A stretch of 30,706 bases of DNA from the IMG/VR virus record IMGVR_UViG_3300015202_000035, positions 1-30,706 of that record. One strand, given 5' to 3'. Below, in pieces: positions 1-30,706 of the stretch; the stretch's first letter is position 1; every line of letters starts with the position of its first letter. The translations under genes were made by a program, and so were the position numbers. This stretch comes from a virus. A model generated the notes under the pieces. It was not told the DNA's origin. It did not search any database and was given only the letters and a program-made list of their open reading frames with translations.

Positions 1-39
1 CGCAGGCCCGAGCCGGTGGCCAGAATGGGGACGATATGA
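1..39 (+). CDS. C-terminal end of an upstream gene (partial)
   Basis: The first frame is open from the window edge and ends at a TGA that overlaps the ATG of the methyltransferase gene (ATGA). The twelve visible residues are RRPEPVARMGTI-like (read from base 1), too few to identify anything. The only support is the 4-base overlap, which is the dominant junction type in this operon, so an open frame by chance is a real alternative. Confidence 0.35.
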   Translation, partial: RRPEPVARMGTI

Positions 40-1466
40 GTGCTTTCGTTATCAACGCCGGGGCGCTCGACGCGCTCAGGGCCATGGACTCGGACTCGTT
101 CGACGCGCTCCTATGCGATCCGCCGTACGGCTTGGGCAACAAGCAGCCGACGGTCGAAGACCTGATCGCCTACCTCTCTGGCGCGGAGCTCGACACCGGC
201 GGCGACTTCATGGGCAAGGAGTGGCACGTCCCGAGCGTCGCGATCTGGCGGGAGGCGTTCCGCGTGCTCAAGCCGGGCGCGCCGCTTCTCGCTTTCGCCG
301 GATCGCGAACGCTCGATCTCGTTACGATCGGCATTCGGGCCGCAGGCTTCGAGTGCAGGGACACGCTCGCCTATTTGTACGCGTCAGGGTTTCCGAAATC
401 GCAGAACGTGAGCAAGGCGATCGACGCGGCGAACGGGGACGAGCGGCCGGTCGTGGGCGAAGGCCCATTTGCTTCGCGCCGTGTCCAGGCGAACGGAGGC
501 AAAACCACTGGCGCGTTTGCTCACGACGGGCACGAGTTAACCTCCGCGGCCTCCGCGGCCTCCGCGGCCTCGGCGGCCTGGGACGGCTATGGATCTGCTC
601 TTAAACCAGCATTCGAGCCCATCATCCTCGCGCGCAAACCCCTGGCCGGCACCATGGTCGAGAACGTCACCGCGTACGGGTGCGGGCCGCTGGCGATCGA
701 TGCGTCGCGGATCGGGACGACGGACAAGATCGCGCCGTTCGGGTCGCCTAAACAGTCGAGCGGCGGAATCATGAACGGCAATGACGTCGATCGTGACGCG
801 TTTGTTCAGGACGCTCACGGCCGTTGGCCCGCGAACGTCATCTTGGACGAAGCCGCGGGCGCTGCTCTGGATGCCCAGGCGGGGGAGCGGCCGAGCGGCG
901 CCTCCATCACACGCAACGGCGGCGGCGGGCGCATCTTCGGCGTGGCGAAGGGCGAGACGAAACCAGACGGCGGCTACTCCGACTCCGGCGGCGCCTCGCG
1001 ATTCTTCTTCTGCGCTAAAACGTCGACGGCAGAACGTGAGCTCGGGTGCGAAGGCCTCGCGTTGAAGTCCGCGGGGGAGATGACCGATCGCGGCGAAGAC
1101 GAGGTCGCGCTCGACTCGCCGCGCACCGGTGCCGGTCGTGGCGGCGGTGCACGGAACCACCATCCGACGCTGAAGCCGATCGCGCTCACCCGTTACCTGG
1201 CTCGCCTCGTCCTTCCGCCGGCCCGGTCGACACCGCGGCGCATCCTCGTTCCGTTCAGCGGCGCGGGCTCCGAGATGATCGGCGCGCTCCTCGCTGGGTG
1301 GGACGACGTCACGGGGATCGAAAAAGAATTTGACTATGTGCAAATTGCCCGCGCCCGGCTGAAGGTCGCCATGGAGAACCCTCGCGCCTTCGATCCCGAT
1401 GTGCGGGCAACGAAGGAAGCGGCCAACGCTCGCCAGCCGTCCCTCTTCGGCAAGGTGGGCACATGA
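36..1466 (+). CDS. beta-class DNA (N4-cytosine/N6-adenine) methyltransferase
   Basis: This 476-residue protein transfers a methyl group from S-adenosylmethionine to an exocyclic amino group in DNA. Motif IV, DPPY, is at residues 28-31, and the SAM-binding motif I appears as FSGAGSE at 407-413, preceded by HPTLKP at 376-381. Catalytic motif first and SAM motif last is the beta order typical of many phage and type II/III enzymes. Between them lies a long recognition region containing a low-complexity Ser-Ala-Ala stretch near residues 169-180, encoded by 9-base direct repeats. No restriction endonuclease gene is next to it, so it is an orphan enzyme in this window, most simply used to protect phage DNA from host restriction. 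The ATG at 36 follows a GGGGA sequence and overlaps the preceding stop; the gene overlaps the next by four bases. Whether it makes m6A or m4C cannot be told from the sequence. Confidence 0.93.
   Translation: MSAFVINAGALDALRAMDSDSFDALLCDPPYGLGNKQPTVEDLIAYLSGAELDTGGDFMGKEWHVPSVAIWREAFRVLKPGAPLLAFAGSRTLDLVTIGIRAAGFECRDTLAYLYASGFPKSQNVSKAIDAANGDERPVVGEGPFASRRVQANGGKTTGAFAHDGHELTSAASAASAASAAWDGYGSALKPAFEPIILARKPLAGTMVENVTAYGCGPLAIDASRIGTTDKIAPFGSPKQSSGGIMNGNDVDRDAFVQDAHGRWPANVILDEAAGAALDAQAGERPSGASITRNGGGGRIFGVAKGETKPDGGYSDSGGASRFFFCAKTSTAERELGCEGLALKSAGEMTDRGEDEVALDSPRTGAGRGGGARNHHPTLKPIALTRYLARLVLPPARSTPRRILVPFSGAGSEMIGALLAGWDDVTGIEKEFDYVQIARARLKVAMENPRAFDPDVRATKEAANARQPSLFGKVGT
543..578 (+). 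repeat. 9-base direct repeats inside the methyltransferase gene
   Basis: Roughly four tandem copies of a CCTCCGCGG-like unit (the last one is CCTCGGCGG) encode an Ala-Ser-Ala linker. The unit length is a multiple of three, so copy-number change would alter linker length and not the reading frame. Confidence 0.7.
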
Positions 1467-2191
1467 CCCCCCTCGCCGCCGACCCCCGCACACTGTGGAA
1501 CGAGCGCGACGAGCGCGACCTCAAATGGTGGTTCTGTTTCGCCGAATCCGACATGGGTGTGCACTCAGGCCAGGGCGCGCAGCAGGACGCGCTACAGCGA
1601 CGTCTGCCGCACTACACGCCGCCCCCGCCATGGGCCGGCGAACACGACGACCCAGCCGACCGTGCGGACGACCGCCAGGCGGCTATCGCGGCTCACTATC
1701 CCGGCGCTCGCACGACGCCCAAGACCGCATGCCCGGGGTGTGAGCCGGGCGTCGACTGCAAGCACCGCGCGTGGGATATCGCCTGGCCCTCGCCGCACCT
1801 GATGGAGGACCGCGAGTCGCGCTCGACCGTCATCGCCGACCCCTACCCCGACGAGATACTGCGCGCCATTCGCCGTGGGCGGCACATACGCGCGACTTTG
1901 GTACGTATGCCCGACGTGCGCCAGTACTGGCTACTCGGCGCGGTCTACGGGCCGATTGTGGGCGACCGCAAGGATACGATGGCGATTCGCAAACGGCTCG
2001 GCGAGTTGTGCGAGATTACCGTCTCGATGATGGCCGCGTCGCGAGACGAGGGCGACGAGTCAGCGCGCCGGCTGGTGGTGCGCAAGCTCACCGACGAGAG
2101 CTATCTGACGATGGCCCGGCGGGCGAGTGAGCGGTATCTGCATCAGGCTCAGGCGATGTATGTGACGGCACGGATGGAGGCACGAAGATGA
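1463..2191 (+). CDS. hypothetical protein with a small cysteine cluster
   Basis: A 242-residue protein of no family I recognise. The first half is rich in Pro, Asp and Arg and contains a cluster CPGCEPGVDCKH around residues 92-103, whose spacing could bind one metal ion. The second half (about 130-242) is predicted helical and Arg-rich, with a pattern of basic and hydrophobic residues that suggests a DNA- or protein-binding helix bundle. It overlaps the methyltransferase gene by four bases and the next gene by four bases, so it should be translationally coupled to both. A role as partner of the methyltransferase or in early packaging is possible only by position. No signal peptide or membrane segment is visible. 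Confidence 0.75.
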   Translation: MTPLAADPRTLWNERDERDLKWWFCFAESDMGVHSGQGAQQDALQRRLPHYTPPPPWAGEHDDPADRADDRQAAIAAHYPGARTTPKTACPGCEPGVDCKHRAWDIAWPSPHLMEDRESRSTVIADPYPDEILRAIRRGRHIRATLVRMPDVRQYWLLGAVYGPIVGDRKDTMAIRKRLGELCEITVSMMAASRDEGDESARRLVVRKLTDESYLTMARRASERYLHQAQAMYVTARMEARR

Positions 2192-2856
2192 TACCTAGTG
2201 ATATGCGACGAATCGCGGCCGAGTGCGGCGTGGAGATCCACAAGTACACGACAACGCCCGGGGCAATTTACGTGACGATTTATCCGGCTCTACTGGCCAA
2301 AGTGCAACTGTTCGTCGATGGCATGGACGCAGTCATGCCTTCGTCGTTGCGGACCGTCGTCTCCTACACATCCGGAGCGCCCACCGCCGCACAAGGCAGG
2401 TCCCACGACACGTCATGCACGTGTGAGACGTGCAACCCGCCCGCCGTCCTCACGCTAGACGAGCGGCGACTGCGCGAGGCGCAAGCGAGTACGCCCAACG
2501 AAGGCCCCGTGCCGCGCGCCGAATGGCCCGAGGGCTGCCTCGAGTTGCTCAACTACAGTCGCCACCTAGCTACACACGAGCACCACTTCCCCGAGCCGAG
2601 CTACCCGTCATCAATTCACCGCGGCGAAGAGTGGGATGCCATGCTCGCAAAGTACGAATTGGCGCGCGCCCAGTGGACGATCACCGGCAGCCTGCACCTG
2701 ACCTACGGGCCGCTGTTCGAGGTCGCGAGGTTTGCGACTGCAAGCGGCTGGGCCGAGTACGTGCGGGGCGGCGGCGGCGAGTGGTTCAAGGAAAAATGGT
2801 GTGACGCCGATGACCTAGCAGAGGTGGACCGCATCAACCTGGAGCGAGCACGATGA
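2188..2856 (+). CDS. hypothetical protein
   Basis: A 222-residue protein I do not recognise. Residues 1-55 look like a small alpha/beta unit, followed by a short SCTCETC cysteine motif near residues 76-82, which could be a metal site or a redox pair. The C-terminal third is rich in Trp, Tyr and acidic residues and ends in a helix. The ATG overlaps the stop of the preceding gene (ATGA), and its own stop overlaps the next ATG, so it belongs to the same transcription unit. Codon use and GC content look like the neighbours. Confidence 0.72.
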   Translation: MIPSDMRRIAAECGVEIHKYTTTPGAIYVTIYPALLAKVQLFVDGMDAVMPSSLRTVVSYTSGAPTAAQGRSHDTSCTCETCNPPAVLTLDERRLREAQASTPNEGPVPRAEWPEGCLELLNYSRHLATHEHHFPEPSYPSSIHRGEEWDAMLAKYELARAQWTITGSLHLTYGPLFEVARFATASGWAEYVRGGGGEWFKEKWCDADDLAEVDRINLERAR

Positions 2857-3128
2857 CCAACCCCAACGCCATGTCACTCGCCGCGATGGCCCGCGAGCTC
2901 GGCCTCCCCCGCAAGGTGTTACGCCGCCAGGTCGAGGCGCTCGCGCGAGAGATACCTGGGCTGCTACTGCCTCGCAAGCCGCGGGCGAAGGTGCTGGTCA
3001 ACCGGGCACTGCTAAACCATTATCACGACCGACAGCAGGCCGGCGTGTTCACCCGCGTCGACATGCTGGAACGCAAGGTGCGCGAACTTGACTCGGAGTT
3101 GCAGATGCTGAGAGCGAGGGTGGGGTGA
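2853..3128 (+). CDS. small protein with helix-turn-helix-like start and coiled-coil end
   Basis: The 91-residue product starts with a segment (about residues 7-35) in which LAAMARELGLPRKVLRRQVEAL has the spacing of a helix-turn-helix recognition unit. Residues 68-90 form a heptad-like coiled coil (LERKVRELDSELQMLRARV), which suggests a dimer. Such small DNA-binding proteins upstream of a terminase may be regulators or small-terminase-like, but neither can be shown here. It overlaps the previous gene by four bases and is followed by a 76-base gap, the first real break after the methyltransferase. Confidence 0.7.
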   Translation: MTNPNAMSLAAMARELGLPRKVLRRQVEALAREIPGLLLPRKPRAKVLVNRALLNHYHDRQQAGVFTRVDMLERKVRELDSELQMLRARVG

Positions 3129-3204
3129 GTTGGATAGTGCGCCGGTAAACCCTAATCCAGTCCAATCGCGGCCATTCGCGCCCACGCACCCACGAACAAT
3201 ATGA

Positions 3205-3531
3205 ATGCCTTGGATTCACGTCTACGCCGCGACCGGCGTCTTCATCGGCGAGCAATCGCCCGTGAGCGCTGCTAACGGCACCGTTGCGCTAGACCGCGCC
3301 TACGAGGTCACCGTCCACGCGGTCTATGGGCCGCAAGGCCTTGCCGAGCTCGAGTGCATCCGCGCGGTACCCGAAGGCGTCGAGCCGCTGGTGCTCACGA
3401 GCTGCCACGTAACGCCGTTCTCCCAGCTCGCCCAGCACGTGAGCGTCGGCTATCGAGAGAGCGCCAAGCGCGCCGATGAGCAACGCAAGCAATCGCGGGC
3501 GTTGGCTAGCGGGCTCGTCCTCGCGCGATGA
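3205..3531 (+). CDS. hypothetical protein
   Basis: A 108-residue protein of unknown family. The first 75 residues alternate hydrophobic and polar positions and are probably beta-rich; the last 30 (from about residue 79) are helical and strongly basic. The ATG at 3205 is chosen because it keeps the frame that overlaps the deformylase start by four bases; another ATG four bases upstream, in a different frame, stops after 24 codons. No strong ribosome-binding site precedes it, so this start is less certain than others. Confidence 0.6.
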   Translation: MPWIHVYAATGVFIGEQSPVSAANGTVALDRAYEVTVHAVYGPQGLAELECIRAVPEGVEPLVLTSCHVTPFSQLAQHVSVGYRESAKRADEQRKQSRALASGLVLAR

Positions 3532-4058
3532 GCGAACTCGCCCTCGACCCCGCGGACTTCGTCCTAGAAATCCTCGAATTCCCCGACTCTCGGCTCGCCG
3601 TCGTCTGCGAGGACGCGGCACCCGGTCAAGCGATGGTCGACCTGCTGACCAAGATGGTGGTCACGATGGGCCCGCGTCCCGACACTCAAGGCCGCTGGCT
3701 CGGCGTAGGCATCGCCGCGCCTCAGGTCGGGGTCAACGTGCGCGCCATCGTAGTGCACGACACCGTCACCGGCCAAGTGTGGGCGATGCTCAACCCGCGC
3801 ATCGTCGAGCGCAGCGGGCTGCACACGACCGAGACCGAAGAATGTCTGTCCTGTCCCGGCGTATCGGTGCCCGTTCGTCGCGCCTATAGCGTGCGTGTCG
3901 AGGGCGTGACGGCGCTAGGCGAACCCATGTCCACGGGCGTCGTGAAGGGCCTCACGGCTCGCACGTTCCAGCATGAAATCGATCATCTCAACGGCCGCGT
4001 CATTGCGACCCATACGCCGCCAAGGCGTAAGCACCACCTCGCAAGCGTCGTGCACTAA
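3528..4058 (+). CDS. def: peptide deformylase
   Basis: The 176-residue product should remove the formyl group from the N-terminal methionine of nascent proteins. All three family motifs are present: GVGIAAPQ (59-66), EECLS (104-108) and QHEIDH (148-153). The metal ligands are Cys106, His149 and His153, with Glu150 as the catalytic acid. Motif 2 is normally EGCLS; here the Gly is Glu, a common region of variation in divergent deformylases. Only about 23 residues follow HEIDH, so the long C-terminal helix of typical bacterial enzymes is short or missing, as known for phage-encoded deformylases. It sits in a late operon just upstream of packaging genes, so it may keep pace with heavy phage protein synthesis or alter host protein turnover; that role is inference. 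It overlaps the previous gene by four bases. Confidence 0.93.
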   Translation: MSELALDPADFVLEILEFPDSRLAVVCEDAAPGQAMVDLLTKMVVTMGPRPDTQGRWLGVGIAAPQVGVNVRAIVVHDTVTGQVWAMLNPRIVERSGLHTTETEECLSCPGVSVPVRRAYSVRVEGVTALGEPMSTGVVKGLTARTFQHEIDHLNGRVIATHTPPRRKHHLASVVH

Positions 4059-4066
4059 GAGGCAGC

Positions 4067-4417
4067 ATGAAGCGGAGGGATAAAAAGCCGCTCAACCGCA
4101 TGCTTCACTTCCTCCGCCAAGAGGATAAAGGCGCCATCGGTCAGCCGTATCGCGACCAGTTCGACGACGACGACGACTATTTTAAAGCGCTATGGGATTG
4201 GGCCGCAGGCACCGCCGGCGTCATGTCCGCCTGCGAGAACGAAGACTTCGAGGCGCGGCTCTCGGCGAAGTTGAAGCTCGCTGAAATGGCCATTGGCTAC
4301 TCCGCGCATCGAGAGAAGATTGCCGAGCGCAGGCTCGAACGCGAGCCGCCCGATAACCAACGTGAGCCCGCCAGAATTGACATCATCGTGGCACCGCCCA
4401 AGGAGCCCACGACATGA
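4067..4417 (+). CDS. hypothetical protein; possible small terminase subunit by position
   Basis: A 116-residue charged protein with a basic N-terminus, an Asp5 run at residues 33-37 followed by an aromatic helix (YFKALWDWAAG), and a long helix from about residue 60 to 95. The C-terminus ends in a Pro-rich tail. Small terminase subunits are often short, helical and encoded upstream of the large subunit, but no clear helix-turn-helix is visible and four small genes separate it from the large subunit. The call is positional only. The stop overlaps the ATG of the phosphatase gene. Confidence 0.65.
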   Translation: MKRRDKKPLNRMLHFLRQEDKGAIGQPYRDQFDDDDDYFKALWDWAAGTAGVMSACENEDFEARLSAKLKLAEMAIGYSAHREKIAERRLEREPPDNQREPARIDIIVAPPKEPTT

Positions 4418-4920
4418 AGCTCTACATTGCCCGCCACGCTTTCGCTGGCCCACCGTCACTCGACCCGCAGATTGAACGCTCAAGGCCACTGCTGCCCGAA
4501 GGCAAGGCCACCGCGCTTGCCATTGCAAAGGCCATGATTGCGATTGGCGAAATCCCCAAGGTGATTTTCTGTTCGCCCTATGCGCGAACCACCATGACCG
4601 CAGACATCTTCGGCAAGGCGTTCGCGCTGGCTGCCGGCAGCGGTATCCGCGTCAATACCATCGGCGACCTCTCGCCCGACAGGCCGCTCGAGCCCAGCCT
4701 GCTCAACCTCATGAGCAAAGGCGCACTCAAGCGCGCGATGTTGGTTTGCCACATGGATAACACCTCGCCCGGGATGAATAACCTCGGCGGCGACCCAAAG
4801 TGGAAAGACCTCCTCATGTGCGAGGTCCGCCGCGTGAAGATTGACCGCAAATCGGGTCAATGGAAGCTCAAATGGGGCATAAAAGCTTCAGATATTGGGC
4901 TCAAGGATTACACAAAATGA
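4414..4920 (+). CDS. SixA-like histidine phosphatase (phosphoglycerate mutase superfamily)
   Basis: The 168-residue protein opens with MKLYIARHA, the phosphohistidine-loop strand of the histidine phosphatase superfamily, with Arg7 and the nucleophile His8. A second conserved block SPYARTTMTA (54-63) supplies Arg58, and VCHMD (111-115) supplies the second catalytic His113. Length and motif spacing match short bacterial SixA-type enzymes, which take phosphate from phosphohistidine proteins. The third position of the usual RHG motif is Ala here, which is also seen in divergent members. An AAGGAG ribosome-binding site lies eight bases before the ATG. Substrate is unknown: it could act on host phosphotransfer proteins, on a nucleotide, or on a tRNA or DNA end. 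An enzyme of this type among packaging genes is unusual. Confidence 0.88.
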   Translation: MKLYIARHAFAGPPSLDPQIERSRPLLPEGKATALAIAKAMIAIGEIPKVIFCSPYARTTMTADIFGKAFALAAGSGIRVNTIGDLSPDRPLEPSLLNLMSKGALKRAMLVCHMDNTSPGMNNLGGDPKWKDLLMCEVRRVKIDRKSGQWKLKWGIKASDIGLKDYTK

Positions 4921-5042
4921 TCCACTTCTACCCGAGCTTCGGCGCGTTCTCTGCCGCTGTCGCGTTGAACGAGCACACCCACCTGCTTATCGCGAAATTC
5001 TATGGATATTCTGTGATGCTCAACGCGTCCTTTGCCTGGTAA
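4917..5042 (+). CDS. small hydrophobic protein
   Basis: A 41-residue frame starts at an ATG overlapping the phosphatase stop (ATGA), the standard junction of this operon. The product is hydrophobic and aromatic, with a segment from about residue 8 to 36 that could be one short membrane span interrupted by NEHTH. A longer reading of the same frame from an earlier ATG at 4860 exists but would overlap the phosphatase by 61 bases. No family is recognised. Confidence 0.5.
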   Translation: MIHFYPSFGAFSAAVALNEHTHLLIAKFYGYSVMLNASFAW

Positions 5043-5048
5043 AACCCC

Positions 5049-5195
5049 ATGAAAACCTGCCAACCCTGCAAGCTCGTATGCGACTCCAGCGTGCTGACTT
5101 GCCCCGCGTGCGGCGAGGCCTCTTGGATCGACGACGAGCCTGCGACGAAGCGCGAATCCGTCGCGCCTGAGAGCAGGAAGAAGGCGCCCAAGTGA
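5049..5195 (+). CDS. 48-residue zinc-ribbon protein
   Basis: A short frame encodes MKTCQPCKLVCDSS followed by VLTCPACGEASW and a basic tail. Two CxxC knuckles, Cys4/Cys7 and Cys18/Cys21, 10 residues apart, make a compact zinc ribbon; Cys11 is an extra cysteine. The frame is supported by the ATG seven bases after the previous stop, by the cysteine pairs and by the GTGA overlap with the following gene. Zinc ribbons of this size usually bind nucleic acid or a partner protein; its job here is unknown. Confidence 0.7.
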   Translation: MKTCQPCKLVCDSSVLTCPACGEASWIDDEPATKRESVAPESRKKAPK

Positions 5196-5614
5196 TTCCC
5201 GTCGCTGACGTCGGACCGACGACACAACTCGACCTGGCCAAAGGCCGCGCCGATGTCGTGCGCCAAGACTCCGAGTTCCTCGCAGTGAAGATGGACGGCG
5301 GCTATCGCTCCGTCACTGCGCGTTGCCCCAAGTGCGGCGAAAAGCAGGAAATCCACCAGACGCAACAGCAGGATGGCAACTGGTCGCCTGACTTCGGCGC
5401 CTGCATCGCGAAGTTCGGCTGGCAACACAACGGCGAACACGCGTTCTGCTCGCACATGTGTCTCAATCGCTACGCGCGTCAGCGCGAAAGTATGGCCGGC
5501 GCACCCGTGCCCGTGATGAGCATCAACGACGCAAGCTACGCGAAGAAGTTTTACGCCGACCCCGTATCGAGGCCCGCCTCGGCCGGTCAACAGAGTCTCG
5601 CCAAGCCTAAGTGA
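5192..5614 (+). CDS. hypothetical protein with zinc-binding cysteines
   Basis: The 140-residue product starts at a GTG that overlaps the previous TGA, and its own stop overlaps the GTG of the terminase. Cys45 and Cys48 (CPKC) together with a later Cys/His group (CIAKF, HAFCSHMC near residues 71-93) suggest one or two zinc sites. The last 45 residues are probably unstructured. Its place immediately before the large terminase is where small terminase subunits often lie, but its sequence does not look like one, so no function is assigned. Confidence 0.72.
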   Translation: MIPVADVGPTTQLDLAKGRADVVRQDSEFLAVKMDGGYRSVTARCPKCGEKQEIHQTQQQDGNWSPDFGACIAKFGWQHNGEHAFCSHMCLNRYARQRESMAGAPVPVMSINDASYAKKFYADPVSRPASAGQQSLAKPK

Positions 5615-6936
5615 CACCGGTCGACTTCTCGATTTGCCAAGCCCAAAGCGACGCGTTTCGAGCCTTCAAACCGGGTAATACGCTGGCCCTCGCATGGGGC
5701 CGCGGCGTGGGCAAGTCATGGTTTATTCGCCAACTCGCCTACCTCCTCGTTGCTGAGCATGACGCCAAAAAGCGCGGCTCGACGAGCGGCGTCCGCGTTG
5801 TGTTCCTCACGCCGACGCTCAAACAATTTAAACGCAATCACGGCAACCTGCTGCAAAACGAGCTCGACAAGTCGGGCGCGTGGGGCCACCTCGGCGGCGC
5901 ACTCAACCGCACCGACTGGAGCGTTAGGTTCCCGGGCGGCTCGACGTTCACCGTCGTTTCCGCTCAAAACAGCGAAGACAACCGCGGTATCCGTTGCGAC
6001 GCCGTGTTTATCGACGAAGCCGACAGCATCGACGAGTCAGTGTTCGACTTCGTGGTAGCGCCGTGGCTCTCAGAGCCTCACTCGCTGCGGCAAGTGGTCA
6101 TCGGCGGCACACCCATGCGCGGGCGCTATGGGCTCTTGTGGCGGGCGTTCTCGACGTGGCCCAAGGGCGACAGCGAGCACGACCCCCAACCCGACCATTA
6201 CGGCTTCCACGCCACCGGATACGACACCTCGGCCGTCAGCCAAAAGTACATGGAGGCCATCAAACGCAAGACCCGCCCCGAGCGGTTCGCGCGTGAGTGG
6301 CTGTGTAGTTTCGACGCTGGCGAAGGCCTCGTCTACCCCATGTTCGACGTCGAGTTCCATGTGCGGCGCAGGCCTCCCGTCGAGTTCTTCGACGAGTACG
6401 TTATCGGCGTCGACTACGGCTTCAACGACCCGACTGCCATCGTGGTGATTGGCATCGTGGGCCGAGGCAACGACTATATCTGCCACGTCATCGAAGAGCG
6501 CTACATCACCAACTCAACGGCCAGCGAGATTGCCGAGCGCTCGGCAGACCTTGAGCAGTCCTACCCTCAGGCGCGCTGGTACGCCGACCATAACCCGATG
6601 GCCACCAAGACTCTCAAGCAAGAGATTGGCGTGCGCATCCAGGCCGCGGAAAAGGGCCCGGGTAGTATCGAGCAGGGCGTGCAATTCGTGAGCGACTTGC
6701 TTTGGGTGCGCGAAGACGAAGAGGGCGAGCGCCGCGCGCAATTGTTCGTATCGCCTGAATGCAAACACACCATCGACGAGTTCGGCCGATATCGCCGCCG
6801 CCGCGACCCGCACAACACCGACCGCGTACTCGATGACATCGAGAAGAACGGCGGATCCGACCACTTCATGGACGCCATTCGCTACGCGCTAATGAGCCAC
6901 ATCAACGGCAAGCGAGCCACGATAACACGCGGATAA
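5611..6936 (+). CDS. terL: terminase large subunit
   Basis: The 441-residue motor cuts concatemeric phage DNA and pumps it through the portal into the procapsid. The ATPase domain has Walker A GRGVGKS at 30-36 and Walker B VFIDEAD at 132-138, with Glu136 as catalytic base. The RNase H-like nuclease domain carries Asp268 (GVDYGFNDP), Asp326 (YADHNP) and Asp421 (DHFMDAIRYA), the expected acidic set. Both halves are complete and of normal length. The gene begins with GTG in a GTGA overlap and is followed nine bases later by the portal gene, the usual order. Packaging mode (cos or headful) cannot be decided from this sequence. Confidence 0.96.
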   Translation: MTPVDFSICQAQSDAFRAFKPGNTLALAWGRGVGKSWFIRQLAYLLVAEHDAKKRGSTSGVRVVFLTPTLKQFKRNHGNLLQNELDKSGAWGHLGGALNRTDWSVRFPGGSTFTVVSAQNSEDNRGIRCDAVFIDEADSIDESVFDFVVAPWLSEPHSLRQVVIGGTPMRGRYGLLWRAFSTWPKGDSEHDPQPDHYGFHATGYDTSAVSQKYMEAIKRKTRPERFAREWLCSFDAGEGLVYPMFDVEFHVRRRPPVEFFDEYVIGVDYGFNDPTAIVVIGIVGRGNDYICHVIEERYITNSTASEIAERSADLEQSYPQARWYADHNPMATKTLKQEIGVRIQAAEKGPGSIEQGVQFVSDLLWVREDEEGERRAQLFVSPECKHTIDEFGRYRRRRDPHNTDRVLDDIEKNGGSDHFMDAIRYALMSHINGKRATITRG

Positions 6937-6945
6937 ACCAACACC

Positions 6946-8757
6946 ATGCCCGACCCCCGACGGTACAAGCTGCCGCCCGAGGTGGCACGTAGGCTCATCG
7001 ACGCAGGCTCTACGCCGCGCGCGTTTGAGCTCGCCGCCTATCAGGGCAGCTATGACGGCACGGGATACAATGATCGTCCTGACTTCTTTTCCTCTGACGA
7101 CCGCCCCATTCAAGAGCGTAAGCCTTGCGTTCAGTCCTTCGCTGTCAAGAACGCGATTGAATCCAACGTGGCGTTTGCCATGGGTGAGGGCCGGTTCCCG
7201 GTCCTGCTCTCGCTCTCTAGTGAGAACGACAATGTTTTCGACCAGCGGCTAGGCCTAAACTCAACAGACTCCGCCACACTCGACGCGTTCAACTTCAAGA
7301 TCATCGACCTCGGCCGGCTAGAGCAGACGTTTCGCAACGGCTGCAAGATGGCCCAAGCCGCGCGGTCCGTGGCGCTCGTGCTGTCGTTCCGTCGCGGGCT
7401 GCCGTGTGTTGACTTGGTTTGGTCCAAGCTCTGTATGCCCACGTTCGCCGACTCGGCCGATCCAACGCGCGTGACTCGGCTTGAGATTCGCTATCGGTAC
7501 CTCGACAAATTCCGTGACTCGACCACGAACGGCGAGTGGTGGTCCTGCGTCAAAGAATACCTCCGTGTCATCGATACGGTCGCCGACACGGTCTACCTAC
7601 CCCTCGAGATTTGGGACGAGCGCGACGCGGGAATCAACGCCGCGTCGGGTGCCATTGCTTCGCAGGTAATGCACGGCTTCGGCCTATGCCCGGTGCACTG
7701 GTACGCCCATGCCCGCGAAAGTCTATCGGCCATTAGCGTCGACGGCAGAGCCCTTCACGAGGGCATGATTCCTTTAGTCGAACAATACGACCTCGCACTC
7801 TCGCAGCGTCACCGCGCTGCAATCTACGCGGGCGACCCCCAGCTTATCGCGACAGGCGTTGACGATGGCGATGCCATTGGCCGGCGCGGACGTTCGGCCG
7901 TTGTGCGGCCCGAGGTCGGCGACACGAATCGGCAGTGGTCCACGGCGCTGTACGGCAGCGGCCAAGGCGGAGACAAGCTGCGCCGCGGCGCGGGTGAGTT
8001 CTGGCGCACCGAAAATCCAGACGCAAAGTTTAAACTCCTCACGTTGCCAGGCGACGGGCTCAAGTCGCTTGCCGACAACGTCACTGATCTGCAAGCCCGA
8101 GTCTCTGATGCGCTCGGCGTGGTGAACGTCGACCCGGGCGCGCTCGGTGGATCGGGTGACCTCAGCGGCCGCACGCTCAGCTTCGTTTTCAGCAAGCAGA
8201 TCAACCGCGTCTCGCAACTGCGCGAGGACCTCGGACGCAACTGCATTCTCCCGACGCTCAACCTGTTTTATCGCATGATCGTCGCGCAGCCGCTGGGTGT
8301 GTACCTGCCCGGCATCAAGCTCGTACTGCCCATTCTGCAGCGCTTCATGGTCGCCGTCGACGACGGCACGGGCACCGGCAACACGATTCCGATGTGGATC
8401 GCGCCGATGCTGAAACTGAAGTGGGGCGACTACTTCGATCCCTCCGACGTTGACGAAGCCACGCGCACCGCCACGGCAATCGCAGCCTACAACGGCAAGC
8501 TGATCACGCTCAGCAGTGCGGTTGAACATATCCGCAGCGTGTTCGCGATTTCGTCCGTCGACCAATATGTGAAGACGCTCGCCGCCGAAGTAGCTCAGCG
8601 ACAGGCCGACGCCATGGCGAACGCCACCGCCATGAACGCGCCCGCCGGCTCCGCGCCAGGCACGCCGCCCGTCACACTCCCCTCCGCTGCGAAGCCCGCC
8701 ACAGGCGCGCCTAGCGCGAGCCGCAAACAATCCACACCGCAGGCCAAGCCTCAATGA
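6946..8757 (+). CDS. portal protein
   Basis: A 603-residue protein directly after the terminase, with the size and composition of portal proteins, which form the dodecameric ring at one capsid vertex through which DNA passes. The sequence around residues 380-430 (DLQARVSDALGVVNVDP to GDLSGRTLSFVFSKQ) resembles the stem and clip part of SPP1 gp6-type portals, followed by a helix likely to be the long stem helix. The last 45 residues are a Pro/Ala/Ser-rich disordered tail. The assignment rests on size, position between terminase and capsid genes and this partial resemblance. It overlaps the next gene by four bases. Confidence 0.88.
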   Translation: MPDPRRYKLPPEVARRLIDAGSTPRAFELAAYQGSYDGTGYNDRPDFFSSDDRPIQERKPCVQSFAVKNAIESNVAFAMGEGRFPVLLSLSSENDNVFDQRLGLNSTDSATLDAFNFKIIDLGRLEQTFRNGCKMAQAARSVALVLSFRRGLPCVDLVWSKLCMPTFADSADPTRVTRLEIRYRYLDKFRDSTTNGEWWSCVKEYLRVIDTVADTVYLPLEIWDERDAGINAASGAIASQVMHGFGLCPVHWYAHARESLSAISVDGRALHEGMIPLVEQYDLALSQRHRAAIYAGDPQLIATGVDDGDAIGRRGRSAVVRPEVGDTNRQWSTALYGSGQGGDKLRRGAGEFWRTENPDAKFKLLTLPGDGLKSLADNVTDLQARVSDALGVVNVDPGALGGSGDLSGRTLSFVFSKQINRVSQLREDLGRNCILPTLNLFYRMIVAQPLGVYLPGIKLVLPILQRFMVAVDDGTGTGNTIPMWIAPMLKLKWGDYFDPSDVDEATRTATAIAAYNGKLITLSSAVEHIRSVFAISSVDQYVKTLAAEVAQRQADAMANATAMNAPAGSAPGTPPVTLPSAAKPATGAPSASRKQSTPQAKPQ

Positions 8758-9161
8758 ACCAACAAGCATTCGTTGAGCAAGTCAAGACGTGGGCCTCGAT
8801 TACCAATGAGCCCGATTGGCTCGTTGAACAAGCCGATGGCACCCATACCAAGATAGAGCCGGGCGCCAAACCTATCGGCAAAGCGCAATGGCAAGACGCC
8901 GTGCGCGTCGCTTCAGAGATTGTGAAGGCCGAGCCCGTCGCTGAGTTTCCCGAAGTCGGCGCCGATCCAGACGGCTCCGTGTGGCTGAATTGGTCCAAGG
9001 CCGAGCGGCGCTTCGAGTTGAAGCTGAGCGCGTCTCTCGTCGGCCCGGCAGTGCAATGGACCACCGTTCGCGACGGCATGCGGACAGAGCACGCGGGTAG
9101 CAGTTTGCGGGGCGTTATCGAGTCGCTACGCGCGACGTTGCCAAGGCTGGTGCTGCAATGA
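8754..9161 (+). CDS. hypothetical protein
   Basis: A 135-residue protein with an N-terminal helical, acidic part and a C-terminal half with a beta-hairpin pattern (DPDGSVWLNWSKAERRFELKLS near residues 70-91). No family is recognised. It is linked to the portal gene and to the next gene by 4-base overlaps, so it is made together with head components and may be a head-assembly accessory. Confidence 0.7.
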   Translation: MNQQAFVEQVKTWASITNEPDWLVEQADGTHTKIEPGAKPIGKAQWQDAVRVASEIVKAEPVAEFPEVGADPDGSVWLNWSKAERRFELKLSASLVGPAVQWTTVRDGMRTEHAGSSLRGVIESLRATLPRLVLQ

Positions 9162-9634
9162 GCTGGTCATGCCCGCGCTGCGCCTCGACGCTCTACCCCG
9201 GCTTCGTGCTCAACGACGCCATGAAAATGCAAGCCACGTGCAGTGCATGCGGCGCGACCGATCCAAGCACGACCGCCGCCGATATGAATGTTGGCATCGC
9301 CTCGGTTGAAGACGTGTCGAGCGCCGGCCCCGGTTGGGGCGGCAAAAAGCAACAGGTCGTCGCCGTCGGAGCTCGCGCAGCCGTCGCCAATGGCAGCGTA
9401 TCGATCGAGATGCCGCGCGTCGCTGCGCCGCAAATCACCCGGCAGTCCACGCGACACATGCCGATTCAGGAGCGCATTGCAGGCCTAGCCGCCGAAGAAG
9501 CCCGCCTCACTGGCGAGATTGCCGAAGCCCGTGCCCGCCTCGCCGGGGTGCGCGCTGAGCGCCGAACGTTGGCGAAACTATCCGCACCTTCCCTTATCGA
9601 GCATGCGCCTGATGGCGTCGCTCTGAAAAACTGA
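9158..9634 (+). CDS. zinc-ribbon and coiled-coil protein
   Basis: The 158-residue product begins with a four-cysteine zinc ribbon, CPRC at residues 5-8 and CSAC at 28-31. A flexible middle is followed by a coiled coil from about residue 103 to 140 (ERIAGLAAEEARLTGEIAEARARLAGVRAERR), then a short tail. The layout suggests an oligomer that presents metal-bound heads, possibly a nucleic-acid or protein adaptor in head assembly. Function is not known. Confidence 0.75.
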   Translation: MSWSCPRCASTLYPGFVLNDAMKMQATCSACGATDPSTTAADMNVGIASVEDVSSAGPGWGGKKQQVVAVGARAAVANGSVSIEMPRVAAPQITRQSTRHMPIQERIAGLAAEEARLTGEIAEARARLAGVRAERRTLAKLSAPSLIEHAPDGVALKN

Positions 9635-9641
9635 GCCGCCC

Positions 9642-10040
9642 ATGTTCGTCAAATTCGCCGGCACGCCGATCACCGGCTACGCAAGCCTCACGAACGGCGC
9701 TCCCGGCCCCGTGTCCATTGTGCTGCAGCAGGTATCAGGCGGCGCCGCGTACACGTTGCAACCCGGCGAAGTGGTCATTCTCACGAGCATCGCCATCAGT
9801 AGCAACGACGCAACCGGCCAGCTCGTCACGATCGACGACGGCATCACGGGCGGCGCGTTCACACTGCGACGGCTCGCGAGCCAGTATACGAGCGGCTCGC
9901 TCCCGACGTCGTTCCCCAACTTCCCGCCAGGCACTTGTGTGGGCCGTCGAGGCGTGAACTTGCGCGCGACCGCTAGCCTCGTATCCGCGGCGAAGACCGT
10001 TGAAATTGTGGTTGTGGGCTACGTCACGACGACGACCTGA
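9642..10040 (+). CDS. beta-rich protein, candidate head accessory or decoration protein
   Basis: A 132-residue protein with alternating hydrophobic residues, many Gly, Thr and Val and no charged helices, which points to a beta-sandwich or beta-barrel. It lies between portal and scaffold, a region that holds head-fibre and decoration proteins in many phages. The C-terminus ends in VVVGYVTTTT. No family match is claimed. Confidence 0.7.
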   Translation: MFVKFAGTPITGYASLTNGAPGPVSIVLQQVSGGAAYTLQPGEVVILTSIAISSNDATGQLVTIDDGITGGAFTLRRLASQYTSGSLPTSFPNFPPGTCVGRRGVNLRATASLVSAAKTVEIVVVGYVTTTT

Positions 10041-10130
10041 CACGCCACACAATACGAACTCATACGACGAAGACAGTCACGCCATGTTGGTGTGCTTTGA
10101 CCTCGTTTATTTACGATTAGGAGTGACACC
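10041..10130 (+). promoter_or_regulatory. 90-base leader with strong ribosome-binding site
   Basis: This is a longer gap than most in the operon. It is more A/T-rich near its end and contains AGGAG at 10119-10123, seven bases before the ATG at 10131. That is one of the best ribosome-binding sites in the window and fits heavy expression of the next gene. No convincing -35/-10 pair with normal spacing was found. Confidence 0.5.
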
Positions 10131-10607
10131 ATGGCAGTCAAGTTTGGAAACGTAAAAGGCATCAAGTTCCTTGAGGAACCCCGCGGCGTAAGCCGCGCAG
10201 GCGTCGCAATCATCAGTTTCGATATCGTCGGCGGCGCGGTCTACACGGGCGGCGCGGACACGCTCCAGCTCGGCAGCGTTGCCGGCTCGCAAGCCTATGA
10301 AAACGGCGCGCTGAGCACGGTTGCTTTGCTCGTGTCGACGATGATCCAAAACCGCCGCCGTGACGGCCGTACGGTCGTCTTGACGCAAGCGATGGGCGGC
10401 CCCGCGCCGGGCAACCAAGCGGCTGCGACCAACGGCCCGATCATCTACTCGCAAGCCGTGACCATCTCGGCCGGCGTCATCTCGCTGAACCTTTTCAACG
10501 CGGCGACGGGCGGCTCGGCAATCACCACCACCACGGCGCAGTGGGACTTCGCCGGAACGCTAATGGTCCAGTACACCGCAGGCTACGCCGGCGCCAACCC
10601 GGAGTGA
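10131..10607 (+). CDS. beta-rich protein, candidate capsid decoration protein
   Basis: A 158-residue protein with high Gly, Ala, Thr and Val content and few charges after residue 20, probably all-beta. Several features suggest an abundant virion protein: an AGGAG ribosome-binding site at ideal spacing, its own leader, and an intrinsic terminator right after the stop. Short, highly expressed beta proteins near the capsid gene are typically decoration (cementing) proteins, but no known decoration family is recognised, so this is inference. Confidence 0.72.
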   Translation: MAVKFGNVKGIKFLEEPRGVSRAGVAIISFDIVGGAVYTGGADTLQLGSVAGSQAYENGALSTVALLVSTMIQNRRRDGRTVVLTQAMGGPAPGNQAAATNGPIIYSQAVTISAGVISLNLFNAATGGSAITTTTAQWDFAGTLMVQYTAGYAGANPE

Positions 10608-10615
10608 TTCAAATA

Positions 10616-10650
10616 GCCGCCTAGGCCCAACGTCTAGGCGGCTTCTTTTT
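10616..10650 (+). terminator. intrinsic terminator after the 158-residue protein
   Basis: A perfect 9-bp inverted repeat, GCCGCCTAG (10616-10624) and CTAGGCGGC (10634-10642), with a 9-base loop is followed by TTCTTTTT. This is a textbook Rho-independent terminator. It should reduce read-through from the head accessory genes into the scaffold and capsid genes, or trim the mRNA 3' end. Confidence 0.9.
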
Positions 10651-10688
10651 ACGGCAACGCGCCCGGTAATGCGCGGAAAGAGGAAACG

Positions 10689-11375
10689 ATGAGTGATACC
10701 CCCGCAACGGCGGCGCCCACAGCGCCCGCCGTAGAGACTACGTCTGCCCAAAACACGGCCGCGCCGGCTCAGGCCGCCCCGTCTACGGCGTCGCAAGACG
10801 CCAATGACCCGTTCTGGCTCAATGAGCGACTATCGCGCACTGCGCGGCAAACCCTCAAGGCCGCGGGCATCGACGTACCCAAAAACGCAGACCCGCTCGA
10901 GGTGGCCAAAGAGGTCGCCAAAAAGAGCGAGGAACGCAAAGGCGAACGCAAACAACTGCGCGCCGAACTCGCAACGGCGAAGGCCGAATCGGAACAGCTC
11001 AAGGCCCGCGACGCGGCCCAAGTCGACGTCCTCAAGTCGTTCGCGCTCATCGAGCTCGCCAAGCTGCCCGAAGCCCAGCAGCTCATGGTTAAGACCATCG
11101 CTAAGGACGATTACGCCGAGCAACTGAAGGCTATTTCGTTGCTCCGAGCGTCATCGCCTGCGCCCGACGCGGCGGCAGCAGCTGCGGCAGTCAAGCCCCT
11201 ACCGGCGCCCGCCAGTACGTCGGCCTCGACGAGCGCCCCCGCAGCTGGCGGAGCGGCGACCCCTGAAGACTACGCGGCCACTTACAAAGAACTGAAGCGC
11301 TCAAATCCATATCTCGCCGCGCAGTACTTGGATTGGCACGTCAACAAAATATTTCCCGATCGACTGTTGGGATAA
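10689..11375 (+). CDS. scaffolding-like protein
   Basis: The 228-residue product has the composition of a phage scaffold: a disordered Ala/Pro/Thr-rich N-terminus (1-35), a charged coiled coil at about 70-115 rich in Glu, Lys and Arg, another Ala/Pro-rich disordered stretch (150-195), and a short basic helical C-terminus ending YLDWHVNKIFPDRLLG, similar in kind to the coat-binding helix of scaffolds. It sits immediately before the capsid gene. A good ribosome-binding site, AAAGAGGA, precedes the ATG. No protease motif is seen in it or nearby. Confidence 0.8.
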   Translation: MSDTPATAAPTAPAVETTSAQNTAAPAQAAPSTASQDANDPFWLNERLSRTARQTLKAAGIDVPKNADPLEVAKEVAKKSEERKGERKQLRAELATAKAESEQLKARDAAQVDVLKSFALIELAKLPEAQQLMVKTIAKDDYAEQLKAISLLRASSPAPDAAAAAAAVKPLPAPASTSASTSAPAAGGAATPEDYAATYKELKRSNPYLAAQYLDWHVNKIFPDRLLG

Positions 11376-11421
11376 TTCACCGGCATCGGGATTTTCCCAC
11401 CGGCAACAAAGGAACTAACTT

Positions 11422-12555
11422 ATGGCGCTTATTAATAGAGCCTCCCTGCCGGAGGAATTTTTCGATATCACGTCTGCGACCGTGCTCAAGCAGCCCGAGC
11501 CGCAGTACGTCTTCGCGGGCCTCGCCAAGCAGGCGCTCGGCTCCGCCATGATGCTCGCTGCGAGCATGGCCGGCGGTCTCGGTATCTCGCCCACGCGCGT
11601 GATTCCGGATTCGGGTATCGCGTACTCGCTGCCCGGTGCGGACCGCCTCAATCTCACGGCCGTCGACCCGTCGATGAACAACGTGATCATTGCCGTGGCC
11701 GAGCTCGCCACGCCGCAAATCGGCCACACGGTCCGTATCAACCGCCCGCGCTTCGGCTCCGGCGGCTTCACCCTCGGTAACCGCGAGGTCGCCTCTGGCG
11801 TGTCGATCAGCACCATCGCGATCGACTTGCAGTCTGAGCAAGTGACCGTGACGCTCAAGCGCTACGGCGGCCCGTACGATACCAACCAGGCGGCCGTTGC
11901 GCCGCTCGCGTTGGATCGCTTCGACGCCTCGCGCTCCGTGCACTCAATCGCCCAGGTCGTGGGCATGCATATGCAACGCGATTTCGACAGGTGGCTCGAC
12001 ACCGTCGTGGCCGCCTACCTCACGTCAGGCGCAACCACGCTTTGGCCCAACGGCTTCCTCGCCGACTCCGCGTCTTCGACCGCCGGCGATATGCCGATGG
12101 ACGTCGACTTGCTCTTCCGCGCCTACGAAACCTTGAAGCTCGGCAACATTCCGGTGTTCCCGAACGGCCGCTATCGCGCGTTCATCACGCCGACGGCAGC
12201 GCGTCAGCTCAAGGCGGATCCACAGTTCGCCGCGTTCACGCAGTTCGACCTAAAGAACCTCAACCCCGTAACGGCCGTGAGCGGTATCCCGAATGCGGGC
12301 TACATCACCAGCCTGCCCGGCGTCGACATCTACGAGTCGACCACGCTGCCCGCGAACGCGAACGCGAACGCCGTCAGCGTGTTTACGAACATCATGGTCG
12401 GTCCGAGCATGCTCGCGCTTGGCTGTGGCCAGTTGCCGCTCGTGCGATTCAGCACCGATGACAACTTCGGCGAGACCGCGAAGCTGGTTTGGCTCGCATA
12501 CCTCGGCTTCAACTTGGCCGACGCGCGCTTCGGCGTGCAGCTCCACACGAGCTGA
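11422..12555 (+). CDS. major capsid protein
   Basis: A 377-residue protein in the canonical place after the scaffold, of normal capsid-protein size and expected HK97 fold. The segment NGRYRAFITPTAARQLKADPQF (about residues 248-270, shown in part) and the following beta-rich C-terminal half recall capsid proteins of the P22/N4 gp56-like group rather than those that need a fused protease, which fits the lack of a maturation protease in the window. An AAAGGA ribosome-binding site lies nine bases before the ATG, and a terminator follows the gene. A 6-base repeat near 12356-12370 encodes an Asn-Ala run in a surface loop. Confidence 0.9.
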   Translation: MALINRASLPEEFFDITSATVLKQPEPQYVFAGLAKQALGSAMMLAASMAGGLGISPTRVIPDSGIAYSLPGADRLNLTAVDPSMNNVIIAVAELATPQIGHTVRINRPRFGSGGFTLGNREVASGVSISTIAIDLQSEQVTVTLKRYGGPYDTNQAAVAPLALDRFDASRSVHSIAQVVGMHMQRDFDRWLDTVVAAYLTSGATTLWPNGFLADSASSTAGDMPMDVDLLFRAYETLKLGNIPVFPNGRYRAFITPTAARQLKADPQFAAFTQFDLKNLNPVTAVSGIPNAGYITSLPGVDIYESTTLPANANANAVSVFTNIMVGPSMLALGCGQLPLVRFSTDDNFGETAKLVWLAYLGFNLADARFGVQLHTS

Positions 12556-12561
12556 CTCTCA

Positions 12562-12612
12562 AGGCTCGCCGCGTAGCTGAATAAGTTGCGCGGCGGGCTT
12601 CCTTCTCTCTCT
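12562..12612 (+). terminator. intrinsic terminator after the capsid gene
   Basis: GCTCGCCGCG (12564-12573) pairs with CGCGGCGGGC (12589-12598) through ten base pairs, one of them G-U, around a 15-base loop. The tail TTCCTTCTCTCTCTC is pyrimidine-rich but has no pure T run, so this is weaker than the terminators at 10616 and 19499. Confidence 0.65.
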
Positions 12613-12701
12613 CACGGGAGCGCGCTGCACGGGCGTAAAGCCAGCGCGATCGATGCCGCCCACGGACACAATGCTCGCCCTACGGGCGTGAAGGATTCGC
12701 T
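12613..12701 (+). promoter_or_regulatory. structured leader of the 161-residue protein gene
   Basis: The leader holds a 7-bp inverted repeat (CGCGCTG 12621-12627 with CAGCGCG 12642-12648) and a small 5-bp hairpin (CGCCC 12676-12680, GGGCG 12684-12688), followed by an AAGGA ribosome-binding site at 12691-12695. No clear promoter is seen. The stems may stabilise the message after the upstream terminator. Confidence 0.4.
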
Positions 12702-13187
12702 ATGTCGTTCAATCAGAAAGTCGCCAAGGCCTACGCCGGCGGCGCAGTCGTTTCGTTCCTCGCCCCGCTCGCCTCGAGCAAGGGCTCGCTCGTTGCTCTC
12801 AATACGCTCGTCGCGGGCACCGTCGTGTCCACGCCCGGCCTTGTCATCACGTGCTCGTCGCCCGCGTTTGCGATCGAGTGGTCCTCGCTGAGCGCGGTCG
12901 TTCAGACCGGCCTAACGACGGCCACAATCACCGCTCAGACGGTGTGGCAGGTCTCGGAAGACGGTAGCAACTGGCTCAACTTGATTGGCTTGAACGGCGC
13001 GGCCAACGTGACGTTCGCGCCCGCAGGTTCGGGCGGACTTATCACGACAAGCTACGTGCAGTCGGCGCCCGGCATCAACCCGAGCTTCCCGTACATTCGC
13101 CTCGCGGTGCTCGTCGGTGTTGTGACCGGCGCCGCCGGCGACAACGTCACGATCGCCTACAACTATCGCAAGCGCACTGCCCTCTAG
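12702..13187 (+). CDS. beta-rich structural protein of unknown role
   Basis: A 161-residue protein, Gly/Ala/Thr/Val-rich and mostly beta by its alternating pattern, including a segment WQVSEDGSNWLNL like those in surface beta-sandwiches. Its own ribosome-binding site and structured leader after a terminator suggest expression set apart from the capsid gene. It could be a head vertex or decoration protein. No family is recognised. Confidence 0.7.
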   Translation: MSFNQKVAKAYAGGAVVSFLAPLASSKGSLVALNTLVAGTVVSTPGLVITCSSPAFAIEWSSLSAVVQTGLTTATITAQTVWQVSEDGSNWLNLIGLNGAANVTFAPAGSGGLITTSYVQSAPGINPSFPYIRLAVLVGVVTGAAGDNVTIAYNYRKRTAL

Positions 13188-13217
13188 TCGTCCCGCGCTG
13201 TCGACTTCCCATCCTAA

Positions 13218-13265
13218 ATCTCTTCGTTCCGAGGCCTAACCCATGAGTCTTCGGAACGAAGAGAT
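13218..13265 (+). promoter_or_regulatory. hairpin enclosing a start codon
   Basis: A perfect 15-bp inverted repeat joins 13218-13232 and 13251-13265; a further G-U and G-C pair extend it to 17 bp with a 14-base loop (13235-13248). The ATG at 13243 lies in the loop, and the only GAGG-like ribosome-binding site (13231-13234) is locked in the stem. The 3' arm is inside the coding sequence (residues 4-8). The structure should lower translation initiation unless opened by an upstream ribosome, a protein or temperature. No T-run follows, so it is not an intrinsic terminator. Confidence 0.75.
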
Positions 13266-13887
13266 CATTCGGCTCAAACTGGAACTCGGCTTCAACGTCA
13301 CCAATTTGGGCGCTGAGCCATACATCACCTATGCCGCCGTGTTTGATAAGGCCGTGCAGCCCTATCTCGTCGACGTCGGTACGACGAGCTCCACGCCGGT
13401 CGTCGCCGCAGTGAGCGGCGCGGTGGTGTCTCTCACAATCGCAACCAACCCGCTAAGCCTATCGCCCACGCAGGCGCTGAGCTTCGTCGTCGGATCGAAC
13501 ATCGTCGTCGACGTTGGACCGTTCCTTGAGACCTCAACGATTCTCACGGTGACCGCGCTGGTGATTGGCGTGCAGCTCACGCTGGCCCACGCCGCGCCCT
13601 ATCCGGTGCTGTTGCAGGGCAGCGAACAGATTGTGCGCGACCTCTTCACGCGTCTCGACGCCATCAAGTCGGAGATGATCAACGTGGCGCCGAAGACTGC
13701 CGGCATGCAACAGGTCGACGAGATCCAATTCTTCGGCAACGTGCGCGGACGCGGCAAGACTCAGGACAAGTTTGCGTCGCTCATGTGGCAACGCGACGAA
13801 GCCCGCCGTGACCTCGCAGGCGCCCTCGGCATTCCCTACCTACGTGACGTCAGGCGCGGCGCTGGCGGCGGGCTGGCGGTGTACTGA
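13243..13887 (+). CDS. head-tail connector-like protein
   Basis: A 214-residue protein in the connector region. Residues 1-30 form a helix-rich N-terminus (NEEIIRLKLELGFN), the middle (about 40-125) is beta-rich with long hydrophobic runs, and the last third is helical and basic, ending in an unfolded Gly-rich tail. Helical adaptor proteins that dock under the portal have a similar opening helix, but the inserted beta region is unusual. Assignment rests mainly on place between capsid and the gp10-like protein. The start codon is inside a hairpin; the stop overlaps the next ATG by one base. Confidence 0.7.
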   Translation: MSLRNEEIIRLKLELGFNVTNLGAEPYITYAAVFDKAVQPYLVDVGTTSSTPVVAAVSGAVVSLTIATNPLSLSPTQALSFVVGSNIVVDVGPFLETSTILTVTALVIGVQLTLAHAAPYPVLLQGSEQIVRDLFTRLDAIKSEMINVAPKTAGMQQVDEIQFFGNVRGRGKTQDKFASLMWQRDEARRDLAGALGIPYLRDVRRGAGGGLAVY

Positions 13888-14372
13888 TGGCCGGCGGATT
13901 CACCACCCTACGCAACTCGCTGCTACCCGCCGTAGATATCATCCGCGGTATCCCGGGCCAGCTTGGCATGCGCCTCTTTACCGTGAGCATTACCCAACGT
14001 TCATGGTCGGGCACCCGAGCCGGTCTCGGAGCGAACACCGACACCACGACGGGCCTCAAGGTCGACTTGGGCATCTTCCAAACGAAGGTCACCTCGATCA
14101 CTATGCGCGACGTCGTCGCGAGCGCGGGCCTTTATACGGATCAGGATATGCGCGTAGGCCCCATCACGCCGCCATTCGCCAGCTCAGTGCTGGACGGCGA
14201 CGCTATCACCGTGTTTGACCCAACCGTCGGCGCGAACCCCACCGAAATATTCTTCAACATCGTGGGCCCTGGTTATCCAGCAGGCGGCGCGTGGTTTAAG
14301 AAAATCTCGCAGGACGTCAGTAAAAGCTATCGATATTCGTTCATCGTGCGCAAGACGGCTGAAATACCGTGA
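13887..14372 (+). CDS. head-tail joining protein candidate
   Basis: The 161-residue product is beta-rich with several short loops and lacks long helices. Its size and position, one gene before the gp10-like neck protein, fit head-closure or stopper proteins that plug the portal exit. The sequence itself does not show a known signature. It shares one base with the previous stop (TGATG) and four bases with the next start. Confidence 0.65.
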   Translation: MAGGFTTLRNSLLPAVDIIRGIPGQLGMRLFTVSITQRSWSGTRAGLGANTDTTTGLKVDLGIFQTKVTSITMRDVVASAGLYTDQDMRVGPITPPFASSVLDGDAITVFDPTVGANPTEIFFNIVGPGYPAGGAWFKKISQDVSKSYRYSFIVRKTAEIP

Positions 14373-14794
14373 GCATCGACATCAACGGATCTGCGTTTCT
14401 ATCCGCTCTCCGAGACCTCGAAGCAGGACTGCGAAACAACGCCGCTCAGACGATGCGCGCGACCGTAGAAACCGCTGAGGCGGTTGCTAAAGGTACCAAG
14501 CTCTTCAACGATATCAGCGGCGATTTGCGCAAGAGTATCGGCGGCAAACCAACGGGCCTCGAAGGCAAAGTCATTGCGGCATCCAAGTACGCCCGCTTCG
14601 TCGAGTACGGCACCGAGCCGCATGTGATTGAGGCCAAATCGGGCTCGACGGGGCGCGTGAGACGCGTGAACCATCCGGGCACCGCAAAGCGCCCATTCAT
14701 GGCCGAAGCCGCGCGCGTCGGACAACAAACACTCGACTACGGGCTCGAAATCTCAACCGACCAGGCGATCGCCGTCTTCAACCGTTCGGGGTAA
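14369..14794 (+). CDS. HK97 gp10-like neck/tail completion protein
   Basis: The 141-residue protein has the layout of the HK97 gp10 family: an N-terminal amphipathic helix (about 10-45), then SKYARFVEYGTEPHVI (72-87) and a loop ending NHPGTAKRPFMAEA (about 98-111), the signature 'YA..VEyGT..h' and 'pa.pFl.pA' blocks. Members join the head connector to the tail in siphoviruses and myoviruses. The start is a GTG in a GTGA overlap with the previous gene. Confidence 0.85.
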   Translation: MSIDINGSAFLSALRDLEAGLRNNAAQTMRATVETAEAVAKGTKLFNDISGDLRKSIGGKPTGLEGKVIAASKYARFVEYGTEPHVIEAKSGSTGRVRRVNHPGTAKRPFMAEAARVGQQTLDYGLEISTDQAIAVFNRSG

Positions 14795-14797
14795 TCC

Positions 14798-16261
14798 GTG
14801 GCAGATTTCGGGCTATTCCAGACCGGTGCGGCGGGATACCCGCTCACGTCAAGCACGACGAACTCGCTACTGCGAGACGCCGATCCGGCGCTCTTCTACG
14901 TGCTCGATTATTTCCAGTCCGTGCTGACCACCTATGTGCAGCCTCGGCTGCTCGCTGAGGTCGCGAGGACGCCCGTGATTGCCAATATCGCCGGCGTCGT
15001 CGCTCAGTTCCTGCCCCTCGACCCCGCCCCGTTTCTGCAAGAGCAACAGGTCCGCTTTCCGCTCCTCGCCGTCTACCGCGTGAAGGAAAAGTACACCGGC
15101 AAGTCTGTTACTTGGAACGACGACGTTTCCACGTGGAAGGTCGCCTACGTGCTGCCGCCGCTTACGGGCGCGCAACGCGAGCGCATCCTTCCCACACTTC
15201 GAGCGGTCGCCAAAACACTTCAAAACCGCATCGAAAATATGTTCGATCCATACTATGCCTCGGGCGTCTCGCCTTGGGCATTGGCCAACCTCGAAGCCAT
15301 CCAACTGATGGAGGGCGAGTATGGCGACTGGCAAGGCGCCGGCAACCTCAGCTTCCCGTCGTGGATAGGTACCCTCGAAGTCAAAGAGCGCGACATCGAA
15401 GCGGCCACTCAGTGGGCGAACTCGTTTACGGGCGCCGACGCGGAGATTGATCTCATCACGGCAAATCAGCCGCCCGTGCTCGACCTGTCCGACGTCAAGT
15501 CCGACTTCGTCGACCCGACCACCCTCGCCACTCTCGCGTCGTTCCATCGCGCGGACGCAGGTATCAGCGCCGGCACCGACGCAAGCAAGGTCGGCGGCTG
15601 GGCCGATCAGAGCGTCGGCGCAGTCTCGCTATCGCCCGGCGGCCCGAGCTCGCAGCCGTTCCTGATCAAAAACGCACTCACACTACCCAACGGCACCACC
15701 AAGCCCGCCGTGCGATTCGACGGCCTCGCCACCTACCTAAGCGGCACCGTCACGGCGCTCGCGAACGACGCAGGCAAGACCTACGTGGTCCTGTTCCGCC
15801 TCTGGGACACGGCACTTCGTTCGTCGATTCTGCTGCACACCGCCAACACCGCGAACACGACGCTCTCACTCGAGGCCAACACGCTATCGAGCGCGGGCGG
15901 GCGGCTGGGATTCTTCGCCACCGGCTCTAGCTTCGACGGTAACGCGCTTACAGATACCGGCTGGCACGTTGCTGTCATCCGCGTCTCGAGCACGACGGCG
16001 GGCGGCACGGTGAGCGCTACGACGACGCTGCAAATCGACGGCGGCAAACAAGTCCTCACAACGGTCAGCGGCGCGGGCACATGGCTCTCCATGGCGACGG
16101 CCAATCTGCTCGCCGTCGGCGGGCTGCCCTCGAACATCGCAGCGACTGCCGCGCACTGCGACGTGGGCGTCGTCATGACGTTTAGCTCTTCGCTCACCGA
16201 CGCCGCTGCGGCGCTCGCCGTTAGCTACTGCCGCCAGTGGGCGGGCCTACCCATCACCTAG
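14798..16261 (+). CDS. tail-terminator-like protein fused to a LamG/concanavalin-type domain
   Basis: The 487-residue protein begins with GTG, four bases after the previous stop. Residues 1-225 look like a tail completion/terminator protein, including FPLLAVYRVKEKYTGKS and a WKVAYVLPPL strand that is typical of this group. From about 245 to 487 the sequence is that of a laminin-G/concanavalin-like beta-sandwich: FHRADAGI, GWADQS, KPAVRFDGLATYLSG, GWHVAVIRVSS and a final VMTFSSSLTD block. Such lectin-like domains bind sugars or proteins and are common on head and tail surfaces. Tail terminators are normally 130-250 residues, so the added domain is notable; it would project from the neck. The gene's end lies 23 bases from the stop of the inserted tnpB gene, which points the other way. 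Confidence 0.8.
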   Translation: MADFGLFQTGAAGYPLTSSTTNSLLRDADPALFYVLDYFQSVLTTYVQPRLLAEVARTPVIANIAGVVAQFLPLDPAPFLQEQQVRFPLLAVYRVKEKYTGKSVTWNDDVSTWKVAYVLPPLTGAQRERILPTLRAVAKTLQNRIENMFDPYYASGVSPWALANLEAIQLMEGEYGDWQGAGNLSFPSWIGTLEVKERDIEAATQWANSFTGADAEIDLITANQPPVLDLSDVKSDFVDPTTLATLASFHRADAGISAGTDASKVGGWADQSVGAVSLSPGGPSSQPFLIKNALTLPNGTTKPAVRFDGLATYLSGTVTALANDAGKTYVVLFRLWDTALRSSILLHTANTANTTLSLEANTLSSAGGRLGFFATGSSFDGNALTDTGWHVAVIRVSSTTAGGTVSATTTLQIDGGKQVLTTVSGAGTWLSMATANLLAVGGLPSNIAATAAHCDVGVVMTFSSSLTDAAAALAVSYCRQWAGLPIT

Positions 16262-16269
16262 GGAAACAT

Positions 16270-16420
16270 GTAATCAACCCCGCCCTAAAGGGCGGAGCTT
16301 TGCAGATCAGATCCATGGCTCACAACCACTTCAACCCTGTCCGCGTTTGGCCTGATTACGATGGCCCTGCTAGCAATTATGCTAGCAGCGTTGGCGTCGG
16401 CGTCCGCGCTGTGTCCACAC
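16270..16420 (-). ncRNA. predicted omega RNA (TnpB guide RNA scaffold), approximate limits
   Basis: In studied IS200/IS605 elements the TnpB guide RNA comes from the 3' end of tnpB and the right end, and the guide is the flanking sequence just past the element. By that rule, an RNA on the - strand would cover the last part of tnpB plus the right-end hairpin and continue into bases below about 16270, the end of the LamG fusion gene. The hairpin is seen; RNA limits and activity are inferred from the family. Confidence 0.4.
16280..16295 (-). repeat. right-end hairpin of the tnpB element
   Basis: CCGCCC and GGGCGG form a 6-bp stem around a 4-base loop. The tnpB stop codon, TAG at 16285-16287, overlaps the loop, so the gene runs right into the end of the element. 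Confidence 0.85.
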
Positions 16421-17427
16421 GCAAGGCAAGCGAAACGGTCGCGAGTCTTGCGGTTGGCCTTCTCGATGTGTCCGCAAACGCGGCATTCTCGAGAAGTATT
16501 TCGCGGGTCGACGAAACAGACTGGAACCCCAGCGCGCTTGGCCTTGTATCCGATCTTGCTTTGCAAGTCGGCGAAAGCCCAAGAGTGCAAGGAGCGTCGT
16601 TGCGACCGGGAAGCCCTTATCCGAGCGCGGATGCCATCGAGTTTTTCGAGAGCGATACCGCGTCCGGTGCGTTCGGCAGCAACAACAATCTGTTTGGAAA
16701 TAACGTGATTCACATGCGAAGCGAAACGGGTCTCTTTGCGGCTGCGCTTCTTGAGCAAGCGTTTGGCGCTTTTGGTTCCCTTGGCCTGGAGCTTCTTGCG
16801 AAGCCGAAAGGCTCTGCCTCGCAAAGCGTTAAGGTGCGTTCCGCTGAAGTTCTGCCCGTCACTGGTTGTGGCGATGTTCACGATACCGACATCAACCCCG
16901 AGCCAGTCAAGAACCTTGCGCTCCTCTGTGTCAGGCACATCGACGGTGACGAAAAGGTAGAACTTGCGATCGCGCAAGACGAGGTCGGTCTCGCCGCGGT
17001 CGTACTTGAGGAGCGCTCGCTGATGGTCGCCACAGACAAATGGGATGCGCTGGCGGCCGGCAACGGTCCAGATGTTGGCAGACTCGTCCCGCCACGACAG
17101 GATACGAGCGTCGTACGAGATGGCCCCGAGCGGGCGAAACGTGCGGCGAGTAAGCCTGTCGAGCTTGTAGGAGTCGGCGACCTTGGCGATGCAGCGCACG
17201 ATGACTTGCGAGGACAGGTCAGCGAACTCGGCGCGAGTGTCGTGGTAGGCGAGCTTGTGAAGAGCGAACTGCCGAAAGGTTTTCTCCTCCCAAGCGCGAT
17301 CCGAAATCCAGTTACACGCAGCGTTCGCACGGCGAAGCGTGGCGGTCAGCGCGGCGGCTTGTTCAGGCGTCGGCTTGAGCTGGATCTGAACGACAAGCTT
17401 CACAACCCGAAAGGTAACATCTTCCAT
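16285..17427 (-). CDS. tnpB: TnpB, RNA-guided DNA endonuclease
   Basis: The 380-residue protein belongs to the TnpB family, ancestors of Cas12 nucleases, which use a guide RNA from the element's right end to cut DNA next to a short motif and thereby help keep the element at its site. The RuvC-like active site looks complete: Asp179 (LGVDVGIVN), Glu261 (IALEKLDGIR) and Asp344 in the DADANAA block. A zinc finger with Cys315, Cys318, Cys334 and Cys337 lies between the second and third motifs, and the N-terminus begins with the usual VKLVVQIQLKPTPEQ strand. Start is uncertain: ATG at 17427 is used, but GTG at 17403 fits the usual family N-terminus; the same frame is open further upstream through the left-end hairpin. 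The gene is antisense to the surrounding operon. A long + strand open frame covering this region is its shadow. Confidence 0.95.
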   Translation of the reverse strand: MEDVTFRVVKLVVQIQLKPTPEQAAALTATLRRANAACNWISDRAWEEKTFRQFALHKLAYHDTRAEFADLSSQVIVRCIAKVADSYKLDRLTRRTFRPLGAISYDARILSWRDESANIWTVAGRQRIPFVCGDHQRALLKYDRGETDLVLRDRKFYLFVTVDVPDTEERKVLDWLGVDVGIVNIATTSDGQNFSGTHLNALRGRAFRLRKKLQAKGTKSAKRLLKKRSRKETRFASHVNHVISKQIVVAAERTGRGIALEKLDGIRARIRASRSQRRSLHSWAFADLQSKIGYKAKRAGVPVCFVDPRNTSRECRVCGHIEKANRKTRDRFACLACGHSADADANAASIIASRAIVIRPNADRVEVVVSHGSDLQSSAL

Positions 17428-17462
17428 GCTTGAAGCAAACCGACCCGGAGCAAGGCTCCTCA

Positions 17463-17478
17463 CCGGCCTAAAGGCCGG
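17463..17478 (-). repeat. left-end hairpin of the tnpB element
   Basis: CCGGCC and GGCCGG form a 6-bp stem with the same 4-base loop as the right-end hairpin. It lies 36 bases upstream of the tnpB ATG. The ribosome-binding site of the next phage gene (AGGAGA, 17491-17496) begins a few bases outside it, so insertion kept that gene's start signal. Confidence 0.8.
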
Positions 17479-17502
17479 GGTTTCAGACCCAGGAGAAATT
17501 CG

Positions 17503-17808
17503 ATGAAACTCAAAGTTCTTGCACGCGGTACTGCATCGGTTCCGCATCTCGAAGCTATGGACGCGGGCGTGCGTCGATTCGTCGGCCGCCGCCTCGATAT
17601 GGCCGTGGGCGTCGACGGCGGATTTGTTCCGCTCGATGTGCCCGAGGAAGTGGCCGACCGAGCCGAGTACCGACAGCACATCAAAGAGTGCGACCTATGG
17701 GCCGCCGACGAAGCGACGGCTGCCGTGTGCAACGTGAAGTTCGATCCGCATTTCGGCGAAGCGCACAAGCCCGAAGCGCACGAAGACTCTGCCACCCACG
17801 ACCACTGA
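17503..17808 (+). CDS. small protein preceding the tail sheath gene
   Basis: A 101-residue protein with MKLKVLARGTASVP at the start and an acidic His-rich tail (last 20 residues). In Mu-like phages a small protein (gp38, DUF2635) occupies this place before the sheath and also starts with MKxK and a mention of a 'VP' strand and a later W; this one shares that general layout but the match is weak. An AGGAGA ribosome-binding site precedes the ATG. Because the tnpB element lies directly upstream, its transcription from the upstream genes must cross the element. Confidence 0.72.
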   Translation: MKLKVLARGTASVPHLEAMDAGVRRFVGRRLDMAVGVDGGFVPLDVPEEVADRAEYRQHIKECDLWAADEATAAVCNVKFDPHFGEAHKPEAHEDSATHDH

Positions 17809-17864
17809 ACTTACCACCCCCAAACACTTAGCTTTGCTGCGGGCAACCGCGGCCATGGAGACCT

Positions 17865-19448
17865 ATGCCCGCATCAATCGCCCTCACCGGGCTAGCCGCG
17901 TCTGACGCCGTACCCGGCAACTATGTCGAGATCAACTTCGCCCAAGGCGCCGCGTCTTTGGGCACGGCAATCTACGCGATTCTGTTGCTCGGCAATCGGA
18001 CTGCCGCCGCCAGCGCAACGCCTGACGTAGTCGTCTATGGCCCCGGCGCGAACTCGCCGCTGCCACTCGCCACGACCTCGGACATGATCGCGCTTGGCGG
18101 GCAGGGAGGCGAAGTGCATCGCATGTGGCGACGCGTCACCAACATCAACACCGCCACGCCCGTCTATGCGTGCTTCGTCACCGAGTCTGTCGGCGCGGCT
18201 GCGATACTCGCCGTTACGTTTGTCGCTACCGCCGGAGCCAACGCCACCGCGCGTTGCTACATCGGCGACGAGTTCGTCGACACCGCAATCACCAACGGCG
18301 ACCTCATCGGCGCCATCGCCACCAACGTAGCCGCGAGCATCAACGGCAAGCTGGACTGGGCCGTCACTGCAGCCGCGACGCTCGGCGTAGTCACCGTCAC
18401 GTCGAAGCAAAAAGGCCTCCGCGGCAACTGGCTCCGCGGCTCGTGCGTGATCCTCGGTAGCAGCCTCGTCGCCACCACCGTCACGCCCATCGCGCAATCG
18501 TTCTTCACGGGCGGCACAACGGCAGACTCGAACGTTGCGGCCCTCGCGACCATCCTTCCCAGCCGATACTATTATATCGTCAGCGCCGCCGAAGACGCGA
18601 CGCAGCTCGGCGCGGTAGCCTCGCAGGTCAACACGCAAGCACTGCCCACGTCGGGCATTCGTCAGCGGGCCATCGGCGCAAGCATCGACACCAGCGGCAG
18701 CGCCACCACCATCGCCACCGGCATCAACAACGCGCGGTGTGAAATCACGTGGATGCAAAACGCCGACTGGACGCCGAGTGAGCTCGCCGCCAACGCCGCG
18801 GCCATCTACGCCCTCGGCGAAGCGTCGACGACCATCCGAGTCAACTACGACGGCTACGGCAACGACCCGCAGTCCCAGGCGACGTGGAAGGTCCCCTATC
18901 CCCGCAGCGGCACCGCGCCCACGCGCTCCACGATCAAAGCCGCACTCAACAACGGCCTGTCCCCCATCGCCATCAACGCGAACGGCTCGACGTACCTCGT
19001 CAGCCGCATCACGACGCGCTCGCTTTCCGGCTCGAACAACGATTACCGGATCCGAGACTCGCACAAAGTCAGCGTCTGCGACTTCTACGCGGACGCCCTC
19101 ATGAACAAGTTCGCGTTGCAATTCAGCGGCAAAAAGATTGCGCCCGACCCCGTGCCCGGTCAGCGCATCCCCGGCTCTGACGTTGTGACTCCCCGAATCC
19201 TCAAAGCGGCAGTCAACAAGCTCACGAGCGACTACGGCGACAAGTTCCTACTGCAGAACCCCGAGGCGATCCAAGCGAACACGCTGGTCATCATCGAGGC
19301 AAGCCCGACGACTCGCATGAGTTGCAAAATCCCGCTGCAAACGGTCGACCTGCTCCATCAAACCGCGACCAGCATCGACCAGGTGGCTGCGGTGTTGCTC
19401 GCAATCGGAGCCGCGTTCGCGGCCTTCGGGCATCACTTCTTCCTGTAA
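17865..19448 (+). CDS. contractile tail sheath protein (Mu L-like)
   Basis: The 527-residue protein forms the contractile outer sheath of the tail. The opening VPGNYVEINFAQG and AILLLGNR segments match the N-terminus of Mu-type sheath proteins, and the middle has the expected variable domain rich in Ala, Thr and Val. Towards the end, LVSRITTRS with YRIRDSHKVSVCDFYADAL (about residues 377-412, shown in parts) is the conserved C-terminal sheath region. A GGAG ribosome-binding site lies just before the ATG. The presence of this gene with the tube and wedge genes shows a myovirus-type tail. Confidence 0.93.
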   Translation: MPASIALTGLAASDAVPGNYVEINFAQGAASLGTAIYAILLLGNRTAAASATPDVVVYGPGANSPLPLATTSDMIALGGQGGEVHRMWRRVTNINTATPVYACFVTESVGAAAILAVTFVATAGANATARCYIGDEFVDTAITNGDLIGAIATNVAASINGKLDWAVTAAATLGVVTVTSKQKGLRGNWLRGSCVILGSSLVATTVTPIAQSFFTGGTTADSNVAALATILPSRYYYIVSAAEDATQLGAVASQVNTQALPTSGIRQRAIGASIDTSGSATTIATGINNARCEITWMQNADWTPSELAANAAAIYALGEASTTIRVNYDGYGNDPQSQATWKVPYPRSGTAPTRSTIKAALNNGLSPIAINANGSTYLVSRITTRSLSGSNNDYRIRDSHKVSVCDFYADALMNKFALQFSGKKIAPDPVPGQRIPGSDVVTPRILKAAVNKLTSDYGDKFLLQNPEAIQANTLVIIEASPTTRMSCKIPLQTVDLLHQTATSIDQVAAVLLAIGAAFAAFGHHFFL

Positions 19449-19498
19449 CCAGGCCGCGCACCAACCCACCCCCTCTTACAAACTTATCCCTTCCCATT

Positions 19499-19538
19499 GG
19501 CCGTCGCTGCGCTCCCCGCATCGGCGGCCTTTTTCTTT
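19499..19538 (+). terminator. intrinsic terminator between sheath and tube genes
   Basis: GGCCGTCG (19499-19506) pairs with CGGCGGCC (19522-19529) in an 8-bp stem with one G-U pair and a 15-base loop, followed by TTTTTCTTT. The tube ATG is only ten bases later, so partial read-through, or transcript end formation, would set the sheath to tube ratio. Confidence 0.87.
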
Positions 19539-19547
19539 AGGTGAATT

Positions 19548-19931
19548 ATGGCACTCCAACTCTACTCAATTGCCGTCGTCCTCGTGAACGGCTCGCTCCT
19601 CTCTGAAGAGGTCAGCGTCAAGGTCGGCCGCGACGCGCGTGCGCAGGAAGTGGCCACCGTGGTCAAGGGATTCGCAGGCCTGTCGCCCGGTGCCGCGTTC
19701 ACCACGATCGACTGCGAGAACGGCGTGCCCGCGTCTGATTTCGAGCTCAACCCCGGCAAGTTCTTCGCCGTCGGCGGCGGCACGTTGCAAGTCGTCGAGC
19801 TCACGGTGTTTGCCGCTAACCGAACGCTGACGGTGAAGGGCTTTATCACCAAGGACAACTTCGGTCACGCCGTCAACTCGGAAGCGAAGATTTCGTTCTC
19901 ATTTGTTGGCGAGCCAGGCGACTGGAAATAG
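19548..19931 (+). CDS. tail tube protein
   Basis: The 127-residue protein follows the sheath gene, as in all contractile phages, and has the size and beta-rich pattern of tube proteins whose stacked hexamers form the inner tail channel. The sequence has several beta strands around a loop (GVPASDFELNPGKFFAVGGG) and ends with VGEPGDWK. Its place, length and copy-number-type signals support the call; no single residue motif is diagnostic. Confidence 0.85.
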   Translation: MALQLYSIAVVLVNGSLLSEEVSVKVGRDARAQEVATVVKGFAGLSPGAAFTTIDCENGVPASDFELNPGKFFAVGGGTLQVVELTVFAANRTLTVKGFITKDNFGHAVNSEAKISFSFVGEPGDWK

Positions 19932-20013
19932 GCGACGAATTAGAAGTAGTGGGTGCGGCCGCAAACATCGGGCGATCATCGGCGAGCGCCGAACGCTTCT
20001 CTGCATTCTGCAC

Positions 20014-20030
20014 AACTCTTAGGGAGAGTT
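20014..20030 (+). promoter_or_regulatory. small hairpin over the ribosome-binding site of the next gene
   Basis: AACTCT (20014-20019) and AGAGTT (20025-20030) form a 6-bp stem with loop TAGGG. The ribosome-binding site AGGGAGAG is partly in this loop and stem, seven bases before the ATG at 20037. The stem is A/T-rich and probably weak. Confidence 0.4.
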
Positions 20031-20036
20031 CTCATC

Positions 20037-20636
20037 ATGTCGATCGACTACTGGGCTAAACTCATTGCACTACCCCGTCCGCACCGCGTCGTTGAATTCC
20101 CGCGCAAGCTGGGCAACGAGGCGCCTGTTGAGCTTGCCATGTGGGTGCTCTCGCAAGAAGAGCAAATGGCGTGTTCAGCATCGGCCGACGCGGTAGCCAA
20201 GAAGCTACTCAAAGAAACGCCCAAGTCAGACGAGCGCTCGCGCGGCTACGAGGACATTTATCAAAACGCGGCCGCCGTCGAAGTGCTCTTCCGCGTGTGC
20301 CGGAAAAAAGACAATCTCGAGCAGCCGTTCTTTCCGTCGCCGGACATGATTCGCCGCCACCTCACGACGGACGAAATCGCGCTGCTGTTCACGAACTACC
20401 TATCGCTGCAAGCGGAACTAGGCCCCATCGTCGCCAGGATGGAGAAGGGCGAGATGGACGACCTCATCGCGCAGTTGGTGGCGAGTGGCTCGCGATTCCC
20501 TTTAGATTCGCTATCGCCGGAGACACTGAAAAACCTGGCGATTTCTATGGTGTCGCACCTGCACGCTTACTCGACGGGCATCTACTCGCCTGGTACGCCG
20601 CTCGTAAGCACGCCGCCGATACCCGAGAATAGCTAG
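20037..20636 (+). CDS. tail assembly chaperone candidate
   Basis: The 199-residue protein lies between tube and tape-measure genes, the standard place of tail assembly chaperones, which coat the tape measure during tail growth. It is helical and charged in the middle (LRTTDEIALLFTNYLSLQ-like region near 118-135). ATG at 20037 is chosen over an earlier in-frame start because AGGGAGAG precedes it at good spacing. Many phages make a longer second product from this region by a ribosomal frameshift; no clear slippery sequence followed by an extending frame was found here. Confidence 0.78.
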   Translation: MSIDYWAKLIALPRPHRVVEFPRKLGNEAPVELAMWVLSQEEQMACSASADAVAKKLLKETPKSDERSRGYEDIYQNAAAVEVLFRVCRKKDNLEQPFFPSPDMIRRHLTTDEIALLFTNYLSLQAELGPIVARMEKGEMDDLIAQLVASGSRFPLDSLSPETLKNLAISMVSHLHAYSTGIYSPGTPLVSTPPIPENS

Positions 20637-20644
20637 GCCGTCCC

Positions 20645-22822
20645 GTGGCAGCCGCGATTCAAGTCGACTTCCGCATTGGCGGGCTCGCCGAAGTTGACAA
20701 GGCGTTTCGCTCTGTTGAGCAGAGCGTCGCACGTCTAGAGCAGTCGTCGGGTCGGCGTGCGCGGGTTATGGTGACCGATGCGCAGAAGACGGCAGACGCC
20801 GAAGTCAAAGCCGAAGCGCGCGCTGCTGTAGACCGAATCAAGGAGCGCACGAAGGCCGAGCGCGAGACGGATTCGCTGCGAGCGAAGTCGACCAAGTCGG
20901 CGCTCAAGGCTCTCGACGACGAGCTCAAGGCCTACGAAAAAGTCGAGAAGGCGAAGATCACCCAGACGCAGCAGTGGGCGCGTCAGCGGGAGATCATCCA
21001 AACGAACTCGGCCAAGTTGGCCTGGAAGCTAGCCGAGGAAGAAGTCAAAGCGGCCGAGATGTCGGCGCGCAAATCGAGCGACGCTCGCGAGCGTTGGGCG
21101 CGCGGCATTGGCAGCACTGCAGGCAACTCGCTACGAAGCATCGGCTCTACGGCCACCATGTTGGGCGGCAGCCTGATGGCGCTGGGCGGCGGGTTTGGCA
21201 TCGCCGACATCGTACAAAAGAAGTTCGCCGCAGAGCGCTCGGCGGCTCTACTCGTCAACGCCGTAACTTCGGGCGGGCAAATCCCGCAGGGCGCGAACGT
21301 GAACGCCATCATGGCCCGCGCCGGGTCAATCTCAATGGCTACCGGCATGGACAAGTCCGACATCGTTGGCGGCGCACTGGCGTACTCGCGCAGCGCACGC
21401 GGCGGCGACTTCAACGGCGCCATGAACAACATGGCCTTCTTTGCCAAGATGAGCAAAGTGACCGGCGCGAGCATCAACGATATCGCGAGCAGTGCGGGTA
21501 TTCTGCAATCGCAGAACGCTGCCTTAGGCAAAGACCCCGAGAAGATGCGGCAGATGCTGCTCAACTCCTACGCGCAAACCAAGAGCGGATCGGTCTCCAT
21601 GACCGATGCCGCCAAGCAGTTCGGCACGTTGGGCAGCACACGCGGCTTCTATTCTGGCGACGAGGGCAAAACGCAGATGACCCTTATGGGTCTAGGCCAG
21701 ATTGCGGCGTCGGGCGGACAGAGCGGCGACATCGGGACGTATATCAAAGACCTGTCGATTGAAGCGGGCTCCAAGCGCCGGGCTAAGGGTGACTTCGTTG
21801 GACTTGAGGCGATGGGCGTCAAGTACAACAAAAATGGTCAGATGGATTCGCCCGAGCAGATGATCGGCGCGGTACTCAAGTCCACGGGCGGAGACCAGAG
21901 CAAGATCCAACAAATCTTCGGCAACCGCGGATCCGTTCTGTTCGGCGAACTCGGCAAGTCGTTCCGCGATGCGGGCGGCGGCGATGCGGGTGTATCGGCA
22001 GTCCAAAGCCAAATCAAGGGCGTGACTCAATCGTCGATGAATTCGCAAGAACTTACCCAACAGTTCGAGCAGTCGATGGGCAACAGCGCGGAGCGGTTCG
22101 CGCGCGCCACGCAGACGATTAGCAACATGATCGAAGGGAAGCTCACGCCCTACCTCGAGGCGTTCGCGAACAAGCTGCCCGAGTTGATGCCGAAGATTGA
22201 AGCGGTGATTGATGCGTTTGGCGGTCTGGCCTCCGCGTTTATGGATCATCCCATCGCGGGTATCGGCGCGATCATTGTCGCCAAAGTCGGCGCGGACATC
22301 GCAGCCGCGCAGGTCGGCGAAGCGATCAAGTCAATCATCGCCAAGTCTCTAGGCGGTGGCGGAGCGGCCGGCGCCGGTGCAGGCGGAGGCGTAGGCGGGG
22401 CGCTTGTCGGGTTGGCTGCTGTCGGCATCACCGCTGCAGCCGTCGTCAAGTCGGTTGGCGACTTGAAGGACGATCAATCGGCCGGATCCAATCTCGCCAA
22501 AGACGTGCGCAGCGGGAAGGTCAGCGCAACCGACGCCCAGAAGATGCTCGACTCTGCAAAGTCCGGTGGCTTTGGCGACGTGTTGCCGGGTGTCGCTCGA
22601 ACGCTGGGCGTCGGCGGCGCTATCGACGCGGTTGCAGGCACCAACGTCGACAAGCGCGGCGCCGAGGCCAACCAGAAGCTCAGTTTGACGCGCAACCAAA
22701 AAGAGATCGAAGACGCAATCGCCGAATCCGTCAAGCGCGGCGTCGCGCGCGGCATGGATGCGAGCAACGCAGCCAACCGCAAAGGCCCACTCTCGTCTCC
22801 AGGTCGCGACGGCGCGCCGTAA
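20645..22822 (+). CDS. tape measure protein
   Basis: A 725-residue protein that sets tail length. Residues 20-160 are long charged helices (coiled coil), a Gly/Ser-rich part follows with the TMP-like block ANVNAIMARAGSISMATGMD, and residues 530-615 contain hydrophobic, Gly/Ala-rich segments, as usual for tape measure proteins that contact the host membrane. GTG at 20645 follows the previous stop by eight bases. At about 0.15 nm per residue the tail would be roughly 100 nm, a general rule rather than a measurement. Confidence 0.93.
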   Translation: MAAAIQVDFRIGGLAEVDKAFRSVEQSVARLEQSSGRRARVMVTDAQKTADAEVKAEARAAVDRIKERTKAERETDSLRAKSTKSALKALDDELKAYEKVEKAKITQTQQWARQREIIQTNSAKLAWKLAEEEVKAAEMSARKSSDARERWARGIGSTAGNSLRSIGSTATMLGGSLMALGGGFGIADIVQKKFAAERSAALLVNAVTSGGQIPQGANVNAIMARAGSISMATGMDKSDIVGGALAYSRSARGGDFNGAMNNMAFFAKMSKVTGASINDIASSAGILQSQNAALGKDPEKMRQMLLNSYAQTKSGSVSMTDAAKQFGTLGSTRGFYSGDEGKTQMTLMGLGQIAASGGQSGDIGTYIKDLSIEAGSKRRAKGDFVGLEAMGVKYNKNGQMDSPEQMIGAVLKSTGGDQSKIQQIFGNRGSVLFGELGKSFRDAGGGDAGVSAVQSQIKGVTQSSMNSQELTQQFEQSMGNSAERFARATQTISNMIEGKLTPYLEAFANKLPELMPKIEAVIDAFGGLASAFMDHPIAGIGAIIVAKVGADIAAAQVGEAIKSIIAKSLGGGGAAGAGAGGGVGGALVGLAAVGITAAAVVKSVGDLKDDQSAGSNLAKDVRSGKVSATDAQKMLDSAKSGGFGDVLPGVARTLGVGGAIDAVAGTNVDKRGAEANQKLSLTRNQKEIEDAIAESVKRGVARGMDASNAANRKGPLSSPGRDGAP

Positions 22823-22828
22823 GGACCC

Positions 22829-23746
22829 ATGCCCACAGACCTGTTCTCCCAGCTGCTCGAACTCAAGTGGCGCGCCACCTCTTTCCCTTTTGTCTCGTTC
22901 AACACAACGCTGCAGCACGACCAAGCTCAGCACAAGTGGCCCGACCGCGACGGCGCGCACGTCGAGGCTACCGGCCGCCAGCCCCTCGTGCACCGTGCCG
23001 TTATCCCGTTCCGCAACGCCGTAGGGCGGGGCCCGGGCGAGACCTGGGGCATTCTCTACCCCGACGGCTTCCGCGCGTTCCTGGTGGCGTTTAGCGACCG
23101 CACAAGCGGGCAGCTGCAACACCCCGAGCTCGGGCCGATTACCGCGAAGCCCACCACCATGTCCGCTGACTGGGCCGCGGGCACTCGTGACGGGGTGAAC
23201 GTCACGGCGTCGTGGATCGAGTCGTACGACGAAGACGCGCAATATAACGACACGCTCGCGAGGCCCTCGCACATCGCCGCGGTCTACATCGAGGCGCTCG
23301 ACCTCGATTCGCAAGTCACGCAGTACGCCAGCCCGCTCGTGACAAACAACGCGCAAGAGCCGCTTACGTTCACGCAGGCCATCCAGAAAATCACATCGAT
23401 TTTCGATCAGGTCTCGCTCGTGAGCAAACAGGCCGGCGGGTACATCGACCACGTTCTCTACCGCGTGCAGGCCCTGCAGGATTCGGTAGCGCGGGCGAAG
23501 GACAACACCGCGTGGCCGATTATCAACACATGCGAGCGGCTCAAGGCCTCGCTGTACGGCCTCAAGCAACAGCAGCTCACGCTGCAAAAAGACATCACGC
23601 TTTTCGTCGTGCCCAAAGACCAAACCATTGCGGCCATCGCGGCCACGCTTCGGGCGAATGTCTCCGATATCGTGAAGCTCAACCCGTTGCTCGCCGGCTC
23701 GCCCGTGGTGCCGCGCCTTAGCGTCGTTCGGTACTACGCCTCGTGA
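22829..23746 (+). CDS. Mu N-like baseplate/DNA circularisation protein with LysM-like end
   Basis: The 305-residue product has an N-terminal region (about 20-75) with QHKWPDRDGAHVEATGRQ, the pattern of the DNA circulation N-terminal domain of Mu gpN. A helical middle is followed by a LysM-like segment at about 255-300, FVVPKDQTIAAIAATLRANVSDIVKLNP (in parts), that could bind peptidoglycan. In Mu, gpN lies after the tape measure and links the tail tube to the baseplate hub; the same order is seen here. Its stop overlaps the next gene's GTG by four bases. Confidence 0.85.
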   Translation: MPTDLFSQLLELKWRATSFPFVSFNTTLQHDQAQHKWPDRDGAHVEATGRQPLVHRAVIPFRNAVGRGPGETWGILYPDGFRAFLVAFSDRTSGQLQHPELGPITAKPTTMSADWAAGTRDGVNVTASWIESYDEDAQYNDTLARPSHIAAVYIEALDLDSQVTQYASPLVTNNAQEPLTFTQAIQKITSIFDQVSLVSKQAGGYIDHVLYRVQALQDSVARAKDNTAWPIINTCERLKASLYGLKQQQLTLQKDITLFVVPKDQTIAAIAATLRANVSDIVKLNPLLAGSPVVPRLSVVRYYAS

Positions 23747-25044
23747 CACTAGGGCAGGTGACCAGGCCCGAAGACGACGGCATTGAGCTGCAGCTACGCG
23801 ATCAAGCGGGCGTCATCGTCCACGTCATCAACACGTGGAAACAATACTCATTCAATTCGAACTTTCTCACGCCGACTGATGGATGGTCGTTCACGCTCGG
23901 CGACGAAGTTGTTAAGCAAAGCCTGCTCGAAGGCATTTTCTGCGGCCAGCGCGTGACCTTGAGCATCAACGGCCACATCCAAGGCGACGGCTACATCGAT
24001 AAAGTTGTGATTGGCGGCAACCGCTCGACGGGCACCACGGTCACGATTGAGGGCCGCGATAGATTGGCGCCCGTCGTTGACGGAAACATGGATCCGCAGG
24101 CCACGAAGTTCACGGCCGGGCAGACGCTTTTCGATGTGCTCTATGCGGTGTTTTCTCAGTACGGGTGGACCGACGCGAACACGCAATATCTAATCAGCAA
24201 CGAGGCGAACCGGAACGTCATTAGCGGCGCCGTTCGCGGTGTGCCGGCTACCAAAAAGGACAAGCCGCTCAAGTCGTTTCAGATCCATCAGCTCAAGCCG
24301 TATCCGGCCGAGGGCTCGTTTTCTTTTGCGTCGCGCATCGCGCAGCGTTTCGGGCTGTGGATCTGGCTCTCAGCTGAGGGCAACTCGATTATCGTCAGCA
24401 AGCCCGACTTCGGCCAAGAAGCTCGCTACCACATCCGCCACAAGACGGGCGCGAGCGGCTTCATCAACAACGTGCTCGAGTATCACGTCGAGCGGCACGC
24501 GGGTGAACAGCCGTCCGTCATCATTGCTACCGGTTCCGGTGGCGGCGGCGAATACGGACGCGGCGGACTCAAGGTCGCTTTCCCTAATATGCTGACCGGC
24601 ATCACGGCGCTAGGTGCGCTGAGGCCAGAAGTACAAGCGGTACTCACGGCGAACTCGGACGCGAAAATTGTACAGCCAACTGTCGAGGCGTTGCGGGCGC
24701 TCTCGACGCGCGCACTCACGGGCGTCAACGCGAACTTCTTTGGCGCGCAGCATCGGCCCATGTTCCTGCACGACGACGAAAGCAAGACAATCGACCAACT
24801 CGAGGCGTTCTGCCGGCGTGAGATGGCGCTCAAGCAGCGAGGCGCGCTCGTTGCGCACTACACGCTCGAGGGCCACGAAAACAACGGATACCCGTGGTGC
24901 GTCGACACCATTGTCGAGGTCGACGACGACGTGGCGGGCATTCACGGAAATATGTGGGTCATGTCGCGCACGTTCACCAAGGACCGGATGAGCGGCACGC
25001 GCACGCAGGTGGAATTACTACTGCCCTACACCATGGAGTTTTGA
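23743..25044 (+). CDS. baseplate hub protein (Mu P / phage late control D-like)
   Basis: The 433-residue protein is the hub of the baseplate on which the spike sits. Typical elements of the Mu P and P2 D family are present: an N-terminal tube-like beta domain (QYSFNSNFLTPTDGWSFTLGD), TVTIEGRDRLAPVVDG at about 102-117, and a long C-terminal part with LKSFQIHQLKPYPAEGSFSF and a conserved ending LEGHENNGYPWCVDTIVEV. It starts with GTG in a GTGA overlap and its stop overlaps the start of the spike gene. Confidence 0.9.
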   Translation: MTLGQVTRPEDDGIELQLRDQAGVIVHVINTWKQYSFNSNFLTPTDGWSFTLGDEVVKQSLLEGIFCGQRVTLSINGHIQGDGYIDKVVIGGNRSTGTTVTIEGRDRLAPVVDGNMDPQATKFTAGQTLFDVLYAVFSQYGWTDANTQYLISNEANRNVISGAVRGVPATKKDKPLKSFQIHQLKPYPAEGSFSFASRIAQRFGLWIWLSAEGNSIIVSKPDFGQEARYHIRHKTGASGFINNVLEYHVERHAGEQPSVIIATGSGGGGEYGRGGLKVAFPNMLTGITALGALRPEVQAVLTANSDAKIVQPTVEALRALSTRALTGVNANFFGAQHRPMFLHDDESKTIDQLEAFCRREMALKQRGALVAHYTLEGHENNGYPWCVDTIVEVDDDVAGIHGNMWVMSRTFTKDRMSGTRTQVELLLPYTMEF

Positions 25045-25706
25045 TGCCCGCCAAACTCTCCAGCCTGTTCGACATCGGCGTCGATATCCTCAAAACGGTC
25101 CTGTCCAAAACCACCGGGCTTATCACCGCGCAAACCGGCGACGTCGTAAGCAAGACCGTGAACGCCGACGGCGCCGAATGGTGGCAACACGTGGGCTTCG
25201 TCTCTCGCCCCGCAGTTCCAACAGCAGGCCAAGCGGCGTGTCAAGGCATCGCGATCAAGCGCAGTGATAACGACGCCATCATCGCCACCCGCGACGCACG
25301 CGGCTCGACCATCTACGGCTCACTCGCAGACGGCGAATCCTGCATCTACTCGCCCGGCGCACAGGGCCGCGTACTGCTCAAAGCAGACGGCAGCGTCAAC
25401 ATCTACACGACCAGCGACAACACGGGCTCAGGGCAAAGCGTAATCCTCACCGTCGCGCCCGGCGCCGTGTCGATTGGCACGCCATGGGGCGCGCTCGTTA
25501 TGGATAGCAGCGGCATCCGAATGGGCGCTGGCTCGGCCGGCATTCAGGTTGGAGCCGATGGCACCGTGACGATCATCGGCACCAAAATCGCTCTCAACGG
25601 CGGAAGCGTCTCCCTTGGCGCAACAGCCTCGCCCACCAACACCATTCTATTCGGCCCGTCCGGGCTCGCAGCCATTCCTTCCACCTCGGTCTTTGTGAGC
25701 CTATGA
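25044..25706 (+). CDS. baseplate spike protein (Mu gp45-like)
   Basis: The 220-residue product starts at the ATG that overlaps the hub stop. Residues about 45-85 (WWQHVGFVSRPAVPTAGQAACQ) match the OB-fold part of Mu gp45-type spikes, and the C-terminal half shows regularly spaced short strands (GSVNIYTTS, GAVSIGTPWG, GIRMGAGS, GTVTIIGTK, GSVSLGAT) as in a beta-helix. The His-x-His iron-binding tip seen in P2 gpV and Mu gp45 is not visible at this C-terminus, so another protein may form the tip. Confidence 0.87.
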   Translation: MPAKLSSLFDIGVDILKTVLSKTTGLITAQTGDVVSKTVNADGAEWWQHVGFVSRPAVPTAGQAACQGIAIKRSDNDAIIATRDARGSTIYGSLADGESCIYSPGAQGRVLLKADGSVNIYTTSDNTGSGQSVILTVAPGAVSIGTPWGALVMDSSGIRMGAGSAGIQVGADGTVTIIGTKIALNGGSVSLGATASPTNTILFGPSGLAAIPSTSVFVSL

Positions 25707-25987
25707 GTATCGCAGCCGGAACAGTGTCCGTTGACGCGAGCGGTAACGTCACGGGCTCGGGCATGTCGCTCGCAATCTACAACGCGGTCGTTGCTCAGTT
25801 GCTATCGACGCTGCCGGCGAGTGCAGGCGCGACGTCGATCATCGCGTGGAAGCAGGGCCAAGCGTCGCTAGCCGCCGCCATTGCCGCAGGCATCGTGCCC
25901 TACCTCACGACAAACGTGGTGATTGCCCCCGGCACGTTTACCGACTCCGCACTCAGCACGATTACGGGCTTCGGCCGGTTCACCTAG
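25703..25987 (+). CDS. small spike-adjacent protein
   Basis: A 94-residue protein with no family that I recognise. It starts with beta-type SIAAGTVSVDASGNVTGSG and continues with a helical region (YNAVVAQLLSTLPA) and a Gly/Thr-rich end. It overlaps the spike gene by four bases and its stop shares a base with the next start. Mu has no gene here, so it is an addition to the Mu-like order, probably a spike or hub accessory. Confidence 0.68.
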   Translation: MSIAAGTVSVDASGNVTGSGMSLAIYNAVVAQLLSTLPASAGATSIIAWKQGQASLAAAIAAGIVPYLTTNVVIAPGTFTDSALSTITGFGRFT

Positions 25988-26310
25988 TGGGTTGCAACTT
26001 CGCTTTCCCCACGCTGACTATCCCGCCGATCCTAATCCCGCTGCCCTCGTTGCCGACGTTGCCGACACTCAAACTGTCGGTGCCGATGCCGGATATTTCG
26101 TTCCCGTCGATTCCGCCTTTGGTGATTCCGCCGATCCTAATCCCGCTGCCTTCGCTGCCGAAACTCCCCACGCTGAATCTCTCGGTACCGATGCCTGACA
26201 TCAGGTTCCCGGCGCTTCCGCCTTTGGTGATTCTGCCCATTCTAATCCCACTGCCTTCGCTCCCGACGCTGCCGACGCTCACGCTCGGTATGCCGCCCTG
26301 TCCACTCTGA
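25987..26310 (+). CDS. proline-rich repeat protein next to the baseplate spike
   Basis: A 107-residue protein starting at a GTG that shares a base with the previous stop (TAGTG). It is made of a 35-residue unit present about 2.7 times, each starting PPILIPLPSLP (the third LPILIPLPSLP) and continuing with LPTLxLSVPMPDI. Proline occurs every two to four residues, alternating with Leu, Ile and Val; there are almost no charges. Cys3 and Cys105 bracket the repeats. The nucleotide period is exactly 105 bases, marked by CTAATCCC at 26032, 26137 and 26242. It is followed by the wedge gene after seven bases. The frame is strongly supported by the repeats. Likely an extended or stacked rod linked to the spike; the function is not known. 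Confidence 0.8.
   Translation: MGCNFAFPTLTIPPILIPLPSLPTLPTLKLSVPMPDISFPSIPPLVIPPILIPLPSLPKLPTLNLSVPMPDIRFPALPPLVILPILIPLPSLPTLPTLTLGMPPCPL
26021..26295 (+). repeat. 105-base tandem repeats encoding the proline-rich protein
   Basis: Two full copies and one partial copy of a 105-base unit, with the same CTAATCCC core at 26032, 26137 and 26242. Differences fall mainly at third codon positions, so the repeats arose by duplication and then diverged under protein-level constraint. Confidence 0.85.
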
Positions 26311-26317
26311 GGTTCCC

Positions 26318-26782
26318 ATGAGTCTAGGTGCAGGCTTTTCGGCTGCTGGCTTTTCGCCTGGCGGTCTCGGTGACGTGGATATCGCGCCCGTACCTACGGC
26401 CAATCTTCTAATCGATGCCGACAACGGCAGGCAACAGAACGCGCGCAAAATCAACCCCTACACAAAGCAGTACGTGACCGACGCTACGGGCGCGCTGCAA
26501 GGCATGAGCGGCATCTCGCAGATGGTGCTCCTGCGATTGCTCACGGTGCGCAACTCGAGTGCGCTGGCGAACTTCGGCCGCGCGTCATCGCCCAAAGTTG
26601 TGAGCGCCAACACGCTCCGACAGATCCAATCAGACGTGAACCAGGCCCTCGCCGATTTGGTGCTCGCCAAGCTCGTCGTCGTCAACAGCGTCTCGACGAT
26701 CAACCCATCGCCTACCCAAGTCGATTGCTTCGTTCTCTGGACGGATCTGACGACGGGTATCGAACAGTCCACCGCGTTCTAA
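26318..26782 (+). CDS. baseplate wedge protein (Mu gp46 / gp25-like)
   Basis: A 154-residue protein in the Mu gp46 place, before the J-like gene. It is helical with a beta C-terminus (LVVVNSVSTINPSPTQVDCFVLWTDL, residues about 120-145), which fits the gp25/gp46-type wedge protein that starts sheath assembly. GAGG lies before the ATG. The sequence match alone is moderate; the gene order supports it. Confidence 0.8.
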   Translation: MSLGAGFSAAGFSPGGLGDVDIAPVPTANLLIDADNGRQQNARKINPYTKQYVTDATGALQGMSGISQMVLLRLLTVRNSSALANFGRASSPKVVSANTLRQIQSDVNQALADLVLAKLVVVNSVSTINPSPTQVDCFVLWTDLTTGIEQSTAF

Positions 26783-26791
26783 GGGGCCACA

Positions 26792-28294
26792 TTGACCATC
26801 AACATAAAGGCCTACACCACCAAGGATTCTAGCGTCATTCGTGACGACATCCTACGCACGCTGCGCAACGGGATGGTCGCTAACGGTATCGCGAATCCCC
26901 AGGTAGGCCCGGGCTCGGACTACTACCTCAAGGCTCAGGCCATCGCCAACGAGCTCGCCGTGCTCGCCGTCAACACGCAAATCAAAGCGGACGCGCAGAT
27001 GCCTGACACGGCAGTGGGCACCGAATTGGATCGTCTTCTCGCGCAGCAAGGCCTAGCGCGTCGCGCCGCCTCCAACTCGACGGGCGGGTTCACGCTCGAC
27101 TGTTCGGCGACGACGCTCGTATCCGTCGGCGCTCAAATGGTGGACGCCGCCGGCCTTCGCTATCAGGTCTCGGTAGGCGGCACCTACGCCGCTGGATCGC
27201 GCGTTCCGCTGATCAGTATCGACACCGGCAAGGCGACCAACCACGCCGCAGGCGACGCCCTCAAGTGGGTTGCTGCGCCGGCGTTCTGCAACCAAACTCA
27301 GATCATTGCGAGCGGCGGTTTGACGGGCGGCGCTGACGTCGAGAACGACGACACCGCGCGAGCTCGGCTCTACACGCGCATGCAGAATCCACCGGGCTCC
27401 GGCAACTGGCCGCAGGTCAACGGCTTCGCCGAAGCCTCCACACCCATCGTGCAAAAAGGCTTTTGCTACCCTGGCGTCAACGGCCCGTCGACGTGCCACG
27501 TTGCAGTTGTTGGCTACGCCACCACGGTCGCCAAAAATCGCGACGTCGATAGCGTGACCATGGCCGGGCTCGTCACGCCGTACATCCTCGGGCAGATGCC
27601 CGAGTACGTCGAGACGATCGTCACGACGGTCAGCAACCAGCCCACCGATATCGGCATCAACCTCGCGCTACCCGCAGCGCCTACAGCCTCGCCCGCAGGC
27701 CCCGGCGGCGGCTGGCTTGATGGTGCGCCATGGCCGACCGTCTACTCGGTCACCAACGTTGCGAACGTCACCGCCGTGACGTCGAGCACAGTGTTCACGC
27801 TGAACGCGGGCAGCCTTCCCACGGTCGGCGTCTCGCGGATTGCGTTCCTCGATCCAACCAACTGGACGACCTACTACGCAAAGGTGCTCTCCTACACCGG
27901 CGCGCTGCCGTCGTTGACGATCACAATCGACCAACCGTTTCCGAATATCGCCGCGGCGCTCGCACTCGGCGGCACGGGTCCGGTGATTTTCCCGCAGGCC
28001 ACCAACACCGCAACCTACGTCGCGGCTCTACTCGCCGCCATGGCGCTCATGGGCCCGGGTGAGAAGACATCAAACGGCGCCATCCTCGTGCGCGGCTATC
28101 GCCACCCGCTACCCACCCAAGGCTGGAACAACAAACTCAACGCGTCGATTCTACGCGCCATCACCAACGCGGGAAACGAAGTGCTCGACGTCGCCTACTC
28201 GCTCGGCAGTGGCACGACTCCCACCGTGCCCGGCTCCGTCGCCTCGCCACCCGCAATCATCACGCCGAGACACCTCGGCTTTTACGCAATGTGA
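26792..28294 (+). CDS. baseplate J-like protein (Mu gp47)
   Basis: The 500-residue protein is the main wedge component of simple contractile baseplates. The N-terminus (residues 20-90) with DILRTLRNGMVANGI and MPDTAVGTELDRLLAQQGL is the classic J/gp47 opening, and ENDDTARARLYTRMQNPPGSGNWPQV in the middle (about 185-210, in parts) is its best-conserved block. Start is TTG at 26792 behind AAGGGG. It is complete and larger than P2 J, similar to Mu gp47 with an inserted domain near 290-400. Confidence 0.9.
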   Translation: MTINIKAYTTKDSSVIRDDILRTLRNGMVANGIANPQVGPGSDYYLKAQAIANELAVLAVNTQIKADAQMPDTAVGTELDRLLAQQGLARRAASNSTGGFTLDCSATTLVSVGAQMVDAAGLRYQVSVGGTYAAGSRVPLISIDTGKATNHAAGDALKWVAAPAFCNQTQIIASGGLTGGADVENDDTARARLYTRMQNPPGSGNWPQVNGFAEASTPIVQKGFCYPGVNGPSTCHVAVVGYATTVAKNRDVDSVTMAGLVTPYILGQMPEYVETIVTTVSNQPTDIGINLALPAAPTASPAGPGGGWLDGAPWPTVYSVTNVANVTAVTSSTVFTLNAGSLPTVGVSRIAFLDPTNWTTYYAKVLSYTGALPSLTITIDQPFPNIAAALALGGTGPVIFPQATNTATYVAALLAAMALMGPGEKTSNGAILVRGYRHPLPTQGWNNKLNASILRAITNAGNEVLDVAYSLGSGTTPTVPGSVASPPAIITPRHLGFYAM

Positions 28295-28303
28295 GGCAAA
28301 GCA

Positions 28304-28795
28304 ATGACCTTTCCCGCTAAAGACACCATCGCAGGCTACGGCGGCGTCCTGAACGACTACGCCGCCGTCGTCGACCCCACGACGGACCGGCCCGCCGCAG
28401 GTAGCAACCAGGCCTACGGCACCGCCGCAGCCATGACACACAACGCCGCCAAGGCCTTTGTGCGCGTCGTGCTCGCCGCTTCAACGGGCGCACTGGCGCT
28501 CGCCTCAAGCAACGGCCACGACGCCGCGTGGGGCAGCTCAGCGCCCGTAGTGCCCACGCTCGTGCGCACTGCGCTAGGCATCTTCACCGTCACGTGGCCC
28601 GCGACCATCACCGACGAAATCGGCGCGACGCAGTCCGTATTCTTCCGCTACGCCCAAGGCACCGTTGAAGGCGCCTCCGCGTACTTGCTCACGTCCATCG
28701 TAACCGCCGCGAACGTCGTGACCCTTTACGCGTGGACCACGTCGGGCATGGCGACCGACCTCGCCGGCGTCACCGTCAACCTTACGGTGTACTAG
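28304..28795 (+). CDS. tail protein of unknown function
   Basis: A 163-residue beta-rich, low-charge protein located between J-like and gp48-like genes, where Mu has none. A GAGG ribosome-binding site precedes its ATG and its stop overlaps the GTG of the next gene. It may be a baseplate accessory or a fibre connector; there is no recognised domain. Confidence 0.68.
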   Translation: MTFPAKDTIAGYGGVLNDYAAVVDPTTDRPAAGSNQAYGTAAAMTHNAAKAFVRVVLAASTGALALASSNGHDAAWGSSAPVVPTLVRTALGIFTVTWPATITDEIGATQSVFFRYAQGTVEGASAYLLTSIVTAANVVTLYAWTTSGMATDLAGVTVNLTVY

Positions 28796-29496
28796 TGCCC
28801 TTCGCCGGCGGCCTATCACCGTCTCCCGAACGCGGCGGCGGCGGCATACCTACGCTGCAACGCATTATCGAATCGCTCGGCTCGCAACTCGGCAGTGCGT
28901 ACGACATCACGACGACGAGCGGTCTCGTCTACATCGAACTCGAGGCCTACGCCCGCGCGATATGGGGCGCGTGGCAAGACAACGAACGGCTAGCCAACCA
29001 GTGGCAAGCGTCGCGCATGAGCGACTTCTTGCCGCGCTGGGAGGCCATCTACGCCATCGTCCCTTCGCCCACCGATACGCTGCCCGCGCGGCGCGCGCGG
29101 ATTGCCGTTCTGCAAGCGCGATCCGGGCAGGCGAATCAGCAGGCACTCACCGATTCGCTGAATGGGTTGCTGGGCTCGGTGCTGGTCACAATTGTAAATG
29201 GCAACTCTGCCACCGCGAACGTGTGGACGCCGAGCACTTGGCCGTTCGGGCAACACGACTCCACCAACGCCGTGGACTGGTATTCGACAGTTGCCTTCGT
29301 GGCGATTCAGGTTACCAAGCCCACCGGTTGGAGCGAAGGCGACCTCTACACCGCAATCGCGGGCATCGGGCCTGTACTCGATAGCGCACTGCCCGCATGG
29401 GTGACGTGGACATGGTTCCGCCAGGATATCCACGGTTCGCCGGGGTTCTTTCTCGACGAGGGCGGCAACCTCGATAACGAAGCATTTAGGGTGTAG
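28795..29496 (+). CDS. Mu gp48-like tail/baseplate protein (tail protein I type)
   Basis: The 233-residue product starts at GTG 28795, which shares a base with the previous stop; the frame extends further upstream but that would overlap the preceding gene. Residues 20-110 contain IESLGSQLGSAYDI and QASRMSDFLPRWEAIYAIVPSPTDTLPARRARIAVL (in parts), the helix-turn pattern of gp48/tail protein I, which links the wedge to the tail fibres. The C-terminal half is beta-rich. Gene order after J-like supports it. Confidence 0.83.
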   Translation: MPFAGGLSPSPERGGGGIPTLQRIIESLGSQLGSAYDITTTSGLVYIELEAYARAIWGAWQDNERLANQWQASRMSDFLPRWEAIYAIVPSPTDTLPARRARIAVLQARSGQANQQALTDSLNGLLGSVLVTIVNGNSATANVWTPSTWPFGQHDSTNAVDWYSTVAFVAIQVTKPTGWSEGDLYTAIAGIGPVLDSALPAWVTWTWFRQDIHGSPGFFLDEGGNLDNEAFRV

Positions 29497-29501
29497 AACA
29501 A

Positions 29502-30215
29502 ATGGCCTTCTCTCGCATTCTCCCCCAGGGCTGGGCAGTCAATCAAAAGCTACTTTCAACGCAGTTGAATCAGCTCGATATCGATCATGCCGCGGCAATC
29601 GATGGCGCAGCAGGCGGCACCTACACGCCGAGCGCAGTGATCAGCATTGCGGGCGCTGGCCTCAGCCCAACCCTAAAAGCCGCAACGTGGCCGAACTTCG
29701 CCGCAGACGGCGGCACGCGCACCTTCACGCGCACCTTCGGATTTGCACCCGTCACGAAGCTAATCAACGGGACCCTGATAGCGCCGGACTACGTTAGCGG
29801 TCAGGCGCTTGGCGCTGCCGTGGCCTCCCGGTTGCCCGTTCCGCACAACTGCACCCTCACCGCGATCAGGATGTGGTTCCAGCCCACGATCCACGTCGCG
29901 CTCCCTACTCTCGGCCCCGGCATCTCGATTCAACGTCTGACGCCGAGGGCCAACGTGACCACCGATTACCTGAACTCGGCAGACGCTGGATCGGGCACGC
30001 CCCTTCGGTACACGTTGCCCGGCACCGTCGCAGCCTATAACACCGCGGGCATTGTCTCTCTCACGTATGCGCCCAATCAAAACAACATCGCAGACCGAAC
30101 GCAATACGATTTCTTGCTGACGGTCGTGGACGAATTGGGTGGCGGCGCGATTGCCGGCAACGTGTTCCAGTCGATGGATGTGACGTTCACCTTGCCTGAC
30201 TTCGAGGTCGCGTGA
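29502..30215 (+). CDS. tail-fibre-like protein, first of a tandem pair
   Basis: A 237-residue protein with an N-terminal block (FSRILPQGWAVNQKLLSTQL, then DIDHAAAIDGAAGGTYTP) that is repeated in the next gene. The rest is beta-rich and Gly/Thr-rich, as in fibre or receptor-binding proteins. The N-terminal block is the probable baseplate-attachment domain, since paralogues share it while their C-terminal parts diverge. It overlaps the next gene by four bases. Confidence 0.75.
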   Translation: MAFSRILPQGWAVNQKLLSTQLNQLDIDHAAAIDGAAGGTYTPSAVISIAGAGLSPTLKAATWPNFAADGGTRTFTRTFGFAPVTKLINGTLIAPDYVSGQALGAAVASRLPVPHNCTLTAIRMWFQPTIHVALPTLGPGISIQRLTPRANVTTDYLNSADAGSGTPLRYTLPGTVAAYNTAGIVSLTYAPNQNNIADRTQYDFLLTVVDELGGGAIAGNVFQSMDVTFTLPDFEVA

Positions 30216-30706
30216 CGTTCAGCCGCGCGAATGCGGGCGGTTGGGCGGCTGGCGCAGAGGTCACGACTGCGCAGATCAACGCCATCGATCAGGATCACGC
30301 CAAGGCCATCGACGGCACCGGAGGCGGCGCCTACCCGCTCACGAGCGCCCTTACCCTCGCCGGCCAGGGGGTAATATGGAACTTTCAAGGGCAATCATCC
30401 GGCATCTACTTGCCCCCAAACTGGATGCAGTTCGCCGAAGGCACGCGCGCCATCGTGCGCAGTTTTGCAGCTGCACCGGTAGCTCAACTAGTGAACGCTA
30501 CCCTTGCGTATTCCGGCATCGTAACCGGACAAGGCAATGGCGTTGCCTTCTTCCGAAATATTGAGGTCCCGCACAACGCGACCCTCAACACGCTCAAACT
30601 CTATTTCAAAATCAACGTGGGCCACGGGTCGTTACCCAGTACCGGCCCGGCCGTCGCTTTAACAAGTATAGTCAGCGGGGCGCTCGTAGCCCTCACTCTG
30701 GCGGCC
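30212..30706 (+). CDS. tail-fibre-like protein, second of a tandem pair (partial, runs off the window)
   Basis: GTG at 30212 overlaps the previous TGA, and the frame stays open for all 165 codons to the window edge. It begins VTFSRANAGGWAAGAEVTTAQINAIDQDHAKAIDGTGGGAYP (shown in parts by match to the preceding gene), so it is a paralogue of the gene at 29502; both then have an 'RTFxFAPVxxLxNxTL'-like segment (here VRSFAAAPVAQLVNATL). The 3' end lies outside the window. Confidence 0.8.
   Translation, partial: MTFSRANAGGWAAGAEVTTAQINAIDQDHAKAIDGTGGGAYPLTSALTLAGQGVIWNFQGQSSGIYLPPNWMQFAEGTRAIVRSFAAAPVAQLVNATLAYSGIVTGQGNGVAFFRNIEVPHNATLNTLKLYFKINVGHGSLPSTGPAVALTSIVSGALVALTLAA

Follow-up and report, generated by a model that had tools for sequence, protein, structure and literature searches.

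In phage tails, type VI secretion systems (T6SS), and related injection machines, the tip of the central spike is what first breaks a membrane, and the closest described systems close it in different ways. In P2, phi92, Mu, and Milano, the apex is closed by an HxH-iron arrangement that is made by the spike itself (PMC10715212, PMC10811340, PMC11915804). In T4 (gp5.4) and the T6SS, the apex is closed by a PAAR protein, a separate cap that is pseudo-trimeric (PMC10715212, PMC4576200). Such a cap is a single PAAR chain that sits pseudo-trimerically on a trimeric spike, with P2 and phi92 using the iron-closed apex instead (PMC10715212). In addition, the DUF4280 or IglG PAAR-like proteins (PF14107), which are ∼100 amino acids long and have four conserved Cys, have been proposed to cap a VgrG spike (PMC5349215, PMC5014421).

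The stretch of DNA analyzed here, which we refer to as the window, is a 30,706-bp IMG/VR virus record. PHROG and Pfam matches place its genes in Mu order: a gp43-like DNA-circulation protein, the gpP hub, the spike-slot gene, Baseplate_J, and a Gp48-like gene, in addition to a tail sheath. All of the features for which coordinates follow, apart from the transposase ORF below, are on the plus strand. The sheath is encoded at 17865-19448 (PHROG 165, E 8e-58), the gpP hub, similar to Mu gp44, at 23743-25044 (PHROG 177, E 3e-32; Pfam GpP-like, E 5e-9), and the Baseplate_J or gp47-like wedge protein at 26792-28294 (Pfam Baseplate_J, E 6e-22; PHROG 6, E 6e-23). The central spike, in the Mu gp45 slot (25044-25706, 220 amino acids), and the gp46-like gene in the baseplate wedge 1 position (26318-26782) have no curated family match and were assigned by position and synteny, the former because it follows the hub and the latter because it lies between the slot and gpJ in relatives. 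By gene content and order (sheath, gpP hub, gpJ, and gp48-like genes), the operon is thus that of a contractile tail with a Mu-like baseplate. Within the structural operon, there is also a TnpB-like transposase ORF on the opposite strand (16285-17679; PHROG 506, E 1e-40).

Between the spike and the gp46-like gene lies the ORF of interest (25987-26310, plus strand), which encodes 107 amino acids, begins with GTG, and ends with TGA. An earlier, sequence-only reading of the window had noted a proline-rich repeat protein inserted here, where Mu has no such gene. That contrast holds, given that gp46 directly follows the spike in the Mu-like Klebsiella phage MK388859 and Alteromonadaceae phage KY939598. 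The slot was also placed correctly, but the gene is not directly beside the spike, because an ORF of 94 amino acids (25703-25987, plus strand) intervenes, and the GTG start overlaps the TAG of this preceding ORF. By eye, the intervening protein resembles small GxG/W proteins that flank the slot in relatives.

Tandem Repeats Finder (TRF) detected an array with a 105-bp period (26023-26281; 81% matches over 2.5 copies), which is by a wide margin the top-scoring TRF array in the window. At the protein level, the 35-residue period gives 68% identity, whereas shuffling these residues 2000 times gave at most 35%. The protein consists of three units of ∼35 amino acids: residues 4-38 (25996-26100), residues 39-73 (26101-26205), and a shortened third unit with CPL at its end, residues 74-107 (26206-26307). 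Thus, the repeat of a PPILIPLPSLP-type unit that was noted earlier is real, but it comprises three units rather than about 2.7 copies. The only Cys are at positions 3 (codon 25993-25995) and 105 (codon 26299-26301, within the CPL), a span of 2.91 periods, and, as had been remarked, the chain is almost uncharged (5 charged residues among 107). Pro makes up 29% of the residues.

Because BLAST-type searches with the slot protein itself fail, relatives could be reached only through the hub, spike, and gpJ. Accordingly, we gathered loci from IMG/VR by these three proteins and then read the spike-to-gp46 region in each. Proteins of the window's type (class A) were found in this region in 19 contigs, representing 16 distinct sequences. 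A survey of copy number in relatives, which the sequence-only reading had proposed, found exactly three units in all 16, with a Cys-to-Cys span of 2.86-2.94 periods, and this despite unit lengths that range from 32 (L084) through 34 (L022) and 35 (the window) to 41 residues (L057). Every member has a Cys among its first six residues, and in all 16 the chain terminates at CP[LI] or a few residues beyond it. Exactly two Cys and no His were present in each of 15 class A sequences. Composition is far less constant: Pro accounts for 10%-29% of residues, and the lowest-proline member (L057, 2927-3304) nevertheless has three units, along with 27 charged residues. Judged from this sequence, the three-unit architecture outlasts the proline-rich composition.

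We consider it somewhat more probable than otherwise that the class A protein is a spike-tip cap, in which one chain places its three units on the trimeric spike and the terminal Cys close a ring. In the proposed arrangement, one chain of three near-identical units per virion would sit atop the blunt end of the spike trimer, with each unit continuing one spike subunit, such that a single polypeptide would imitate three-fold symmetry in what we infer to be a pseudo-three-fold fold. The N- and C-terminal Cys would be next to each other and would seal the ring, with a disulfide as the simplest means. Such a cap would replace both the HxH-iron apex of the Mu and P2 type and the separate PAAR (gp5.4) cap, and, at sheath contraction, it may be the part that first meets and pierces the outer membrane. 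A number of units that stays fixed while unit length drifts fits a single chain on a three-fold axis. In addition, because the first and last Cys occur at nearly equal repeat phase, they would be neighbors in a three-fold arrangement, making ring closure possible.

The same observations bear on the possibility of a homotrimeric rod or needle, in which three chains of three units placed end to end would lengthen the spike and the Cys would link the chains at both ends. The spike is itself trimeric, and the shared slot and translational coupling would suit a rod as well. Also, in the 15 sequences, large hydrophobic residues are adjacent 43 times compared with 261 expected and instead alternate, favoring spacings of 2 and 5, whereas Pro favors spacings of 3 and 5. 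As an argument from composition, this pattern suits extended, strand-like or polyproline-like segments, and thus an elongated shape. However, rods that set a length normally vary in repeat number, and here the units are fixed at three as their length drifts; moreover, the equal repeat phase of the terminal Cys points to closure into a ring and not to two far ends. We therefore regard the rod as unlikely. The sequence-only reading had left the choice among a rod, a spike tip or membrane-piercing element, and a spring-like linker. Of these, the spike tip is favored, and the constancy of three units across all 16 members disfavors both the rod and the spring.

Codon comparisons indicate that the units are constrained as protein. 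The units of the window protein differ at 19, 15, and 34 first, second, and third codon positions, respectively, and the unit-to-unit dN/dS is 0.34. Values of 0.14-0.34 were obtained for nine members, with 0.90 only in L023 and an undefined value for L018, where dS is saturated. The divergence at third positions and the selection on the protein that were claimed for the window are therefore real, but third-position divergence alone does not tell which strand is coding, given that in the window the antisense strand, too, has an open frame. It is open there because the sense protein lacks Tyr, His, and Gln. Antisense coding was rejected, as L010, L015, and L018 have interruptions in this frame. 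No interruption of the sense frame occurs in any member, across GC3 values from 0.19 (L015) to 0.96 (L023).

Within proteins, units 1 and 2 share on average 76% identity and units 2 and 3 share 68%, compared with 44% for equivalent units of different proteins, and for 33 of 45 units the nearest relative is in the same protein. Recent homogenization of the DNA is not the cause of this likeness, because synonymous sites between units have diverged or are saturated in most members (dS is at least 0.8, and often saturated, in 10 of 11). As far as codon comparisons can indicate, it is as protein that the units stay alike, and we infer selection for equal units as the cause.

These values also weigh on a second alternative, namely that the protein is a membrane-active or disordered accessory peptide that is carried on the spike or close to it and enters the outer membrane on contraction, forming no ordered cap. 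The window's chain is very hydrophobic as well as almost uncharged, and AlphaFold2 predicts no confident fold (mean pLDDT 44, and also 44 for the low-proline relative L057); neither model gives the cap structural support. A profile search of the PDB returned a single match (E 0.03), to beta strands in apolipoprotein B that bind lipid. This would be in keeping with a membrane peptide, although the match is weak and probably compositional, and we did not accept it as homology. On the other side, the strict count of three, the matched unit lengths, and the low dN/dS imply an ordered, symmetric structure, and members with 17 (L027) or 27 (L057) charged residues are poorly suited to insertion. On this evidence, a disordered peptide seems quite improbable to us.

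The slot is not always filled by a class A protein. In 11 related loci, the same position holds a shorter four-Cys, Pro-containing protein (class B; MxC...CC...CP) with no visible three-fold repeat. L054 has a short form of 60 amino acids in the slot, and two distant loci (L088 and L090) have Pro-rich slot proteins without a clear repeat, showing that not every slot protein has three-unit symmetry. In nine related loci (L004, L005, L011, L026, L029, L055, L059, L075, and L076), there is no such slot protein. One of these, L005, is the nearest gpJ relative of the window, yet lacks it. On the gpJ tree, the slot classes are clustered but interspersed, with at least 10 changes, implying at the level of gene content that the slot has gained, lost, or exchanged its contents over evolution.

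Of 28 loci with a slot gene, 27 have its start no more than 13 nt from the stop of the upstream ORF, and ATGA overlaps are frequent. In most of the 28 loci, the upstream ORF is the spike. Exceptions are the window, L021, and L022, in which a small ORF of another kind lies between the spike and the slot gene, and L073 and L084, in which the ORF upstream of the slot gene is not the spike. Tight translational coupling of this sort, together with the absence of the protein from some relatives, might also be expected of an assembly factor, that is, a folding or loading chaperone specific to the spike, co-translated with it and not part of the finished virion. We judge this very unlikely: triplicated Pro-rich proteins with terminal Cys would be unusual chaperones, and exchange with the four-Cys type in the same slot resembles replacement of a structural tip.

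In Mu gp45, P2 gpV, phi92, and Milano gp27, whose tips have the place on the virion that we propose for the slot protein (the central spike apex), the tip is the spike's own C terminus, with an HxH motif (PMC11915804, PMC10811340, PMC10715212). In the window, by contrast, HxH is missing from the spike, and an additional gene lies downstream. The absence of a visible His-x-His motif from the window spike had been noted before and was borne out, and HxH was likewise absent from all 24 spikes examined that are accompanied by a slot protein. It is present in all three of the Mu-like control spikes that have no slot gene. It should be noted that the reverse does not apply within the lineage. We rejected the idea that every relative without a slot gene has HxH, because only two of the nine do (L055 and L059) and the other seven lack it too. 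In both L055 and L059, the motif is HIH, ∼50 residues before the C terminus of the spike, and by sequence it is a possible HxH-type tip inside the lineage. The spike of this lineage thus seems able to do without both the slot protein and HxH. Loci with neither imply either that such a tip is not indispensable in the lineage or that the spike C terminus does the work there.

The PAAR proteins and T4 gp5.4 (PF05488) provide the closest proposed parallel, as they too are small proteins of contractile systems whose genes accompany the spike gene or lie near it, and in them one chain caps a trimeric spike pseudo-trimerically, with Cys/His-based closure (PMC10715212, PMC4576200). The slot protein differs in having no sequence match to PAAR, no PAAR motifs, and no His. 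Where PAAR has a His/Cys zinc site, the slot protein has two terminal Cys and no His (15 of 15 sequences), and it also displays an overt triplication of a Pro-rich unit of 32-41 amino acids. With the PAAR profile PF05488, none of 41 records scored above the cut-off, many of the contigs being fragments, and the controls were detected. The four-Cys type found in the slot of relatives recalls the four Cys of DUF4280/IglG, and the window protein has only two. PF14107 matched neither slot type, although the genome control was also silent, such that the contig scan alone is weak. By sequence, then, the slot protein is not a member of the PAAR_motif (PF05488) or DUF4280 (PF14107) families. Slot-bearing spikes without HxH, in combination with the lack of a PAAR match, favor a cap that would act like PAAR but lie outside the PAAR family.

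A broader proposal, which we put forward only tentatively and rate as short of probable, is that there is a third, undescribed solution for sharpening the spike of a contractile tail: a metal-free, pseudo-three-fold cap built from one triplicated Pro-rich chain with an end-to-end disulfide, evolutionarily interchangeable with the four-Cys type. If the cap reading is true, this design would be separate from both the iron-closed apex and the PAAR cap, and it would provide a natural case of a single chain that has evolved to match a trimer. The slot would also offer a route to spike-tip genes that have been overlooked by sequence annotation.

Searches of curated resources gave no credible relative of the window protein among Pfam, PHROGs, NCBIfam, and PDB profiles. 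In Pfam, neither the window protein nor the 11 members scanned matched anything beyond weak GLTT repeats, and the four-Cys slot proteins had no match. The NCBIfam and PHROG matches were short and inconsistent among members, and we took them to be chance. Slot proteins found no matches by tblastn against INPHARED or in a direct viral scan, low-complexity masking probably being part of the reason. Hub profiles found no relatives in GTDB species genomes, and a further viral scan added no contigs to those already known. A search of open-access literature found no description of such a protein, although subscription journals may hold one. Thus, as far as the open-access literature and curated databases were searched, the family and its architecture are undescribed.

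Some other features of these operons were recorded. Adjacent to the slot gene, on either side, are genes for small Trp/GxG proteins, many with internal repeats; the homology of these proteins was judged by eye. In addition to the window (25703-25987), they occur in L018 (8649-9227), L021 (8016-8600), L022 (7929-8501), L023 (8381-8962), L025 (8222-8800), and both L055 and L059 (3302-3517). ORFs that by eye only resemble HNH or GIY-YIG homing endonucleases lie inside the baseplate operons of some relatives (L018, 7239-7655; L008, 13369-13881; L002, 3786-4631). Finally, in contig IMGVR_UViG_3300022886_000001 (L003 and L015), the spike and the slot gene are at opposite contig ends, which suggests that this genome is circular or circularly permuted.
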